Shown piece by piece: positions 1-64,000 of a stretch of DNA of 64,000 nucleotides. The notes beneath the pieces are model-generated. The model was not told where the DNA came from. It saw only the letters and a program-made list of their open reading frames with translations, and did not search any database. Position numbers and translations under genes: made by a program. Origin of the DNA: an uncultured Clostridia bacterium. Lineage in GTDB: Bacteria > Bacillota > Clostridia > Christensenellales > Borkfalkiaceae. Numbering within the stretch: position 1 is the stretch's first letter; every line of letters begins with the position of its first letter. The stretch covers positions 1 to 64,000 of the forward strand of contig CANQMX010000005.1 in NCBI GenBank assembly GCA_947625095.1, in the 5' to 3' direction.

Positions 1-3
1 CCC

Positions 4-21
4 GCCCCCTTCAAAGGGGGC
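4..21. repeat. C-rich palindrome (GCCCCCTT/AAGGGGGC)
   Basis: An 8-bp inverted repeat with a 2-nt loop lies at the left edge, downstream of the minus-strand uL15-like gene. It resembles other C5T...AG5 palindromes at 23042-23061, 26438-26469, 26518-26538 and 63975-64000. It could be a terminator stem, but no T-run follows on the minus strand within the window. Confidence 0.5.
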
Positions 22-35
22 AGGTATATACGATG

Positions 36-1085
36 TCAGCGGCGGGTGCGGAGGACTTTACCGCCCGTGAGGACGATCATCTTGACCGCCTCGATGGAGA
101 ATTCATCCGCTTCCACCGTGAGCGGCTCGTTGAGTTTGCCGCGCGCCAAAACTTTGATATATGTCACCTTTTCGTAGCCCTTGATGCGCTTTCTTATCTC
201 GTCCAGCGTGACGTATTCGCCCCCCTTGAAATAGGCGGCGAGGGTATCGATGTTGATGATGCCCTGCTTTGTTCTATCCGCATAGCGCACCGCCTGTTCG
301 ACGAACACCGCGGCCGTATCGTCCTCCAACGCCTCGTTCGCCTCGGCGACGCTGACCTCGTGCACCGTATGTACGATCTGCGTGGGCGCGCGCTTTTTGC
401 CCACCTCGCGGATGAGGCCGCGGGCAAGCAGGATGGGCGTGCTCTCGTACGCGGGCACGGCGACGGGCGGCGCTTGCTTTTTGCGCGGCACGCCGTACTT
501 TGCCATGACTTCGGCGATGAGTTCCTTGGCGCACTTGCACCGCCTTTTGTTGACGATGCGGTAGAGGCAGGGCGTATCGCCGAGCGCCTTGATATCCTTT
601 GCCTGCTCGACCTTGTACTTGTCCGCATAATCCTGCGGCGAAAGGGCAAAGTACAGGCAGAGCGTCTTGCGGCGGAAGATGATCTTCACGAGCAGACGCC
701 TGTGAGAGCGGAAGGCCTCGTACCGCCAGCTGACCCGCCGCTTTGCCCCGTAGGAGCGAAGTTCCTGCTCGAGCTCGGCGTAATACTCCTTGACCTCCCC
801 GTCTGTCTGGATGAGTTTTGCCTCGAAACTGCGGTCGTACTTCATCGTCCTGTACGGCTTGCTGCCCGGCGCGGGCGCAGGCTCTTCCGCGGGAGCGGGT
901 TCATCCAAGGGCGCGGGTTTTGCCGCAGGTTTTGCCGCGGGGGCGGATTGCACAACGGGTGCGGGTTTCGCCACGGGTGTAGGCTCTGCCGCGGGGGCGG
1001 AATCGGGGGCAGGGGTGGGGTTTTGTGCGGGCGCAGGTTCTTCCGCGGTGTTCTTTTTCCCGAATAATCTACCGAATAATCCCAT
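36..1085 (-). CDS. Protein with an unknown conserved domain and a C-terminal ribosomal uL15-like domain
   Basis: 349 aa, no signal peptide or membrane segment. Residues 1-15 are basic. Residues 15-78 are an Ala/Pro-rich linker. Residues 84-197 form a basic domain clearly related to residues 152-268 of the protein at 34390-35307 (shared pattern: aromatic-x-F-x-A-x-L, YY-x-EL, KxLCL-x-AL, K-x-AK-L). Residues 275-349 match the C-terminal half of ribosomal protein L15: INIDTL, then VLARGKLNEPLTVEADEF, then a closing GGKV. The real L15 Gly-rich N-terminus is absent, so this is not rplO. A GAGAGGA ribosome site precedes the ATG, and a consensus promoter lies at 1126-1154. The function is unknown. 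Ribosome or rRNA binding is inferred from the L15-like fold only. Confidence 0.8.
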   Translation of the reverse strand: MGLFGRLFGKKNTAEEPAPAQNPTPAPDSAPAAEPTPVAKPAPVVQSAPAAKPAAKPAPLDEPAPAEEPAPAPGSKPYRTMKYDRSFEAKLIQTDGEVKEYYAELEQELRSYGAKRRVSWRYEAFRSHRRLLVKIIFRRKTLCLYFALSPQDYADKYKVEQAKDIKALGDTPCLYRIVNKRRCKCAKELIAEVMAKYGVPRKKQAPPVAVPAYESTPILLARGLIREVGKKRAPTQIVHTVHEVSVAEANEALEDDTAAVFVEQAVRYADRTKQGIINIDTLAAYFKGGEYVTLDEIRKRIKGYEKVTYIKVLARGKLNEPLTVEADEFSIEAVKMIVLTGGKVLRTRR

Positions 1086-1125
1086 GATTTTTTTCCTCTC
1101 GAATCATAAATTTTTTCTTGCCTTT

Positions 1126-1154
1126 ATTGTATCTCGCTTTGAGGAAAATGTCAA
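1126..1154 (-). promoter_or_regulatory. Sigma-A promoter of the uL15-like gene
   Basis: On the minus strand TTGACA, 17-nt spacer, TACAAT, ending about 40 nt before the ATG at 1085. It is back-to-back with the plus-strand promoter at 1194-1222. Confidence 0.7.
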
Positions 1155-1193
1155 TGCCCGCCCCGAAAGTTTGCGCCGATTTTTTCGCCGCTC

Positions 1194-1222
1194 TTGACAA
1201 CGGCGCGGGCGGGGCGTATAAT
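1194..1222 (+). promoter_or_regulatory. Perfect sigma-A promoter of the flavin-reductase-like gene
   Basis: TTGACA at 1194-1199 and TATAAT at 1217-1222 with a 17-nt spacer, followed by AAGGAG at 1231-1236 and ATG at 1243. Every element matches consensus, suggesting strong constitutive transcription. Confidence 0.85.
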
Positions 1223-1242
1223 AAAAGCAAAAGGAGATCATT

Positions 1243-2154
1243 ATGTCGTCATTTGAAGATCTACGCATTGTGGATAACTTTTACCAGACCTCGTCCTTCT
1301 TCCCCATGCCCACGATTTTGGTGGGTACGGTGGCGGAAAACGGACAGACCAACCTCGGCGCGTACTCGCTGTGCTTCCCCTACTACATCGCGGGAAAGGA
1401 CTACTACGCGATGATCTTAGAGTGCCGCAACAGTTCCAACACGGCGCAAAATATTCTGCGCGGGAGCAAAGTTTCGTTGAACTTTATCCCCGATAACAGA
1501 AAGTTTTTCCGCGAGGCGGTGCGGCTGGGCTTCCCCGGCATGACCACCGAGGAGAAGATGAAGGATTGCATCTTCACCCTCGAAAAGGGACAGGCGGAGG
1601 GCGCAAGGCCGCTCGTCGTTGCCGAGGCCTTTCAGGTGTTTGAGTGCACATGGGACGATACGTTGGAGGACGCGCACCTCGACAAGGCGGGCTGCCTCGA
1701 CGGGTACGAGCCGCCCTACCGCAACTTTAACGGCATTACGAGCAAGTTTGGGGCGCATTTTATCCTCAAAATCGACAAAATTTTGATGAAAACAAAGTAC
1801 CGCAGGACGATCATCGACGGCGTGAAGGCGGCGGGCTTCCCCGCTGTGCCCGTCGACTACGGCTACCGCGACAGCACGAATTTTTGGTGCTCGCCCTTCA
1901 AAAAACCGTTCGCCGAGAAAATTCAGGCACACGACGGCGACGTGCAGTCGGTCATCTACGCCGCCAAACGCATCGACCCCGACGTGCAGTTCACCGACGA
2001 GGCGTGCAAGAAACTTGTGAAGATCCCCCGCGTGTTTTTGAAGATGGCGCTCACCCAGATGGTGGAGATCGCCAAGGAGGAGGGAATTACCCTCATCGAC
2101 GAGGCCGCGCTGGAAATTATCAACGATAAACGCAGAAAGGAAAAGAAAAAGTAA
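1243..2154 (+). CDS. Flavin reductase-like (FMN-binding split-barrel) protein
   Basis: 303 aa, cytoplasmic. The first 190 residues have the style of the flavin-reductase-like split barrel: a start-proximal FFPMPTILVGTV strand, NLGAYSLCFPYY in place of the usual ANxAPxS segment, then a strand containing SKVSLNFIPD. Such proteins bind FMN and use NAD(P)H or act as flavoprotein partners. The C-terminal ~100 residues, ending in a Lys-rich tail, are less typical and may be a family-specific extension. The start is fixed by AAGGAG 6 nt upstream and the perfect promoter. It is a single gene, divergent from the uL15-like gene. The fold is likely; the substrate is unknown. Confidence 0.65.
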   Translation: MSSFEDLRIVDNFYQTSSFFPMPTILVGTVAENGQTNLGAYSLCFPYYIAGKDYYAMILECRNSSNTAQNILRGSKVSLNFIPDNRKFFREAVRLGFPGMTTEEKMKDCIFTLEKGQAEGARPLVVAEAFQVFECTWDDTLEDAHLDKAGCLDGYEPPYRNFNGITSKFGAHFILKIDKILMKTKYRRTIIDGVKAAGFPAVPVDYGYRDSTNFWCSPFKKPFAEKIQAHDGDVQSVIYAAKRIDPDVQFTDEACKKLVKIPRVFLKMALTQMVEIAKEEGITLIDEAALEIINDKRRKEKKK

Positions 2155-2222
2155 TCGGAAAGATAGGATATCGTTGGCAATGGTTTTAAGAAGCCCTACA
2201 AATGTTTATACGGGGTTCGGCT

Positions 2223-2537
2223 ATGCATGACACCGCAAAAATTAAATTGCTTGTTTTGTTCCTGTCGGCAATATTGGCCGGAATAAGCGTGCTTTTATTT
2301 TTTATCGATCGGTCGTTGCCGTGGACGAACGGAAAAATTATTTCCTGCGTCATTGTGAATATATGGCTGTTTTTCATGATACCGGCGTTGCGAAATTCGT
2401 ATAACCTGAACCGCGGGAAGTCCTACGGGGAGTGGTTCAAAATGGGCTTTGATTTTGGAGCAAGCGGAATTGCCATCCCTCTTATCTTAGCGCCATATTT
2501 CGGGTTGGTATATTATTTTACTTTCAAAGATAATTGA
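2223..2537 (+). CDS. Small membrane protein of unknown function
   Basis: 104 aa from the ATG at 2223; an upstream start at 2202 is possible, and neither has a good ribosome site. Hydrophobic segments lie at about residues 6-25, 37-57 and 78-98, so three transmembrane helices are likely, with a short loop containing a NLNRGKSYGEWF stretch. I do not recognise the family. It lies 68 bp after the flavin-reductase-like gene on the same strand and may be its operon partner. The base composition is a little AT-richer than its neighbours. Confidence 0.55.
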   Translation: MHDTAKIKLLVLFLSAILAGISVLLFFIDRSLPWTNGKIISCVIVNIWLFFMIPALRNSYNLNRGKSYGEWFKMGFDFGASGIAIPLILAPYFGLVYYFTFKDN

Positions 2538-2556
2538 TAGAACATTTTATATTTGT

Positions 2557-2587
2557 GCGCGCCCCGCGGCTTTGCCGCGAGGCGCGC
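2557..2587. terminator. GC-rich hairpin between convergent genes
   Basis: GCGCGCC-C-CGCGGC, loop TTT, GCCGCG-A-GGCGCGC: a near-perfect stem with one mismatch, between the plus-strand membrane protein gene and the end of the minus-strand sugar locus. No T-run follows on either strand, so intrinsic termination is uncertain. Confidence 0.4.
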
Positions 2588-2668
2588 CGCCCGCCTTCCG
2601 GCTGTAAACCAAGCCTCCCTCTTCGCTTTTCCCGATCAGATCCGCCAAAATTTCTCCCACACAGAGCA

Positions 2669-3616
2669 TCATTTTCCTCCTCCCGCGCCCTTTGCGCTGT
2701 AATTGACCGACATGATGATATTCTGTGCGTAATTTCCGAATTTCTCCCCGAAAATATTGATACCGCCCACGTTATGCGCCGTGGATTTTACACCGATCTT
2801 GAAAGAAATGCACGCTTCTTCCCCTATCCTGAGCTTAGAAAGCGTGCAGTTGCCACAATAAGCATTATCCAGATAAGTACCGTGCTCCGTAATGACGAGT
2901 TTTTTCAAAATGCCGTACTGCGTGGAATCGAGCGGCCACCAATCCGGCGTATATGTGCCGCGGGATCCGCCGAAATCCCCCGGAGAAGTCCATTCGCAAA
3001 CTTCGGTATCGTTGACCCAAAAGGTGATATCCGAAGGAAACTCGTTTCTGAACCCCGGAGCCTCCGAACAACATTCCAGTGAAAATTGCAAGGAAAAAAT
3101 TTTAGCAAACTCGATTTTAAGCGGAAATCGGTATTCGAGATATCCGCTGCGGAACCAAATTAGTTGCGCCAAAAACCTTTCCGTATTATAGAAACTCCAT
3201 ACCGCATCGTCCTGCCCGATAAAACCGTTTTCGAGCGCAAGCCCGCAGGTGGGCTGAATATCAAAGGCAAAATAATTGCCGATGGGCATATCCACTTTAT
3301 ACGTTTCGACGCTTTTCCTGACCGTTTCCGTGAGAAGATGGATCTTTACTTCGTTATATTTCACGGAGCAGAGCTTGGCCGACCCATGCTTGCCCGGTTG
3401 TAAGTTGCAGCGTACCAAATCGGCATCCTCGAGGATCTTGATATTTGAAGAGGCCGTGGAAATGGGGATGTTCAATTTGTAAGCGATTTCGTTCACGTTC
3501 ATCGAGTTGCTGCTCAAAAGCCGCAAAATATCGACGCGTGTGGGTGAAGCGAGCGCATTGCAAAAGCTCAAAATACCTTCCCTGCTCCCGTTCAGAATCT
3601 CCTTAACTTTTCCCAT
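2669..3616 (-). CDS. ArsR-family transcriptional regulator with a large C-terminal domain
   Basis: 315 aa. Residues about 15-95 form an ArsR/SmtB-type winged helix: ALASPTRVDILRLL, then VNEIAYKLNIPISTASSNIKIL as the recognition helix-turn-helix. The CxC metal-binding helix of metal sensors is absent. The remaining 220 residues are Trp/Tyr-rich and look like beta structure with scattered Cys; I do not recognise them, and a ligand-binding role is inference. A strong AAAGGAGGTG site precedes the ATG, which lies inside the 3' end of the GH32 gene (14-bp overlap), so it is translated as the last gene of the glycan locus. It is a likely local regulator of that locus. Confidence 0.75.
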   Translation of the reverse strand: MGKVKEILNGSREGILSFCNALASPTRVDILRLLSSNSMNVNEIAYKLNIPISTASSNIKILEDADLVRCNLQPGKHGSAKLCSVKYNEVKIHLLTETVRKSVETYKVDMPIGNYFAFDIQPTCGLALENGFIGQDDAVWSFYNTERFLAQLIWFRSGYLEYRFPLKIEFAKIFSLQFSLECCSEAPGFRNEFPSDITFWVNDTEVCEWTSPGDFGGSRGTYTPDWWPLDSTQYGILKKLVITEHGTYLDNAYCGNCTLSKLRIGEEACISFKIGVKSTAHNVGGINIFGEKFGNYAQNIIMSVNYSAKGAGGGK

Positions 3617-5207
3617 GGCGCACCTCCTTTACGAATGTTCTCTGTTCGAGTTCGATCGGCACGCTGCCTTCGCAAGAAAAAGAGATGCCTTCCGCCCCGC
3701 CATTGAACACGAGTGAGGACATGACGAGCTCGCCTTCCCCGAAGAAAATTTCCGCGCTGCCGCGATCCAGAAAGATATCGAGCTCAAGCGTTTGGGTGGA
3801 ATAGGGCGCAGTGCGTAACCGTGCCCGCGAAATTTCGCGAGCGTCGGAGCGAACGTCAACGCCGCCGTGCGAGCGATCGAGCGTGACGATCCCCGCCGCC
3901 TTATCGTAGGAAAGAGTAAGGCGCACATCGCCCTTCTCGAACAAGTTGACGGAAAAGCGCGACGCGTTTTTAAGATCCGCCTTTACTTTTAGCCGTATAC
4001 ACCCCCCCCCGATATTTTGAAACGTTTTTGAGCCGGTGAGCACATCGGAAACTTTTACGGGAGAAACAAAATAACTGTCGATCGCCTCGACGGGCCGCTG
4101 ATACACCGCGCCGTCCCTTACCGTTAAGATGCGGGGTAACGTCATGGTGCCCGTCCAGCCGTGTCCGAGCTCGGATGTGGGATAACTCCTTCCCCACATA
4201 TTCATCCAGCCGACCATGAGCGCCTTGTTCTCCCCGTAAGGGATGAGCTGAGGCGCATAGAAATCGATACCGTAGTCCAACTCGCGGAAGGCTCCCGCGG
4301 ACATTTTGCCGCTGCCGTAGAGTACCTCACCGAGGGCATAGACCGTGGAATTATAATTGTGGAAGGCGTGTTCGGCGTGCGGATAATCGACGGGCGAGAC
4401 GACGAAAAGATCGGTATCGCCGAGCGGAACGAGGTTTGGGCACTCCCAACAGTAGCCCGCGCCCTCCCGGCGCAAAAACGTATTGAAAAATTCCCAATGG
4501 AACAGATCCTCCGAACGGAAGAGCAAGACCTTTGCCGCGCCCGCTTCCATTGTGCCGACAAGCATATAATAGGTATTGCCGTTTTTCCAGACGTAGGGAT
4601 CGCGGAAGTCCTCCGAAGAGGTACCCTCGGGCAGCATATCGGGCCCGATGACGGGATTTCCCTCATACTTATGGAAAACCACTCCATCATCCGACCACGC
4701 CAAATTTTGCGTTTCGAGACGGATACCGTTGCGCTGATAGTGCCCCGTGTAGAGCAGATACAACCTTCCGTCCTTTTCAACCGCGCTGCCAGACCAGCAC
4801 CCATCCGCATCGTAATCGTGGTCGGGGCGGAGCGCCGCGCCGAGATGCTCCCACGTAATAAGATCGTCGCTGACGGCATGGCTCCATCCTGCGAGGACAT
4901 TTTCGGTATGGAAGGGATCGTTTTGATAGAACAGATGATACCGCCCCTTGAAGTAGATGAAACCGTTAGGATCGTTCATCCAGCCGACCTCGGGATTGAG
5001 ATGATAGTTCCCGCGGTAGAGATCGTTCACTTCCGCCTTGTGCGCGGAGATATAGGCGTTCGCTTTTTCCACCTCTTCGCTTTGGGTGTATTGCATGGTT
5101 CCTCCTCCATTTGTGCAACCGCAGAGTGCAAACAGGGCGCAAAACAGGACAATCGCCAATTTTACGCCCAGACTGCGTTTTTTTATCTTATATTTATGAT
5201 ACTTCAT
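3603..5207 (-). CDS. GH32 lipoprotein (levanase/fructosidase-like)
   Basis: 534 aa. The N-terminus has KIKKR, a hydrophobic stretch and a lipobox ending ALCGC (Cys31), so it is exported and lipid-anchored. GH32 motifs are complete: WMNDPNG with nucleophile Asp79, FRDPYVW with transition-state stabiliser Asp203, and WECPN with acid/base Glu255. A beta-sandwich C-terminal module follows. The family hydrolyses sucrose, inulin or levan beta-fructosides; extracellular anchoring favours a polymeric fructan. The ATG has no clear ribosome site and begins 13 nt after the SGNH gene, so it may rely on translational coupling. A run of nine C (nine G on the coding strand) lies at 4002-4010. No fructose transporter is seen nearby. 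Confidence 0.88.
   Translation of the reverse strand: MKYHKYKIKKRSLGVKLAIVLFCALFALCGCTNGGGTMQYTQSEEVEKANAYISAHKAEVNDLYRGNYHLNPEVGWMNDPNGFIYFKGRYHLFYQNDPFHTENVLAGWSHAVSDDLITWEHLGAALRPDHDYDADGCWSGSAVEKDGRLYLLYTGHYQRNGIRLETQNLAWSDDGVVFHKYEGNPVIGPDMLPEGTSSEDFRDPYVWKNGNTYYMLVGTMEAGAAKVLLFRSEDLFHWEFFNTFLRREGAGYCWECPNLVPLGDTDLFVVSPVDYPHAEHAFHNYNSTVYALGEVLYGSGKMSAGAFRELDYGIDFYAPQLIPYGENKALMVGWMNMWGRSYPTSELGHGWTGTMTLPRILTVRDGAVYQRPVEAIDSYFVSPVKVSDVLTGSKTFQNIGGGCIRLKVKADLKNASRFSVNLFEKGDVRLTLSYDKAAGIVTLDRSHGGVDVRSDAREISRARLRTAPYSTQTLELDIFLDRGSAEIFFGEGELVMSSLVFNGGAEGISFSCEGSVPIELEQRTFVKEVRHGKS
4002..4010. repeat. Homopolymer C9 tract inside the GH32 gene
   Basis: Nine consecutive C on the plus strand encode three Gly codons (GGG) in the C-terminal part of the GH32 lipoprotein. 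Tracts of this length in surface-protein genes can slip and switch genes on and off; they are also sequencing-error hotspots. Confidence 0.8.
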
Positions 5208-5220
5208 TTGCCGAAAAAAA

Positions 5221-5907
5221 TCAAGTGTTCGCCGCGGGCAATCCGAGCGCTCTGCGCATGACTTCGGTGAGGCGCACGTATCCCGCGCGGGAGTAGTGGA
5301 GGTAGTCGCTCACGAAATATTTTGCGGGCGGCTTCTCCTCGTGGTTTTCATCGTCGTAGAACATATACTCCGTCTCGATCGTCTCCGCCCACGCCTTCTC
5401 GGCGCAGTAGGCGCGCATGAGACGGTTGCACGTCTTTATTTCCTCGCGGGCGTTCCAGCGGATGTTCTCCCCGCAAATGTTGATGGTGAGAAGATACATA
5501 TGGCAATCGGGAACGACCTCGTGCAGTTTTTCGAGCATCGCTTGGATACCGTTTTCCCCTTCCGCAGCCTCCCGCCCCGTTTGATGGAGATCGGCGATGT
5601 TGTTGGTGCCGATGCTGATGATGAGGGTGGTGGGCTGCGCCTTTTGAATGAGCCTGTAACCGCTCTTCCAATAGGCGCTGTGCGTGCCGCCGACAGCGAT
5701 GTTATCAAGGTTGGGTAACCCGGCAAGATCGGTCTTGTAGTCCGGCTTCCAAAGGTCGAAGAGGGAATCGCCCATGAGGAGGGTCCGCTCGATTTTCGGC
5801 GCGGGATCCGGTTCCTTCTCTTCGCCATTGCCGCCGCACGCCGCTAAACCGAATGAGACGCACATGGCAAGGGCAGCGCACACAATAAACGGTATCTTCT
5901 TTTTCAT
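5221..5907 (-). CDS. SGNH/GDSL hydrolase lipoprotein (putative esterase)
   Basis: 228 aa. A signal peptide ends in the lipobox GLAAC, followed by a short Gly/Glu/Pro linker. Block I is LLMGDSLFDLW, where GDSL carries the nucleophile Ser. Block III is ISIGTNNIADL with the oxyanion Asn. A late DYLHYSRAGY segment supplies the Asp-x-x-His pair in block V. The family removes acetyl or acyl groups. In this locus, deacetylation of arabinoxylan or another decorated glycan is a reasonable inference. AAGGAG lies before the ATG. A 27-nt hairpin at 5925-5951 separates it from the MORN gene upstream. Confidence 0.82.
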   Translation of the reverse strand: MKKKIPFIVCAALAMCVSFGLAACGGNGEEKEPDPAPKIERTLLMGDSLFDLWKPDYKTDLAGLPNLDNIAVGGTHSAYWKSGYRLIQKAQPTTLIISIGTNNIADLHQTGREAAEGENGIQAMLEKLHEVVPDCHMYLLTINICGENIRWNAREEIKTCNRLMRAYCAEKAWAETIETEYMFYDDENHEEKPPAKYFVSDYLHYSRAGYVRLTEVMRRALGLPAANT

Positions 5908-5924
5908 GTTTTCTCCTTAAAACG

Positions 5925-5951
5925 GCGGGAAAGGCGGAACGCCTTTCCCGC
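5925..5951 (-). other. Intercistronic hairpin in the glycan operon
   Basis: GCGGGAAAGGC, 5-nt loop, GCCTTTCCCGC: an 11-bp perfect stem between the MORN and SGNH genes, just upstream of the SGNH ribosome site. Only four T follow on the minus strand, so it fits an attenuator or mRNA-processing element better than a full terminator. Confidence 0.55.
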
Positions 5952-5959
5952 TCCATTTT

Positions 5960-6913
5960 TTAACCTGCATTGATCGCGCCTGCGTAATATTCGCTGGAAA
6001 CGATCTGCGCATTCACGCTATTTCGCTCGGCAGCCAGCGCCGCAGGGCTCACCGCCCCCGTGCCTGTCTTATTCGTGCACGTCGTGCCGTTCCATGTGCC
6101 CGTCACACTCGTGCCATCGTTGTAATACATAGTGCCTTCGCCCCAGATCCAGCCGTTGTTCTTGGATTTGGAGAACGAGCCGATGAATTTGACTTCCTTC
6201 AGCCCCTCTTCAAAATAATAGATGCCGTTGGTATCATCGCGAACGCCGTTATCCCAGTTGCCCATGTAGATGCCCGCCGTATAGAACTTCATGATGCCCC
6301 ATCCATCCATCTGATTCTTCTTCATATTGCCGACGTAGATGTTATAGGTCTTATAGTCATCCTTCACGCTGCCGACATCGGTCGCATAGAAGAGTTTGCA
6401 GCCGAACCCTTCAGGGTCGCCGTTCTTCCACTGCCCGAAGTAGATGTCGTTTACGGGCCACGTCATCCAGCCCATGCCATCCATGCGGTCGTCCTTAAAG
6501 CCGCCCTCATAGACGCACATAGAGGTGTACTCCATTCTGCCGACGCCGTTCGCCTTGCCATCTACAAACTGCCCCGTATAGTCATCGCCGTTGGCGGAGA
6601 CCCTGTGGCCGAGCCCCTCAAACTTGCCATCCTTGAAGAACCCTTCGTACTCCGTGAGATCAAACCCGATATAGGTGCCATAGCCCTGCAACACGCCATC
6701 AACAAAGGTGCCCTTCCATTCGCTGCCGAGATAGTCGGTCATTGTTCCGGCGCCGTTCGGCAAGCCGTTTTCCACCTGACCCACATACTCGTTCCCATTG
6801 TCGAGCGTGAGCGTTTGCTCCTTTGCGCCACCCGCGCCGCCACAGCCCGCAAGGCACATACCCGCTGTGCAGACCGCAAGCACGGAAGCCATGATGAGAG
6901 ATAATTTTTTCAT
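5960..6913 (-). CDS. MORN-repeat lipoprotein 1
   Basis: 317 aa. A signal peptide with lipobox CLAGC is followed by a Gly-rich linker and about eight or nine MORN repeats (pattern Y-x-G-x-(W/F)-x-x-G-x-x-x-G-x-G), for example GNEYVGQVENGLPNGAGTM and DDYTGQFVDGKANGVGRM. The C-terminus ends in an Ala/Asn-rich segment. MORN arrays make an elongated beta-meander that binds lipids or proteins. Its position between glycan hydrolase lipoproteins suggests a scaffold or carbohydrate-contact role, which is inference. AAGGAGG precedes the ATG. The stop of MORN protein 2 lies 22 bp upstream, and the two are probably diverged duplicates. Confidence 0.85.
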   Translation of the reverse strand: MKKLSLIMASVLAVCTAGMCLAGCGGAGGAKEQTLTLDNGNEYVGQVENGLPNGAGTMTDYLGSEWKGTFVDGVLQGYGTYIGFDLTEYEGFFKDGKFEGLGHRVSANGDDYTGQFVDGKANGVGRMEYTSMCVYEGGFKDDRMDGMGWMTWPVNDIYFGQWKNGDPEGFGCKLFYATDVGSVKDDYKTYNIYVGNMKKNQMDGWGIMKFYTAGIYMGNWDNGVRDDTNGIYYFEEGLKEVKFIGSFSKSKNNGWIWGEGTMYYNDGTSVTGTWNGTTCTNKTGTGAVSPAALAAERNSVNAQIVSSEYYAGAINAG

Positions 6914-6935
6914 GTTTCCTCCTTACGGATTTTTC

Positions 6936-7793
6936 TTAATCCGCGGCCGCGGCGTCGGGCTGACCGCCCGTGACGTGACCGACGCCTTCGACATCGCCGG
7001 TGTACCAGCTCCAAGCGCCACTCGTGGCGTCGACGAAGATGTAGCCTTCCTTGCCGTCCATCTGACCGTAGCCATAGGTGCCCTTCTTGGGCACCTCGTT
7101 GTCAAACTCGCCCGTCCAATAGTTGCCGCCGTTGAAGTGTTTGGTGCCATGTCCCTGTGCTTTGCCTCCTACGAGTTCTCCTTCATACCAGTCGCCGCCC
7201 GGCCAGTAGAACTTTCCCGTGCCGTTGATCCAGTCGTTGAACTCGCCGGTGTACCAGCAGCCGTTGTTGAACTGATACATACCGGTGCCCTTGCGAACCA
7301 TGTTTTCCCAATCACCGTAGTACCAATCCCAGCCACCATTCCCTTGCGGCCAGCAGAAGTATGCCTTACCGTTGAGAAGATCGTTCTTCCACTCGCCGAT
7401 GCCAACGCAACCCGTGTGGAACTCCTTTACGCCGTAACCTTCCAGCTTGCCCCTTACAAAGGTGCCCTTGGAGACATCGCCATCCGCTTCACCGCTCGTA
7501 TAGGTGATCTTGCCCTCGCCCGTAATTTCAAACGCGCCCGAGAAGGTGCCCTCGTAAGTGTAGTCCGCCGTGACGAGTTTGCCCGTGCCCGTGGGCTTGC
7601 CATCGGTGAGTTCACCCGTGTAGGTTCCCCAACCCGTAAATTCCTTATCCGTGACCTGCTCGACGACGGGGGTAGTCGCGGGGGGAGTGGGGTCGCCGGA
7701 CGGCGTTTCTTCTTTGCCGCCGCAAGCGGCAAACGAAAGGACGCAGGCTATCGCAAGAAGCGACGGTAACAGTAGTTTTGTGAACTTTCTCAT
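6936..7793 (-). CDS. MORN-repeat lipoprotein 2
   Basis: 285 aa. A signal peptide with lipobox SFAAC precedes a Thr/Pro linker (residues about 30-50) and six to eight MORN-type repeats such as GWGTYTGELTDGKPTGTGK, WYTGEFNDWINGTGKF and WYEGELVGGKAQGHGTK. Trp is unusually frequent within the repeats, which could suit stacking against sugars (inference). AAGGAGG precedes the ATG. It lies 43 bp downstream of a GH51 gene and 22 bp upstream of MORN protein 1, clearly in the same operon. Confidence 0.85.
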   Translation of the reverse strand: MRKFTKLLLPSLLAIACVLSFAACGGKEETPSGDPTPPATTPVVEQVTDKEFTGWGTYTGELTDGKPTGTGKLVTADYTYEGTFSGAFEITGEGKITYTSGEADGDVSKGTFVRGKLEGYGVKEFHTGCVGIGEWKNDLLNGKAYFCWPQGNGGWDWYYGDWENMVRKGTGMYQFNNGCWYTGEFNDWINGTGKFYWPGGDWYEGELVGGKAQGHGTKHFNGGNYWTGEFDNEVPKKGTYGYGQMDGKEGYIFVDATSGAWSWYTGDVEGVGHVTGGQPDAAAAD

Positions 7794-7836
7794 AAGTTCC
7801 TCCTTAAAATATTTTTATCAAGCGGCTTTTGCCGGC

Positions 7837-9732
7837 TCAACCGAGTTGATAGACCACAACGGTCACACTGAGGGGCTTGGAGACAAGATAGGCGGGAGAC
7901 TGTGTTTCTTCCACGGTAGCCGCCGTAGCGAATGCTTCTTGCCCCACGATGGAAACGGAGCGGAGCGCCGTCCCCGGAGTTTTAAGATTGAAAAGAACGG
8001 TCTTGGCCGAAGGATTGGCAATGGCAAACGTCATGACCTTGCCATCTTCGGAAACGGTCGCCTGTGCATCGAGGTGGGTATTGCGATCGGTCTGGCGAAT
8101 GGTGATCCCCGCCCGATAGCGCTGCATATTTTGCGCATATGCTTTCAGCGTTTCTCCCACAGGCGAAAAGACAGTTCCGCCCGTTGCCGATGCATAGATG
8201 GCGCCCGGCGCACCGCGCGTGGCGGTAAAAATGGTATCCGAATAGTTTGCCATGCCTACGACATCCGCATTCTCGATGAACATATTAAGGGATGCCGCCA
8301 CACCGAGCATATCGCGCACCGTTGCCTTCGTCTTCCAAAGGTAGTTGTACTCGTCAAATGCGATTTTCACATTTTTCGCCGCCGGGAACTCTTCGATGAG
8401 GTCGCGGTGGTTGTTGATGCGCATATCGAAGTTATTTTTAATCGCCTGCATATGCTCTGCGGGGGAATACGAATCCGAACTCGGCTCGTAGAGATGTTCT
8501 CCGATATAATCGAGGGCGGAAGCACATTCGGAGAACATGGTTTCCGTCCATGTAGAGGCATTGTCACCGCAACCCGTCACTATGATGTCGGCGTCCACGG
8601 CGCGCATGGCGGACACAAAAGCCTTGTGAACATTTACATATTCGCCGACGTTCATATGCCCAATCTGCCAATCGCCCTGCATCTCGTTCCCGACGCACCA
8701 ATACTTCACGCCGTAGGGCTCCGTATGCCCGTTTGCCGCACGGAGAGCGCCCTGCTCGGTCGTTGCGGCGCCGTTTACATATTCCACATATTTTGCGCCG
8801 GACTCCCGGGGTTGATCGCTACGGTTGCCGGTGTTCACGGCAAGGTAGGGCGTCGCGCCGATGTATTCGCACATGGCGAGAAATTCCTCCGTGCCCATAT
8901 CGTTCGGCTCGATGCAATCGTAGAAATTATTAGCCCTCAGACGAGCCTTATCCGCAGCGATCCCGTTATCGGGAAACCATGCGAGGTTGCGCTTCGAGGG
9001 ACGCTTATCGATATCCCCCACGCCGTCCTCCCAGTTGTAGCCCGAGACAAAGTTTCCGCCCGGCCAACGGTAGATGGTGCCACCGAGCGACTTCATGGCA
9101 TCAAGCGAATCTTTCCGCATACCGTGGATATTGTCAGCGGGCATCAGGGAAAGACTATCGAGCCGGACATTCCCCGCCTTCGCTGTGAAAGAAACCGTTT
9201 CCTTTTGACCGGTGCCCTGCGCAGTGTACATATATTTGCGAAAATCGCTGCCTGAAACGGATATTGACTGTTTATTGCCGCCGACGGACACTTCGACGGT
9301 TCCCGTTCCCGCGGCATAGAAGTAGCCGGTAAGTTCGCCTGCGGGAAGCGTGATCTCCATCGAGATGCTCCCTCCCGTACCGAGTTCTGCGGCATACCCG
9401 TTTGAGGAATAGCACTGCTCGCTCGATGTGACGCTGCCGTTCACCTTCCAAGGGGAGAGCCCCTCTGTGCCCGGCGCATAATAGAACTTTCGATCCGAAA
9501 TGAGCTCCGACCAAATGACGCCGTAGATGCAACCGTGGATGTGCTCAAGGAATTCGCCGTAAATGAAGGGCGAAATTTCCTCCTTGCGTTCCGAAAGCAG
9601 CACAACGTCGTATGTTTCATCGGCTTTAGGTGCGGTCGGGGGCGGGTTGGGGGAAGGGTTCCCGCCTCCGCCGCAAGCCGTGAGGATGAACGCACTTGCA
9701 AATAATATCATGCCAATTGCCTTCCTTTTCAT
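7837..9732 (-). CDS. GH51-like alpha-L-arabinofuranosidase lipoprotein A
   Basis: 631 aa from the ATG at 9732, which has TAAGGAGGG about 6 nt upstream; the longer reading frame has no ribosome site. The lipobox ILTAC is followed by a Gly/Asn/Pro linker. The GH51 core includes SPFIYGEFLEHI near the N-terminus, YRWPGGNF, acid/base Glu350 in WCVGNEMQG and nucleophile Glu461 in AFDEYNY. A carbohydrate-binding-like insert lies at about residues 110-195, and a C-terminal beta-sandwich closes the protein. The enzyme removes arabinofuranosyl side groups from arabinan or arabinoxylan. GH51 enzymes of Firmicutes are more often cytoplasmic, so the lipid anchor is notable. It begins 10 nt after its paralogue. 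Confidence 0.88.
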   Translation of the reverse strand: MKRKAIGMILFASAFILTACGGGGNPSPNPPPTAPKADETYDVVLLSERKEEISPFIYGEFLEHIHGCIYGVIWSELISDRKFYYAPGTEGLSPWKVNGSVTSSEQCYSSNGYAAELGTGGSISMEITLPAGELTGYFYAAGTGTVEVSVGGNKQSISVSGSDFRKYMYTAQGTGQKETVSFTAKAGNVRLDSLSLMPADNIHGMRKDSLDAMKSLGGTIYRWPGGNFVSGYNWEDGVGDIDKRPSKRNLAWFPDNGIAADKARLRANNFYDCIEPNDMGTEEFLAMCEYIGATPYLAVNTGNRSDQPRESGAKYVEYVNGAATTEQGALRAANGHTEPYGVKYWCVGNEMQGDWQIGHMNVGEYVNVHKAFVSAMRAVDADIIVTGCGDNASTWTETMFSECASALDYIGEHLYEPSSDSYSPAEHMQAIKNNFDMRINNHRDLIEEFPAAKNVKIAFDEYNYLWKTKATVRDMLGVAASLNMFIENADVVGMANYSDTIFTATRGAPGAIYASATGGTVFSPVGETLKAYAQNMQRYRAGITIRQTDRNTHLDAQATVSEDGKVMTFAIANPSAKTVLFNLKTPGTALRSVSIVGQEAFATAATVEETQSPAYLVSKPLSVTVVVYQLG

Positions 9733-9742
9733 GAGGCCCTCC

Positions 9743-11668
9743 TTATAATTGAATCGTGAATACGCTGACACTCATGGCGGGTGCGATGACTTCCGCCAAA
9801 TTTTCGTCCGCTTTCAGGTACATTTCGTCCCTGCTCACCGTGTTGTAAGAATCGTAATAATCGCCGAGGAGCGCATGACGGGAGATCTTTCCCTTCTCGA
9901 AGAGGGGGTTGGTAAGACGCACCGCCTTGTCGCTCGGGTTGATGACGCCGACTGAAATCGTCTTGCCGTCGTCGGATGCGGTAAACACGGCATCGAGCTG
10001 CAGAGCCCTATCCGCACGAACGCCTCCCGCGATAAAGTTCTTCTGCATATACTTGCGATAGAGCATCAGCGTATATCCCGCGCCCTGCATGACCGCGCCG
10101 AACGGCTCCGTTGTGACGCAACCTTGCGTAGCGTTCACAGTGGAAGAGTAGCAGCAGAGCTCGAATACGTCGGCATTGCGGATGACCTCGTTCAGAAACA
10201 CGCCTACGCCCATACCGTCTTTGAGGCGGGAAGAGGAAACCGCTTCACTGTACGCATACTCCGTGAAAGCGATCTTTACGTTTCCGCAGGCAGGATATTT
10301 TTCCAAAAGGCGCCTGTGGTTTTTGACCCTGCCCTGAAGATTACTCCGCATATTGTTGAGATGGGTAAATACGTCCGTCTCATCCCGCAACGGGTACATA
10401 TGCTCGGCGATAAAATCCATCTTGCCGCCGCAACTTGCAAACATCGAGTCATCCCACGAGGAAGCGTTGTTCCCAACAGCGACGATGCGGATGGAGCTAT
10501 CGATGGCGCGCATGGCGTCCGTAAATTCGTTGTGACGCGTCACATACTGCGCGATGGGCACGTTGCCGAGCTGCCAGTTGCCGAACATTTCGTTGCCTAC
10601 GCCCCAATATCGGATATTGTAGGGTTCGGCGTGACCGTTATCGGCACGCATTCTGCCGTAGCGCGTATCTATTGCGCCGTTGCAATATTCCACCTGCGCC
10701 GCCGCCTCTTCCTTTGTGCCGAGGCCATCATTCACCATCATGAGAGGTTCTGCGCCGAGATAGTCACACATGAGAAGAAACTCATCAAGACCGTAGTCGT
10801 TCGGCTCGATCCCGCCGTAGAACCCGAGATAGCGGAGTTTTACAATGTCGGAGGCGATCTGCGCTTCTTCGTTCACAAAACTGCTCTCGAGCCCCATGTA
10901 GTGGAGATTTCTGCGCGAAGGGCGTTTATCGATATCCCCCACGCCGTCTTCCCAATCGTAGCCCGACAGGAAATTGCCGCCCGGCCAACGATACAAGGGA
11001 GCATCGAGCTCTTTCAAACGGTCGAGCGTATCTTTCCGCATCCCGTGATAATTATCCGCAGGCATCATCGAGAGACTATCAAAGATCCCCTCGCCCCGTT
11101 CCACCGCGAAGGTGTAGACCGCCGCGGACGTCTTTATAGGGCTTTTTAGGCTGTATTCGCATTTTGAGAATCCCGAAGAGGCGGGAACGGTTACCGTAGT
11201 GCTCACGCTATCCGAGCCTTTGGAGAGGGTGATCTTCACGGTGCAGCCCGCTGCACTCTTGCACCAAAAATAACCGCTGTATTCTTTTTCATCGAGTGCG
11301 ATATCTTTTTGGGAAATGGAACCGCCCGCCACAATCGCCGCGGCATACCCGCCCGAGAGGGTGTTCTGCGCATCGGACACAACATTTCCGGCAGAACTCC
11401 ACGGGGAAAGCCCGGACGAGCCTATCTCATAGTAAAATTTTCTGTCGAGCACCTTTTCTGCCCAGATGCCATCATAGATGCAAGTTTCAATATGTTCGAT
11501 AAACTGCCCGTAAATGAAGGGATTTACCTCTACCTTTTCTCCTTCGGCAGAGACCGTTGCGGTAAGCGAGACATCGTACGCTTCAGAGATCTTCTCTGTC
11601 CCGTCGCCGCACGCACTAGCTGCCAGCAAAATGGCCGCTCCGCATATGACCGCGAATAAACGTTTCAT
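9743..11668 (-). CDS. GH51-like alpha-L-arabinofuranosidase lipoprotein B
   Basis: 641 aa using the ATG at 11668; an in-frame TTG at 11689 is less likely. The lipobox LAASAC follows a hydrophobic stretch. Motifs parallel the neighbour: NPFIYGQFIEHI, YRWPGGNFLSGYDWEDGVG, acid/base Glu360 in WGVGNEMFG and nucleophile Glu470 in AFTEYAY. The two paralogues differ through the insert domain and the C-terminus, suggesting different linkage or substrate preference rather than recent duplication. The gene starts 7 nt after the GH2 stop, so it is translationally linked to it. Confidence 0.88.
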   Translation of the reverse strand: MKRLFAVICGAAILLAASACGDGTEKISEAYDVSLTATVSAEGEKVEVNPFIYGQFIEHIETCIYDGIWAEKVLDRKFYYEIGSSGLSPWSSAGNVVSDAQNTLSGGYAAAIVAGGSISQKDIALDEKEYSGYFWCKSAAGCTVKITLSKGSDSVSTTVTVPASSGFSKCEYSLKSPIKTSAAVYTFAVERGEGIFDSLSMMPADNYHGMRKDTLDRLKELDAPLYRWPGGNFLSGYDWEDGVGDIDKRPSRRNLHYMGLESSFVNEEAQIASDIVKLRYLGFYGGIEPNDYGLDEFLLMCDYLGAEPLMMVNDGLGTKEEAAAQVEYCNGAIDTRYGRMRADNGHAEPYNIRYWGVGNEMFGNWQLGNVPIAQYVTRHNEFTDAMRAIDSSIRIVAVGNNASSWDDSMFASCGGKMDFIAEHMYPLRDETDVFTHLNNMRSNLQGRVKNHRRLLEKYPACGNVKIAFTEYAYSEAVSSSRLKDGMGVGVFLNEVIRNADVFELCCYSSTVNATQGCVTTEPFGAVMQGAGYTLMLYRKYMQKNFIAGGVRADRALQLDAVFTASDDGKTISVGVINPSDKAVRLTNPLFEKGKISRHALLGDYYDSYNTVSRDEMYLKADENLAEVIAPAMSVSVFTIQL

Positions 11669-11675
11669 TCCCGCT

Positions 11676-13337
11676 TCACCGCCTTGCAAAAATATTTTTG
11701 ATCGTCGGAATGGGAAGTTTCGGAACCCTGCATTCCGTCAAAAGCCCGTTCACTTCCTGCTGTACATCCGCCAACTGCGTATAACAGCATCCCGAAATGT
11801 AATCGAGATCGCACACGGCGCCGACGATGTTGCGCAAGCGCACCTCATAAGCACCGGCATCGGGCGCGGCTTCCCCGTATCCCCAGCCTTCCCCTGCAAT
11901 GGCTATCCCGCCATATTCGGAAATAATGATGGGTTGTCCGCAGTAGTGGTAACCATCGGCAAACGCTCTGCCGAATTTTTTTTCGTTGATGTGTTTTTCG
12001 GAAACGACATACTCCTTGCTCGTGTATTCCTTCGACAGAACCGCGGAGTTTTGCTCGTACTCGTGAAGGGAGAGAATATCACTATTAAGATGGTGCCATC
12101 CGTCGTTTGTAATGACGGGTCTACCGTCGAGCGCGCGAACCATACGCACCGCCTCTTCCACAAAGGATTGCGTTGCATAATCTTCCTTGACTTTCGGGAT
12201 GCCCCACGTCTCGTTAAAAAGTAGCCAACATATTACACTCGGATGACTGCGTAACTGGCGAACGATGTCCGTGCTGTCACGCAGGTATTCTTCACGCATA
12301 CGTGCATCGAACGCATAGGGGCTCGGGATCTCTCCCCATACATACAGTCCGTATTTATCACACAGATGATAGAACAGGCTGCTTTCCACCTTTTGATGTT
12401 TTCTTACGCCGTTAAAGCCCATCTCTTTGATCAATCTTACATCCCGTTCGATTGCCGCCTCATCGGGTGGGGTGAGCCCGGTATCCGGCCAATAGCCCTG
12501 ATCGAGGATCATCTGCTGAAATTCTTTTTTTCCGTTCACATAGATGCCATCCGAACAAAGCGAAACCTCGCGGAAGGCAAAATATGTGCCCACCTCATCA
12601 GGCACCCTTCCTGCCGTGCGCACGATTGCATGATAAAGATGCGGCGCATCTGCGCTCCAAAGGCGGGGCTCGCAGATATAAAATTCACACTCCGCCTCCC
12701 TTCCCTCTCCGGCAAAAGTCGCAACGCACACGCCCTCTTGGTCATACACGGCTCCCGTCATGGGAACATCTCCGGAAAGACGGATATGCGCCGTAACTTG
12801 TCCGCTGTTTTTCGTCGAAAATACGATGTCCTCGATGAGTACATCGCCCGCATATTCAAGCCAAACGGGTTTCCAGATACCCGTCGTCTGCACATACCAA
12901 CAATCGTAGCTTTGCTCCTTCACCCGCTGCTTTCCGCGGAGCTGGGATTTATCGAGACTGTCGCGTACGCGCACTTCGAGAACATTCTCCCCCACACGCA
13001 CATCCGCGGTGATATCAAAGAAGAAATGTGTAAAGCCTCCGCGATGAACGCCAAGCTCCTTCCCGTTGAGCTTTACGGTTGCTTCGTAGTCCACGGCTTC
13101 GAAATGCAGCAAAAGCCTACCTGTATGCGGTTTAACCGTAAACGACCTGCGATAACGGACGCAAGTATAAACCCGTTCATCCCCTATGCCGCTCGCCTTA
13201 CTTTCATAGCTGTAGGGAACAATAATCTGCCTGTCGAGTTCGCCCTCTTCTCCGAAACCGAATTCCCATGTCCCGCACAGAAATTCATAGTCTTTCCGCT
13301 CAAATTGCGGATTGGGACAAAATTGGCCGTAGCTCAT
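11676..13337 (-). CDS. GH2 family glycoside hydrolase (beta-galactosidase/glucuronidase-like), cytoplasmic
   Basis: 553 aa, no signal peptide. Domain order is typical of short GH2 enzymes: a jelly-roll sugar-binding domain (about 20-165, with TTGIWKPVWLEY), an Ig-like domain (about 165-260), then a TIM barrel with acid/base Glu376 in LLFNETWG and nucleophile Glu474 in IISEYGG. It lacks the C-terminal domains of LacZ. It presumably trims oligosaccharides brought in by the ABC importer; the linkage is not decided by sequence. The start overlaps the stop of the upstream permease by 4 bp. It is the only hydrolase of this locus predicted to stay in the cytoplasm. Confidence 0.85.
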   Translation of the reverse strand: MSYGQFCPNPQFERKDYEFLCGTWEFGFGEEGELDRQIIVPYSYESKASGIGDERVYTCVRYRRSFTVKPHTGRLLLHFEAVDYEATVKLNGKELGVHRGGFTHFFFDITADVRVGENVLEVRVRDSLDKSQLRGKQRVKEQSYDCWYVQTTGIWKPVWLEYAGDVLIEDIVFSTKNSGQVTAHIRLSGDVPMTGAVYDQEGVCVATFAGEGREAECEFYICEPRLWSADAPHLYHAIVRTAGRVPDEVGTYFAFREVSLCSDGIYVNGKKEFQQMILDQGYWPDTGLTPPDEAAIERDVRLIKEMGFNGVRKHQKVESSLFYHLCDKYGLYVWGEIPSPYAFDARMREEYLRDSTDIVRQLRSHPSVICWLLFNETWGIPKVKEDYATQSFVEEAVRMVRALDGRPVITNDGWHHLNSDILSLHEYEQNSAVLSKEYTSKEYVVSEKHINEKKFGRAFADGYHYCGQPIIISEYGGIAIAGEGWGYGEAAPDAGAYEVRLRNIVGAVCDLDYISGCCYTQLADVQQEVNGLLTECRVPKLPIPTIKNIFARR

Positions 13338-14209
13338 CCTTTAATGCCTCCGATGGAAATCCCTTTAATGAAATATTTTTGTCCTGCCAAAAATACGAGC
13401 AGAATGGGCAACGCAGAGAGAACGGCGCCGGCCATTTGTTTGCCGTACTGGTGGGCGTAACTGCCCGAAAATGTTGCAAGTCCTGCCGTAAGCGTGCGCG
13501 TTTCCGCAGAGTTCGTTACAATAAGCGGCCACACGTAATCGTTCCAATTCCCTTGAAAGGAAAAGATCGCAAGCGTAACGAGCACGGGGACGCAGAGCGG
13601 CAGCACGATATGAAAATAGATCTGGAAACTATTTGCTCCGTCGATTTTCGCTGCCTCGTCATAGGCGAGCGGCACGCCCCGCATGAATTGACGGAGCATA
13701 AATACGCCGAACACCCCGCCGAGCCCGGGAAAAATCATTGAAAACATATTGTCGACCAGCCCGAGCTTATCGATAATGATATAATTCGGAATCATGTTGA
13801 TAACGCCGGGGATCATCATAGATGACATCCCGAGCCAAAACAGAAATTCCCGCCCCTTGAAACGCAATCTCGAAAAAGCGAAAGCCGCAAGCGATGTAAT
13901 AAAGAGGTAGAGCACCACATACACGACGGCGATCTTGATGCTGTTCCAAAACCAACGTAATATCGGGACATTCCGATTTGCAAGAATGCTTGTGTAGTTT
14001 TCCAACGTTACCCGCCTCGGGATGAGAGTTACATTTACATCGAGCACATCCGTCTCGTATTTAAGCGAGGTGGCCACGGCCCAAAGAGACGGGATCACAA
14101 CAGCAAGTGCGCATACAAAGAGCAAGATGTAACATACCGCCGTAATAGCAATGCTCTTTTTGGAATTGTTCTTGAAATAACGAGCGATGCGTTCTTTGAA
14201 TTTGCTCAT
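13334..14209 (-). CDS. ABC sugar importer permease (MalG-like)
   Basis: 291 aa with six predicted membrane helices. The EAA loop, which contacts the ATPase, is seen as YDEAAKIDGANSFQIYFHIVLPLCVP. It is the inner-membrane half of a carbohydrate-type-1 ABC importer. It overlaps the upstream permease and the downstream GH2 gene by 4 bp each. No ATPase gene (MsmX/UgpC type) lies in the locus; as in many Firmicutes, a shared ATPase elsewhere is expected. Confidence 0.92.
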   Translation of the reverse strand: MSKFKERIARYFKNNSKKSIAITAVCYILLFVCALAVVIPSLWAVATSLKYETDVLDVNVTLIPRRVTLENYTSILANRNVPILRWFWNSIKIAVVYVVLYLFITSLAAFAFSRLRFKGREFLFWLGMSSMMIPGVINMIPNYIIIDKLGLVDNMFSMIFPGLGGVFGVFMLRQFMRGVPLAYDEAAKIDGANSFQIYFHIVLPLCVPVLVTLAIFSFQGNWNDYVWPLIVTNSAETRTLTAGLATFSGSYAHQYGKQMAGAVLSALPILLVFLAGQKYFIKGISIGGIKG

Positions 14210-15108
14210 ACGGACGCCTCCTTATCGTCTGCAATTTGCAAACGGTAGCCCACAAATGTAAAGACAAACATAATAGCGGCAAATACGATCGACATCGCGC
14301 ACGCGCGCCCAAAATTGTTTTTCCCTCCGAACGCCGTATCGTAAATAACCATCATCGCGGTACTTGTCATGTAATCCGGCCCTCCTGCAGTAAGGACTTG
14401 CGATTGCCCTAACATATTGAAATTTCCGATGGTCGTCATGATGAATGTATAGAGCATCGTGCGTTTTATGCAGGGAAGCGTAATATAAAAGAAACGCTGC
14501 AAAGCATTTGCGCCGTCGAGCGTTGCCGCTTCAAGCAACTCCTGTGGCACATTGGCGATACCCGCAATGTACAAAATCATATTCCCTCCAACGCCCCACC
14601 ACGTCGAGAGCAAGAAGATGGAGATCCATGCATAAGGCATTTGTGTGATCCACGGGATCTCTGTATGCAAATAGTGGTTGATGATGCCGGAGTTCGTATC
14701 CAAAAGGAAGTTGAAGAGAATACATACCGTCGTAATGGATAGGATCGTGGGGAAATAGAAAAATCCCATTGAAAACTTCTTTATCTTTCTGCACTTTGTG
14801 ATAAGAAGCGCAACGCCGAGCGGAATGAGAATGAGCAAAGGCGTCTCCACCACAACAAACAGCAATGTATGCAGTATGCCGGACCAAAAGTCTTTTGCCA
14901 CCTTTCCCGAGCCGAGTGCACCGAAAAGCAACTTATAGTTATCGAGCCCACACCACTCCATTGGAGATGCGTAATCCCACTTTGTAAAGCTGATTGCAAT
15001 TCCCATTACGAGCGGCACAAGCGCGAACAACACAAAGAAAAACAGGAACGGCGCAACGAATAAATAAGGCTGAACCGCGCGGATATATTTTTTACCTTTG
15101 GTTTTCAT
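14206..15108 (-). CDS. ABC sugar importer permease (MalF/UgpA-like)
   Basis: 300 aa with about six transmembrane helices and the EAA motif LLEAATLDGANALQRFFYITLPCIK. It pairs with the MalG-like permease encoded immediately downstream (4-bp overlap). A weak AGGAGCTGCC-type ribosome site lies before the ATG. Together with the binding protein upstream it forms the importer of the glycan locus, likely for arabino- or xylo-oligosaccharides by context. Confidence 0.92.
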   Translation of the reverse strand: MKTKGKKYIRAVQPYLFVAPFLFFFVLFALVPLVMGIAISFTKWDYASPMEWCGLDNYKLLFGALGSGKVAKDFWSGILHTLLFVVVETPLLILIPLGVALLITKCRKIKKFSMGFFYFPTILSITTVCILFNFLLDTNSGIINHYLHTEIPWITQMPYAWISIFLLSTWWGVGGNMILYIAGIANVPQELLEAATLDGANALQRFFYITLPCIKRTMLYTFIMTTIGNFNMLGQSQVLTAGGPDYMTSTAMMVIYDTAFGGKNNFGRACAMSIVFAAIMFVFTFVGYRLQIADDKEASV

Positions 15109-15128
15109 TCGGCAGCTCCTTCCGTTAA

Positions 15129-16409
15129 TCAGTATTGTTCATCCTCGACAAAGCCTTTGAAATCATTTACGGCCTCTTGAAGAGCCTGCGTAGGAGTTTT
15201 TATCCCGGAAATTGCGTTCGAAACGGCTGTGCCCATATAGTTGTAAGCTTCATACCAATACTCATATTCGATCTCACCGAGAACGGAATGCTCCGCCATC
15301 TCAGTGAACGCCTTAAGGGGTTCGAGCGCTTTGTATTCATCCGTCTCGTGGATGGACTTGAGCGCGGGAACCTGCCCCGCCTTCGCCCAGTCGAGGGAAT
15401 GTTCGTTGACGTAGCGCATGAAAGTGTAACAAGCATTCTTGATACGATCGGAGGTGACCGTATTCTTCATGAGTGTAAACTGGTGGGAGCCTGCAAAATT
15501 TTCCTGTCCGTTCATCGTATCGGGCAATGGCGCAACGCCAATGTTGGAGTCGGGATTATCAAGAAGCCCAAACGTATTTATGACCCACGGTCCATCGAAA
15601 TAGAATACAGATTTACCCTGCGTGAACAGCGTATAATCGCCGCCCGCACCGACGTTTTTGGGACTTACAGGCGAAGTCCCGTTCACCATATTATTAAGAA
15701 AATCGAGTTTGGAAACCGCGAGTTGGTTATCGAATATGGGATTATAATCCCCGTCGAACATTGTTCCACCCGAGCTGTATAGCATATTGATGAAGACATC
15801 CTTCGTGATGGAATACATGGAAGGACAAGCCCAACCGTAGACGCCGTCTTTTGTCTTTGCCTTACAAATGTTGAAAAACTCATCCCATGTTGTGGGAAGT
15901 TCGCTTTCCTGAATGAGATTCTTATTATAATACATCGCGGTAGGATGTACGTCGATCGGGAAACCGAGACGATGCCCGTTCAAGACTCCGCCGTTCCACG
16001 CGGATTGGAGATATTCATCCGCTGTGACGCCGAGATATTCTGCGATATCGTCCATCGGGAGAAAGATATTCCGCAGATTCATGCCTGCAATCCGCGATGC
16101 GGACATCGCGACGATGTGAGGCGCGGAGCGTAGATTAGAACTTGTTGTCGTAAGTTTCGTGAAAAGCGTGTCCCACGGAATCTTATCCGCGACGACTTTA
16201 ATCTGCTTCTCCTCGTACTCGCGGTTGAAGTTTTCGACGATGCGATCCATCGTTTCGCCGTCCGTACCCGTAAACCCGTTCCAGAACCGGAGAACGATAA
16301 ACCCCGTTTCATCCTCAACCGGGTCGCCCACGCTGCCACACCCAAAAAACGCGGTGAGCGAAAGAAGTCCGCACAGCAATAACCCCATCCATTTGAAAAA
16401 TTTTTTCAT
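15129..16409 (-). CDS. ABC sugar importer substrate-binding lipoprotein
   Basis: 426 aa from the ATG at 16409, which has a perfect AGGAGGT site; the upstream ATG at 16436 lacks one. The signal peptide ends in the lipobox AFFGC. The mature protein follows the family-1 extracellular solute-binding pattern: FWNGFTGTDGETMDRIVENFN, a central GLDFPIDVHPTAMYYNK-like segment, and a late aromatic-rich part. Such proteins capture oligosaccharides at the membrane. It is the first gene of the transport segment and is preceded by a 235-bp region with a promoter candidate and inverted repeats at 16483-16495. Confidence 0.92.
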   Translation of the reverse strand: MKKFFKWMGLLLCGLLSLTAFFGCGSVGDPVEDETGFIVLRFWNGFTGTDGETMDRIVENFNREYEEKQIKVVADKIPWDTLFTKLTTTSSNLRSAPHIVAMSASRIAGMNLRNIFLPMDDIAEYLGVTADEYLQSAWNGGVLNGHRLGFPIDVHPTAMYYNKNLIQESELPTTWDEFFNICKAKTKDGVYGWACPSMYSITKDVFINMLYSSGGTMFDGDYNPIFDNQLAVSKLDFLNNMVNGTSPVSPKNVGAGGDYTLFTQGKSVFYFDGPWVINTFGLLDNPDSNIGVAPLPDTMNGQENFAGSHQFTLMKNTVTSDRIKNACYTFMRYVNEHSLDWAKAGQVPALKSIHETDEYKALEPLKAFTEMAEHSVLGEIEYEYWYEAYNYMGTAVSNAISGIKTPTQALQEAVNDFKGFVEDEQY

Positions 16410-16482
16410 AACTGACCTCCTGATATCTTTCTTCATCCGTGAAACGAGCGTTCACGAATTAAAACAGTTTTAGCGGAAGCAA

Positions 16483-16495
16483 TCCGTTTTACGGA
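16483..16495. promoter_or_regulatory. Candidate operator TCCGTTTTACGGA upstream of the sugar transporter
   Basis: The inverted repeat TCCG-N5-CGGA is followed by AATTAT. A similar TTACGGAAATTAT sequence occurs at 16610-16622, about 120 bp away. Both lie upstream of the substrate-binding protein gene, around its promoter candidate, and could be sites for a sugar-responsive regulator. The identity of the regulator is unknown. Confidence 0.4.
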
Positions 16496-16536
16496 ATTAT
16501 CTATCCGGCGACAAACGCACTTTATACAAAACACCC

Positions 16537-16565
16537 CGTATATAGCAGGACGCGCTTCTTGACAA
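16537..16565 (-). promoter_or_regulatory. Candidate promoter of the sugar transporter operon
   Basis: On the minus strand TTGTCA is followed by TATATA after 15 nt or TATACG after 17 nt. It gives a leader of roughly 120 nt containing the TCCG/CGGA palindrome, consistent with repression or roadblock control. Confidence 0.45.
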
Positions 16566-16644
16566 AAACAATCATTGCGATCTTAAATTTTTAGTGTTTT
16601 TTACCAATATTACGGAAATTATTACCCATAGGCCAACCCATGAC

Positions 16645-18078
16645 TTAATTTTTTAAGAGCCCTTTCAATGCGGGATAAAACTTGCGATATGTTTGATACC
16701 GCTCTTCATAGGCGTTCACAAGATCCGGCTCGGGATGTGCACACTCTTTCAGTGTGACAAGAGCGCGTGCCGCAGCGTTAACGTCTTCATATTCGCCGCA
16801 ACAAACCATGGCAAGGATGGCCGCACCATAAGCGGAATTTTGTTCCGTTTCCGAAGAAAAAATTTTTACGTTCAGAACATTTGCCAAAATGCGTTTCCAT
16901 ACGGCGCTTTTTGCCCCGCCGCCACAAACGGTGGCTTTTTGAATGGTTATGCCTTGTTCCCGGGCACACTCCACACAGTCACGGAGAGCAAACGCAACAC
17001 CTTCGAGTACCGCGAGGCTCATCTCACTGCGAGTTGTATCGGCGCACAAACCGAGAAACGCTCCCCGAGCATTCACATCGTTGTGAGGGCACCGTTCCCC
17101 CATGAGATAGGGCAGAAAGAACACTCCGTTTTTGCCGAGAACTGCGCCTTCGGTCGCACCGTCATAATCTTTTGTCCGCAAAATGCGTTCCAGCCACCAC
17201 GCGTTGCAACTTGCGGCAGAGAGAATACAGCCCATAAGACACCACTTTCCGTTGGCATGGCAAAAACTGTGCAGGGCGTTATTCTTGTCCATGGAAAACC
17301 TGTCGATCGCGATAAACACCGCACCGCTTGTACCGAGGGCAATGTTACAATCCCCCTCTTTCAGTATACCCGCCCCGACGGCAGATGCCGGATTGTCTCC
17401 TGCGCCCGCCGCCATGACCGCGTTGGGCAAACAGTTGACTTTCCCCGTCTTTTCGCAACTTTCAAAGAGTTTCGGGAGCCAATCTTCTTTGACCGAACAG
17501 ATCTCGAGCATCTCCTTGCTCCATTGTCTGTGCCTGACGTCGAGGAAAAGCATACCGCTCGCATCGGAATAATCGGTGGAGAAAACGCCCGTAAGCTTAT
17601 ATGACAGATAATCCTTGGGAAGACAGATTTTTTTGATGCGAGCGAAATTTTCGGGCTCATGCTCTTTTACCCAAAGAATTTTCGGGGCGGTAAAACCCGC
17701 AAAAGCAATATTCGCAGTAAACCCGGCAAGTTTTTCCCTTCCAATTGTCTCGTTGAGAAAATCTGTTTCCTTTTTCGCTCGCCCATCATTCCAAAGGATG
17801 GCAGGGCGGATGACCTCATCATGTTCATCAAGCAAAACAAGCCCGTGCATCTGCCCGCTGACGGAAATACCAGCAATCTGTTTTTTAACTCCGTTGGTAA
17901 GTTTCGCAAGAACTGCGTGTGTAGCGTTCAGCCAATCAGCCGGATCTTGCTCGCTCCAACCGCTCTTCGGATACAGCATCTGATAGCCCGCGTGAGCCTC
18001 TCTTAAAATCTTTCCATCTGAGGAAACAAGCAACCCTTTGAGACTGCTTGTCCCTAAATCAAGCCCTATGTAATACAT
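16645..18078 (-). CDS. xylB: Xylulokinase (FGGY family)
   Basis: 477 aa from the ATG at 18078, preceded by GAGGAGCGC; the in-frame TTG at 18090 lies inside that ribosome site. It opens with the phosphate-binding motif YIGLDLGTSSLKG and contains SGQMHGLVLLDE, typical of XylB rather than ribulokinase, and the second nucleotide-binding motif CGGGAKSAVWKRIL. It phosphorylates D-xylulose to xylulose 5-phosphate for the pentose phosphate pathway. It heads the minus-strand glycan locus with its own extended -10 promoter. No xylA or araA/araD is in the window, so isomerase functions must be encoded elsewhere. Confidence 0.88.
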   Translation of the reverse strand: MYYIGLDLGTSSLKGLLVSSDGKILREAHAGYQMLYPKSGWSEQDPADWLNATHAVLAKLTNGVKKQIAGISVSGQMHGLVLLDEHDEVIRPAILWNDGRAKKETDFLNETIGREKLAGFTANIAFAGFTAPKILWVKEHEPENFARIKKICLPKDYLSYKLTGVFSTDYSDASGMLFLDVRHRQWSKEMLEICSVKEDWLPKLFESCEKTGKVNCLPNAVMAAGAGDNPASAVGAGILKEGDCNIALGTSGAVFIAIDRFSMDKNNALHSFCHANGKWCLMGCILSAASCNAWWLERILRTKDYDGATEGAVLGKNGVFFLPYLMGERCPHNDVNARGAFLGLCADTTRSEMSLAVLEGVAFALRDCVECAREQGITIQKATVCGGGAKSAVWKRILANVLNVKIFSSETEQNSAYGAAILAMVCCGEYEDVNAAARALVTLKECAHPEPDLVNAYEERYQTYRKFYPALKGLLKN

Positions 18079-18641
18079 CGCGCTCCTCAAAGTAAATCAA
18101 TAAATCGTTATATTTTTTCATATTTTTGAACAAATGTTATTTTCAAAGTCATTTTATCACAATTTTATTTATCATACACAACAGAAAATAGGAGATTACA
18201 TCTTATTTGATTCCGCTAAATCCGAATCAAAGATGTATTGATTCGGAAACTTCACAAATAACATACAAACCGGAATGGTTATAAAATTTGTCTGTCATTA
18301 AAATTGTTGGTAATGGACGGCTTGTGAAAATAAAAAACTCCTTACATTCGGAGGAGTACACAATCAAATTGCTCCTCGCGCATCTCCGCTTTTCTCGTCC
18401 ATGCCCGTACAAGGCATTATAACAAGAAAAGAAAAACATATAAATTATCTTTTAGACGGCTATATGGAAAACAATAAGAATATACCTTCACGCTGTTTCG
18501 TGAGATATATCAACTGCTACAATTACAAGAGGATATCTCAAACAAATGGAATGAGCCCGATTCAACACCGGACTCATTTTCAAATGCTCAATTAAATTTT
18601 TGTCCAACCTTTGAGGTGACCTCATTCATGCCGCAGGCGGA
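18079..18641. other. 563-bp AT-rich intergenic region upstream of xylB
   Basis: It holds the xylB promoter at 18153-18181 and a second minus-strand TATAAT at 18416-18421 with a weak -35. Short open frames at 18227-18439 and 18401-18595 have no ribosome site. I see no RNA gene or repeat here. Its composition is clearly AT-richer than the coding surroundings. Confidence 0.5.
18153..18181 (-). promoter_or_regulatory. xylB promoter with extended -10
   Basis: Minus strand: TTGTAT (18181-18176), 17-nt spacer, TAAAAT (18158-18153) preceded by TG one base away, giving TGATAAAAT. The leader to the ATG at 18078 is about 70 nt and AT-rich. Confidence 0.65.
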
Positions 18642-19739
18642 TTATTGTTCTTGGGGATTCTTTTTCGTCTCCTCCGCGGGCGAGACGGACGGTTGCGGCG
18701 CGGGCGCAGACGGTTGCGGCGCAGGCGAAGCGGGCGGTTGAGAGACGGGCGGGGGCGGGGTCGGGGGCAGGTGCGGGTTCGCCCTGTCCTGCGGCATCAA
18801 AAAGTCGACGCCGTCGGAGTGAAAACCCCTGCCGCGGACTTCGGACACCGTGCTGATCGTCAGAAATGCCTCGGGGTCGATGCGCTGCACCTCCGCCTTG
18901 AGCGTGACAAGCTCGCGGTGCGATACGATGGTGAGGAGCATATAGCAATCCTCCTTCAAGTACCCCGTCTGCCCGTACAGTACGGTGACGCCGCGGTGTA
19001 CCTTTGTCAAGATCATATCGCGGATCTCCTGATATTTGGTGCTGATGATCTTGACCTGCGTGCGCTTCATGCCGATGGGCGCGACCTTTTCCACCACCAT
19101 CGACGACAACAGCACGATGATGACGCCGTAGAGGGCGTTTTCAAAGGGGCGGATGACGATCATCTGCATGGCGACGATGGCCATATCGATGACCCAAAGC
19201 GAGACGGAGACCGGCCAGTTGAAATACTTTTGGAAGATGAGCGGCGGAATATCCGTGCCGCCCGTCGACGCCCCCACGCGCACCACGATGCCGACGCCAA
19301 GCCCGAATACCATCCCACCCAATATCGCCGCGAGAAGGAGATTGTCGCTGCAGAGCGCGCCGCCGAGGGAGCTTTCGAGCGCTGCCTCCGCAAGGTTGAA
19401 CACCGCCAAAAATGTGGGGTACAGCACCGTGCCCGCAAGCACCGACGCCGCGAACGTCTTACCGAGCAGCACCGTGCCGAGAATAAACAGCGCGATGTTG
19501 CAGACATATACCGTGATGGAGGAAGCCCACTCCTTCCACGCGACCGCATCGGGAATGAGATTGCGCACAAAGATGCCGAGACCCGTCGTCCCGCCCATGG
19601 ACAGGTTGTTGGGTATGATGAAAAACGCCGACGCGCCCGCGGCAAGCATATTGCCGAGCACGATAATGACGGCATACAGTAAAAATTTGGTGACTTGACG
19701 GCGCGTGGGCTTTTGCGGCTTGCGGAGCTTGATCTTCAT
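18642..19739 (-). CDS. YitT family membrane protein (DUF161/DUF2179) with a Pro-rich tail
   Basis: 365 aa from the ATG at 19739, with GAGGGGAAG upstream. The N-terminal ~210 residues contain five or six hydrophobic helices of the YitT_membrane domain, including NNLSMGGTTGLGIF and RVGASTGGTDIPPLIFQKYF. Residues about 225-310 are the DUF2179 cytoplasmic domain (MILTKVHRGVTVLYGQTGY). The last 45 residues are an unusual Pro/Ala/Ser low-complexity tail ending in Lys/Gln/Glu. The family's transport function is undefined. Its promoter is at 19767-19795. It is a single gene. Confidence 0.85.
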   Translation of the reverse strand: MKIKLRKPQKPTRRQVTKFLLYAVIIVLGNMLAAGASAFFIIPNNLSMGGTTGLGIFVRNLIPDAVAWKEWASSITVYVCNIALFILGTVLLGKTFAASVLAGTVLYPTFLAVFNLAEAALESSLGGALCSDNLLLAAILGGMVFGLGVGIVVRVGASTGGTDIPPLIFQKYFNWPVSVSLWVIDMAIVAMQMIVIRPFENALYGVIIVLLSSMVVEKVAPIGMKRTQVKIISTKYQEIRDMILTKVHRGVTVLYGQTGYLKEDCYMLLTIVSHRELVTLKAEVQRIDPEAFLTISTVSEVRGRGFHSDGVDFLMPQDRANPHLPPTPPPPVSQPPASPAPQPSAPAPQPSVSPAEETKKNPQEQ

Positions 19740-19766
19740 GTCTTCCCCTCGTTTTCTACGCCGCAT

Positions 19767-19795
19767 ATTATAACACCGCGCCGACGCTTTGGCAA
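19767..19795 (-). promoter_or_regulatory. yitT-like gene promoter
   Basis: Minus strand TTGCCA, 17-nt spacer, TATAAT. The -10 box ends about 28 nt before the ATG. Confidence 0.7.
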
Positions 19796-19844
19796 GCGGA
19801 AATAGGAAAGTTTACGGGGGAATTTGCGGTACGGACTGCGTTAG

Positions 19845-19908
19845 GGGAAGATACACTCGTTGCCGCCCGCCGCGCAGAGCGCGGCGGGCGGCAACTCGGT
19901 ATGAAGGG
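19845..19908 (+). repeat. Hairpin repeat element, copy A
   Basis: Left flank GGGAAGATACACTC, then a 16-bp perfect stem starting TTGCCGCCCGCC with loop AGA, then right flank CTCGGTATGAAGGG. The flanks recur at copies B (22920) and C (41994), while the stem sequence differs. After copy A the motif CGGTATGAGG repeats twice more at about 22-bp spacing (19920 and 19942), and a second hairpin, GGCGGCGCCGC/GCGGCGCCGCC, lies at 19979-20004. Confidence 0.75.
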
Positions 19909-19978
19909 TGCGCGCGGGGCGGTATGAGGAAGAGTGCGGGACGGTATGAGGAAGAGGAGGTTTCGGGTAGGGAGATGA

Positions 19979-20004
19979 GGCGGCGCCGCTAATGCGGCGC
20001 CGCC
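19979..20004. repeat. GC-rich hairpin at the end of repeat element A
   Basis: GGCGGCGCCGC, loop TAAT, GCGGCGCCGCC: an 11-bp perfect stem preceded by GAGATGAG, similar to the motif that follows the main hairpin. It sits between the yitT-like promoter and the end of the Cys-rich gene. Confidence 0.6.
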
Positions 20005-20097
20005 CATTCCTATTTATAATATGCCCGCGGAAAATCAAAGCCGCAGGCCTGCCGTTTGCGGATAAGAACGCCGCAAATATCGCCGTGTGCGGGATGG

Positions 20098-20382
20098 TCA
20101 GAAGCCGCAGATGTTGCAACTTGTGCTGAACGGCCCGAGCGCATACTGCTGGGCATAGTACACATCGAAACCGCAGCCGCAGCCATTGTTTCCGCCGTTG
20201 CAGCCGCAGCCGCCTTGGAACAGGTTATTCACCGCGTTTGCAACGCCGTAGCCGTTATTGCAACCGCAGCCGTTGTTTCCGCCGTTGCAGCCGCAGCCGT
20301 TGTTGCGGGAATTGGGGCAGGCGAAAAGATTATCGAGCGCGGTGGCGATCCCGCAGAAAAAAGATTGGCAGCATTGACACAT
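20098..20382 (-). CDS. Small Cys/Gly/Asn-rich repeat protein
   Basis: 94 aa from the ATG at 20382 with GGAGGT 9 nt upstream. It starts MCQCCQSFFCGIATALDNLF, then two blocks of NNGCGCN-type repeats separated by a second copy-like segment NAVNNLFQGG, so it is an internal duplication (helix of about 10 residues plus Cys-Gly knot). It ends CNICGF. About 16 Cys in 94 residues suggest metal binding or disulfide cross-linking, as in small spore-coat or crust proteins; that role is inference. No family is recognised. The ribosome site and biased codons support it as a real gene. Confidence 0.7.
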   Translation of the reverse strand: MCQCCQSFFCGIATALDNLFACPNSRNNGCGCNGGNNGCGCNNGYGVANAVNNLFQGGCGCNGGNNGCGCGFDVYYAQQYALGPFSTSCNICGF

Positions 20383-20469
20383 TTGTTTGATACCTCCGTC
20401 GTAAAGTACGGTTTTGCCGTTACCACATTTTATGCGGCGGACACAAACTTTGTAGACGGAGGACCGAAA

Positions 20470-20496
20470 GCCGCCGCGAACCAAGTTCGCGGCGGC
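20470..20496 (+). repeat. Left hairpin flanking brnTA
   Basis: A 12-bp stem, GCCGCCGCGAAC-type, with a short loop. The 27-bp sequence is the exact reverse complement of the hairpin at 21079-21105. On the plus strand T6 follows a few bases later. It lies just upstream of the brnT promoter. Confidence 0.75.
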
Positions 20497-20520
20497 GTTG
20501 AATTTTTTGGTATAAAACCA

Positions 20521-20549
20521 TTGACAAATCCCTATCTTATAATTATAAT
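20521..20549 (+). promoter_or_regulatory. Perfect promoter of brnTA, leaderless geometry
   Basis: TTGACA (20521-20526), 17 nt, TATAAT (20544-20549), then only six bases before the ATG at 20556. Transcription should begin at or next to the start codon. The surrounding TTATAATTATAATATAATT is a likely BrnA autoregulation site (inference from brnTA systems). Confidence 0.8.
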
Positions 20550-20555
20550 ATAATT

Positions 20556-20843
20556 ATGGAAGAGATACGTTTTGAGTGGGACGAGAACAAGAACGAAATC
20601 AACAAGACAAAACACGGCGTCTCGTTTGAAGAGGCAAAAACGGTTTTCTACGATGAGAACGCGCTTGTTATAGATGACCCGGAACATTCTGCGGGGGAAG
20701 AGCGGTTTATTATTTTGGGAATGAGCAGGCGGGCAAATCTTTTGATCGTTTGCCACTGCTATCGGGAAGCGGACAGTGTGATACGCATCATCTCTGCCCG
20801 CAAAGCCACGAAAAATGAAACAAATGCTTATTCAAGGAGGTAA
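20556..20843 (+). CDS. brnT: BrnT family ribonuclease toxin
   Basis: 95 aa. The sequence follows BrnT: FEWDENKNEINKTKHGVSFEEAKTVF at the start, a central strand ERFIILGMS, and the terminal RIISARKATKNE with the conserved Arg residues of this RelE-like fold. BrnT inhibits translation by RNA cleavage and is neutralised by BrnA. The promoter places transcription start at the ATG, so the toxin would be made from a leaderless message, whereas the antitoxin behind it has a strong AAGGAGG. That difference could keep antitoxin in excess. The antitoxin ATG lies 4 bp after the toxin stop. Confidence 0.9.
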   Translation: MEEIRFEWDENKNEINKTKHGVSFEEAKTVFYDENALVIDDPEHSAGEERFIILGMSRRANLLIVCHCYREADSVIRIISARKATKNETNAYSRR

Positions 20844-20847
20844 AATT

Positions 20848-21057
20848 ATGAAAGAAGAGTACGATTTTTCCAACGCAAAAAAGAACCCCTATGCGGGAAG
20901 GCTCAAACGGCAAATTACCATCAATCTCGACGCGGACGCCGTGGAATACTTCAAATCGCTTGCCGAACAGCACGGCATCCCCTATCAGACCCTCATCAAC
21001 CTCTACCTTTCCGATTGTGCCAAAAATAAGAAAGTGCCCTCTATCACTTGGTCGTAA
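20848..21057 (+). CDS. brnA: BrnA family antitoxin
   Basis: 69 aa from the ATG at 20848 with AAGGAGG at 20834-20840. It contains EYDFSNAKKNPYAGRLK, the region that pairs with BrnT, and a ribbon-helix-helix DNA-binding segment KRQITINLDADAVEYFKSL followed by a QTLINLYL helix. BrnA binds the toxin and represses the operon promoter. It is slightly shorter than typical BrnA but has both parts. The mirrored hairpin at 21079-21105 follows and probably ends transcription. Confidence 0.9.
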   Translation: MKEEYDFSNAKKNPYAGRLKRQITINLDADAVEYFKSLAEQHGIPYQTLINLYLSDCAKNKKVPSITWS

Positions 21058-21078
21058 ACGGATAACGGAATTGGAAAC

Positions 21079-21105
21079 GCCGCCGCGAACTTGGTTCGCG
21101 GCGGC
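21079..21105. repeat. Right hairpin flanking brnTA
   Basis: It is the exact reverse complement of 20470-20496, so the cassette is bounded by inverted 27-bp palindromes. On the plus strand GTTTTT follows within 10 nt, so it can act as the brnTA terminator. rny ends about 35 bp away on the other strand. Confidence 0.75.
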
Positions 21106-21139
21106 TGTACGTTTTTGGGGTTATTTTGCGTATTCCGTG

Positions 21140-22756
21140 TTACTTCGCGTATTCCACGGTGCGGAATTCGCGGATGACGTTGACCTTGATCTGGCCGGGG
21201 TATTCGAGTTCGCTCTCGATCTTCTTGGCGATATCCTTGGCGAGGAAGATGGCCTTGGCGTCATCCACCTGCTCGGGCTTGACGATGACGCGCACCTCTC
21301 TGCCCGCCTGAATGGCGTAGCAGCGCTCGACCCCGCGGAAGCCCGCGCCGATCTCTTCGAGACGCTCCAGACGCTTGACGTAGCCTGCGCCCGTCTCCCT
21401 TCTCGCGCCCGGGCGCGCGCCCGAGATGCCGTCCGCCGCCTGCACCAAGATGGCCTCGATGGTCTTCGGCTCGACGTCGCCGTGGTGCGCCATGATGGCG
21501 TTGACGATCATCGCGTTTTCCTTGTACTTCTTTGCGGCGTCCGCGCCGAGTTGCACGTGGGTGCCCTCCTGCTCGCGATCCACCGCCTTGCCGATGTCGT
21601 GCAGAAGCCCCGCGCGCTTGGCAAAATTCACATCCAGCCCCAATTCCTGCGCCATGAGACCGGCGAGCTGCGCGACCTCGATGGAGTGGCGGTAGACGTT
21701 CTGCCCGTAACTTGTGCGGTATTTGAGACGGCCGATGAGTTTGATGAGTTCGGGATGAAGCCCGAAGATGCCCACCTCGAACATGGCGTTTTCGCCCGCC
21801 GCCTTGATCTGCTGGTCGAGTTCCTTGGTGACCTTTTCCACCGTCTCCTCGATGCGGGCGGGGTGGATGCGGCCATCGGTGATGAGCCTTTCGAGGGTGA
21901 TGCGGGCGATCTCCCGCCGCACGGGGTCGAAGCCCGACAGAATGACGACTTCGGGCGTATCGTCGATGACGAGTTCGATCCCCGTTGCATTCTCGATGGC
22001 GCGGATGTTGCGCCCCTCTCTGCCGATGATACGCGCCTTCATATCGTCGTTGGGCAGAGGCACGACGGAGACGGTGCTCTCCGAAGCGTGGTCGGCGGCG
22101 CAGCGCTGGATGGCGAGCGAGACGATATTTTTGGCGTTAATCTCCGCCTCCTCCTTCGCCTGCGCCTCCATGTTGCGCACTTCCACCGCACAATCGCGGC
22201 GCGTTTCATCCAAAATCTCCTCGGTGAGCTGCTTTTTCGCCTCCTCACGGGTGAGCTGGGCGACCCTTTCGAGTTCCGCCACCATGAGTTCGTGCTGGCG
22301 GGAGACCTGCTCCTGCACCTTTTGCACCTCTTCGAGTTTTTGGTTGACGTTTTGAAGGCGCGCATCCAGGGACTGCTCCTTGCGTGCAAGATCGCTCTCC
22401 TTCTTTTCGAGCAGGTCTTCCTGCCGGTTGAGACGGGATTCCATGCGCTGCAATTCGGCGCGCTTCTCCTTCGTCTCCTGTTCAAATTCGTTTCTGCGTT
22501 TGAAATCCTGCTCCTTCGATTCTGCGATTGCTTCCCGCTTTAATTGCTTGCACTCCGTCTCCGCATTTTTCAGCATCTCCTCGACGCGCTTTTGCGTTTC
22601 ATCGAGTTTCTTTGCGGAACGTAGTTTGGAAATTTTTTTCAGAACCAACCACGTCACGACGCCCGCTACCGCGGCGCCGACAACGAGGGCTACAACGATG
22701 AGCCCGACGGCAAGGCCGGTCTCCATCGCGAGGAGCAGGTTTGCAATGTTGTTCAT
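21140..22756 (-). CDS. rny: Ribonuclease Y
   Basis: 538 aa, the usual RNase Y length is about 520. An N-terminal transmembrane helix (residues about 12-38) is followed by a long Glu/Lys/Arg coiled coil to about 190, a KH domain with [16 protein letters not shown], and an HD domain with [12 protein letters not shown] and [10 protein letters not shown]. It is a membrane-anchored endonuclease that starts mRNA decay in Firmicutes. GAGGAGGT precedes the ATG and a perfect promoter lies at 22836-22864. In Bacillus, rny follows recA; here other genes intervene. Confidence 0.97.
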
Positions 22757-22835
22757 ACAAACCTCCTCATAAATTGAATTTCGGCATTTATCCTTTCACT
22801 GCCCGCGTGGGCAGGATTCGGCATTATCCAAGTGT

Positions 22836-22864
22836 ATTATACATGATTTGGGGCGCAATGTCAA
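22836..22864 (-). promoter_or_regulatory. Perfect rny promoter
   Basis: Minus strand TTGACA (22864-22859), 17-nt spacer, TATAAT (22841-22836). The leader is about 75 nt. Confidence 0.8.
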
Positions 22865-22919
22865 ACGCTTGACGATAGGGTTGGAAAATTTCCCGAAGAA
22901 TTTTGCGAACTTTGTTTGT

Positions 22920-22979
22920 GGGAAGATACGCTCACGCGCCGCCGCGGCAAATGCCGCGGCGGCGCGTTCGGTATGAGGG
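22920..22979 (+). repeat. Hairpin repeat element, copy B
   Basis: Left flank GGGAAGATACGCTC, a 15-bp perfect stem starting ACGCGCCGCCGCGGC with loop AAAT, right flank TCGGTATGAGGG. The flanks match copies A and C; the stem is a different sequence. Confidence 0.75.
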
Positions 22980-23041
22980 ATGCCCCCGGATGAGGGAACC
23001 CCACTCCGTACGAGGGACACCCCTATTGCCCCTGCGGGACA

Positions 23042-23061
23042 CTTCCCCCTCGAGGGGGAAG
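23042..23061. repeat. Perfect palindrome CTTCCCCC/GGGGGAAG
   Basis: A 20-bp perfect palindrome with TCGA-type centre. It belongs to the C-rich palindrome class also seen at both window edges and upstream of nadE. Confidence 0.65.
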
Positions 23062-23116
23062 CAAGGGAAGGGAGCGGCAAGCGAAAAGCGGGGCGAACCC
23101 CGCTTTTCAAAATATT

Positions 23117-24460
23117 TTATTTGAAGATCTCTTCGCCGTTGGTTTCGATGACCTTTTTGTAGAACCATGCGCTCTTTTTGGGGGTGCGCTCCAACGTCTC
23201 GGGGTCGAAGTGCACGATGCCGAACTTCTTGGAGAAGCCCTCCGTCCACTCGTAATTATCGTAGAACGTCCAATAGAAGTACCCCTCCACGGGGATCTCC
23301 TGCGCCGCGCGGTGCAGTTCGCGAAGATAGCGCTTTAAGAAATCGATGCGGCTGTCGTCGTTTATCTCGCCGTTCAAGTCCTTCCACTCTGCGAGGGCGA
23401 CGCCGTCCTCCGTGTACACGACGGGAAGCGAGTAGCGATCGTAGATGAACTTCGGCCCGTAGTACATGACCGAGGGATAGACGTTCCAGCGCATATCCGT
23501 CTTGGGAACGGCGGGCGAGGGCGCGGGATAGACGGGCTTTCCGTCCTCCTCCGTTACGGGGTTGCCCGAGTAGGTGTTGAGGCCGCAGAAGTCGAGTTTG
23601 CTCTTGATGATCTTCATGTCCTCTTGGGGCGGGACAAAGCCGTTTTTTGCAAACCATGCGAGGTAATCGGCGGGATATTCCCCCTTGATGAGGGGGTCGA
23701 GCCAAAGCGCGGGGCAGCCGAAATCGTTGTGGCAGGCGAAGGTCTCACGGCGGGCGAGTTCCACATCGCTCTCCGTGGCGGGAATGGCAGGCCAATACGC
23801 CTGCGCCGTGCCTATTTTGATGGGATGGGGGCAGGTCTTGCGCAAAATTTTCTCCGCCTTGCCGCAGGAGAGGAGCACGTTGTGGGCGACGCGGGCGACG
23901 TCGCCGACGGAAAGTTTCAAAAAGGGCGCGTGCCCCGCCGTGAAGTGCCCAAGCCCGACGAAACATTCGGGTTCGTTGACGAGAATGAAGTGGGTGACGT
24001 ACTCGCCGAAGAGTTCTCCGCAGACCTTGGCGTAATTTTCAAACCAATCCGAACTTTCGGGATTGAGCCAGCCCCCCTTTAAGTAGAGGGCGTAGGGATA
24101 GTCCCAATGGAAGAGGGTGACCCAAGGTTCGATGCCCGCGGCCTTCAACTCCTTGAAGAGGTTGAGGTAAAAGGCCTTGCCCGCCTCGCTCACCCTGCCG
24201 ACGCCCTCGGGCATGAGGCGCGCCCAATTGATGGACATACGGTACGCCTTGATGCCCAACTTTTTCATGAGGGCGACGTCCTCCTTCCACTTGTGGTAGT
24301 GGTCGCACCCTATGTGCCCTTTGTGCCCTTCGAACACGCGACCCTCGGTGGCGGAGGCGACATCCCAGACGCTGAGTCCCTTATCGTCCTCGTACGTGCC
24401 GCCCTCGATCTGATAGGAGGCGGTAGCGACGCCCCATGCGAAATTTTTGACGAATGACAT
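23117..24460 (-). CDS. GH1 beta-glucosidase / 6-phospho-beta-glucosidase-like enzyme
   Basis: 447 aa, no signal peptide, typical GH1 length. It shows FAWGVATASYQIEGG at the N-terminus, WARLMPEG, LFHWDYP, acid/base Glu163 in LVNEPE, nucleophile Glu351 in VYTEDG and the aglycone-site block DNYEWTEGFSKKFGIVHFD. The usual T-E-N-G at the nucleophile reads T-E-D-G here. Residues after DNYEW resemble free-glycoside enzymes more than the phospho-sugar SxxK type, so beta-glucosidase is preferred. AGGAGAA precedes the ATG. It lies 39 bp downstream of nadE on the same strand but is unrelated in function. Confidence 0.88.
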   Translation of the reverse strand: MSFVKNFAWGVATASYQIEGGTYEDDKGLSVWDVASATEGRVFEGHKGHIGCDHYHKWKEDVALMKKLGIKAYRMSINWARLMPEGVGRVSEAGKAFYLNLFKELKAAGIEPWVTLFHWDYPYALYLKGGWLNPESSDWFENYAKVCGELFGEYVTHFILVNEPECFVGLGHFTAGHAPFLKLSVGDVARVAHNVLLSCGKAEKILRKTCPHPIKIGTAQAYWPAIPATESDVELARRETFACHNDFGCPALWLDPLIKGEYPADYLAWFAKNGFVPPQEDMKIIKSKLDFCGLNTYSGNPVTEEDGKPVYPAPSPAVPKTDMRWNVYPSVMYYGPKFIYDRYSLPVVYTEDGVALAEWKDLNGEINDDSRIDFLKRYLRELHRAAQEIPVEGYFYWTFYDNYEWTEGFSKKFGIVHFDPETLERTPKKSAWFYKKVIETNGEEIFK

Positions 24461-24499
24461 ATGCGTTTTTCTCCTAAAACTGACAATGTATTGCGATTT

Positions 24500-26416
24500 T
24501 CAGAGATTTTCCGCCTCTTCGAGCCAGAGGGCGGCGGAGGCATCGGAGGGCATCCTGAGGTCGGCGCGGGGCGAGAGTGACACCGAGCCTACCTTGACGC
24601 CGTCGGGCACGCAGTTGCGCTTGAACTGCTGGGCGAAAAACCTCCTGTAAAAGACGACGAGCCACTTTTTGAGCGTAGCCCTATCGTATTTGCCCGCAAA
24701 AGCGCGCGCGGCGAGGTACAGCGTCTTGGCGGGGCTGTCGCCGCGGCGCAGGAAGTGATAGAGGTAGAAATCGTGCAGTTCGTACGGCCCGACGATATCC
24801 TCCGTCTTCTGCGCGATGTTGCCCTCCTCATCGGGCGGGAGAAGTTCGGGGGAGATCGCGGTGTTGAGGACTCCCTTTAAGACGATCTCCACCCTGCCGC
24901 CGAGGCGCTCCGCCTCCGCGCGCACCAAATACTTGACGAGCGTTTTGGGCACGGAACAGTTGACGGCGTACATACTCATGTGGTCGCCGTTGTAGGTGCA
25001 CCAGCCGAGGGCGAGTTCGGATAAATCTCCCGTGCCGACGACGAGGCCGCCCGTCTCGTTGGCGAGATCCATGAGTACCATGGTGCGGTAGCGCGCCTGC
25101 GCGTTCTCGTAGGTGGCGTTCATCTCCGCGGGGTCGTGCCCGATATCCTTGAAGTGCTTTAAGACGGTCTGCGAGATGGGGATCTGCCGCGAGGTGACCC
25201 CCAGCGCCTGCATGAGCGATGTTGCGTTGTTCTTCGTCCTAATCCCCGTGCCGAAACCGGGCATGGAGACGGCGAGGATATCCTCGCGCGATTTTCCCAA
25301 TATATCGAAGGCGCGGCAGGTGACGAGCAGCGCGAGGGCGCTATCCAGCCCACCCGAAACGCCGATGACCGCCGTGCGCGACGCGGTGTGCTTCAACCGC
25401 CGCGCAAAGGCGTGCGCCTGAATTTGCAGAATTTGCTCGGCGCGCTCCCTGCGCTCCCCCTCCCCCTGCGGAACAAAGGGCATGGGGTCGACGGCGCGGA
25501 GGGTGAGGTCGTTTTCCGTCACAAACGTCGCATCCAGCCAATCGCCGTTTTCAGGGTCGGCGCGGAAGGTATTGATCCGCCTTCGCTCGTTCGAAAGAAA
25601 CCCGACGTCCACTTCCGCCTCGCAAATTTCGCCCGAGAAGGGCTTGCTCTCGGCGAGGCAGACGCCGTTTTCATAGACCATGCTGTTGCCCGCAAAGACG
25701 GTATCCGACGTGGATTCGCACTCCCCCGCGGCGGCGTAGACGTAGGCGCAGACGTTCTTCCCTGACTGCGCCGCGATCATCTTGTGGCGGTACTCGCGTT
25801 TCCCCACCGTCTCGTTGGAGGCGGAGAGGTTGACGATGATGACCGCCCCCCTTGCGGCGAGCCGCACGGAGGGAGACCCCGCCGCCCAGAGGTCTTCGCA
25901 AATTTCGCACCCGACGGCCACCTCGGGATGCGCCTCATCGCGAAAGACGAGCTCGGCGGAGAGATACGCGCCGTCGCCCTCCCCGCTGCCGAGGCGGTGC
26001 CACGACGTTCCCTCGGGCGCGGGCGAGAAATAGCGCGCCTCGTAAAATTCGTTATAGTTGGGCAGGTGCGTTTTGGGAACAAAGCCCCGCACCTCGCCGT
26101 TTGAGAGCGCGGCGGCGCAGTTATACAACTTGCCGTCGTGCGCGAGCGGAAGCCCGACAAAGACGAGCATTTTTTTGCCCTTCGTGGCCTCGGCGACCCG
26201 CTTCAAGGCGGAAAGACAGCCGTCGAGGAGGGGCTGTTGCAGGAAGAGATCGCCGCAGGTGTAGCCCGAGAGGGAGAGTTCGGGAAAGACGAGAAGTTCG
26301 GTGTTCTTTTCCGATTGCTGTTCGATGATTTCGATGATTTTGGTTGCGTTATAGGCGGGGTCTGCGATCTTGAGCGCGGGACTTGCCGCCGCAACTTTTA
26401 TAAATTGATGTTTCAT
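24500..26416 (-). CDS. nadE: Glutamine-dependent NAD(+) synthase
   Basis: 638 aa, the two-domain form. The N-terminal nitrilase-type glutaminase domain (about 1-270) has the Glu46 (FPELSL), Lys115 (PKTHLPNY) and Cys173 (CEICEDLW) triad. The C-terminal ammonia-dependent synthetase (about 320-600) has the ATP-pyrophosphatase P-loop GVSGGLDSALALLV and VVGTGDLSELALGW. It amidates nicotinate-adenine dinucleotide to NAD with ATP and glutamine. No convincing ribosome site is seen before the ATG, and C-rich palindromes lie directly upstream. A 40-bp gap separates it from the GH1 gene. Confidence 0.95.
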   Translation of the reverse strand: MKHQFIKVAAASPALKIADPAYNATKIIEIIEQQSEKNTELLVFPELSLSGYTCGDLFLQQPLLDGCLSALKRVAEATKGKKMLVFVGLPLAHDGKLYNCAAALSNGEVRGFVPKTHLPNYNEFYEARYFSPAPEGTSWHRLGSGEGDGAYLSAELVFRDEAHPEVAVGCEICEDLWAAGSPSVRLAARGAVIIVNLSASNETVGKREYRHKMIAAQSGKNVCAYVYAAAGECESTSDTVFAGNSMVYENGVCLAESKPFSGEICEAEVDVGFLSNERRRINTFRADPENGDWLDATFVTENDLTLRAVDPMPFVPQGEGERRERAEQILQIQAHAFARRLKHTASRTAVIGVSGGLDSALALLVTCRAFDILGKSREDILAVSMPGFGTGIRTKNNATSLMQALGVTSRQIPISQTVLKHFKDIGHDPAEMNATYENAQARYRTMVLMDLANETGGLVVGTGDLSELALGWCTYNGDHMSMYAVNCSVPKTLVKYLVRAEAERLGGRVEIVLKGVLNTAISPELLPPDEEGNIAQKTEDIVGPYELHDFYLYHFLRRGDSPAKTLYLAARAFAGKYDRATLKKWLVVFYRRFFAQQFKRNCVPDGVKVGSVSLSPRADLRMPSDASAALWLEEAENL

Positions 26417-26437
26417 AGGCTGATTGATATGGGCGTA

Positions 26438-26469
26438 CCCCCTCCCCTACCCCTTACGCAGGGGGAGGG
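26438..26469. repeat. C-rich hairpin upstream of nadE
   Basis: CCCCCTCCC at 26438-26446 pairs with GGGGGAGGG at 26461-26469 around a 14-nt loop. It is 22 bp from the nadE start codon and could affect its expression. Confidence 0.55.
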
Positions 26470-26517
26470 CAAGGAAGGAGGCTGGCTCGCCGCGCCCCCT
26501 CGGCCACTTACCGCACC

Positions 26518-26538
26518 GCCCCCTCCCACGGAGGGGGC
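26518..26538. repeat. C-rich hairpin GCCCCCTC/GAGGGGGC
   Basis: An 8-bp perfect stem with a CCACG loop, the same class as the palindrome at 23042-23061. A further GGGGG run follows at 26541. Confidence 0.55.
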
Positions 26539-26735
26539 TTGGGGGAGGCGCTGTAAATTATGTGCCTTAGGCGGAATTCACTTCCGCCGCCCCGCGCGCA
26601 CTATATTGCAATCCAAGCGCGGCACGAGCCACAGGCGAAGTAGGGCGACCCAATTTGCCACACTACCGTAGGCTTAATGTCTTTGAGGACGAACTATTCG
26701 CGGGCGAACCGTTGAGAGATGCACAAATTCAGTCC

Positions 26736-26775
26736 TCACGGAAAAATATTTTGCGTAGCAAAAGATTTTTCGTGA
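26736..26775 (-). terminator. Long AU-rich hairpin after recA
   Basis: TCACGGAAAAATATTTTGC pairs with GCAAAAGATTTTTCGTGA with one or two mismatches and a 3-nt loop, one base beyond the recA stop codon. On the minus strand no separate T-run follows, but the stem itself is U-rich. It is the probable end of the ftsK-recA transcript, or a 3' stabiliser. Confidence 0.5.
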
Positions 26776-26776
26776 A

Positions 26777-27799
26777 TTACTCCTCGCTCCCCGCCACCTC
26801 GTCTACGGGTGCGCCCTTGGCGGCCTGGCGGATCTTTGCCATGATCTCCTGCATCTGTTCGGGATTGTCCTTCAAATACTGCCGCAGTCTTTCCCTGCCG
26901 TTGGCGATCTTATTGTCCTCGTAACTGAACCACGCGCCGCTCTTTTTGATGATATCGTACTGCACGCCGAGGTCGATGACGCAGCCCTCCTGTGAGATGC
27001 CTTCGCCGTACATGATGTCGAACTCCGCCTGACGGAAGGGCGGCGCAAGTTTGTTCTTGACGACCTTCGCCCGCGTGCGGTTGCCTGCCGCTCCGCCCGC
27101 CTCTTTGAGGATATCCGTCTTTCTGACGTCGATGCGGATGGAGGCGTAGAACTTCAAGGCCTTGCCGCCGGGGGTCACTTCGGGATTGCCGAACATCACC
27201 CCCACCTTTTCGCGGAGCTGGTTGATAAAGACGACGCACGTCTTTGATTTATTGACGATGGCGGTGAGTTTTCTGAGCGCCTGCGACATGAGGCGGGCTT
27301 GCAGCCCGACATGGCTATCGCCCATATCGCCCTCGATCTCCGCCTTGGGCGTGAGCGCCGCCACCGAGTCCACGACGATGATATCGACCGCCGAGGAGCG
27401 CACGAGGGCATCGACGATATCCAAGGCCTGCTCGCCCGTATCGGGCTGGGAGACGTAGAGATCATCCAGATTTACCCCCAAATGTTTGGCATATACGGGG
27501 TCGAGGGCGTGCTCGGCGTCGACAAACGCCGCAATGCCGCCCGCCTTCTGCGCCTCCGCAACGGCGTGCAGGGCGACCGTCGTCTTGCCCGAGGATTCGG
27601 GGCCGTAGATCTCGATCATCCTTCCGCGGGGGAAGCCCCCGATGCCGAGCGCGAGGTCGAGCGAGAGACACCCCGTGGGGATGACCTCGATATCCGTGTT
27701 GCCCGCGTTTTCGCCGAGCTTCATGATGGCACCCTTGCCGTACGCCTTTTCGATCTGCGCGAGGACTGCGTCCAACGCTTTCATTTTTTCTTCGTTCAT
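26777..27799 (-). CDS. recA: Recombinase RecA
   Basis: 340 aa, the usual length. Walker [10 protein letters not shown], Walker [11 protein letters not shown], the L2 region with [27 protein letters not shown], and a C-terminal domain with a short acidic tail (DEVAGSEE). It forms filaments on single-stranded DNA for homologous recombination and induces the SOS response. AAGGAGAAGATAC precedes the ATG. It is the last gene of ftsK-rimO-pgsA-cinA-recA, 26 bp after cinA, and I see no LexA box directly upstream. Confidence 0.98.
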
Positions 27800-27825
27800 G
27801 TATCTTCTCCTTATCGTTTTTTCGC

Positions 27826-28926
27826 TTAAATTTTATCGGGGAGAGGCTTCTCCGTCAGCGCCTTCAACGCGTGGAAGAGGGCTAAATTTATCGCCGTCTC
27901 CGTGATGGTCTCCCGATCCCCCGCGAGGCGGTGGCAAAAGACCTTGACCTGCTCCCTTGTGCCCACGGCGAGGTAGCAAAGGCCGACGGGATTTGCGCCG
28001 TCCTGTTCGGGCCCGGCGACGCCCGTCGTCGAGATGGAGACGTCGCAGTTGCCCTGCACGATGAGCCCCGCCGCCATCTCGTACGCCGTCTCGCCCGAGA
28101 CCGCGCCGTGGCTGCGGAGGGTCTGCTCCTTGACGCCGAGACGCGCCTCCTTGGAGGCGGAATTGTAGGTGTTCAGCCCCTCGAAGTAGACCTTGCTCGC
28201 GCCCGCGACGCGCACGATGGCGCGGCCAACGCCGCCGCCCGTGAAACTTTCCGCCGTGGAGATTTTGAGACGGTGCAGTTTGAGCGCCTCGACGAGCTGT
28301 TCGGCTGGCGTGACGTCCGCCATGGCATACAGGTGGGGCGCAAGCCCCTCCGCGAGGATGCGGACGACCTCATCCGCCGTCATCTTGGGCGTTGCGGCGT
28401 CGTAGATGACCTCCACCCTGCCGCAGCCGTACTTCTCGCTCGCGTGGAGGGCGAGTTTGCCGCCCGCGACCTCCTCCGCGCGCGCCAGAGCCTCCAACAC
28501 CTCCTTGGCGGGCGCGCCCACCGTGCGCAGTACGACGCGGCTGTACATATTTTTGCGGCGGGCGTCGACGCGGGGCATGACCTCCGTGCGGACGACCTCC
28601 GCGCCGCGCGTACCCGCGGGGAGCACGGCGATGAGACACCGCTCCGTTTCGAGGAGGTACTCGCTCCCGAACGCGCCGCCCGAGACGTTCTCTGCGACCT
28701 CGCGCACCGCGACCGTGAGGGCGGGATCGCAGACGACAAACGCGCCGTCGCACTCATCCGCCATGCGCGTGAGCGCCGCCGTCACCGACGAGGGGGCGTC
28801 GTAGGGAATGACCTCCACCCCGTCCAAAAAGACGCCGCCCGCAAGCAGGGCGTCCGTCACGGCGGGGAAATCCACCGAGAGGACGGGATTTTTCTTGTCA
28901 TACAGAACGAGCGCCGCGTACTTCAC
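27826..28926 (-). CDS. cinA: CinA-like protein with an eroded N-terminal domain
   Basis: 366 aa. The C-terminal ~160 residues are a clear CinA/PncC nicotinamide-nucleotide amidase domain: [22 protein letters not shown] with the conserved Ser, [13 protein letters not shown] with Tyr and Lys, and [14 protein letters not shown]. The N-terminal half should be the MoCF-like ADP-ribose pyrophosphatase domain, but the hallmark GGLGPTxDD and the start-proximal GxELL motifs are missing; only [11 protein letters not shown] and a [10 protein letters not shown] segment hint at it. It overlaps pgsA by 4 bp and sits upstream of recA as in Bacillus. NMN deamidation is likely; the other CinA activity is doubtful. 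Confidence 0.85.
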
Positions 28927-29519
28927 GCCTTTGCCTCTTTGAGAACTTCTCTGTTCTTCACGATGTAATTGACGCCCGAGAGGACGGTGAGGATCGTGGC
29001 GAGCAGCAGCAGCGCATAGCCGATGGCGCAGCCCACGATGCAGCCCTTTCCCCCGAGGAAGGACATGGTGATAAGAAGGGTGGGAATGGCGAGGTCCTGC
29101 GTGACCGTCTTGAGTTTGCCGAGTTTATCGGCGGCGAGCACAAGCCCCCTCTCCACCGCGATGAGGCGGAAGCCCGAGACGATGAGCTCGCGCGCCAGAA
29201 TGAGCGCGACGCACACCCCCGCGACAGTCAGCCCCCAGCCCTCAAAGCCGCCGTAGGAGAACACCCACGGGCGGGTGAGCATCAAAATAAACGCCGTGGA
29301 GACGAGCACCTTATCGGCGATGGGGTCCAAAAACTTGCCCATGTTGGTGACGAGATGGTACTTCCTTGCGATGTGTCCGTCCAGAAAGTCGGTGAACGCC
29401 GCAAGCAAAAAGACGATCGCCGAGACGAGTTCGTGATAGGGAAACTCGACATAGAAGAGCACGATGAACACGGGGATCATGAAGATCCTTGTGAGGGTAA
29501 TTCTGTTGGGTAAATTCAT
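28923..29519 (-). CDS. pgsA: CDP-diacylglycerol-glycerol-3-phosphate 3-phosphatidyltransferase
   Basis: 198 aa integral membrane enzyme. It has the CDP-alcohol phosphotransferase motif D-G-x2-A-R-x8-G-x3-D-x3-D, seen as LDGHIARKY then GKFLDPIADK, and about five hydrophobic helices. It makes phosphatidylglycerophosphate, the committed step to phosphatidylglycerol and cardiolipin. It starts directly after the rimO stop and overlaps cinA by 4 bp, so it is translated as part of the ftsK-recA operon. Confidence 0.95.
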   Translation of the reverse strand: MNLPNRITLTRIFMIPVFIVLFYVEFPYHELVSAIVFLLAAFTDFLDGHIARKYHLVTNMGKFLDPIADKVLVSTAFILMLTRPWVFSYGGFEGWGLTVAGVCVALILARELIVSGFRLIAVERGLVLAADKLGKLKTVTQDLAIPTLLITMSFLGGKGCIVGCAIGYALLLLATILTVLSGVNYIVKNREVLKEAKA

Positions 29520-30833
29520 TTATTCCTCCACGGTATGGCCGATGAGATCGTAGGTCTCAGCGCGGTCGATATGTACCTTGTAAATTTTGCCCTCTTCCGC
29601 CTTGGGCGCGGTGAAAAAGGTGTTGCCGTCTATCTCGTATGCCTGAAAATACGCCCTGCCGACGAAGCACTGCCTCTCCTCATCGATGCCGTCGCAGAGG
29701 ACGGAGAGCGTCCTTCCCGCAAATTTTTGCAGTTTGGCGGCGGAGATCTGCGCCTGCCTTTCGTAGAGTTCGCGCACCCACCGCTTCTTGGTGGAGGGGT
29801 GCACCTGCCCAGAAAGGTTGTAGGCGGGCGTATCCGGCTCGCGCGAGTAGGCAAAAAAGCCGCAGTTTTCGAGGTTCGCCTCCTCCAAAAAGGAGAGGAG
29901 CGCCTTGTGTTCCTCCTCCGTCTCCCCGGGGAAGCCCGCGATGAAGGTGGAGCGGATGGCGATCTCGGGCACTGCCGCGCGCAGTTTTTTGAAGAGGGTC
30001 AAATACTCCGCCCGCGAACCCCGCCGCCCCATGCGCTTCAAGATGCTGTCCTCCGAATGTTGGAGGGGGATATCGAGGTACTTCAAAAGTTTGGGGTTGT
30101 TTTTCAGTTCGGCGATGAGGTCGTCCCCGATGGCCTCGGGATAGCAGTAGAGGAGGCGGATATGGCGGATATTTTCGAGGGCGGAGAGGCGGCGGATGAG
30201 TACCGCGAATAAATTTTTGCCGCCGTCCTCGCCGTAGCGCGTCGTATCCTGCGCGACGAGCGTGAGTTCCTGCGTCTCGCCCAAGGAGCGCGCCTCCTCC
30301 ACGAGTTCCTCCATGGGGTAGGAAACGTACCTGCCGCGGATCTTGGGAATGAGGCAATAGGTGCAGTGATTGAAGCAGCCGTCAGCAATTTTCAGATATT
30401 TCAAATGCGGCGGCGTGGAGACATAGCGCTTTGCGCCCACCGCCCTGCCGCAGCCGACGGCATTGACGCGCTCCCCCGCATACGCCCGCTCCAAGGCGGG
30501 GAAGAGTTCGGAGACGTCCTCTACGCCCAAAAAGACGTCGGCCTCCGTGAGCGCGGGGTAGAGTTCCTTGATAAATTTTTGGGGGAGGCAGCCCGTGACG
30601 ACGATCTTTTCAAGCGCGCCGCCCCTTTCAGCGTTTGCCTCCAACACGGCGTTTATGGATTCCTCGCGCGCCGCGCTCAAAAAGGCGCACGTGTTGACGA
30701 CGATGATTTGCGCCCTTCGGATATCGTCCGTGATGGTGCAGCCGCGGCGGACGATCTCGCCCATGAGCCGCTCCGCGTCCACGCGGTTCTTATCGCAGCC
30801 GAGCGAGATGACGCCGAATATCTTGTTGAGCAT
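29520..30833 (-). CDS. rimO: Ribosomal protein uS12 methylthiotransferase RimO
   Basis: 437 aa. The N-terminal UPF0004 domain has GCDKNRVDAE and later cluster Cys residues (VNTCAFL, VVTGCLPQ). The radical-SAM domain has CFNHCTYCLIPKIRG (CxxxCxxC), and a TRAM domain closes the protein (about 375-437). It thiomethylates an aspartate of ribosomal protein uS12 using two Fe-S clusters. NNPKLLKYLDIPLQHS and GFPGETEEE are typical RimO blocks, distinguishing it from MiaB. The ATG shares one base with the ftsK stop. Confidence 0.96.
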   Translation of the reverse strand: MLNKIFGVISLGCDKNRVDAERLMGEIVRRGCTITDDIRRAQIIVVNTCAFLSAAREESINAVLEANAERGGALEKIVVTGCLPQKFIKELYPALTEADVFLGVEDVSELFPALERAYAGERVNAVGCGRAVGAKRYVSTPPHLKYLKIADGCFNHCTYCLIPKIRGRYVSYPMEELVEEARSLGETQELTLVAQDTTRYGEDGGKNLFAVLIRRLSALENIRHIRLLYCYPEAIGDDLIAELKNNPKLLKYLDIPLQHSEDSILKRMGRRGSRAEYLTLFKKLRAAVPEIAIRSTFIAGFPGETEEEHKALLSFLEEANLENCGFFAYSREPDTPAYNLSGQVHPSTKKRWVRELYERQAQISAAKLQKFAGRTLSVLCDGIDEERQCFVGRAYFQAYEIDGNTFFTAPKAEEGKIYKVHIDRAETYDLIGHTVEE

Positions 30834-33800
30834 CAGTTGATCTTCCCGTATTTCGCTTCGAATTCTTCCTGCGTCATGAGCACTTCGCGCGCCTTCGCCT
30901 TGCCGTCAAAGGGCGAGATGTAGCCCATTGCCTCCATCCACTCGATGATCTTCCCCGCGTGGTTGTATCCCACCGAGCACTTGCGCTGGATGAGGGAGAT
31001 GGAGGCCTGCCCGAGTTTTACGACGATGCCGAGCGCGCGGATATACTGCGGGTTGGCGGAGCCGTCGTCCTCGTCCATGCCGCCCTCGCCCGCCGACGAG
31101 CCGGGGCTGTTGATGAACGACGCGACGTTTTCATCGAAGTACGCCTCGTTGTTGGCCTTGATATCGTCGACGACGGCCTGCACCTCGGCAGAGCTCAAAA
31201 ACGCGCCCTGCACGCGCAGGCAGTTGAACATCCCCTCCGTGCGGAAGAGCATATCGCCGTTGCCGAGCAGTTTTTCCGCGCCCGATTCATCGAGAATGGT
31301 GCGGGAGTCCACTTCCTGGATAACGCGGAAGGCAAGCCGCGTGGGTAGATTCCCCTTGATGACGCCCGTGATGACGTCCACCGACGGGCGCTGGGTGGCG
31401 ATGACAAGGTGGATGCCCGCGGCGCGCGCCTTTTGGGCGAGGCGCTGGATGCGCTCTTCGATGTCCTTCTTGGCGACCGCCATGAGGTCGGCGAGCTCAT
31501 CGACGACGATGACGATCTTGGGAAGTTTGGCCTCGTCCTCGGTGCGGACGCCGTTGTATTCATCCACGTTGCGCACGGTGATGTGCTGTTCGCGCGTCTT
31601 TTGCTCGAAGAGGCGATACCTCCGCTCCATCTCCTCGATCGCCCATTTGAGCGCCGTCACCGCCTTCTGCGCGTCGGCGATGATCTCGTTGATCATGAGG
31701 TGGGGAAGCCCGTCGAATACGGCGAACTCCACCTTTTTGGGGTCGATGAGGATGAGGCGCAAGTCCTCGGGCGAGTACTTGCAGATGAGGCTGATGAGCA
31801 TCGCGTTGAGGCACACCGACTTGCCCGAACCCGTAGAACCGGCGACGAGCAGGTGCTTCATCTTGGCGATGTTGCCGCAGACGTTCTTGTTTTCGACGTC
31901 CTTCCCGATGACGAACATCAGAGAACCCTCTTTGGCGTTCTGGTATTCCTCCGCCTGCAATACCGACTTGATGCCGACGGTGGCGCGGTGGGCGTTGGGA
32001 ACTTCGATGGAGATCGCGCCCGACATATTGTTGGCGTACATATTGACGCCGTCGCGCGCGTGCAGGCGCATGGCGATCTCGGCGTCGCGCTTGATGACCG
32101 TCCCCACCGTGATGTTGCGGGGGATATCGATATCGTACCGCGTGACGGCGGGGCCTATCGTCACCTTGACGACTTCGGCGTCCACCTTGAAGCCCGCGAG
32201 CGTATCGACGATGATGGAGGTATTGCGTTCGATCTCGTCCTCCTGCATGGTGACGGTATCGTTGTATTCGGTGAAATTTGCCGTGCTCGGCCGCACATAC
32301 TCGCGGTAGATGTGCCTTGCGGGAGGCGCGGGCGGTGCGGGCGGCTCTTCCGCGGCGGCGGGCACACGCGGCGGTGCGGAGAAATCCTCCTCGCGCAGTT
32401 CGCGGCGTGCTCTGTCGCGCGCAGGCATGGCGGGCGTCGGCTCTTCGCGGTAGTCCCCTCCGTCGAAATCGTCGTCATCGAAGAGTTCGGCCACCCCCTT
32501 GCGCATATCCGCGTCGAACACGCGGCTCTCGGGCGGGGGCGCGTCCTCCTCGGCGGCAGGCTCTTGCGGCGTTTCCTCGCGGGGCGGTTCGCGGCGGTCG
32601 AAGGGCAGCGGCCGTTCGACGTGCGTGCGCTCCTCGAAGGAACGCGAGAAGAGGCTGCGGAACTGCGATTCCCTGCTCTCCTCCTCCGGCTCTTCCTGCG
32701 GAGGCTCTGCCTTGGGCGGCTCGGGCGCGGCGGGGCGGGGACTCTCCGTCCTCTCCTCGGGCGCGAAGCGCGAGGGCGCAGCTCCCTCCTCGGGCGCAAA
32801 GCGGGAAGACGCGGGGGTCTCGGGCGCGAAGCGCGACGGGGGCGCGACCCTCTCCTCGGGTGCAAAGCGCGACGGGGGCGCGACCCTCTCCTCGGGTGCA
32901 AAGCGCGAGGGCGCAGCTCCCTCCTCGGGCGCAAAGCGCGAGGGCGCGGGGGTCTCGGGCGCGGGCGTATCGTACACGTTGGGCTGGGAGGAGAAGGTCT
33001 CCTGCTCCACGTCGTGCGCGTAGAAATCGCGGGCGCGCTCCTGCGGCTGTTCGGGCGCGCGGTAGGAGGGTGTTTGCGTGTAATTTGCGTCGTAATCCTC
33101 GTCCACGGGGTAGGAATAGCCGTCCGAGGGGCGGGGGCGTTCCTCCATGACCTTGCGCGGGAAGGCGGGACGCTCCCCCTCCGCCTGCGCGGCATATTGC
33201 GCGCCGTAGCCCCCCTCTTCGGGCGGGGTCGCGGGGCGGGGTTGCTGCTGTTGCTGCTGCGCATAGGGCGGGGTCGCGCCGCGGTGGTTGAAGTACGAAT
33301 CCTTATCGTAGATGAGATTGGTGCGGTAGTTCATTGCGGGGTCGTCGCCGAAGAGAAGTTCCCTGCCGCGCGCCTGCGCGTCATTGGCGCGGGAATACTG
33401 CGCGGGGGGCGCGGGATAGGCGGGCGGCGCGTAGGCGTAGGTGTCCGCTCCCGCCGAGGCACGGGGCGCACCCGGGAGTTCGGAAAAGGAGATGGCGCCG
33501 GGGTAGGGACGCGTGCCCTCCGTGCGGGGCGCGGTCTCGGGCGCGGGCGTCGGCGCGGGCGCACGCTTGCGGGCGCGAGATTTTGAGAAGGAGATGTACT
33601 TCCCGAGCGGCGTCAAAAGCAGCACGAGATAGAGGGCGAGCGCGGTGAGAAGGGCAAAGATGACGTATGCGCCCGCGTCGGTGAGCACGGCGCAGATGGG
33701 ATAGTCGATGACGCCGAAAATAACGCCGCCGCCCGTGCCGTTTGCCGCGCTCTCCGCTGCCGCATTCCAGCACGCCGCGAGGTATTCGCCGTAGGTGAGG

Positions 33801-34141
33801 CCGCGATAGGGCGCGGTCGCCGTGTGCACGATGAAAAATACCGCAACGGTGAGCAGCCCCAGGGAAAGCACCCAGCGGCGGGAGAGAATTTTCTTGCCGA
33901 TGACAAGCCCGAAGGAGAGCACGACGACGGCGAGGAGGAGCGGATAGGCCATAAACCCGAACACGCCCACAAAGAACGCCGTGATGGCGCGCCCCACATC
34001 GCCGAACAGGAACGGCCCCGTCACGATGATGAGAAAGGCGATCGCCGAAAACAGGAGAAGGGTCATGCCCACCGTCTCCCGAGAGATCACCGATAATTTT
34101 TTCTCCTTTTGCTTGTCCTCTCCGCGCCCAAACCCGTTCAC
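30833..34141 (-). CDS. ftsK: FtsK/SpoIIIE DNA translocase with a long repeat-containing linker
   Basis: 1102 aa from a GTG at 34141, chosen because GGAGG sits 7 nt upstream; the ATGs at 34174 and 34165 lie in a hairpin without a ribosome site. Four N-terminal membrane helices (about 20-175) are followed by a ~430-residue Pro/Glu/Arg linker containing seven or so SRFAPEE-type repeats. The motor has AGSTGSGKSVCLNAML, DPKKVEFAVF, VDELADLMAV and ATQRPSVDVITGVIKGN. A C-terminal winged-helix gamma domain (KLGQASISLIQRKCSVGYNHA) recognises KOPS/SRS sequences. It pumps chromosomal DNA through the division or sporulation septum. It heads the operon. Confidence 0.96.
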   Translation of the reverse strand: MNGFGRGEDKQKEKKLSVISRETVGMTLLLFSAIAFLIIVTGPFLFGDVGRAITAFFVGVFGFMAYPLLLAVVVLSFGLVIGKKILSRRWVLSLGLLTVAVFFIVHTATAPYRGLTYGEYLAACWNAAAESAANGTGGGVIFGVIDYPICAVLTDAGAYVIFALLTALALYLVLLLTPLGKYISFSKSRARKRAPAPTPAPETAPRTEGTRPYPGAISFSELPGAPRASAGADTYAYAPPAYPAPPAQYSRANDAQARGRELLFGDDPAMNYRTNLIYDKDSYFNHRGATPPYAQQQQQQPRPATPPEEGGYGAQYAAQAEGERPAFPRKVMEERPRPSDGYSYPVDEDYDANYTQTPSYRAPEQPQERARDFYAHDVEQETFSSQPNVYDTPAPETPAPSRFAPEEGAAPSRFAPEERVAPPSRFAPEERVAPPSRFAPETPASSRFAPEEGAAPSRFAPEERTESPRPAAPEPPKAEPPQEEPEEESRESQFRSLFSRSFEERTHVERPLPFDRREPPREETPQEPAAEEDAPPPESRVFDADMRKGVAELFDDDDFDGGDYREEPTPAMPARDRARRELREEDFSAPPRVPAAAEEPPAPPAPPARHIYREYVRPSTANFTEYNDTVTMQEDEIERNTSIIVDTLAGFKVDAEVVKVTIGPAVTRYDIDIPRNITVGTVIKRDAEIAMRLHARDGVNMYANNMSGAISIEVPNAHRATVGIKSVLQAEEYQNAKEGSLMFVIGKDVENKNVCGNIAKMKHLLVAGSTGSGKSVCLNAMLISLICKYSPEDLRLILIDPKKVEFAVFDGLPHLMINEIIADAQKAVTALKWAIEEMERRYRLFEQKTREQHITVRNVDEYNGVRTEDEAKLPKIVIVVDELADLMAVAKKDIEERIQRLAQKARAAGIHLVIATQRPSVDVITGVIKGNLPTRLAFRVIQEVDSRTILDESGAEKLLGNGDMLFRTEGMFNCLRVQGAFLSSAEVQAVVDDIKANNEAYFDENVASFINSPGSSAGEGGMDEDDGSANPQYIRALGIVVKLGQASISLIQRKCSVGYNHAGKIIEWMEAMGYISPFDGKAKAREVLMTQEEFEAKYGKIN
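32750..32960. repeat. In-gene repeats encoding SRFAPEE in the ftsK linker
   Basis: Tandem and near-tandem units, with plus-strand signature CTCGGGCGCGAAGCGCGA or a close variant, encode SRFAPEE(G/R) blocks in the FtsK linker. Unit length varies between about 33 and 45 bp, and one unit pair is almost identical. This is likely a length-variable site. Confidence 0.8.
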
Positions 34142-34155
34142 GATATTTCCTCCGT

Positions 34156-34174
34156 ATGTCCCCATAGGGGACAT
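34156..34174 (-). promoter_or_regulatory. Hairpin in the ftsK leader next to the Shine-Dalgarno site
   Basis: ATGTCCCC, loop of 3, GGGGACAT: a perfect 8-bp stem ending 3 nt before the ribosome site at 34153-34149. It encloses the upstream ATG codons, supporting the GTG start, and may tune translation. Confidence 0.6.
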
Positions 34175-34194
34175 CGCCTATTTTTTCATTTTAC

Positions 34195-34223
34195 AGTATA
34201 GCATTTCCCGAAAAATTTTTCAA
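34195..34223 (-). promoter_or_regulatory. ftsK operon promoter
   Basis: Minus strand TTGAAA, 17-nt spacer, TATACT. The leader is about 47 nt and contains the hairpin at 34156-34174. Confidence 0.7.
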
Positions 34224-34316
34224 TGGATTTGCGTCACTTTTTCGCGGGTTTTTGCCTTTTCCTCCGCGCGCCCGCCCCTCGCCCGCCCCTTTCCCCGAAA
34301 AAGCAACAATAAAATG

Positions 34317-34343
34317 AAAAAACCGCCCCCCCTGCGGAGCGGT
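34317..34343 (-). terminator. Terminator after the membrane paralogue gene
   Basis: On the minus strand ACCGC, a G-rich loop, GCGGT, then TTTTTTC. It lies 45 bp after the stop of the gene at 34390-35307 and upstream of the ftsK promoter. Confidence 0.5.
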
Positions 34344-34389
34344 CTGTATGCTTTTTCGAGCGGCCTCGCGGCGCGCCTATTTTATGCGC

Positions 34390-35307
34390 TTATTTTATGC
34401 GCTTTCCCGTCGCCTTGATCTCCTTGGCGGCGAAAAGTTCGTCGCGGGTGAGCGCGGGGACTTCGTCGCTCTTGACGGGAACGACCTTGCCCTGCGTCAG
34501 TCCCCCGTTTTCCGCAAGGCGGGCGAGGAGATATTTTGCGTATTTTATCTTGCGGGGGGAATCAACCTTGAAGAGCATGGGCGTTGCCGCAAAGCGCTTC
34601 ATGGAGGAGACGTCCTTTCCGCGATACTTTGTGCCCGCGTATTCCGCGGGGTCGAGGGCGAGCGCGAGGCACAACTTTTTGCCCTTGAATAGGATGGCGG
34701 CGGCGCGCTGCCTGCCGAGGCTGACGTTCTGCTGGCGGCGGCCGGAGCGGATGCGCAACTTTTTGTAACTTGCGATCTCGTCGACGAGTTCGGAATAGTA
34801 CCCCTTGACGTCGTCCGCCGCGAGTACGAGGCGCGCCAGAAAGGAATAGGAATAGCGCACGCTGTACACTTCCGCGTCGTGCTCTTTGCCCTCGACGCCG
34901 AGCGCCGCGCGGAGGGCGGGGCTCATATCCCTTACGGCGAGCGATTCGCCCGCAACGTCCCCCTCTGCGGGCGCGGCGGCGACGGCGATCTCTTCCGCCT
35001 CTTCCTCCTGCGCCGTCTCTCGCGCGATTTGTGCGGGCGCTTCCGCGATTTCCGCCGTCTCTTCCGCAACTTCTGCGGCCTCAACGACCTCTTCCGCAGG
35101 CTTGGCCTCTTCCGCAGCCTCAACAGCCTCCTCAACGGGCTTCGCAACCTCTTCAACGGGCTTCGCAACTTCCGCAGGCTTCGCGGTCTCTTCTATGGGC
35201 GCGGCGGGTTTTGTCCCCCTCTTTTTCAGCGCGTACCACACGGCGATTGCGCCTGCGAGCACGGCGACTGCCGCGATGACGATGGCAACGATTGCGCCGG
35301 TATTCAT
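34390..35307 (-). CDS. Membrane-anchored paralogue of the uL15-fusion protein
   Basis: 305 aa. An N-terminal transmembrane helix (residues about 5-26) is followed by a basic KKRG stop-transfer. Residues 35-115 are a Glu/Ala/Val-rich linker with near-repeats of AKPVEEV type. Residues 152-268 are homologous by eye to residues 84-197 of the protein at 36-1085 (YY-x-EL, LFKGKKLCLALALDP versus IFRRKTLCLYFALSP). A short Lys-rich tail replaces the uL15-like domain. The topology is short N-out with a long cytoplasmic domain. The function is unknown. The promoter at 35347-35375 and GGGGGA ribosome site support a single-gene unit. Confidence 0.75.
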   Translation of the reverse strand: MNTGAIVAIVIAAVAVLAGAIAVWYALKKRGTKPAAPIEETAKPAEVAKPVEEVAKPVEEAVEAAEEAKPAEEVVEAAEVAEETAEIAEAPAQIARETAQEEEAEEIAVAAAPAEGDVAGESLAVRDMSPALRAALGVEGKEHDAEVYSVRYSYSFLARLVLAADDVKGYYSELVDEIASYKKLRIRSGRRQQNVSLGRQRAAAILFKGKKLCLALALDPAEYAGTKYRGKDVSSMKRFAATPMLFKVDSPRKIKYAKYLLARLAENGGLTQGKVVPVKSDEVPALTRDELFAAKEIKATGKRIK

Positions 35308-35346
35308 ATCGTATCCCCCCTCATTTGCTCTTGTTCGGTTGATTGA

Positions 35347-35375
35347 ATTCTATCATTTCCGTCGCAAAAAAGCAA
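35347..35375 (-). promoter_or_regulatory. Promoter of the membrane paralogue gene
   Basis: Minus strand TTGCTT, 17-nt spacer, TAGAAT, 40 nt before the ATG at 35307. Confidence 0.65.
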
Positions 35376-35425
35376 ATGAATTTGCAAAAAATTCACCCCG
35401 TGTGCCCATTTTTTTGCCGTGCGCG

Positions 35426-36184
35426 CTATACCATGCTCTCGAGGATGAGTTTATCGGCGACGAGGGCGATAAATTCGCTGTTGGTGGGTTTTTCCGTGCC
35501 GATGTAGACGCGCGCGCCGAAGATGGCGTTGACGGCGTCGATGCGCCCCCTGTTCCACGCGACCTCGATGGCGTGGCGGATGGCGCGCTCCACCTTGCTC
35601 GCGGAAGTGTTGAACCGCTCGCCGATGATGGGGTACAGCCCCTTTGTGACGTTGTTGATGATGTGGGGGTCGTTGACCGCCATCTTGATGCCCTCGCGCA
35701 GGTAGTTGTACCCCTTGATGTGCGGCGGGATGCCGATGGAGATGAAGATATTGGAGATGCGCTCGTCGAGGGAGGCGGGACGGCGGCGTTCATACTTTTC
35801 CCGCCCCGCGGCGTATTCCGGCCCCGCGGTGAGTTCCATGGCGCGCTCGCCCACGATCTCCGCCGAGACGGGCTTCATGAAGTAGTACCGCGCCCCGAGC
35901 GCGATGGTGCGGTTGATGATGGCGTCGTCCGAGAAGTTGCCGAGCACGATGAAATCCGTCTTTCTGCCGCTGCGCTTTGCCTCTTCCAGCACGGTGAAGC
36001 CGTCCATGTTTTTGAGAAAGAGGCTGATGACGGCAACGTTGGGGGAGAACTTTTCGAGCAGTTTTATCCCCTCTTCGCCGTCGCCCGAAACGCCGCAGAC
36101 CTCGCAGTCCTTCTGCGTGGAAAAATACCTTGCAAGTTCGCCCGCAAACGCCTCGTTGCTTTCCAAAATCAAAATTCGTTTCAT
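35426..36184 (-). CDS. spo0A: Spo0A response regulator with a degenerate receiver
   Basis: 252 aa. The C-terminal domain (about 140-252) is classic Spo0A: PPHIKGYNYLREGI, LYPIIGERFNTSASKVERAI, RHAIEVAWNRG and KPTNSEFIALVADKL. The receiver (1-120) has lost its phosphorylation chemistry. The acidic pair expected near residues 8-9 is Glu-Ser (LILESNEAF), the phosphoacceptor position reads Ser54 (VAVISLFLKNMDGF, where Bacillus has VLVLDIIMPHLDGL), and the switch Thr is Gly (IVLGNFSDD). The Lys of MKPVS remains. It is therefore predicted to be insensitive to the normal phosphorelay. It lies alone with its own promoter, not beside spoIVB as is usual. Confidence 0.95.
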   Translation of the reverse strand: MKRILILESNEAFAGELARYFSTQKDCEVCGVSGDGEEGIKLLEKFSPNVAVISLFLKNMDGFTVLEEAKRSGRKTDFIVLGNFSDDAIINRTIALGARYYFMKPVSAEIVGERAMELTAGPEYAAGREKYERRRPASLDERISNIFISIGIPPHIKGYNYLREGIKMAVNDPHIINNVTKGLYPIIGERFNTSASKVERAIRHAIEVAWNRGRIDAVNAIFGARVYIGTEKPTNSEFIALVADKLILESMV

Positions 36185-36216
36185 AATGTTTTCCGCCTTT
36201 TTTTGAGAGTAATCGC

Positions 36217-36245
36217 ATTATAATATACGAATTTGGATTTGTAAA
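36217..36245 (-). promoter_or_regulatory. spo0A promoter
   Basis: Minus strand TTTACA (36245-36240), 17-nt spacer, TATAAT (36222-36217); leader about 27 nt. Direct repeats at 36256-36287 lie just upstream of the -35. Confidence 0.75.
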
Positions 36246-36255
36246 GTCATTTTTG

Positions 36256-36287
36256 TACAAAATTCAAAAATTATTTTACAAAATTCA
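36256..36287. promoter_or_regulatory. Direct repeat TACAAAATTCA x2 upstream of spo0A
   Basis: Two identical 11-bp copies at 36256-36266 and 36277-36287, exactly 21 bp apart (two helical turns), 11 bp upstream of the -35 box. This geometry suits activator or self-regulation by a DNA-binding protein. The sequence is not a 0A box (TGTCGAA). Confidence 0.5.
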
Positions 36288-36328
36288 TCGATTTTTGTAA
36301 AAAATTGTCGGAAGCGAATTTTCTTGTC

Positions 36329-36359
36329 AAAAAAAGAGCGCCCCGCGGCGCTCTTTTTT
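36329..36359. terminator. Bidirectional terminator between ABC-F gene and the spo0A upstream region
   Basis: AAAAAAAGAGCGCC, short loop, GGCGCTCTTTTTT. On the minus strand it is 6 bp after the ABC-F stop and is followed by T7. Confidence 0.8.
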
Positions 36360-36364
36360 GCCCC

Positions 36365-37945
36365 TCACGAGGCGTTCACGATGTCGAGATATTCATCGAA
36401 CGTGACATTCTTGTCGAATGTCTTTGTGCCGTCGAGCACGATGATGCGATTGCAGACGGTATTCATGAGTTCCTGGTCGTGCGAGGTGAGAAGCATACAC
36501 CCCTTGAACGCCATCAGCCCGTTGTTGAGCGAGGTGATGCTCTCGAGGTCGAGGTGGTTGGTGGGCTCATCGAAGATGAGGAAGTTCCCGCCCTCGAGCA
36601 TCATTTTGGCGAGCATACAGCGCACCTTTTCGCCGCCCGAGAGCACTTTGGCCTCTTTGAGCGCCTCCTCGCCCGAGAAGAGCATCCGTCCCAGCCACCC
36701 GCGGAGGTACTCCTCGTAGTGGTCCTTGGAGAACTGCGAGAGCCACTGCACGAGGGTGAGCGAGACGCCCTCGAAAAATTCGTTGTTGTTGGTGGGGAAG
36801 TAGGAAGTCTCTATGGTCTTTCCCCACTTCACCGTACCCGCGTCGGGCTGTTCCCTGCCCATCAGAATTTCGTAGAGCATGGTGACGGAGGTGGACTTAT
36901 CGGAGACGATGCCGATCTTCTCCCCCTTCTGCACCGTAAAGGTGACGTTCTCGAAATATCCCTTCTTGGTGAGGTTTTCGACGGCGAGGATATCGTTCCC
37001 GATCTCGCGCTCGAACTTGAAGTCGATGAAGGGATACTTGCGAAGCGACGGCTTGAAGTCGGAGATGGTGAGTTTTTCGAGTTCCTTCTTGCGCGAAGTC
37101 GCCTGCCGCGACTTAGAGGCGTTGGCGGCGAACCGCGCGATAAACTCTTTCAGCTCGGCGGCGCGCTGTTCGGCCTTCTTGTTGGCGTCGCGCTGCTGCC
37201 GCGCCATGAGCTGGGAGGTCTGATACCAAAAATCGTAGTTGCCGAGGTAGAGGTTGATCTTGCCGAAGTCGACGTCGAGGATGTGCGTGCAGACCTTATT
37301 CAAAAAGTGCCTGTTGTGCGAGACGATGATGATGGTGTTCTCGAAGTCCAAAAGGTAATTCTCGAGCCAGCGCACCGTCTTTAAGTCGAGGTTGTTGGTC
37401 GGCTCGTCCAAGAGGAGCACGTCGGGGTTGCCGAAGAGCGCCTGCGCGAGGAGCACGCGCACCTTTTGCTTGCCGTCCAGCTCCCCCATCGTCATGTAGT
37501 GATATTCTGAGGGGATATCGAGTTCGTTGAGCAGGGTCTGCGCCTCGCTCTCCGCCTCCCAGCCGCCGAGTTCGGCGAACTCCGCTTCGAGTTCGGCCGC
37601 CCGCACGCCGTCCTCCTCGGTAAATTCGGCGTGGGCGTAGAGGGCGTCCTTTTCGTCCATGATGCGCACCAGCCGCTCGTGCCCGAGCATCACGGTGCGG
37701 AGCACCGTCTCGAAGTCGTACTTATTTTGGTTCTGCGCGAGAACGGACATCCGCTCGTTCTTATCCAGCGTGACGTCGCCCTTGTTCGGCTCGATCTCGC
37801 CCGAGAGCACCTTCAAAAAGGTGGATTTTCCCGCGCCGTTCGCGCCGATGATGCCGTAGCAGTTGCCCTTGGTGAATTTTAAGTTGACGTCCTCGAACAG
37901 TTTTTTGCTTCCGTATTGCAGACTGACGCCGTTGACCTGTAACAT
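36365..37945 (-). CDS. ABC-F family ATPase (YkpA/YbiT-like)
   Basis: 526 aa, no membrane helices, two ABC domains separated by a charged linker (about 245-300). Domain 1 has GANGAGKST at 34-41 and LLLDEPTNNLDL. Domain 2 has LSGGEKVRCML and LIFDEPTNHLDL, but its Walker A position (about 344-354) reads GIVSDKSTSVT, lacking the GxxxxGK[ST] pattern; the domain 1 signature is also altered (GELDGKQ). ABC-F proteins act on the ribosome E site in translation or antibiotic protection. Loss of the second P-loop suggests asymmetric ATP use. It is transcribed alone and ends at the terminator at 36329-36359. Confidence 0.9.
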   Translation of the reverse strand: MLQVNGVSLQYGSKKLFEDVNLKFTKGNCYGIIGANGAGKSTFLKVLSGEIEPNKGDVTLDKNERMSVLAQNQNKYDFETVLRTVMLGHERLVRIMDEKDALYAHAEFTEEDGVRAAELEAEFAELGGWEAESEAQTLLNELDIPSEYHYMTMGELDGKQKVRVLLAQALFGNPDVLLLDEPTNNLDLKTVRWLENYLLDFENTIIIVSHNRHFLNKVCTHILDVDFGKINLYLGNYDFWYQTSQLMARQQRDANKKAEQRAAELKEFIARFAANASKSRQATSRKKELEKLTISDFKPSLRKYPFIDFKFEREIGNDILAVENLTKKGYFENVTFTVQKGEKIGIVSDKSTSVTMLYEILMGREQPDAGTVKWGKTIETSYFPTNNNEFFEGVSLTLVQWLSQFSKDHYEEYLRGWLGRMLFSGEEALKEAKVLSGGEKVRCMLAKMMLEGGNFLIFDEPTNHLDLESITSLNNGLMAFKGCMLLTSHDQELMNTVCNRIIVLDGTKTFDKNVTFDEYLDIVNAS

Positions 37946-38019
37946 ATCGCCCTCTTTGTTTGTTTTTCATGGAAGATTATACCATACCTTCGGGCCTTGG
38001 GGCAAGCGTTTTAAGAGGA

Positions 38020-38047
38020 TTGACAAAAATCCCGCTTTGGATATAAT
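38020..38047 (+). promoter_or_regulatory. Promoter abutting the Fe-alcohol dehydrogenase start codon
   Basis: TTGACA (38020-38025), 16-nt spacer, TATAAT (38042-38047), GGAAAT, ATG at 38054. Transcription should begin at the ATG, giving a leaderless mRNA. Confidence 0.75.
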
Positions 38048-38053
38048 GGAAAT

Positions 38054-39247
38054 ATGAACACTTATTATGCGATGTTTTGCAGGTGGGTGCATATGGGGCT
38101 GAAACTTTTTTCGCCCCTCCTCCCCTACCAAGCCCCCGCGGCGGCGGACTACGCGGCGCTGCCCGCCTTTTTCAAGGAGAAGAAGGCGAAGCGCGTGCTC
38201 GTCGTGACGGGGAAGAACGTCCGCGCGCACGGGCTGTGCGAACCCCTCCTTGCCGCACTCAAAGGGGCGGGGATCGACGCGGAAATTTTTGACGACGTGC
38301 CCGCAAATCCCACGGTGGAATGTGTGGAGGCGGCGCTCACGGCGTACCGCAACGCCAACTGCGACTGCGTGGCGGCGGTGGGCGGAGGCTCTCCCATGGA
38401 CTGTGCCAAGGGCGTGTGCGCGCGGGCGGCCTCCCCCAAAAAGCCGCTCTCCGCAATGCGGGGCGCGCTCAAAGTGAAGGGCAAGACGCCGCCGCTTATC
38501 GCCGTGCCCACGACGGCAGGCTCGGGCAGCGAGGCGACGGCCGCCGCCGTCTTTACCGATGGGAACACGCACGATAAATTCGCCGTGTTCTCCTTCAAAC
38601 TCGTACCCGACCTCGTCATTCTCGACCCTGCGCTCACCCTCACCCTGCCCCCTGCGGCGACCGCCGAGACGGGCATGGACGCTCTGACCCACGCGGTGGA
38701 GGCGTACATTGGCAGGGCGACGAGCAGGCGCTCCCGCAGGCTGGCGACGGAGGCGGCGAAAAATATCTTTTCCGCCCTCCCCGCGGCATACGCGAACGGC
38801 AATGACCGCGCCGCGCGGGAGAAGATGGCGCAGGCGGCATTTGCGGCGGGCGAGGCGTTCACCCGATCCTATGTGGGATATGTGCACGCGCTCGCGCACG
38901 CCTTGGGGGGCGCGTACGACCTGCCGCACGGGCGGCTGTGCGCCGTGCTGCTCGCCCCGACGCTGCGCGCCTACGGAAAGAGCGCGCACAAAAAACTCGC
39001 GCGCCTCGCCGCGGCGTGCGGCTTCTGCGGGAAGGAGACCCCGGTAGCCGAGGCGGCGGAAATTTTCATCAAAAAAACCGAGGAACTCCGCCGCGCGCTG
39101 GAGATCCCCGAAAAAATTTCCGTCGGGGAAGGCGATATCCCCGCCCTCGCGCAGCACGCCGCAAGGGAGGCAAATCCCCTCTACCCCGTGCCGCGCCTCT
39201 TGGACGAGGGGCAACTCGCGCAAATTTTACGCAAAGTACAAATTTGA
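38054..39247 (+). CDS. Iron-containing alcohol dehydrogenase
   Basis: 397 aa. NAD-binding GGGSPMDCAKG and AVPTTAGSGSEAT; metal-ligand region GMDALTHAVEAY and GYVHALAHALGGAYDLPHG supply the Asp/His ligands of group III Fe-ADHs. The N-terminus (YAMFCRWVHMGLKLFSPLLPY) resembles clostridial relatives, so the ATG at 38054 is kept even though it has no ribosome site and lies 6 nt from the -10 box. It would reduce aldehydes or oxidise alcohols in fermentation; the substrate is unclear. It lies 66 bp upstream of tryptophanase, which has its own promoter. Confidence 0.9.
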   Translation: MNTYYAMFCRWVHMGLKLFSPLLPYQAPAAADYAALPAFFKEKKAKRVLVVTGKNVRAHGLCEPLLAALKGAGIDAEIFDDVPANPTVECVEAALTAYRNANCDCVAAVGGGSPMDCAKGVCARAASPKKPLSAMRGALKVKGKTPPLIAVPTTAGSGSEATAAAVFTDGNTHDKFAVFSFKLVPDLVILDPALTLTLPPAATAETGMDALTHAVEAYIGRATSRRSRRLATEAAKNIFSALPAAYANGNDRAAREKMAQAAFAAGEAFTRSYVGYVHALAHALGGAYDLPHGRLCAVLLAPTLRAYGKSAHKKLARLAAACGFCGKETPVAEAAEIFIKKTEELRRALEIPEKISVGEGDIPALAQHAAREANPLYPVPRLLDEGQLAQILRKVQI

Positions 39248-39256
39248 CGGAGGGGA

Positions 39257-39284
39257 TTGACTTTTTCCGCTCCGCCGCTATAAT
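39257..39284 (+). promoter_or_regulatory. tnaA promoter
   Basis: TTGACT, 16-nt spacer, TATAAT, then AAAGGGGAAAA before the ATG at 39314. No room for a tnaC-type leader peptide. Confidence 0.75.
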
Positions 39285-39313
39285 AAAATTACATTCGAAA
39301 AAGGGGAAAATTT

Positions 39314-40690
39314 ATGAAACCTATCTACTATCCAGAGCCCTTCCGCATCAAGAGCGTGGAACCGCTGCGGATCTTGACGCGCGAGGAGCGCGAGGAGAGG
39401 ATAAAGGCCGCGCACTATAATATGTTCGCCCTCGCCGCCCGCGATGTGTACATCGACCTCTTAACGGACAGCGGCACAGGCGCGATGAGCACGCAGCAAT
39501 GGGCGGGCGTGATGGTGGGCGACGAATCGTATGCGGGCGCGGACTGCTATTATAAGGTGCAGGAGGTCGCACAGGAGATCTTCGGGCTTCCCTACATCCA
39601 GCTCGTGCACCAGGGGCGCGCCGCCGAAAAAGTGCTGCTCCCCGTTCTGCTCGCTGGCAAGAAGTACGCCATCGCCAATATGCACTTCGATACGACGCGG
39701 GCGCACGTTGAACTCGCGGGGGCGCGCGCCATCGACTGCGTCGTGCCCGAAGCCCTCGATACGACGGCGAAGTACGACTTCAAGGGCAACATGGATGTCG
39801 CCCGCCTCGAAGGGTACATCAAGGAACTCGGCGCAAAGAACATCGGCGTCGTCATCATGACGGTCACCAACAACTCCGCGGGCGGCCAGCCCGTCTCGGT
39901 GGAAAATATCCGCAAGACGCGCGACCTTGCGCATCGGTACGGAATTCCCTTTATGATAGACGCCGCGCGCTACGCCGAGAACGCCTACTTTGTAAAAGAG
40001 CGCGAGGCGGAATTCAAAAATTCCGCCATTCCCGCCATCGTCAAGGCGATGTTCGAGGGCGCGGACTGCTTTACGATGAGCGCGAAGAAGGACGCCATCG
40101 TCAACATGGGCGGACTCATCGGCTGCCGCGACGGCAAAATTTTCGAGGCCGTCAAACAGCGGTGCATCTCCTTTGAGGGCTTCATCACCTACGGCGGGAT
40201 GTCGGGGCGGGACATCGAAGCGCTCGCCCAAGGCCTGAAAGAGGGCGTCGACGAGCACTACCTTAAATACCGCATCGGGCAGATGCAGTACCTTGCGGCG
40301 CGGCTCGACGAAGCGGGCATCGCCTACCAAAGCCCCGTCGGCGGGCACGCCGTGTTCGTGGACGCCAAAAAACTTCTGCCCCACATTCCATATTACCAAT
40401 TCCCCGCGCAGGCGCTCTCCGTCGAACTCTATTTGGAGGCGGGCATCCGCGCGTGCGACATCGGCTCCTTCATGCTCGGCAACGACCCCGATACGGGCAA
40501 ACAACTTGAAGCGGATTTTGAATTTACCCGCCTCGCCGTTCCCCGTCGGGTGTACACGCAGTCCCACCTCGACGTCATCGCCGACGCCCTCATCAACATC
40601 AAGGAGCGCGCCGCCGACATCCGCGGCTACAAAATTGTGGAAGAGCCGCCCATCCTGCGGCACTTCACCGCAAAACTCGCGCCCATTTGA
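39314..40690 (+). CDS. tnaA: Tryptophanase
   Basis: 458 aa PLP enzyme of the beta-eliminating lyase family. It has [19 protein letters not shown], the PLP lysine in [13 protein letters not shown] (about Lys259) and the C-terminal [17 protein letters not shown] and LRHFTAKL. The substrate-site loop reads [19 protein letters not shown], like E. coli TnaA (DIGSFLLGRDP) rather than tyrosine phenol-lyase, which carries an Arg there. It splits L-tryptophan into indole, pyruvate and ammonia. Indole production by the organism is therefore likely. No tryptophan permease or TnaC leader is adjacent. A bidirectional terminator follows. Confidence 0.93.
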
Positions 40691-40694
40691 TTGT

Positions 40695-40727
40695 AAAAAA
40701 TCGCCGACCGAAGTCGGCGATTTTTTT
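40695..40727. terminator. Bidirectional terminator between tnaA and the DUF368 gene
   Basis: AAAAAATCGCCGAC, loop CGAA, GTCGGCGATTTTTTT: a textbook intrinsic terminator that works in both directions for these convergent genes. Confidence 0.9.
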
Positions 40728-41727
40728 ATTTCGTCTGCGGTTTATTTTCTCTGCGTTTTTTTCGCGCGAACCACACGAGGGTGTAGGAGAGCGCGACGCC
40801 GACGCAGAAGAGGAGCACGGTGACCACCCAATACCACGGACTTGCATACAGGTAGGAAAGCGACGCGGGGGTGTTCTGCACGGTGGTGTAATAGACCGCC
40901 GCGATCGAGCCGAGCACAAAGCCGAGAATGGCAAAGTGCGTGCCGCGCGGAAATTTTTTCAACAGATATTTCATGACCACCGAGACGGCGAAAAATCCGA
41001 CGAGCACGCCAATTCCCGCGCAGAGGAGAACGAGAACGGAGACGCCGATGTTCAACCCCTTCAATAAATTTTGGGTGACGACTTCGACGATGGGCGTATA
41101 GTAGCCGAGAATGAGCAGGAGCATAGAACCCGAGATGCCCGGCACGACCAAGGCGCACGCGCCCGCCATTCCCACGAGAACGAGCAAAAAGTACCCGCCC
41201 ACATCGAGGTGAAAGAGGTCGACGTTTGCGCCCGTCGGCAAAAAGAGCATACACGCCGCGACCGCGCAGGGAATGAGAAAGGCGATGGCGTTGTGCCACT
41301 TCGGCCGCCCCTTCAATTTTTCGGTGATGGAGGGAAGCCCGCCCAATGACAGCCCGACGAACAGCGTGACCGTGGGCATGGGATAGTGCGTGAGCGCCCA
41401 CTGAATGGGGAAGATGAGCGCGGCGATGCCCAAGACCATGCCGATGGCGATGGGCAGAAGGAACACAAAACTCTGCTTGAATTTTTTGAAGATATCGGCG
41501 ATAGAGCCGACGAGTTTTTCGTAGATGCCGAGGATCGCCGCCACCGACCCGCCCGAAAATCCCGGGATGATGAGCGCGACGCCGATCGCCGCCCCGCGCA
41601 AAATGTTGGCGAGAAAGTCGACCGCCTTATTGGGCTTTTCTTGGGGCGCACCCTCGGGCGCAGTCCCCTTTTCCGCGGACGTAAGTTGTTCTTCCTTCTC
41701 TTCCGCGGGCGTGTTGTTTTCTTCCAT
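40726..41727 (-). CDS. DUF368 family membrane protein
   Basis: 333 aa from the ATG at 41727. After a hydrophilic Glu/Lys/Ala-rich N-terminus (about 1-35) there are eight or nine hydrophobic helices, with DUF368 hallmarks: GFSGGSVAAILGIYEKLV near the start and the duplicated-looking GISGSMLLLILGYY later. Members are polyprenyl-phosphate or related translocases by recent assignment (DUF368/PopT group), an attribution I give with caution. The promoter -10 box ends 8 nt before the ATG, so the transcript would be near-leaderless. It is convergent with tnaA. Confidence 0.88.
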   Translation of the reverse strand: MEENNTPAEEKEEQLTSAEKGTAPEGAPQEKPNKAVDFLANILRGAAIGVALIIPGFSGGSVAAILGIYEKLVGSIADIFKKFKQSFVFLLPIAIGMVLGIAALIFPIQWALTHYPMPTVTLFVGLSLGGLPSITEKLKGRPKWHNAIAFLIPCAVAACMLFLPTGANVDLFHLDVGGYFLLVLVGMAGACALVVPGISGSMLLLILGYYTPIVEVVTQNLLKGLNIGVSVLVLLCAGIGVLVGFFAVSVVMKYLLKKFPRGTHFAILGFVLGSIAAVYYTTVQNTPASLSYLYASPWYWVVTVLLFCVGVALSYTLVWFARKKRRENKPQTK

Positions 41728-41735
41728 ACCTTTTA

Positions 41736-41764
41736 AGTATATCATAGCAATGGGCAAAATACAA
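41736..41764 (-). promoter_or_regulatory. Promoter of the DUF368 gene, near-leaderless geometry
   Basis: Minus strand TTGTAT (41764-41759), 17-nt spacer, TATACT (41741-41736), then TAAAAGGT and the ATG at 41727. Confidence 0.65.
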
Positions 41765-41801
41765 CCAAATACGGGGCAAAAAAATTATGATTTCCCACTT
41801 C

Positions 41802-41877
41802 AAAGCTCCCTGCTGCGCTGCGCGCTGCCGCCGCCCTCGCGGCGCCCGCGCTTAGCGCAGCAGGGAGCTTTTTTTGC
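41802..41877 (+). terminator. Long hairpin with T-run in the gdhA/DUF368 intergenic region
   Basis: AAAGCTCCCTGCTGCGCT pairs with AGCGCAGCAGGGAGCTTT around a 34-nt GC-rich loop, then T7. It reads as a terminator on the plus strand although no plus-strand gene precedes it, so it may be a repeat or end an unannotated transcript. The rest of 41765-42071 holds element C and no gene. Confidence 0.6.
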
Positions 41878-41993
41878 TCACGGCGCGCTTTCCGCTTCAC
41901 TCTTTTCCTTTACAATGTAATGTTACCACGGAATTTTTGCCCTTGCGGGGTTATATGCCAAAATTTTTGAAAAAAGTTGGAAATTTTTTTGGG

Positions 41994-42061
41994 GGGAGAA
42001 GATTCACTCGCCGCGCTGCCCGCCGCGCAAAGCGCGGCGGGCAGCGCGGCTCGGAATGAGG
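41994..42061 (+). repeat. Hairpin repeat element, copy C
   Basis: Left flank GGGAGAAGATTCACTC, a 19-bp perfect stem starting GCCGCGCTGCCCGCC with loop AAA, right flank TCGGAATGAGG. It is 11 bp from the gdhA stop. The flanks match copies A and B with one or two changes. Confidence 0.75.
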
Positions 42062-42071
42062 AGGGAGAGAG

Positions 42072-43439
<1,368 letters not shown>

Positions 43440-43450
43440 TTAACAATAAT

Positions 43451-43479
43451 ATTATAGCAAAATTTGCGCGGCTTTGCAA
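43451..43479 (-). promoter_or_regulatory. gdhA promoter
   Basis: Minus strand TTGCAA, 17-nt spacer, TATAAT, followed by a leader of about 40 nt with AAAGGAG. Confidence 0.7.
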
Positions 43480-43518
43480 ATCCCGCGCGCCGCCGTTGCC
43501 ATATCGCCATGAACAAAA

Positions 43519-43537
43519 ACTTATAGAATATATAAGT
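43519..43537. promoter_or_regulatory. Palindrome ACTTATA-N5-TATAAGT upstream of the collagen-like gene
   Basis: A perfect 7-bp inverted repeat, followed by a third half site TACTTATGG at about 43540. It is 185 bp upstream of the ATG and between two divergent genes, so an operator for either is plausible. Confidence 0.5.
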
Positions 43538-43721
43538 AATACTTATGGTTCGATGTGCAGGGAGACAACGGGCGGGCGGCATTTTCCCCTTTTGCGACCA
43601 CACGAAGGGAATTTTTCGCAAACCGTCACCGAACGCTCCCCCGCCGAGATATGATGGTATGGGGGGCGTTTCATTCGCCGCCCGAAGAGCGCGCCGCAAG
43701 GCGCGTTTTCAAGGAGGAAAC

Positions 43722-44399
43722 ATGATGATTTACAGACGTTGGAATAACTGCGGCAACCCGTGCGGCAATCCCTGCTGCAATCCGTGCGGAAACTATATGA
43801 ACGGGTGCGGGTGCATCGTGCGCGGCGCAACGGGTGCGACGGGCGCGACGGGCGCAACCGGCCCGCAAGGCCCTGCCACCATAACGGTGGGACAGACGAT
43901 CACGGGTGAGCCCGGCACGGCGGCCTCCGTCGTTTCGACGGGCGGCGAAAACGCCGTGCTCGCCTTCACCATCCCGCGCGGCGCAACGGGTGCGACGGGC
44001 GCGACAGGTGCGACGGGTGCAACAGGCGCAACGGGCGCAACGGGCGAAACAGGCGCAACAGGCGCAACGGGTGAAACGGGCGCGACAGGCCCCGCAGGCC
44101 CTCAAGGGCCTCAAGGCCTTCAGGGCGAGCAGGGCGAAGTGGGCGCGACGCCCGTCATCACGGCGACCGCAGAGACGGGTGAACCCGAAAGCCCGGTAAC
44201 GGTGGTGCAGACGGGCACGCCCGAAGCGCCCATTCTGACCTTCACCATTCCGAGGGGCGTCACGGGCGCATCGCCCGCGGAGGCTGCCGCCGTTGCCGAC
44301 GTTGCAACGCCCGCTTCCGCCACCGCGGAGGATGTGGCGAACACCCTCAACGCACTGCTTGCAAGCCTTCGCGCGGCGGGCATCCTTGCCGATACCTGA
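43722..44399 (+). CDS. Collagen-like Gly-X-X repeat protein
   Basis: 225 aa from the ATG at 43722 with AAGGAGG at 43711-43717. The Cys-rich N-terminus is built on NPC units ([14 protein letters not shown]). Two Gly-X-X stretches follow, mostly GAT/GET, with a [10 protein letters not shown] end. They are interleaved with a duplicated non-collagen segment (TxTxGEP...VVxTG...FTIPRG). The C-terminal helix has [20 protein letters not shown], typical of trimerising tails in spore or exosporium collagen-like proteins. It lacks a classical signal peptide, as BclA-type proteins often do. It is a possible spore-surface filament protein; the role is inferred. Confidence 0.85.
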
Positions 44400-44440
44400 C
44401 GGCGGAGGAAGCACAAAGGAAACTCAAAAGAAAATTGTTG

Positions 44441-44482
44441 CGCCCGCGGGAAAAATGCCCGCGGGCGTTTGATTATTTTTTC
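44441..44482 (+). terminator. Terminator of the collagen-like gene
   Basis: CGCCCGCGGG, 7-nt loop, CCCGCGGGCG, then TTTGATTATTTTTT. The T-rich tail overlaps the -35 box of the next gene. Confidence 0.8.
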
Positions 44483-44497
44483 CGTTTCGTATATAAT
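44469..44497 (+). promoter_or_regulatory. Promoter of the P-type ATPase gene
   Basis: TTGATT, 17-nt spacer, TATAAT, leader about 45 nt with GGAAGG before the ATG at 44549. Confidence 0.7.
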
Positions 44498-44548
44498 AGA
44501 CATATCGATATAAAAAATGCCGCGCGAGGCGGCAAACGGAAGGCTACT

Positions 44549-47242
44549 ATGGCAACACAACAACGGCAAACGACAGGCGGGGAAAGGGCGTGGCACACCT
44601 TTTCGCCCGACGGAACGCTCACGGCGGTGAATTCCACCGCGGCGGGGCTTACCGCGGAAGAGGCAAAAAAGCGGCTCGAGGAGAACGGCCGCAACGAATT
44701 GAAGGCGCAAAAGAAGAAGGGCATCGGGCGCATGATCTTCGAACAGATCTGGGACGTCATGATCCTCATCCTGCTCGGCGCGGCGATCGTCTCGCTCGTC
44801 TTTCAGGAGTGGGCGGAGGCCGTCGTCATCTTCGTCATCATCGTCGTGAACGCCGTCATCGGCGTCGTGGAGGAGAAGAAGGCGGCGGACGCGCTCGCCG
44901 CGCTCAAAGACCTGAACGCCCCCACCGCGCGGGTCCTCAGAGACGGCAAGGAACAGGTCATTCCCGCCGCCGAACTCGTGGTGGGCGACATCGTGTTCTT
45001 GGAGGACGGATGCGTTGTGCCCGCGGATATCCGCCTTTTGAAGGAATCCAACCTGAAAATACAGGAGGCGGCGCTCACGGGCGAGAGCGTGCCCGTCGAT
45101 AAGGACGCCCCCACCGTCTGCACGGCGGACGCCCCCCTCGGCGACCGCGTGAACATGGCGTATTCCTCCTCCATCGCCACCTACGGCACGGGGATGGGCG
45201 TCGTCGTAGAGACGGGGATGCACACCGAGGTGGGACGCATCGCGGGGATGCTCTCGGAGACCGACGAGACCGCCACGCCCTTGAAACGCAAACTCAACAA
45301 GGTGGGAAAGGTGCTCTCCATCGTCGGCGTCGCCATCGCCGTCGTCATGCTCTGCATCGGACTTATCTATGACGTCCACAATTGGAAAACGGCGCTCCTC
45401 ACCGCCATTTCCCTCGCCATCTCGGTGATCCCCGAGGGGCTGCCCGCGACGGCGACCGTCGTGATGGCGCTCGGCGTACAGCGCATGGCGAAGCGGCAGG
45501 CGCTCGTAAGAAAACTGCCCGCCGTGGAGACCCTTGGCAGCGCGACCGTCGTCTGCTGCGACAAGACGGGAACGCTCACCATGAACAAGATGACCGTCGT
45601 CAGTTTCTTCCCCGCCGAGGAGGCCGTTGCGGGCACGCCCGTGAAACTTTCCGAGGGGGAAAAGGGAGAGGCGAACCGCTCGCGCGCCGAACTCATCCGC
45701 GCCGCCGTGCTCTGCAACAACGCCGCCAAGGACGGCAAGGGAGGTACGCTCGGCGACCCCACCGAGGGCGCGCTTTTGTACTTCGCCGACGATATGGGCG
45801 AGAACAGCGACGCGCTTATCAAGAACTTCCCGCGCGTCTACGAACAGCCCTTTGATTCGGACAGAAAGCGGATGTCCTCCGTCAACCGCATCGACGGCGG
45901 GCTTGTCGTCTATACCAAGGGCGCGACGGACGAACTTTTGCCGCAGTGCGACTACATCCTTGTCGGGGACACGACCCGCCCCATGACGGAGGCCGACAGG
46001 AGCGCCATCTTGGCGACGGCGTTTGCGATGTCCGAACAGGCGCTGCGCGTTTTGGGCTACGCGACGCGCACGATAGACCACGTGCCCGCCGAGGGCGAGA
46101 ACGTGGAGGCGGGACTTACCTTTGTGGGGCTTACCTGCATGATCGACCCGCCGCGCACCGAAGTCATCGGCGCGGTGAAGAGTTGCCACGAGGCGGGGAT
46201 ACGCGTCGTCATGATCACGGGCGACCACAAGGTGACTGCCATTGCGATAGGAAAGGCGCTCGGCATCTACGAGAACGGCAACACCGCCGTGACGGGCGCG
46301 GAACTTGCCGCCATGTCCGATATGGAACTCGACGAGGCGGTCAAGACGACCACCGTGTTCGCGCGCGTATCGCCTTCGGATAAATTGCGCATCATGCAAT
46401 CGTTGCAGCGCTGCGGCGAAGTCGCCGCCATGACGGGGGACGGCGTGAACGACTCCCCCGCGTTGAAGGCCGCCGACATCGGCATTGCGATGGGCTCGGG
46501 AACGGACGTCGCCAAGGACGCCGCGGACATGGTGCTCATGGACGACAACTTTACGACTATCGAGAGCGCCGTGCGCGAGGGCAGAAGGGTGTACCGCAAC
46601 ATCCAGAAGGTCATCCAATTTTTGCTCTCGGGCAACATCGCGGAAATTTTGGTGCTCTTCATTGCGACCCTCTTCAACCTGCCCGCACCCCTCCTCGCGA
46701 TGCACGTTCTCATCATCAACCTCGTCACGGATACGCTGCCCGCGCTCGCGCTCGGCGTAGACCCCGCCGACAAGAACGTGATGAAAGTACCGCCCGTCAA
46801 GAGCGGGACGCTGTTCGAAAAGGGGCTTGTGTGGAGAGTGGTGCTCCACGGCGCGTTCATCAGCGCGGCGACGCTCGGCGCATACTTCATTGGGCTTTCG
46901 TACGACCACACCCAGAGCCACATCGTTGCGATGACGATGGCGTTCGCCGTCATCGCCCTCTCGCAACTGCTGCACTCCTTCAACCAGCGGTCGAATACCG
47001 AGTCCATCTTCTCGCGCGGGAACGGGCACAACCCCATGCTGTTCGTGATGATCGGCACGTCCTTTCTCATCGCCGCGGCCGTGCTCTTCATCCCGCCGCT
47101 GCAATCGTTTTTCAGTTTCACCTTCCTCTCGTGGGAGCAGTACCTCATCGTGCTGGCGCTCTCCGTCGCGCCCCTCGTGTGCGTGGAGATCTCCAAACTC
47201 GTCATCCGTATTCTGCGCAAACACGGGAAACAGGTGGGATAA
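44549..47242 (+). CDS. Calcium-transporting-type P-type ATPase
   Basis: 897 aa from the ATG at 44549; an in-frame ATG at 44435 lies before the promoter. P-type motifs: TGESVPVD (actuator), PEGLPATATVVMALG in M4 (type IIA ion site), CDKTGTLTMNKM (phosphorylated Asp) and MTGDGVNDSPALKAADIG. It has about ten membrane helices and an N-terminal cation-ATPase domain (GLTAEEAKKRLEENGRNEL). Family members pump Ca2+ (or Mn2+) out of the cytoplasm. The M4 Glu and M6-type NLVTDTLPALALG are present. The 2-hydroxyacid dehydrogenase gene follows after 9 bp, probably in the same transcript. Confidence 0.93.
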   Translation: MATQQRQTTGGERAWHTFSPDGTLTAVNSTAAGLTAEEAKKRLEENGRNELKAQKKKGIGRMIFEQIWDVMILILLGAAIVSLVFQEWAEAVVIFVIIVVNAVIGVVEEKKAADALAALKDLNAPTARVLRDGKEQVIPAAELVVGDIVFLEDGCVVPADIRLLKESNLKIQEAALTGESVPVDKDAPTVCTADAPLGDRVNMAYSSSIATYGTGMGVVVETGMHTEVGRIAGMLSETDETATPLKRKLNKVGKVLSIVGVAIAVVMLCIGLIYDVHNWKTALLTAISLAISVIPEGLPATATVVMALGVQRMAKRQALVRKLPAVETLGSATVVCCDKTGTLTMNKMTVVSFFPAEEAVAGTPVKLSEGEKGEANRSRAELIRAAVLCNNAAKDGKGGTLGDPTEGALLYFADDMGENSDALIKNFPRVYEQPFDSDRKRMSSVNRIDGGLVVYTKGATDELLPQCDYILVGDTTRPMTEADRSAILATAFAMSEQALRVLGYATRTIDHVPAEGENVEAGLTFVGLTCMIDPPRTEVIGAVKSCHEAGIRVVMITGDHKVTAIAIGKALGIYENGNTAVTGAELAAMSDMELDEAVKTTTVFARVSPSDKLRIMQSLQRCGEVAAMTGDGVNDSPALKAADIGIAMGSGTDVAKDAADMVLMDDNFTTIESAVREGRRVYRNIQKVIQFLLSGNIAEILVLFIATLFNLPAPLLAMHVLIINLVTDTLPALALGVDPADKNVMKVPPVKSGTLFEKGLVWRVVLHGAFISAATLGAYFIGLSYDHTQSHIVAMTMAFAVIALSQLLHSFNQRSNTESIFSRGNGHNPMLFVMIGTSFLIAAAVLFIPPLQSFFSFTFLSWEQYLIVLALSVAPLVCVEISKLVIRILRKHGKQVG

Positions 47243-47251
47243 AGGAGTTTT

Positions 47252-48283
47252 ATGAAAATAGCGTTTTTCGACGCAAAAGATTACGATATCCCCTCCTTCA
47301 CGCGGTGCGGCAAGGAGGCGGGGATCGAGTTCAAATTTTACGAGACCAAACTCGACGAGGACACCGTGAAACTTTCAAAGGGGTTCGACGGCGTGTGCGT
47401 GTTTGTCAACGATACGGTGAACGCCGCCGTTGTGGACAAACTCTACGATTACGGCGTGCGCGTCATCGCGCTCCGCTGCGCGGGCTATAACAACGTCGAC
47501 CTAAAACGGTGCTTCGGCAAAATTCACGTCGTGCACGTGCCCGCCTACTCGCCGTACGCCGTCGCCGAACACACCATGGCAATGCTCCTCACCTCGGTGC
47601 GGCGCATCCACAAGGCGTATGACCGCACGCGCGACTTCAACTTTTCGTTGAGCGGCCTCATGGGATTCGACCTGCACGGAAAGACGGTGGGCGTCGTCGG
47701 CACGGGCAAGATCGGGCACATCTTCATCGACATCTGCAAGGGCTTCGGGATGCGCGTCGTCGCCTACGACAAGTACCCGAGCGGGGAGGGAGAGATCGAA
47801 TACGTCTCCCTCGACAGGCTGTTTGAGACGAGCGACATCATCTCGCTGCACTGCCCGCTCACCGAGGAGACCCACCACTTGATCGGCAAAGAAGCCCTCG
47901 GGAAGATGAAGAAGGGCGTCATCATTCTGAACACCTCGCGCGGGGCGCTCATCGACGCCGAGGCGCTCATCGACGCCATCAAACAGCGCATCGTGGGCGC
48001 GGCGTGCCTCGATGTGTACGAAGAGGAATCGGATATCTTCTTCCGCGACTTCTCGGGGCACATCGTGGAGGACGACGTTTTGGCGCGGCTCATCTCCATG
48101 CCCAACGTCATCGTGACGAGCCACCAGGCGTTTTTGACCGAGGAGGCGCTCACCAACATCGCCGAGACAACGGTGAAGAACCTCATCACCTTCCGCGACG
48201 GCGAAGTGCCCGAAAACGAACTGTGCTACAACTGCGGCCGCGTGGAGGATTGCCGCAAACAGCGCAGGGGAAAGTGCTTTTGA
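47252..48283 (+). CDS. D-lactate dehydrogenase-like 2-hydroxyacid dehydrogenase with a Cys-rich tail
   Basis: 343 aa. It has LRCAGYNNVD (substrate Arg region), NAD motif VGVVGTGKIG, the NTSRGALID block, and catalytic His in VTSHQAFLT, all in the D-LDH arrangement. It reduces pyruvate to D-lactate or a related 2-keto acid. The C-terminal extension CYNCGRVEDCRKQRRGKCF adds four Cys not needed for catalysis and could bind metal or act as a redox switch (inference). AAAGGAG lies upstream of the ATG. A terminator hairpin follows at 48298-48338. Confidence 0.9.
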   Translation: MKIAFFDAKDYDIPSFTRCGKEAGIEFKFYETKLDEDTVKLSKGFDGVCVFVNDTVNAAVVDKLYDYGVRVIALRCAGYNNVDLKRCFGKIHVVHVPAYSPYAVAEHTMAMLLTSVRRIHKAYDRTRDFNFSLSGLMGFDLHGKTVGVVGTGKIGHIFIDICKGFGMRVVAYDKYPSGEGEIEYVSLDRLFETSDIISLHCPLTEETHHLIGKEALGKMKKGVIILNTSRGALIDAEALIDAIKQRIVGAACLDVYEEESDIFFRDFSGHIVEDDVLARLISMPNVIVTSHQAFLTEEALTNIAETTVKNLITFRDGEVPENELCYNCGRVEDCRKQRRGKCF

Positions 48284-48297
48284 ACAAACTTTGGCGG

Positions 48298-48338
48298 GCG
48301 TTTTCTTGCACGGCGCAGGAAAACGCTTGCTTTTTTTT
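48298..48338 (+). terminator. Terminator after the D-lactate dehydrogenase gene
   Basis: GCGTTTTC, a 13-nt loop, GAAAACGC, then TTGC and T8. Part of the T-run overlaps the tRNA promoter spacer. Confidence 0.75.
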
Positions 48339-48355
48339 GCGCGATATAGTAAGAT
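48327..48355 (+). promoter_or_regulatory. tRNA-Arg promoter
   Basis: TTGCTT, 17-nt spacer, TAAGAT, about 24 nt upstream of the mature tRNA 5' end. Confidence 0.5.
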
Positions 48356-48378
48356 AGGAACGCAACTACGGAAAACTT

Positions 48379-48455
48379 GTTCCCGTACCTCAGCAGGATA
48401 GAGGACCCGCCTCCTAAGCGGGCTGCCGCGCGTTCGAATCGCGCCGGGAACGCCA
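48379..48455 (+). tRNA. tRNA-Arg (anticodon CCT), CCA encoded
   Basis: A complete cloverleaf: acceptor GTTCCCG with CGGGAAC, D arm CCTC/GAGG, anticodon stem CCCGC/GCGGG with loop CTCCTAA giving anticodon CCT, T arm GCGCG/CGCGC with loop TTCGAAT, discriminator G and an encoded CCA. It reads AGG codons. It stands at the boundary to an AT-richer restriction-modification segment, a classic integration position. Confidence 0.95.
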
Positions 48456-48507
48456 AAAGCCGTGGGTTCGCCCGACGCGAAGCGGCGCACAAGCGCGTAG
48501 CGCGCAG

Positions 48508-48578
48508 TATTCCCGTACTTCGCCTTCGGCTCGTGAGCCGCATAAGGTTGCACAATACAGGTGCGGCTATCGGGAGTA
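48508..48578 (+). ncRNA. Candidate structured RNA downstream of tRNA-Arg
   Basis: TATTCCCG (48508-48515) pairs with CGGGAGTA (48571-48578) with one GU pair. Inside, AGCCGCA (48536-48542) pairs with TGCGGCT (48562-48568), and a small GCC-TTC-GGC hairpin lies at the 5' side. The 5' end TTCCCGTACTTC resembles the start of the tRNA (TTCCCGTACCTC), and CC-A follows the 3' arm. There is no T arm, so it is not a normal tRNA. A strong terminator follows at once. It could be a small RNA, a tRNA-derived remnant or part of the tRNA precursor. Confidence 0.4.
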
Positions 48579-48580
48579 CC

Positions 48581-48622
48581 AAAAGGGAGACAGGTTTTAC
48601 CTGTCTCCCTTTTGGTTTTTTT
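48581..48622 (+). terminator. Strong intrinsic terminator after tRNA-Arg
   Basis: AAAAGGGAGACAGG, loop of 5, CCTGTCTCCCTTTT, GG, then T7. The 14-bp stem is perfect. It ends the tRNA or structured-RNA transcript. Confidence 0.92.
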
Positions 48623-48677
48623 ATGGAAATAATTCCGAAATAACAAAACGCCCTTCCAAACAGTGCATTTGCCCCAA

Positions 48678-48705
48678 TTGATAGACTTTTCGAATGATTT
48701 ATGCT
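48678..48705 (+). promoter_or_regulatory. Promoter of the restriction endonuclease gene
   Basis: TTGATA, 16-nt spacer, TATGCT, followed by AAAAAGGAGG about 8 nt before the ATG at 48731. Confidence 0.55.
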
Positions 48706-48730
48706 ATCATAGAGAAAAAGGAGGCCGAAT

Positions 48731-49663
48731 ATGCCGTATACTTTGGGAACGATCGAAGCAAGCGAGGCTCTTATCAAGGACCTGTATATCAATTTAAGAA
48801 AAAAGGTGAACGCGTGGTCGGAGATCACAAAACAGACCTCGCAGGCAAGAATGGGCTATATCGGCCAACACCTCACAAGCGTTGTGACGGGCTTCCCCGG
48901 AGGCAAGTCGGGTGCGCGGGGGTATGATTTGATCATATCGCAAGACCCCCTCAAATACGGGGAGATCAAGACGTGCTACCGCGTGGATCAATTGGGCTTA
49001 TGCAAAGACTGCGGCAACGTCGTTTCCAGCATAGAAAAGCATTGCTCCAAATGCAACTCCACGAATATAAAACGGCGGGATGACTCGAAATGGTTGATCG
49101 CCGTAAAGGATGAACACGCTCTTCTGAAAGTTTTACAGCCCGACGTGTATTATTTTGTGCTGTTTGAAATGGAAGATTTTTCCGACCCCGACAATATGAA
49201 TATTGTTGCTTCCATTTGGGAAGTAAACCCCAAAAACATCGGATTCAAGTACTGCATGGTCGATTATTACTATAACATCAAGTCTACTGCGCCGTTAAAT
49301 ATATGGCCGCATATGATAAAATTCCTGTTGTTTCACCCCAAACTGATTTACCGCTCCGTCATAAAAGAAAACGATCAAATAGAGACACAGATCTTTCCGA
49401 CGCTGAACAATACGAAATTTACAGAGTTGGCCGAGCTCACGCACTATTCGCAAGTGCCGAATTTCACCGTTGACGCGGTCAAGAATTGCTTGACGGAATT
49501 AAATGTAACTTTTGCGGAGAACGCAACAAAAAAGGATCTTCTCTCCCTGTTGGAAACCGAAAGAAGATCCCGGAATTTATCGAGTCAAGCCATTACGGAT
49601 TTGGTTGCAAAGGCGATCTATCTTCCCAGAATTTCCGATAAACTCGGAATATTGGGAGGCTAA
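48731..49663 (+). CDS. Putative type II restriction endonuclease with zinc-finger insert
   Basis: 310 aa. A PD-(D/E)xK-type core is suggested by GYDLIIS (Asp66) and GEIKTCY (Glu78, Lys80). Directly after it, CKDCG and CSKCN (Cys91, Cys94, Cys105, Cys108) form a zinc ribbon, and the rest is a mixed alpha/beta C-terminus. The partner is the convergent methyltransferase gene; the two stop codons overlap by 3 bp. It may belong to the MamI-type endonuclease family, but I cannot confirm that or the recognition site. Composition is clearly AT-richer than the neighbouring genes, suggesting acquisition. The ATG has a good AAGGAGG site. Confidence 0.7.
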   Translation: MPYTLGTIEASEALIKDLYINLRKKVNAWSEITKQTSQARMGYIGQHLTSVVTGFPGGKSGARGYDLIISQDPLKYGEIKTCYRVDQLGLCKDCGNVVSSIEKHCSKCNSTNIKRRDDSKWLIAVKDEHALLKVLQPDVYYFVLFEMEDFSDPDNMNIVASIWEVNPKNIGFKYCMVDYYYNIKSTAPLNIWPHMIKFLLFHPKLIYRSVIKENDQIETQIFPTLNNTKFTELAELTHYSQVPNFTVDAVKNCLTELNVTFAENATKKDLLSLLETERRSRNLSSQAITDLVAKAIYLPRISDKLGILGG

Positions 49664-50541
49664 AACCGATCTATAAGTTCAAGAGACTTTTTATAATACT
49701 CTGCATCGATCTCAAAGCCGACGTAATCGCGTCGGTTTTTTTTGCACATACACGCCGTGCACCCGCTGCCCATAAAGGGATCCAATACGAGGTCGCCTTC
49801 GTTGCTGCTCGCCAAAATCAATCGCTCCATCAGTTCAAACGGCTTCTGCGTGGGATGGATCCTCTCTTTGTTGTTGTAAAATTTAAGGTCGCACCATACG
49901 TCGTTCATGCCGAGAATTACGTTGTATGTTTGAGATAATTCCTCATAGGGATATTGAAATTGTAAAATGTTTTGCAGCGACTCCCACAACTCCTTCGTCG
50001 GGATCTGTTCGCACACATTTTCCCCCGTGTAGATGCTCCACATTCCGCCGCCGTTCGATTTTACGCCAAGGCGTTCATTGATGTCCTTTGCAGATAGCCC
50101 CAACGCCTTTTGCCGTTCTTTCAGCATCTCTCTTATAAAAGGCCTCGAGTCTTTATAGAACATCAGGATGCTCTCGGTGGTGTTGGGGAACATTTTATAA
50201 TTCTTTGTCGCCCTGCCCGATACCGCCTGTATCCCTTTATCTATAATGATCTGCTGCTTGAATTTGAACCCCAACCGCTCGATTTCCGGCAACAGATAGG
50301 CGAGCGTTCTGAAAAAACCGAAAATATACAGCGTGCCCCCCTTCCTCAATGCGCGGGATACCTTTATCAACCATTGCTTGGACCATTCGACATAATCCTT
50401 CTCCGTCCGCCAAAGATAATCCCATTTTTGCTTGGAGACTTTGAAATAGGGCGGATCGGCGATCACCAGATCCACGCTTTCGTCATCTATGTACGCGTCC
50501 AAATTTCTGCAATCCGAATTGTAAATGATATTTTTTTCCAT
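49660..50541 (-). CDS. Adenine- or cytosine-N4-specific DNA methyltransferase
   Basis: 293 aa from the ATG at 50541. The order motif IV DPPY (Asp29) first and motif I DPFMGSG (about 254) last is that of beta-class amino-methyltransferases. ERIHPTQKP and YVGFEIDAEYY are typical of the class. It would methylate the site cut by the convergent endonuclease. The extended -10 TGGTATAAT ends 7 nt before this ATG, so the message is predicted to be leaderless; this supports 50541 over 50550 or the longer frame. It lies 44 bp after the small membrane protein gene on the same strand and could also receive read-through. DPPY fits either N6-adenine or N4-cytosine. Confidence 0.88.
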   Translation of the reverse strand: MEKNIIYNSDCRNLDAYIDDESVDLVIADPPYFKVSKQKWDYLWRTEKDYVEWSKQWLIKVSRALRKGGTLYIFGFFRTLAYLLPEIERLGFKFKQQIIIDKGIQAVSGRATKNYKMFPNTTESILMFYKDSRPFIREMLKERQKALGLSAKDINERLGVKSNGGGMWSIYTGENVCEQIPTKELWESLQNILQFQYPYEELSQTYNVILGMNDVWCDLKFYNNKERIHPTQKPFELMERLILASSNEGDLVLDPFMGSGCTACMCKKNRRDYVGFEIDAEYYKKSLELIDRF

Positions 50542-50548
50542 TTGCCCC

Positions 50549-50557
50549 ATTATACCA
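50549..50557 (-). promoter_or_regulatory. Extended -10 promoter of the methyltransferase gene
   Basis: Minus strand TGGTATAAT, then GGGGCAA and ATG. No good -35 is seen, which fits extended -10 promoters. Confidence 0.6.
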
Positions 50558-50585
50558 CAAGATGTTGCCCTGCGCATATAAATTT

Positions 50586-50906
50586 TTATATGTTTTCCGT
50601 TATGTTTTCCGATTCCGAACAAAATATTTGGTCTTTTTCTTCCGAAGCGGCTTCTTCGGCGGGAGCGGCTTCCTCGGCGGGCGGGGCGGTTGCCTCCTCT
50701 GCGGGAGCAGTCTCTTCGACGGGAGCGGTCTCCTCGGCGGGAGCGGTCTCCTCTGCGGCGGTCGCCGCCTGCCCGCGCGGACATCTGCTCACATATACAA
50801 GGAAGATCCACAGCGCGACGTCGGCGATCAGCACCGCGGCTGCCAGCGCGACGAGCACCATGAGGGCTATAAACTGCGAATTATCGACGTGGATAAGCAA
50901 ATTCAT
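50586..50906 (-). CDS. Small single-pass membrane protein with acidic Ala/Glu/Pro tail
   Basis: 106 aa. One transmembrane helix (about 11-40) is followed by YVSRCPRG and a 50-residue low-complexity cytoplasmic tail built from EETAPAEE/EETAPVEE units, then a polar end. The start overlaps the stop of the giant surface protein gene by 4 bp (ATGA), so translation is coupled and the two proteins probably work together, for example as a membrane partner or export helper. That role is inference. No family recognised. Confidence 0.7.
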   Translation of the reverse strand: MNLLIHVDNSQFIALMVLVALAAAVLIADVALWIFLVYVSRCPRGQAATAAEETAPAEETAPVEETAPAEEATAPPAEEAAPAEEAASEEKDQIFCSESENITENI

Positions 50907-53900
50907 CTCGATCTCCTCTTCTTTTTCTCCTTGATGGCGCGGATCTCAAGCGCCATGACGGCGACCCCGAGCACGAGCGCCGCGGCGGCGAGGCCGATGG
51001 GCGTCATGAGCGGCGTGTTCGCATAGGTGAAGGCAATCGTGGAGAGGCCGTCCATCGTAATGACGATGTAGTCCCCCTCCACCGTATAATCGATCGCGAC
51101 GATCTCCATATTCTCCCCTTCGCCCCGCACGGAAAAAACGCCAAACCCGTTTCCGCGCAACTCCTCGGGAATGAGCAGCCTTACCGTCACGCGTTCGGAG
51201 GTCGCCACCCGCGCGCCGTCCTTATAGAAATCAATATCGTATGCCTTTGCAAGCCCGCCGCCGAACGCCCCGCCCGCGACCATGACGCTCCCCAAAGCCT
51301 TTGCGCTCTGCCGCATACGCAGTTCCAACGTGGGGTCAAGCCCCGCCGCGCTTTCCACGATGACGTCGGGCGCTTCGCCCTGCTCCCCTTCGAGGTGCGA
51401 CTGCATCTGCACGCGCAATATGGTGAGCGTCGCGCTGCGCGAAGGGATCTCCATATAGTTGTCGAAGTCGCCCTCAAAGTACGCGACGACCGCATAGACG
51501 CCCGGCTCCGTCCTGCCGTTGCCCGTGTAATGCGCCCAAACGCCCGCGGGAAGCCCCGTCGCCGCCAGGCTGTGCGCCGAGCCGTCCCACCTGAACACGC
51601 CGTCCGCAAAGTCCGCCTCGCCCATATCGTAGACGGCGCGCCCGATCGTGAAGGCGTATTCAAAGGCGGCAAGCGTGTAATTTCCGCTCTCCGCGCCCAC
51701 GAGCGCGACGGTCACGGTGTAGTCGCCCGCGAGCGTGGGAAGTTCTCCGCCCGCAAACGCCGCGCCGCCGTTCGCAACGCCCGCATAGGAGAGGATGGAA
51801 ATTTCCACCTCGTCGTCCCACAGGACGCCCTCCGCAAGGCGCGCCGCGGGGTCGTTCGCGCCGCCATAGACGAGGCCGTCGAACGCGCCGAAGTCGGCCG
51901 CAAGCGTGCGCGGGGACACGGTGTATTCCGCGGAAACGAGCGTGATGAGATAATTGGGATTTTCCCACACGACCTGCACCGCATACCCGCCCGCGGCCAT
52001 GCGCGCATCGAGCAAAACGCCGCCGCTCCCCTTCCGCAGGGAATAGGAAAGCCCGAGGTCCGCAAACGTCTCGCCGCGCTTGCCGTACCAAGCCCCCTCA
52101 ACGCCGCCCGAGCGAACGGCGGAGAGCGTCACCTGCTCCGCAAGCGGCAGAGGCGTTGCGCCGTATGTGTGCCCCTCGAACGAGAGGGTCAGATCGATCT
52201 TCCGCGGAACGATCTCGAAGTCGGGCTGCACATCGCCGTACCAGCGGAAGCGGATATAGTGGCTCTCCTCGCCGTCTTTGAGATAGCGGACTCCGATGCG
52301 GTATACGCCCACGGGCAGGCGGTCTCCGTTGTCCGTTTCGCCGAGTTCGTGCGTCACACCCAATTCGTCGATGAGATAGAAGGTGAAATAGCGTTTGTTG
52401 AGCCGCTCCCCCAACATGGTACCCTCGTCGCCCGCCGCGCCCGCCACGACTTCGCGGATGTGCGCATACAATCTATCGCGCAAGACGTCCTGCGTGTGGG
52501 CGGCGTCGCCGTATTCCACGTTGTGGAAATGTCCGTCCACGATGCTCTCATCCAGACGGATCGTGATCTCCTCATGGTAGATGTGCACGGTATAATACCC
52601 GTAGTAGGTGTTGTGGTTCGCGCCCTCGATCCTGATATAGACGCAGTAGCCCTTGGGCGTATTCACATACATATCGGCGTTCGCCGCGTGCCACATATCC
52701 GCGTGTTCGCCCCGCTTCAACGCCTTGAAGAACGCCACGATCGCGCCTTCGTCGTGCGCGCTCTCCGCGTGCTCGGTCACGATATAGGAGACCTTCACCA
52801 CGTCGCCGCCGGGAACGGTGAACGGGAACTCCGCGCTGCTCTGGTCGGGCAGGGCGAGGTCGTGCCGCTCGCCGCCCGTGTGATACAAAAATTCCCGATC
52901 TTTGAGCGCAGCGAATTTTTCATTCTCCTCGATATCCGCGGCGGAGATCGTGAAAGTAACCGTCAATTCATCCTGTGCGCCGCCCGCCCAGCAGTAATTT
53001 ATGAGGTCTCTGAGCGCCACCCTCATGGGATATACGCCCGCATTTCTGGCGGTCAGCGAGGCGCTCTTTCGATCGACGCCGTCGCCCGAAGCCGACATCG
53101 TCGCAAAATCAAAGCCGCTCGCCTCAAACAGGTGCTCTTCGCCGTCGTAGACGATGGTGCGATCGCCCGTGGGCCTTTCAAGTTCGACCCTTGCAATGGT
53201 GTACGAAAAACTTTCCCGCCCGAGCGTATAGTTGCGCTTTGCCCTGCCCTTGAGTTCAAGGCGAACGTCATACGTCCCCGCATCTTTCGGCAGAAGGCGT
53301 TGGTCGACGCCGTCATATTTTACGCCGCCGTAAAACACGTCGTAATCCTCGCCACGGCGCAGCGTCTCGCCCGCGACGCCTTCCAGCGTTTCGAGAAGTT
53401 CGCGCGCCGCCCCGCTGTACTGCCCGCCCGAAGGCGTCTCGTAGACGATATTTGCGCGCGTCACCGTGTACCGCGCGCCCTCCGGCTCTCCCACAATGCG
53501 ATAGTCGCCGCTCTCCCAAACGATGACAATGGTATATTCGCCCGCCTCCATGGCGCTGAAATATTCTGCCGCCGCGCCGCTGCCCGATCGGAAGCGGTAG
53601 GAAAAGTCGAGCGCGTCGTCGGGGTTTCCGTACCAAACTCCGCCGCCCACGCGCACCGCGCTCGCCGCGATCTCGCCGTGCCGCCCGTCGCCATAGACGT
53701 TGGTGCGCGCGCCCGTGAGGGTCACCTTTATCTCGCGCGGCGTCACCGTGACGTCGCCCGCCGTGTAGAAAACGTCGTAATTTCCGACCGCCCTGCGCTC
53801 CGCGCGCACCGTTGCGCCCCGCTCGCCCGCGTGCGTGCCGCCCTGCGCGTACCCGTCAAAGACGTATTCCCCCGCGGCCAGAACGGCGGCAGTCATCGCC

Positions 53901-56900
53901 TCCGCGTCCTCCCACGGGGTAAGACCGCCCGCGATTTTCGCGCCGACGTTCCCCCGCCCGAGCGCGTCTCCATACACGACTTCGGCGAAGAGGTCTACGG
54001 TGAGCGGCCGCGGCGTTACCGTATATATCGCGCCGCCGACTTGAACTATCGTATAATTTTCGTTGGCGCAAGTGACGGCAACGGAGTACTGCCCAACGTC
54101 CATCCTCTCGTCGAGCGAAAGCCCCGTCTGCCCGTCGCGCGCAAAGGTGAAGCCAAGCCCCAGCCCCTCTACGGTGTCCTTCCCGAACAGCCCCTCTTCG
54201 TTCACCGTGTTGTTCTCGGGCGCGTTCTTGCAGGCGACGCGCGGAAGGATGCTCCCGAACTCGCTTTCCCCGTAGACGTGCGTCCTGCTCCCGCCGAGGG
54301 TGAGGATAAGGGCGCGCGGGCTTACCGTCATGGTGGGCGCGCTGCCGCCCTCCCACACAAATTCGATGTAGCCGCTCTCCTCGTCCGCCGCGTTCGGCTT
54401 GGCATAGCGCACGTGCAGGGCATATGTCGCGTTCGCGGCGAGGGGGTCGCCGATCGCATACTCCCTTCCGCCCGCCGCGTCCGTGAAGTAGAATTGGAAG
54501 TAGTCCTTTTCCGCCTTGAACTGCGCCTTTTTGTTCTCGGAGAGGGTGCCGTCCTCCGCGGTCGCCGTTATGCTCTCGATCCGCTCAAACACCAGATCGA
54601 ACAGCGAACTGTACGTGTGCGGCACGTCGCCGTATTCGCACGTAAAATCGAGGCCGCCCTCCGCCATCTTGATGATGAGCCGTTCGTGGTAGATGTGCAG
54701 GGTGTAATACCCGTAATAGGTCGCATGGTTGGGGGCTTTCGCCTCGAAGAACACGCAGTACCAGCCCGGCTCTCTTGCGGGCGCGGCGCGGTCGGAATAT
54801 CCAACGCCTTCAAGTTCCTCCGCACCCGCGCAGAGAAGGGCAAGATAGCCCTCTATCTTCTTCCTGAACTCCTCGTGCAGCGCGCCGCCCTCCGCGTGCG
54901 AGAGAACGATGTACCGCAGCGCCACTTTATTTACGATGCCGTTGTCGTTGCCTCGGAGGATGAGCGGGAAGGCGGCATCGCCCTGCGCGGGCAGTTCAAG
55001 CGACTGCGCCGCCCTATCGTCGGCGGAATACAGCGCGCTGCGCGATTTTTCAAAGCCCCGCGTGAAGTCCTCCGCGATCGCCGCTGGCAGGATCTCGTAT
55101 CCGAATTGCCGCTCGCCCACGATGGTATAGTTCGCGGCGGTCTGGGAGGAGGAGAGCGCCACCTCGGCAAGATATCTGCCTGCGTCGCAGGGGAGCAAGC
55201 CGCCGAACGCCGCGCCGTCGGGCGAGTACTTCACCGTATAATCGTCGCCAAGCGCGAGCGCGTCCCCATAGTACAGATTGCCGAAGGTGACGCTCACGCC
55301 CTGCCCGCGACCCGTGTAAACCGTGCGTACCATGTCCGCCTTCGCGGTGATCTCGCGCCGCTCGATGACGAGCGTGCACCCCATGTACGAGATGGCGTAG
55401 TTCTCGGTCATGCCCCTCGCGTTTACCGTGATATCCCTGCGCAACGCGGACATACCCGCCTTGTAACCGCCGAAGTCAAAGGTGGCCGCCGCCTTGGCCG
55501 CCCCTTCGATATCCGCCCTTTTGTCGCCGTTTTTCAGTTGGTTTTCGTCCGCCACCGTAACGCGCACGTTGTCCGCGCCGACCTCCTCGCCGTAGGTGAC
55601 GCGCGCCGCGAGGAGCACGGTGAGGCTTGCCCTCTCCACGCGGTACGCTGCGCTCTCCGCCTCAACGATGTAGTTGTCGTCCGCCCAAACAAGTTCGACG
55701 GTGTAATCGCCTGCGGGCGCGCCCGCGTCCAGCGCGCGGCTTCCGCCCGCCCATTTGAGCGCGTACTCCGCGCCCCGTTCCAGCGCCTCCGCGTCGGCAG
55801 CACTCCCGTACCAAGCCGCGCCGATCACTTCATTGCCCTCGCCGTCCACGCGCACCGCACGCAATATGGGTCGCGCGGGAGTATCGCCGTAGACGTGTTG
55901 CAGCGCGCCGCCGAGCGTCACCCTTATCCTGCGCGGCGTGACGTTGAGATTGCCCTCCGCGCTCTCATAGAGGACGGCGTAGTTGGGGATCTCCCCCTGC
56001 GCGGCGGCCGTCATTCGATACCTTCCCACCTTGGTTGCGCCCGCCGCATAGCCGCCGAAGTCGAAGGAGGCTGCCGCCCGCGCCGCCGCAAGCACTTCCG
56101 CCGCGTCGTCGCCCCCAACAAGCCCCGTCCTCACCGCAAGCCGCACGTTTTCCGCGCCGATCTCGTCGCCGTAGACGACCTCCGCCGTCACCGTCACGGC
56201 GAGCGGCTTTCTCTCAACGGTGTAGGCCGTGCCGTCCGCGCCCACGATTTGGTAATTTCTTGCAAGCGCGCTGCCGCCCGCCCATTGCACGATGACGGTG
56301 TACTCGCCCGCCGCCATGCGCGCGTCATATTCCCTTCCGCCGTCCGTGCCTTTTTGGAAGGTGTATGCAAGTTGCCCGTTCAGCCCCGCTCTGTCCGCGT
56401 CCGTCGCGTACCAATTTCCCGCGCTGTCCGCACGCGTCGCGTCCGCCTCGATCTCCCCGTGCACGGCGTCGCCGTACGTGTTCGTGCGCGCCCCTTTCAG
56501 CGTCACGCGGATCTTGCGTTTTTCCACGTCTACCTTCCCGTCGATGAAGGTCACCTTGTAGTTATCGAGTTCCACGGCGTCGGCGCTCACCATGGCGTCC
56601 ATTGCGCCCGCGCCCGTCACGCCCGCCGTGTAGTTGAATTTGAACGCCGCGCCCACCTTCTCCTTTGCCGCCCGTTCGATGTCCGCCCGCCTGTCGTCAT
56701 ATTGCAGCCCGTCCGCGATCGTCACGGTCACATTGCTCTCGTCCATCTCGTCGCCGTAGACGACGCGCGCGGAGAGGCTCGCCCGCAGGGGCGCGCGGTT
56801 GACTGTAAATTCCCTTGTCGCCTCGATGCCCTCGTAGTTCTCGTTGCCCTCTACGCTCGCCCGCACATAGTACGTGCCCGCGGCGGTGGGCGCAGTGCCC

Positions 56901-59407
56901 GTAAAGCTGCCCTCGCCGTCCGCCGAATAGGTGAACGTCACTTTGCCGAAGTAGGGCGTCGCGGTGGGCGCGTTTGCGCTTTCGCCGTACGTCCAACTCT
57001 GTATGGCGAGGGCTTTCTCCCAGCCGTTCTTCGCGCGGACGATCGCATACTCCCGCGTCTCGCCCGCGATGTCGTAATTTGCGGCCTTCTCCCTGTCGCC
57101 CTCCGCGACCGTCGCCCGAAAGGCATACCTGCCCACGTTCAAAAATTCGCCGCCCGGCGAGGTCATCTCCACGTCGAATATGATCGTCCCGTCCGTTCCC
57201 TCGCCCTTTGCGCTCGCCCGCGGCGTTGCAATGCCGCCGTTCGCGTAGGAATATGTGTACTGCACATCGCTGCCCGACCACTCCACCACGAGGCGCGCCC
57301 TGCCGATCTCATACTCCCTTTCGAGGTTTCCCGTCAGTTCGTAGTTGTGCCCGTCGGCGTCGGTAAGCGCGGCCGTGAAGGTGTACTTCCCCGCATTGCG
57401 GAATTGCCCGCCGCCCTTGATCGCCACGGCGAGCACGGCTCTCCCGCCGTCCGCCGTCGCCGCGGGGTACTCCTCCTCGGGAATTTCCTCGCCGCGATAG
57501 GTGTACGTCCTGCCCTCCCACGCCGCGGTCACGCGCTTTTTGGAAACGGTCACGGCAAATTTTGCCGTACCCATGTCCAAGGTGTAGTTCTTGCTCCGCG
57601 CGCCGTCCGCGGGGTCGAACGCCGCCGCAAGGGTGTAGTCCCCCGCCACCGTGAACGCGTTATCCGCGCCCCACGCGGGGTGCGCAAATACGGTGACGAC
57701 GAGGGTGAACCTCTCCCCGTTCACGCCGTCCGCAAACGCCTCGGGCAGAGCGAGCGCCGCGCCCGAATATTCGTATTCCCCCGCCGTCCACGTCACGCCC
57801 ACTTTCAGCGGCTCTACTTTGAGCGTGCCGCGCCTGTAATCGAATTCGTAGTTGTCGGAGGCAAGCCCCTGCGGCACAATGTCGTAGTCGCCCGCGTTCG
57901 CAAACTTTTTATAGCCGCCGAACGTGTATTCAAGCGCCCCGCCGAGGGCGTCCTCCCCCTCGCCGTTTACAAAGCCCGCGTACTCCACGCCGCCGTCCGC
58001 GGCCTCGTCGCCGTAGCAGATCGTCCTGTCCTTCGCCGTCACGGTGAGTTTCGCCCTTTCTATCGTGAAGCCCCTCTCCCCGTCCGCCGCCAGCGTGTAG
58101 TTGTCCGCGCCCGTGCCTTCAAGCGCCGCCGCCTTCACCGTATACGTTCCCGCGAGCGCGGGCTTTTCCGTCCCCTCGGGGAGGGCAACGTTGCCGTTCG
58201 TCGTCCCGCCGAAATGCAATAGCGCCGTCACCGCGTCGCCGTTTACGATCCCCTCGAGGGTCGCCGAAAACGTGCCGACGTTCCCATACGTCAAATCTTC
58301 GGGCAGGGCAATTTTCGCTTTCAATCCCCGCCGCGCAACGGTGTACGCGTCCCTTCCTTCATATCTGATATCCCACACCTTATAATTTTCGTTCCCGCAC
58401 TTCACGCCGACGGCATACTCCCCCGCGGGCGTCGTCGCGCTCGGCGCAAACGCCAAGCCCTGCGCCGAATAATAGGAAAGTTTGAGAATGGAAATATCGT
58501 CCTTATCCCCCACGTACCAACGGTTTTCGTGAAACGCCTTTACGCTCACCCATTCCCCGGGGTCATCGCCGTACGTCCCCTCGCGAAAGGTCAGCGTCAG
58601 AGCGATCTCGCGCGGGAGAATGGTGAGTTTGCACCCCTCAAATACAACGGTCTGGTTGCCGAGTTCAAGCGGTTCGGCGGTCACGTCAAACCTTCCCGAC
58701 TCCGCAACTTCCGCCCCCACGGTATACCCGCCGAAATCAAATTTTATCTCTTGGTTTTCCCTCGCTTTCTCCAACTTTTCGAGAACGTTCTCGTCCGCCC
58801 CCGAAAAGACCATTTTCGCGTCGTAAATCTCGTCGCCGTATTCCACCGTCGCGCTCTCGATCTTGATCGTCGATATTCCGTTCGTGATTTGAAATTCCAC
58901 ATACGCCGTGGCCGGAGGGTCTGCCGTATCCTCAAGCACAAACATTTCTACACGATAATAGCCCCTCGCAACAGCCGGCCCCATGCTCCACGTATAGTCC
59001 GAAGGATCGTCAAGACTATACCAATAATCGATTATTAATTCCCCGGGGAATTCCTCTGCGCCCTCGATCTTCACCGAAACTTCAAACGCCTCGCCCGTGT
59101 AGGGAACTTGCGCGGGTGCGTCCAGCGTGGCGGTTACCGTCCTTGCGCCGTCCCGCGCTTCGTCATGGGTGGAGGAGGTGCACGTCGCCGTGAGAACAGC
59201 CCCCTCCGCGCTGTATTTCCACTTATCGGTGTGCGCAGAACTTACCGCCGTGCTCTCCGCTTCGCTCGCCACCGTGCTCCATTCGGCCGCCGCGCTCTCC
59301 GCCTGCGCGCCCCTTGCGCCGACCGCGGCGACCGATGCCCCCATCGCCGCGCACGCCATCATCGCAAAGGCAAGTCCCATTATGAAAAATTTACGGTTCC
59401 TATTCAT
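50903..59407 (-). CDS. Giant MBG-repeat cell-surface protein
   Basis: 2834 aa from the ATG at 59407. A signal peptide (about 1-35, ending ARGAQAES) is followed by more than twenty Ig-like MBG-type units, recognised by V-x-YGD-x-x-x-x-NV and by R-x-I-x-VTL-x-G-x-x-x-x-YGD alternating with GEYTV-type and YTVxRxPL linkers. Two long non-MBG modules (about 180 residues each) interrupt the array, and both contain YYGYYTxHIYHE. A C-terminal transmembrane helix with IKEKKKRRSR anchors it; there is no LPxTG. MBG arrays build long stalks in adhesins. Gene codon use matches the host. It has its own promoter at 59525-59554 and a 0A box. Confidence 0.88.
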   Translation of the reverse strand: MNRNRKFFIMGLAFAMMACAAMGASVAAVGARGAQAESAAAEWSTVASEAESTAVSSAHTDKWKYSAEGAVLTATCTSSTHDEARDGARTVTATLDAPAQVPYTGEAFEVSVKIEGAEEFPGELIIDYWYSLDDPSDYTWSMGPAVARGYYRVEMFVLEDTADPPATAYVEFQITNGISTIKIESATVEYGDEIYDAKMVFSGADENVLEKLEKARENQEIKFDFGGYTVGAEVAESGRFDVTAEPLELGNQTVVFEGCKLTILPREIALTLTFREGTYGDDPGEWVSVKAFHENRWYVGDKDDISILKLSYYSAQGLAFAPSATTPAGEYAVGVKCGNENYKVWDIRYEGRDAYTVARRGLKAKIALPEDLTYGNVGTFSATLEGIVNGDAVTALLHFGGTTNGNVALPEGTEKPALAGTYTVKAAALEGTGADNYTLAADGERGFTIERAKLTVTAKDRTICYGDEAADGGVEYAGFVNGEGEDALGGALEYTFGGYKKFANAGDYDIVPQGLASDNYEFDYRRGTLKVEPLKVGVTWTAGEYEYSGAALALPEAFADGVNGERFTLVVTVFAHPAWGADNAFTVAGDYTLAAAFDPADGARSKNYTLDMGTAKFAVTVSKKRVTAAWEGRTYTYRGEEIPEEEYPAATADGGRAVLAVAIKGGGQFRNAGKYTFTAALTDADGHNYELTGNLEREYEIGRARLVVEWSGSDVQYTYSYANGGIATPRASAKGEGTDGTIIFDVEMTSPGGEFLNVGRYAFRATVAEGDREKAANYDIAGETREYAIVRAKNGWEKALAIQSWTYGESANAPTATPYFGKVTFTYSADGEGSFTGTAPTAAGTYYVRASVEGNENYEGIEATREFTVNRAPLRASLSARVVYGDEMDESNVTVTIADGLQYDDRRADIERAAKEKVGAAFKFNYTAGVTGAGAMDAMVSADAVELDNYKVTFIDGKVDVEKRKIRVTLKGARTNTYGDAVHGEIEADATRADSAGNWYATDADRAGLNGQLAYTFQKGTDGGREYDARMAAGEYTVIVQWAGGSALARNYQIVGADGTAYTVERKPLAVTVTAEVVYGDEIGAENVRLAVRTGLVGGDDAAEVLAAARAAASFDFGGYAAGATKVGRYRMTAAAQGEIPNYAVLYESAEGNLNVTPRRIRVTLGGALQHVYGDTPARPILRAVRVDGEGNEVIGAAWYGSAADAEALERGAEYALKWAGGSRALDAGAPAGDYTVELVWADDNYIVEAESAAYRVERASLTVLLAARVTYGEEVGADNVRVTVADENQLKNGDKRADIEGAAKAAATFDFGGYKAGMSALRRDITVNARGMTENYAISYMGCTLVIERREITAKADMVRTVYTGRGQGVSVTFGNLYYGDALALGDDYTVKYSPDGAAFGGLLPCDAGRYLAEVALSSSQTAANYTIVGERQFGYEILPAAIAEDFTRGFEKSRSALYSADDRAAQSLELPAQGDAAFPLILRGNDNGIVNKVALRYIVLSHAEGGALHEEFRKKIEGYLALLCAGAEELEGVGYSDRAAPAREPGWYCVFFEAKAPNHATYYGYYTLHIYHERLIIKMAEGGLDFTCEYGDVPHTYSSLFDLVFERIESITATAEDGTLSENKKAQFKAEKDYFQFYFTDAAGGREYAIGDPLAANATYALHVRYAKPNAADEESGYIEFVWEGGSAPTMTVSPRALILTLGGSRTHVYGESEFGSILPRVACKNAPENNTVNEEGLFGKDTVEGLGLGFTFARDGQTGLSLDERMDVGQYSVAVTCANENYTIVQVGGAIYTVTPRPLTVDLFAEVVYGDALGRGNVGAKIAGGLTPWEDAEAMTAAVLAAGEYVFDGYAQGGTHAGERGATVRAERRAVGNYDVFYTAGDVTVTPREIKVTLTGARTNVYGDGRHGEIAASAVRVGGGVWYGNPDDALDFSYRFRSGSGAAAEYFSAMEAGEYTIVIVWESGDYRIVGEPEGARYTVTRANIVYETPSGGQYSGAARELLETLEGVAGETLRRGEDYDVFYGGVKYDGVDQRLLPKDAGTYDVRLELKGRAKRNYTLGRESFSYTIARVELERPTGDRTIVYDGEEHLFEASGFDFATMSASGDGVDRKSASLTARNAGVYPMRVALRDLINYCWAGGAQDELTVTFTISAADIEENEKFAALKDREFLYHTGGERHDLALPDQSSAEFPFTVPGGDVVKVSYIVTEHAESAHDEGAIVAFFKALKRGEHADMWHAANADMYVNTPKGYCVYIRIEGANHNTYYGYYTVHIYHEEITIRLDESIVDGHFHNVEYGDAAHTQDVLRDRLYAHIREVVAGAAGDEGTMLGERLNKRYFTFYLIDELGVTHELGETDNGDRLPVGVYRIGVRYLKDGEESHYIRFRWYGDVQPDFEIVPRKIDLTLSFEGHTYGATPLPLAEQVTLSAVRSGGVEGAWYGKRGETFADLGLSYSLRKGSGGVLLDARMAAGGYAVQVVWENPNYLITLVSAEYTVSPRTLAADFGAFDGLVYGGANDPAARLAEGVLWDDEVEISILSYAGVANGGAAFAGGELPTLAGDYTVTVALVGAESGNYTLAAFEYAFTIGRAVYDMGEADFADGVFRWDGSAHSLAATGLPAGVWAHYTGNGRTEPGVYAVVAYFEGDFDNYMEIPSRSATLTILRVQMQSHLEGEQGEAPDVIVESAAGLDPTLELRMRQSAKALGSVMVAGGAFGGGLAKAYDIDFYKDGARVATSERVTVRLLIPEELRGNGFGVFSVRGEGENMEIVAIDYTVEGDYIVITMDGLSTIAFTYANTPLMTPIGLAAAALVLGVAVMALEIRAIKEKKKRRSR

Positions 59408-59488
59408 CGGCAGCCCTATTCCCCGTGTTTCATAAGATCTTCCGCCCGCGCCCTCATCTTCTGCCCCGACGGAACTCCCCACGCGAAC

Positions 59489-59498
59489 TTTGTCGAAA
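59489..59498 (+). promoter_or_regulatory. Consensus 0A box
   Basis: TTTGTCGAAA matches the Spo0A-binding consensus (core TGTCGAA). It lies about 25 nt downstream of the predicted transcription start of the giant surface protein gene, a position suited to repression. A 10-mer like this is expected by chance well under once in this window. Confidence 0.55.
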
Positions 59499-59524
59499 TT
59501 GCATATATTTCACAAATTAAAGCA

Positions 59525-59554
59525 ATTATACCACCGCGCGGCGCGGAAGGTCAA
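59525..59554 (-). promoter_or_regulatory. Promoter of the giant surface protein gene
   Basis: Minus strand TTGACC (59554-59549), 18-nt spacer, TATAAT (59530-59525). The leader is about 110 nt. Confidence 0.75.
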
Positions 59555-59623
59555 TATATGAATGAAAATTTCCGTGGCGTATATACATTTTTTGCGCCAA
59601 TATTGCAAATTTTCCCTAAATTT

Positions 59624-59640
59624 ATGCAAAATTTTTGCAT
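59624..59640. promoter_or_regulatory. Palindrome ATGCAAAA-T-TTTTGCAT
   Basis: A perfect 8-bp inverted repeat in the AT-rich upstream region of the glycosyltransferase gene, followed by TTTTTT. It could be an operator or a weak terminator-like hairpin. Confidence 0.45.
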
Positions 59641-59715
59641 TTTTTCACCGCTTTATTCTACGCCGCAGCGCACCCCGCCGCCCCGATTTTCATATGCTGT
59701 ACTTGGGGAGGCGGC

Positions 59716-60780
59716 ATGAAAATTTCCCTCTGCATGATCGTAAAAGACGAGGAAGGGACGCTTGCGCGGTGTCTTGAAAGCGTCCGTTCCCTCGCGGATG
59801 AAATTGTCGTTGTCGATACGGGTTCGGCAGACAAAACGGTGGAGATCGCAAAGCGCTATGCCGATCGCGTGGCGCATTTTGCTTGGCGGGATGATTTTTC
59901 CGCAGCCCGCAACCATGCCTTTTCGTTGGGCACGGGCGACTACCTCATGTGGCTCGATGCGGACGACGTCATTCCCCCCGCCGAGGCGGAAAAGTTCCCC
60001 GCCCTCCGCGCCCTTTTGGAGCGCGAGCGCCCCGACCTCCTGTTCTGCCCCTATGAGGCGGGCGGGCTTCTGTACTTCCGCGAGCGCTTCGTGCGCCGCG
60101 AGGCGCAGTTCAAGTGGGTGGGCAGGGTGCACGAGTGCATCGCGCCGCGCGGAAAAACGCTCCAAGCCGACTTCCGCGTCCTCCATCTCCGCGGGGAAAG
60201 GCCGTACTCCGCGCGCAATCTTCAAATCTACCGCAAGTGGGCGCGGGAAGAGCGACTCTCGCCGCGCGATCTCTTCTACTTCGGGCGTGAACTCTACTAC
60301 CACGCCGAATATGCGGAGGCGGAAAAAATACTCGCCGCCATGCTCGGCGGCGACGGTTGGTATGTCAATAAGATCGAGGCGTGCAAGGTGCTCTCGGACT
60401 GCGTTCTGAATTTGCGCGGCGCCGAGGCCTCCCTCGCGCCCCTCTTCCGCTCGCTGGAATACGGCGCGCCCCGCGCCTCCGCCCTGTGTATGTTGGGCGA
60501 CCGCCATACGCAGATGGAGCGCTTCGGCGAGGCGGTCTTTTGGTATCGCGCCGCCATGCTCTGCGAAGATCACGCCGCCGAGGGCGACTTTGAACTGCCC
60601 GCCTGCCGCGATCTCATCCCCCTCTTGGGGCTTGTCGTCTGCCATTGGGCGCTGGGCGAAAGGGAGGCGGCGTATTTATGCCATAAAAAAACGGAGGCGC
60701 TTGCGCCAACGCACCCCTCCGTCGTCTACAATCAAAAATTTTTTGCGGCTCACCGCATCAGCGACATGGCCTCCCCGTAA
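59716..60780 (+). CDS. Family 2 glycosyltransferase with C-terminal helical repeats
   Basis: 354 aa from the ATG at 59716, preceded by GGGGAGG. The GT-A core has SLCMIVKDEEGTLARCLESV, VVVDTGSADKTVEIA and the metal-binding LDADD (Asp81, Asp83). The C-terminal ~130 residues look like TPR-type helices (REELSPRDLFYFGRELYYHAEYAEAEKIL). This subtype includes enzymes that glycosylate peptides or lipid carriers. Being divergent from the giant surface protein, it might decorate that protein; this is inference from position. Its 3' end overlaps the convergent HAD gene by 31 bp. Confidence 0.88.
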   Translation: MKISLCMIVKDEEGTLARCLESVRSLADEIVVVDTGSADKTVEIAKRYADRVAHFAWRDDFSAARNHAFSLGTGDYLMWLDADDVIPPAEAEKFPALRALLERERPDLLFCPYEAGGLLYFRERFVRREAQFKWVGRVHECIAPRGKTLQADFRVLHLRGERPYSARNLQIYRKWAREERLSPRDLFYFGRELYYHAEYAEAEKILAAMLGGDGWYVNKIEACKVLSDCVLNLRGAEASLAPLFRSLEYGAPRASALCMLGDRHTQMERFGEAVFWYRAAMLCEDHAAEGDFELPACRDLIPLLGLVVCHWALGEREAAYLCHKKTEALAPTHPSVVYNQKFFAAHRISDMASP

Positions 60781-61421
60781 TCGGTCGCGACCTTCCCCAT
60801 GTAGCCTGCGGGCTTGCCCTGCGGCGCGAACAAAATAAAGTCCACTCCCATGCGTTCGGCGCATACCATGTCCGAGGTCAGGCTGTCGCCGAGGAACACG
60901 GCGCGGCTTCTTTCAAACCCCTCCGTGTGCGCCGCAACGTAGTCCGCATAGGCGTGCGAAGGCTTGTCCGCGCCCACCTCTTCGGAGATGAACACCCCCG
61001 CAAGGTAGGGCGCAAAGCCCGCAAGTTGGATGTGCCGCCGCTGGATGCGCGCCCCGCCGTTGGTCGCGATGTACACCCGCCCGCGCGCCGAAAGCCGCTC
61101 CAAAAATTCCCGCGCTCCCTCGTAGGGGAAGCACACCTCGGGGAAGTTTTCAAAGTACTCCCGCGCGACCTCCTCCGCCGAGGCCTCCACGCCCAACTCC
61201 GCAAAGAGCAGGGCAAACCGCCGCACCATGAGTTCCGCCCGCGTGATTTGCCCCTTCTCCAACAGTTTCCAAAGCCCGTCGTTGATCTCGTGGTAGCGCG
61301 CATACGCGCCCTCGTCCGCCGCGATGCGGAAGGCGCCGAGCGCATGAAAAAAATTGACCCGCTCCGCGCGCGCAAAGTCCAAAAGCGTCGCGTCCATATC
61401 GAGAAAAAAGATGTCCTTCAC
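60750..61421 (-). CDS. HAD-superfamily hydrolase (YjjG-like nucleotidase)
   Basis: 223 aa from a GTG at 61421, with GGAGG 6 nt upstream inside the end of the helicase gene. HAD motif I is FLDMDATLLDF (Asp8, Asp10, Thr12), then a helical C1 cap (about 17-90), motif II IATNGG, motif III Lys region and motif IV FLGDSLTSDM with GVDFILF. This is the pattern of YjjG-type pyrimidine 5'-nucleotidases or phosphoglycolate phosphatase-like enzymes that clear non-canonical nucleotides or phosphometabolites. It starts directly after the helicase stop, so the two are one operon. Confidence 0.88.
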   Translation of the reverse strand: MKDIFFLDMDATLLDFARAERVNFFHALGAFRIAADEGAYARYHEINDGLWKLLEKGQITRAELMVRRFALLFAELGVEASAEEVAREYFENFPEVCFPYEGAREFLERLSARGRVYIATNGGARIQRRHIQLAGFAPYLAGVFISEEVGADKPSHAYADYVAAHTEGFERSRAVFLGDSLTSDMVCAERMGVDFILFAPQGKPAGYMGKVATDYGEAMSLMR

Positions 61422-63791
61422 TCAATCCTCCACAATGGCAAGCCTGCCCAGCGCGCGGGTATAGGCGATGTATTTTTCGTTCTCCGTCATGTCCCTGTCG
61501 TAGACGGCGACGGCGGAAAATTCCAGCCCCTTGCTCTCGTACACGCTCATCACGTTGATGCGGCTCTTGGAGATCTTCCCGTCCGAGGCGAGCATCTTAA
61601 AACCGCGCTTTGCAAAGAGGGGCAGGTATTCCTCGCGCGCGATGACGGCTTTCAGCCCCGCGCTCTCGCGTAGCCACGCGCCCAACCCGCGCGGTTTCAG
61701 CCGTTTTACCGCCTCGCCGTGGAGGCCGATGGACTTCATCTCCACATCCAAAGCGCCCGCCACAAAGTCCACGATCTCGTTGGTGTTGCGGTAATTTTGG
61801 TTGAGCGAATACACATTCTCCGCGATGCACGCCCAATCTTTCACGCCGCGCCACGGGGTGATGTTCTGTTTGAGGTCGCCGAACACGTTAAACGCCGCGT
61901 CGGAATGGATGGTGCGCAGAAGTTCGTACTCCCCCTCGGAGATATCCTGCCCCTCGTCCACAAACACCAGCCCGTAGCGGGGCGTCAGCTGTCTGCCCGC
62001 CGCCGCGAGCACGTAGCAGAGGGCGTACCCGTCGGAGGGGTACACCCCCTTCATGCCGAATTTGCGCTTGGCGCGCTTCACCGTCTCGCGGTAGAGCCAC
62101 CGCGCAATATCCACGCTGCTCTTGCACTTTCCGAGTTCGGCGCAATGCCCCGTCAGCCGCATGACGGAGAAGAACTCGCGGAAGAGTTCCACCCCCTCGC
62201 CCATCGCGGCGATGACCCCGGAAATTTTCTCCGCCTCGGCCTTCAACTCCTCCCTGCGCGCTATGCGCTCGGCGTAGGTGTAAATTTCCGTGTTCCCCCT
62301 GCGCTGGCGGTAGCGTTTGAGATCAAGGATCTCCCGATCCACAAGCTCGCAAAGAGCCGCCAGATCGTCGCGCGCGCGGGCGAAGATCTTATCTGCGCCG
62401 CCCGCGATGTACTTCGCCGAGCGGTAGAAATCGAGGAATTCGCGGAAGAGTTTATCGGGCGTGCGCAGTTTCCCTTCGAGCACATAGCCGAGGAAATCCT
62501 CCACGCCCATGAACGAACTCATCAGCATACGGAAGGGCTTTGTAAAGTAGAAGCCGCCCTCCTTGTCGTCCTTCATCTCGCCGAGAACGGCGCGGCGCAC
62601 GCGCACGGAGGCGTTCTTCACGCGGGTGTACATCTCCTGCCTGCGGCGGCAGTCGCGTAGCACGTTTTCGGCGACCTCGCGGCACTCCTCCCCCGCAAAC
62701 AGCCCGTAAATGTCGCCGTAGATCTTTTGCACCCGCTTTTTCGTGTCCTCGGTGAAGCGGGGGGAATAGAGGTAGGCGAGGTATTCCTCGGGTTCGCGCT
62801 CGCTCCCCAGCCGCGCGCCGAGATCGATCCCCTCGGCAAGCAGGGCTTGGAAGAAGTAATTTTTCAGGGTGATGGTGCGTACCCGTTGCAGTTCGAGCAC
62901 CTGCGCAAGTTCGTCGATGAAGGCGTTAAAACTATCCGACGGGGTGATGACGAGCACGTCGCGCGGCCGCAGCGCCTCGTTGTTGTACATGAGGTAACTC
63001 AGCCTGTGCAACAGGATCATGGTCTTGCCGCTGCCCGCGCACCCCTGCAGCACAAAACTCTCCCGCTCGGGCCGGGTGATGATCTCAAACTGCTGCTCCT
63101 GAATGGTCTGGATGATGTCGCGGACGTGCACATCGTCCTTGCGGCTCTTGATGATGCTGCGAAGGTAGGGGTCGAATAAAATTTCCTCATCCCGCCCCGC
63201 GATCTCCTCGGGGGTCAGAACGTCCTTCACGGAGAGGTACTCGTTGCGGAATTCCAGAAGTTTGCCGTTCTTTACGGAGAGCGCGCGCCGAAGCACGGTG
63301 CGGTAGTCGTATTCGTTGATAGAAAAATTCACGCGGCTCTTCTGATAGTAGCGCACGGCGAGCGGGGCGCGCCAATCCACGATCTCGAGGTGCACATCCC
63401 CCTTCTTGCCGATGTAGTAACTGTTGTAGCCCTCCTTGTCGTCCACCACGTCCATGCGGGCGAAGTACGGCTCGGTGAAAAAGCACTTGTAGGCGTTCAG
63501 TTTCTTGTTCTCGGCGGAGATCAACGCGTTCTTTTCGAGGATGGCTCTGTAATCGTCCGCGCTGTACCTGTCCTGCGCGCGGATCTCGGAGATCTCCCCC
63601 TCGAGCGCGGCGATCTTCTTGCGGAAGTTCGCAATGTAGAAGAATTTGAGCATTTTGAGCACGGCGTCGAGGTGTTCCTCCTCATACGAGGACTGCTCCC
63701 CCTCGTCGAGCAGGGAGAGATACCACGCCTTATCCACATTTTTCTTGGGATCGAGCCGCTCTTTGATGGTGATTTTGCCCTTTTCCGCCAC
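61422..63791 (-). CDS. UvrD/HelD-type superfamily 1 helicase
   Basis: 789 aa from a GTG at 63791, supported by GGAGG at 63807-63803; an ATG at 63824 lies next to a TATGAT that looks like its own -10 box, and 63938 is weaker still. An N-terminal coiled-coil arm (about 10-110, with an EEEHLDAVLKML helix and KKIAALEGEISEI) is typical of HelD, which enters RNA polymerase channels. Walker A GCAGSGKTMI is at about 250-257. VFVDEGQDIS is the Walker B/DEQD-like motif, and the C-terminus has VYESKGLEFSAVAVYDRD. HelD recycles stalled RNA polymerase and can give rifamycin tolerance. It is followed directly by the HAD gene. Confidence 0.88.
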   Translation of the reverse strand: MAEKGKITIKERLDPKKNVDKAWYLSLLDEGEQSSYEEEHLDAVLKMLKFFYIANFRKKIAALEGEISEIRAQDRYSADDYRAILEKNALISAENKKLNAYKCFFTEPYFARMDVVDDKEGYNSYYIGKKGDVHLEIVDWRAPLAVRYYQKSRVNFSINEYDYRTVLRRALSVKNGKLLEFRNEYLSVKDVLTPEEIAGRDEEILFDPYLRSIIKSRKDDVHVRDIIQTIQEQQFEIITRPERESFVLQGCAGSGKTMILLHRLSYLMYNNEALRPRDVLVITPSDSFNAFIDELAQVLELQRVRTITLKNYFFQALLAEGIDLGARLGSEREPEEYLAYLYSPRFTEDTKKRVQKIYGDIYGLFAGEECREVAENVLRDCRRRQEMYTRVKNASVRVRRAVLGEMKDDKEGGFYFTKPFRMLMSSFMGVEDFLGYVLEGKLRTPDKLFREFLDFYRSAKYIAGGADKIFARARDDLAALCELVDREILDLKRYRQRRGNTEIYTYAERIARREELKAEAEKISGVIAAMGEGVELFREFFSVMRLTGHCAELGKCKSSVDIARWLYRETVKRAKRKFGMKGVYPSDGYALCYVLAAAGRQLTPRYGLVFVDEGQDISEGEYELLRTIHSDAAFNVFGDLKQNITPWRGVKDWACIAENVYSLNQNYRNTNEIVDFVAGALDVEMKSIGLHGEAVKRLKPRGLGAWLRESAGLKAVIAREEYLPLFAKRGFKMLASDGKISKSRINVMSVYESKGLEFSAVAVYDRDMTENEKYIAYTRALGRLAIVED

Positions 63792-63974
63792 TTTGCCGAA
63801 TTCCTCCGTCCTAACCCGTATCATAGCATACTTTTTTGCGATTGAGACAGTTTTTCCCAAAAAATTTTCGCGTTTTTGCTCGAAATTCGCCCGAAAGACA
63901 GGACGCGCTCCCGCCGCATCATTGGTCTTTCGTCCCATTCTTTTGTTTTCCCTTTTATCCCTCCCCCGCGCGCG

Positions 63975-64000
63975 CAGTTCCCCCCCTTGGGGGGGAACTG
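63975..64000. repeat. Perfect 26-bp palindrome at the right edge
   Basis: CAGTTCCCCCCC then TT then GGGGGGGAACTG. It belongs to the C-rich palindrome class and may continue beyond the window. Confidence 0.6.

Follow-up and report, generated by a model that had tools for sequence, protein, structure and literature searches.

We found that a 64,000-nt stretch of DNA from an uncultured Clostridia bacterium (hereafter the window) encodes a Spo0A ortholog whose receiver domain has neither the phosphoacceptor Asp nor the acid that binds Mg directly nor the switch Ser/Thr, and that this state is fixed across the genus to which the window belongs, Candidatus Gallimonas. The DNA-binding half of the protein is intact. 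Loss of the phosphate site suggests that Spo0A is controlled in another way in these gut bacteria.

The spo0A reading frame lies on the minus strand at positions 35426 to 36184 and encodes 252 amino acids from an ATG start. At full length the protein scores 242.9 bits against the Spo0A equivalog model of NCBIfam, TIGR02875 (cut-off, 200), which all 29 scanned members of the genus also match. Its receiver domain (residues 1-118; minus strand, 35831 to 36184), delimited by Pfam, AlphaFold and Foldseek, scores 45.9 bits against Response_reg (PF00072; cut-off, 30.2). The Spo0A_C DNA-binding domain (PF08769; residues 143-246; minus strand, 35447 to 35758), placed by Pfam and by alignment to solved chains, scores 133.1 bits with 104 of 104 positions covered, and its VERAIRHAIEVAWNRGR stretch, which we take to hold the recognition helix, is invariant in 29/29 sequences. 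Foldseek returned the Spo0A output domains 1fc3 and 1lq1, to which the window output domain is 53-60% identical, as the top matches for the window protein; among receiver-only chains the best were those of Spo0A (1qmp and 5wq0). These scores bear out the Spo0A-like character that the initial annotation had given to the DNA-binding half, and by such comparisons the window protein is the organism's own Spo0A ortholog. A chance or misread reading frame is ruled out by the 252-aa ORF together with its full-length family match, and the plus-strand translation of 35426-36184 is not the Spo0A protein. A pseudogene is ruled out by omega values below 1 and by the existence of 51 different homologues, of which two are truncated by the end of a contig. 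The genome (1.78 Mb, 94.8% complete) contains a single Spo0A_C match, which is this gene; no second canonical Spo0A turned up within that level of completeness, and this reading was rejected. Elsewhere on the minus strand of the window, a 305-aa Ala/Glu-rich protein without a Pfam match (34390-35307) separates spo0A from an FtsK/SpoIIIE gene (30833-34174), and a 2859-aa ORF with MBG domains (50903-59482) perhaps encodes a giant surface protein.

Alignment to solved Spo0A receivers (1dz3/1qmp and 9phz) places Glu8-Ser9 at the Asp-Asp pair, Ser54 at the acceptor Asp and Gly82 at the switch Thr. The corresponding minus-strand codons are found at 36158..36163 (Glu8 and Ser9), 36023..36025 (Ser54, an AGC codon in the VAVISLF context) and 35939..35941 (Gly82), and the conserved Lys104 is encoded at 35873..35875. 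Ser54 and Gly82 therefore stand as the initial annotation had read them, the former confirmed by the ORF as well as by the alignment. Its claim that the acidic pair is lost holds for one position of the two. Ser9, which is non-acidic, replaces the second acid, the one said to bind Mg directly while the first acts through a water bridge (PMC12632262, in excerpt). Glu8 is not itself a loss, because 10 of 34 Spo0As from other families of the order (the outgroups) have Glu there. We call the domain a pseudo-receiver since it matches PF00072 while the acceptor Asp, the switch Ser/Thr and the second acid are missing. With all three gone, phosphorylation at the canonical site is not expected, and Asp phosphorylation of the window Spo0A is likely absent.

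Next, we examined how widely these residues are shared. Candidatus Gallimonas belongs to the family Borkfalkiaceae. The genus set comprised 61 genomes including that of the window; 54 had a Spo0A_C match and 51 receivers were examined. Position 8 is Glu in 50 of these (gap in 1), position 9 is Ser in 49 (Gly in 1, gap in 1) and position 54 is Ser in 49 (Asn in 1, gap in 1), while Gly82 and Lys104 occur in 51/51. Leaving gaps aside, Ser54 and Ser9 are each present in 49/50, so the sharing across the clade that the initial annotation had proposed to check is borne out. By contrast, the 34 outgroup proteins have Asp54 (31) or Glu54 (3), and Ser/Thr82 in 34/34. A separate scan of named genomes with receiver alignment gave 86 relatives, and the best 80 of the 86 were taken. 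These are nearly all MAGs of uncultured Clostridia, with five Candidatus Gallimonas species and one Candidatus Borkfalkia among them; another candidate genus is placed in Borkfalkiaceae, order Christensenellales, in the accessible portion of PMC8035907. Among the best 80 of 86 loci, which overlap the genus set, position 54 is Ser in 75, Gly in 3, Asn in 1 and Asp in 1, and position 82 is Gly in 80. The receiver with Asp54 (L167) is of the Gallimonas type and keeps Ser9 and Gly82. A displaced phosphorylatable Asp, which the initial annotation had named as a finding that would count against it, was looked for and no acceptor was seen, since none of 56 genus rows has Asp at positions 50-58. As the residues are genus-wide, the receiver is under purifying selection and no Asp is found at 50-58, the pocket losses reflect more than chance.

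The selective regime was estimated for each domain. In the six closest pairs omega was 0-0.13 for the receiver and 0-0.02 for the output domain; the window sequence and its nearest relative differ by a dN of 0.047 and a dS of 0.37. Over 281 pairs with dS below 1.2, where distant pairs are near saturation, median omega was 0.27 for the receiver and 0.08 for the output domain, and in some less close pairs the receiver value rose to about 0.49. These ratios point to purifying selection on the receiver; the loss of selection that would have weakened the initial annotation was not found. In the AlphaFold model the (beta-alpha)5 order of the receiver is complete, block pLDDT is 85-97 through residue 120, and the overall pTM of 0.51 makes domain placement unsure. 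The receiver is no relic: its fold and the selection on it have been retained. Thirteen of its residues are close to fixation in Gallimonas and seldom occur in outgroups: K2, S9, A14, L42, S54, F78, G82, N83, I89, I94, V106, A108 and V111. Four of these (S9, S54, G82 and N83) are at the old pocket; five (I89, I94, V106, A108 and V111) fall in alpha4-beta5-alpha5, the face that usually serves as the receiver dimer interface. This part is the least variable of the receiver (mean entropy, 0.67), followed by 0.75 for beta4 and 1.16-1.32 for the first three receiver segments. The K+2 position is Val in 56/56 genus rows, compared with Phe in 14/34 and Val in 6/34 outgroups. In the sections of PMC12632262 available, Phe at K+2 is tied to inactive CheY and Ala, Ile, Leu or Val to an active-like form, and the same shift is described in pseudo-receivers.

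Outside the genus, the pocket was compared in 43 receivers from 14 sister genera, whose spread is very uneven (one genus, g41, contributes 15). Position 54 is Asp in 15, Gly in 12, Asn in 7, Ser in 5 and Glu in 4; position 9 is acidic in 11/43, and Asp54 combined with an acidic position 9 occurs in 3/43. The full five-residue pocket is present in one of the 43 (L207, genus g44) and in 25 of the 34 outgroup proteins, indicating some erosion across the order and much more in Borkfalkiaceae. Two proteins from genus g49, lacking only the first, water-bridged acid, might still be able to take phosphate. To judge from these alignments, degeneration of the pocket runs through the family in differing forms, more widely than the initial annotation supposed. 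A quick tree of 89 rows, from which the five pocket columns had been left out, requires 8 changes between presence and absence of Asp at position 54, so a single loss at the family root is unsupported; one outgroup row (o_L084) joins the family, which is therefore not strictly on one side of a branch. The pattern points to repeated losses of Asp54, followed by fixation of one state in Gallimonas.

Gene copy number was determined in a family sample of 201 genomes (completeness 90% or more; 15 genera), of which 187 had a Spo0A_C match and 156 a single one by hand count. Within the genus, two or three matches were present in 6 of the 56 matching genomes of this family scan, and a single locus in 53 of the 54 matching genomes of the 61-genome scan. 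Among the 31 multi-copy family genomes, extra copies were examined for three, two of which (G019 and G195) belong to the genus. Both copies are pseudo-receivers in G195 (L215 and L216) and in G232 (L182 and L198). In G019, contig 2 carries a second Spo0A_C regulator on the minus strand (L047:2983-3813) with a complete pocket (Glu-Asp, Asp, Thr, Lys). Its output domain is divergent, at about 46.4-48.9 bits for Spo0A_C. We regard L047 as a Spo0A-like paralogue, because it has the full pocket but reaches only 65.6 bits against TIGR02875 (cut-off, 200), and G019 also encodes a pseudo-receiver Spo0A (L046). Two further observations concern copy number and gene integrity: each of seven g49 genomes (G234-G240) has two or three Spo0A_C matches, and in one g50 genome (G244, L213) the Spo0A receiver and output domains are in separate frames, through either a broken gene or an assembly error.

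On the input side, Clostridia are considered to supply Spo0A with phosphate through orphan kinases (PMC11210211, in part). The window's own genome has four receiver matches and eight HATPase_c (PF02518) matches. The eight proteins are two of GyrB type, MutL, Hsp90, SpoIIAB (placed before a sigma gene) and three kinases, each of which adjoins a response regulator with a GerE output, a Trans_reg_C output or none assigned. One of the three has HATPase_c alone and is called a kinase from that domain and its neighbouring regulator. No orphan kinase was found in this genome among PF02518 matches, a model that misses some kinase types, and HisKA matches numbered zero; elsewhere in the genus, HisKA kinases occur in 8 of the 10 genomes inspected, with 1-3 in each. 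A sharp tie between kinase number and pocket loss was rejected, since HisKA counts of 0-7 in 28 family genomes overlap those of 0-29 in 26 others. For this reason only the inventory of the window's own genome is used here.

We then examined binding sites for the output domain. The 0A box has the consensus TGNCGAA, which reads TTCGGCA on the other strand, and tandem boxes are spaced by 10 bp. With spoIIGA identified by its place before sigma-E and by ORF similarity rather than by a profile, an exact TTCGGCA is found at -66 to -78 of the gene in 9 of 10 loci (8 of 9 in the genus and one in a sister genus), and in 8 of 10 loci a 10-bp-spaced 0A-like pair upstream of it scores better than 98% of shuffles. 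The same spoIIG sequence doubles as a terminator-like hairpin in 8 of 10 loci (L301 has a weak one and L303 a different one); 0A boxes are therefore only one of two features that could account for its conservation. About 40-75 nt upstream of spoIIGA in L294-L300 and L302, the hairpin GGCATATTCCGACGGGATATGCC is followed by a T run and overlaps the 0A-like boxes; L295 and L297 show what looks like a compensatory change. Upstream of spoIIAA, no convincing 0A boxes were seen in nine loci (mean shuffle fraction, 0.46), no start having been found in the tenth, L286.

The region upstream of spo0A itself is organised in a recurrent way. In the window, all on the minus strand, a presumed promoter consists of the -10 hexamer TATAAT (36217..36222) and, across a 17-bp spacer, the -35 hexamer TTTACA (36240..36245). 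Within 170 nt these hexamers occur exactly in 47/49 and 49/49 genus upstreams, respectively. Just upstream of the -35 hexamer stand three TTTTGTACAAAA-like palindromes (36251..36304) with 21-bp spacing and 0, 2 and 1 mismatches, a candidate operator; farther upstream lies the 0A-box-like TCCGACA (36306..36312), one mismatch from TTCGACA. The pattern recurs in the genus: a TTTACA-N17-TATAAT-like promoter has, ahead of it, a 0A-like box and as many as three TTTTGTACAAAA palindromes at 21-bp spacing. A palindrome site with at most 2 mismatches is present in 51/53 genus, 29/43 sister-genus and 11/34 outgroup upstreams, and a pair spaced by 20-22 bp in 34/53, 7/43 and 0/34; shuffled upstreams gave 0.07-0.14 sites on average and no pairs. 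Exact TTCGRCA on either strand occurs in 37/53 genus, 24/43 sister-genus and 15/34 outgroup upstreams, against 4-7% of shuffles. Since the palindrome is found in sister genera and singly in 11/34 outgroups, it did not arise with pocket loss. We read the array as a putative operator of some other factor. Its use as a regulon marker was set aside: the own genome has 14 places at no more than 1 mismatch (3 for a reversed control), of which only the spo0A copy is perfect, and no regulator was identified.

We lean towards the reading that Gallimonas possesses a fixed, phosphorylation-independent Spo0A, competent as made and controlled by its amount, perhaps with the aid of a partner or ligand. Spo0A would dimerise and bind 0A boxes as made, without phosphate. 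Entry into the programme would be set by the amount of Spo0A through its own promoter, with its 0A-like box and 21-bp palindrome array, and it is plausible that this promoter is the place to which control has moved. A partner or ligand might help at the conserved alpha4-beta5-alpha5 face. In favour of this reading we count the orthology, the fixed residue losses, selection on a re-specialised receiver, Val at K+2, the kinase inventory of the own genome, the boxes at spoIIG and the spo0A promoter array. Against it weigh the spoIIA upstreams, the hairpin that overlaps the spoIIG boxes, the negative alpha/beta SASP result, the HisKA kinases of other genus genomes, the higher receiver omega of some pairs, the multi-copy genus genomes (with the full pocket of L047), Asp54 in L167, and the palindromes outside the genus. 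The initial annotation had likewise suggested a regulator working without phosphorylation. Loss of the Asp site, an intact output domain, fixation in the genus, selection and a single gene support that suggestion in part; activity of the protein is inferred, as are DNA binding, dimerisation and dose control.

Several other explanations have to be weighed. Sporulation may be decaying in the family, with Spo0A persisting either to regulate the transition state or as a relic with a degenerated input side. This we consider unlikely, albeit a serious contender. Consistent with decay, alpha/beta SASP (PF00269) was found in none of 28 family genomes, 13 of 197 high-quality family genomes yielded no Spo0A_C match, different residues are lost in sister genera, and L213 is split between frames. 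In the available text of the survey PMC3533761, a genome without any SASP (BVAB3) stands in the section on non-sporogenous strains; the same text calls SASP genes easily lost, which speaks against decay. Gene content also opposes it. SpoIVA is matched in 58 of 61 genus genomes (over cut-off in 55). In a sporulation-gene panel of 30 genomes, 28 of them from the family, SpoVAC/AEB is over cut-off in 28/28 family genomes; B. subtilis is the one control in which it is. Matches to the sigma-F model and to SpoIIE occur in 30/30 panel genomes, including all 28 of the family; no sigma match reaches its curated cut-off and SpoIIE does so only in G061, outside the family. The sigma model is weak evidence alone because it also matches 11 of 14 control genomes. 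The ORF reading recovers the order spoIIAA-spoIIAB-sigma in ten genus loci. The low omega of the receiver is a further argument against a relic.

Alternatively, the pseudo-receiver could be a docking or sensing domain, in which a ligand or partner at the remodelled pocket or at the alpha4-beta5-alpha5 face switches Spo0A. Purifying selection on the receiver, the genus-specific fixed residues around the old pocket and the low variability of alpha4-beta5-alpha5 all agree with this. A role as dimer interface would, however, explain that conservation without a ligand, and no candidate partner was identified; in Rem and MirA a partner is reported to inhibit a regulator of the pseudo-receiver type (PMC12632262, in excerpt). 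We find switching of this kind unlikely, to much the same degree as decay. Phosphorylation could instead occur elsewhere: a Ser/Thr kinase might act on Ser54, say, or a displaced Asp might take the phosphate. Ser54 is nearly invariant, and position 54 is encoded by AGY in 54 of 55 sequences and by AAT in the other. A single step, however, separates AGY from Asn or Gly codons, which fits a path from Asp through Asn or Gly to Ser; this, the variety of residues at position 54 in sister genera (Gly, Asn, Glu, Asp or Ser) and the lack of Asp at 50-58 make phosphorylation elsewhere very unlikely. Switching by another Spo0A-like protein with an intact pocket, to which the window copy would be secondary, is the least credible explanation of all. 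The own genome is 94.8% complete and L047, described above for G019, shows that a full pocket can accompany Spo0A_C, but the low TIGR02875 score of L047, its co-occurrence with L046 and the single locus in nearly all matching genus genomes argue against it.

Taken more broadly, control of a phosphate-free Spo0A through a dose fixed by the promoter array may extend beyond Gallimonas. It is possible, and we propose it tentatively, that most of Borkfalkiaceae (15 genera sampled) gave up control of Spo0A by phosphorylation and kept much of the sporulation machinery. According to the accessible part of the review PMC11210211, all endospore formers initiate via Spo0A, activated by phosphorylation at a conserved aspartate. 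If true for Borkfalkiaceae, the proposal would contradict the rule that endospore formation starts through Spo0A~P. In a genus with SpoIVA and SpoVA genes the phosphate site is gone, its loss has become fixed and selection on the receiver persists; Gallimonas Spo0A is in effect a natural experiment on the roles of a receiver besides accepting phosphate, and sister genera offer many acceptor-position states (Ser, Gly, Asn, Glu and Asp). It also provides a testable case for the mechanism of bacterial pseudo-receivers, the working of which is called a mystery in PMC12632262 (in excerpt). Moreover, spo0A in a gut genome alone does not imply phosphate control. A MAG paper that covers Borkfalkiaceae uses spo0A as a sporulation marker, and its main text contains no phosphorylation or kinase terms (PMC11536998). 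A search for Borkfalkia, ceftriax- and spore gave no open-access paper. Pseudo-receivers are a known kind of domain; a Spo0A without the acceptor Asp did not appear among the open-access titles and abstract starts listed, a search outside which most subscription papers lie.

Compared with known systems, the Gallimonas protein shares with canonical Spo0A of B. subtilis and Clostridia (TIGR02875) the receiver and Spo0A_C architecture, a full-length equivalog score and 0A-like boxes at spoIIG and spo0A. It differs in lacking the acceptor Asp and the second acid, in having Gly for the switch Ser/Thr, and in that no orphan kinase is seen in the window's own genome. The atypical regulators ChxR, HP1043 and BldM likewise have receivers without phosphotransfer residues, and several aspartate-less receivers dimerise without phosphorylation (PMC12632262, PMC4395418, PMC3960148 and PMC4125116, each in excerpt). 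None of these is Spo0A, whereas here the sporulation regulator of one genus is concerned, with several residues at the Asp position in sister genera. Remodelled Spo0 pathways, which use either a phosphorelay or direct phosphorylation, also show that Spo0A input changes in evolution. In those systems, as described in the available part of PMC6136694, the kinases change and Spo0A is "remarkably conserved"; in Gallimonas it is Spo0A's own acceptor that has been lost.
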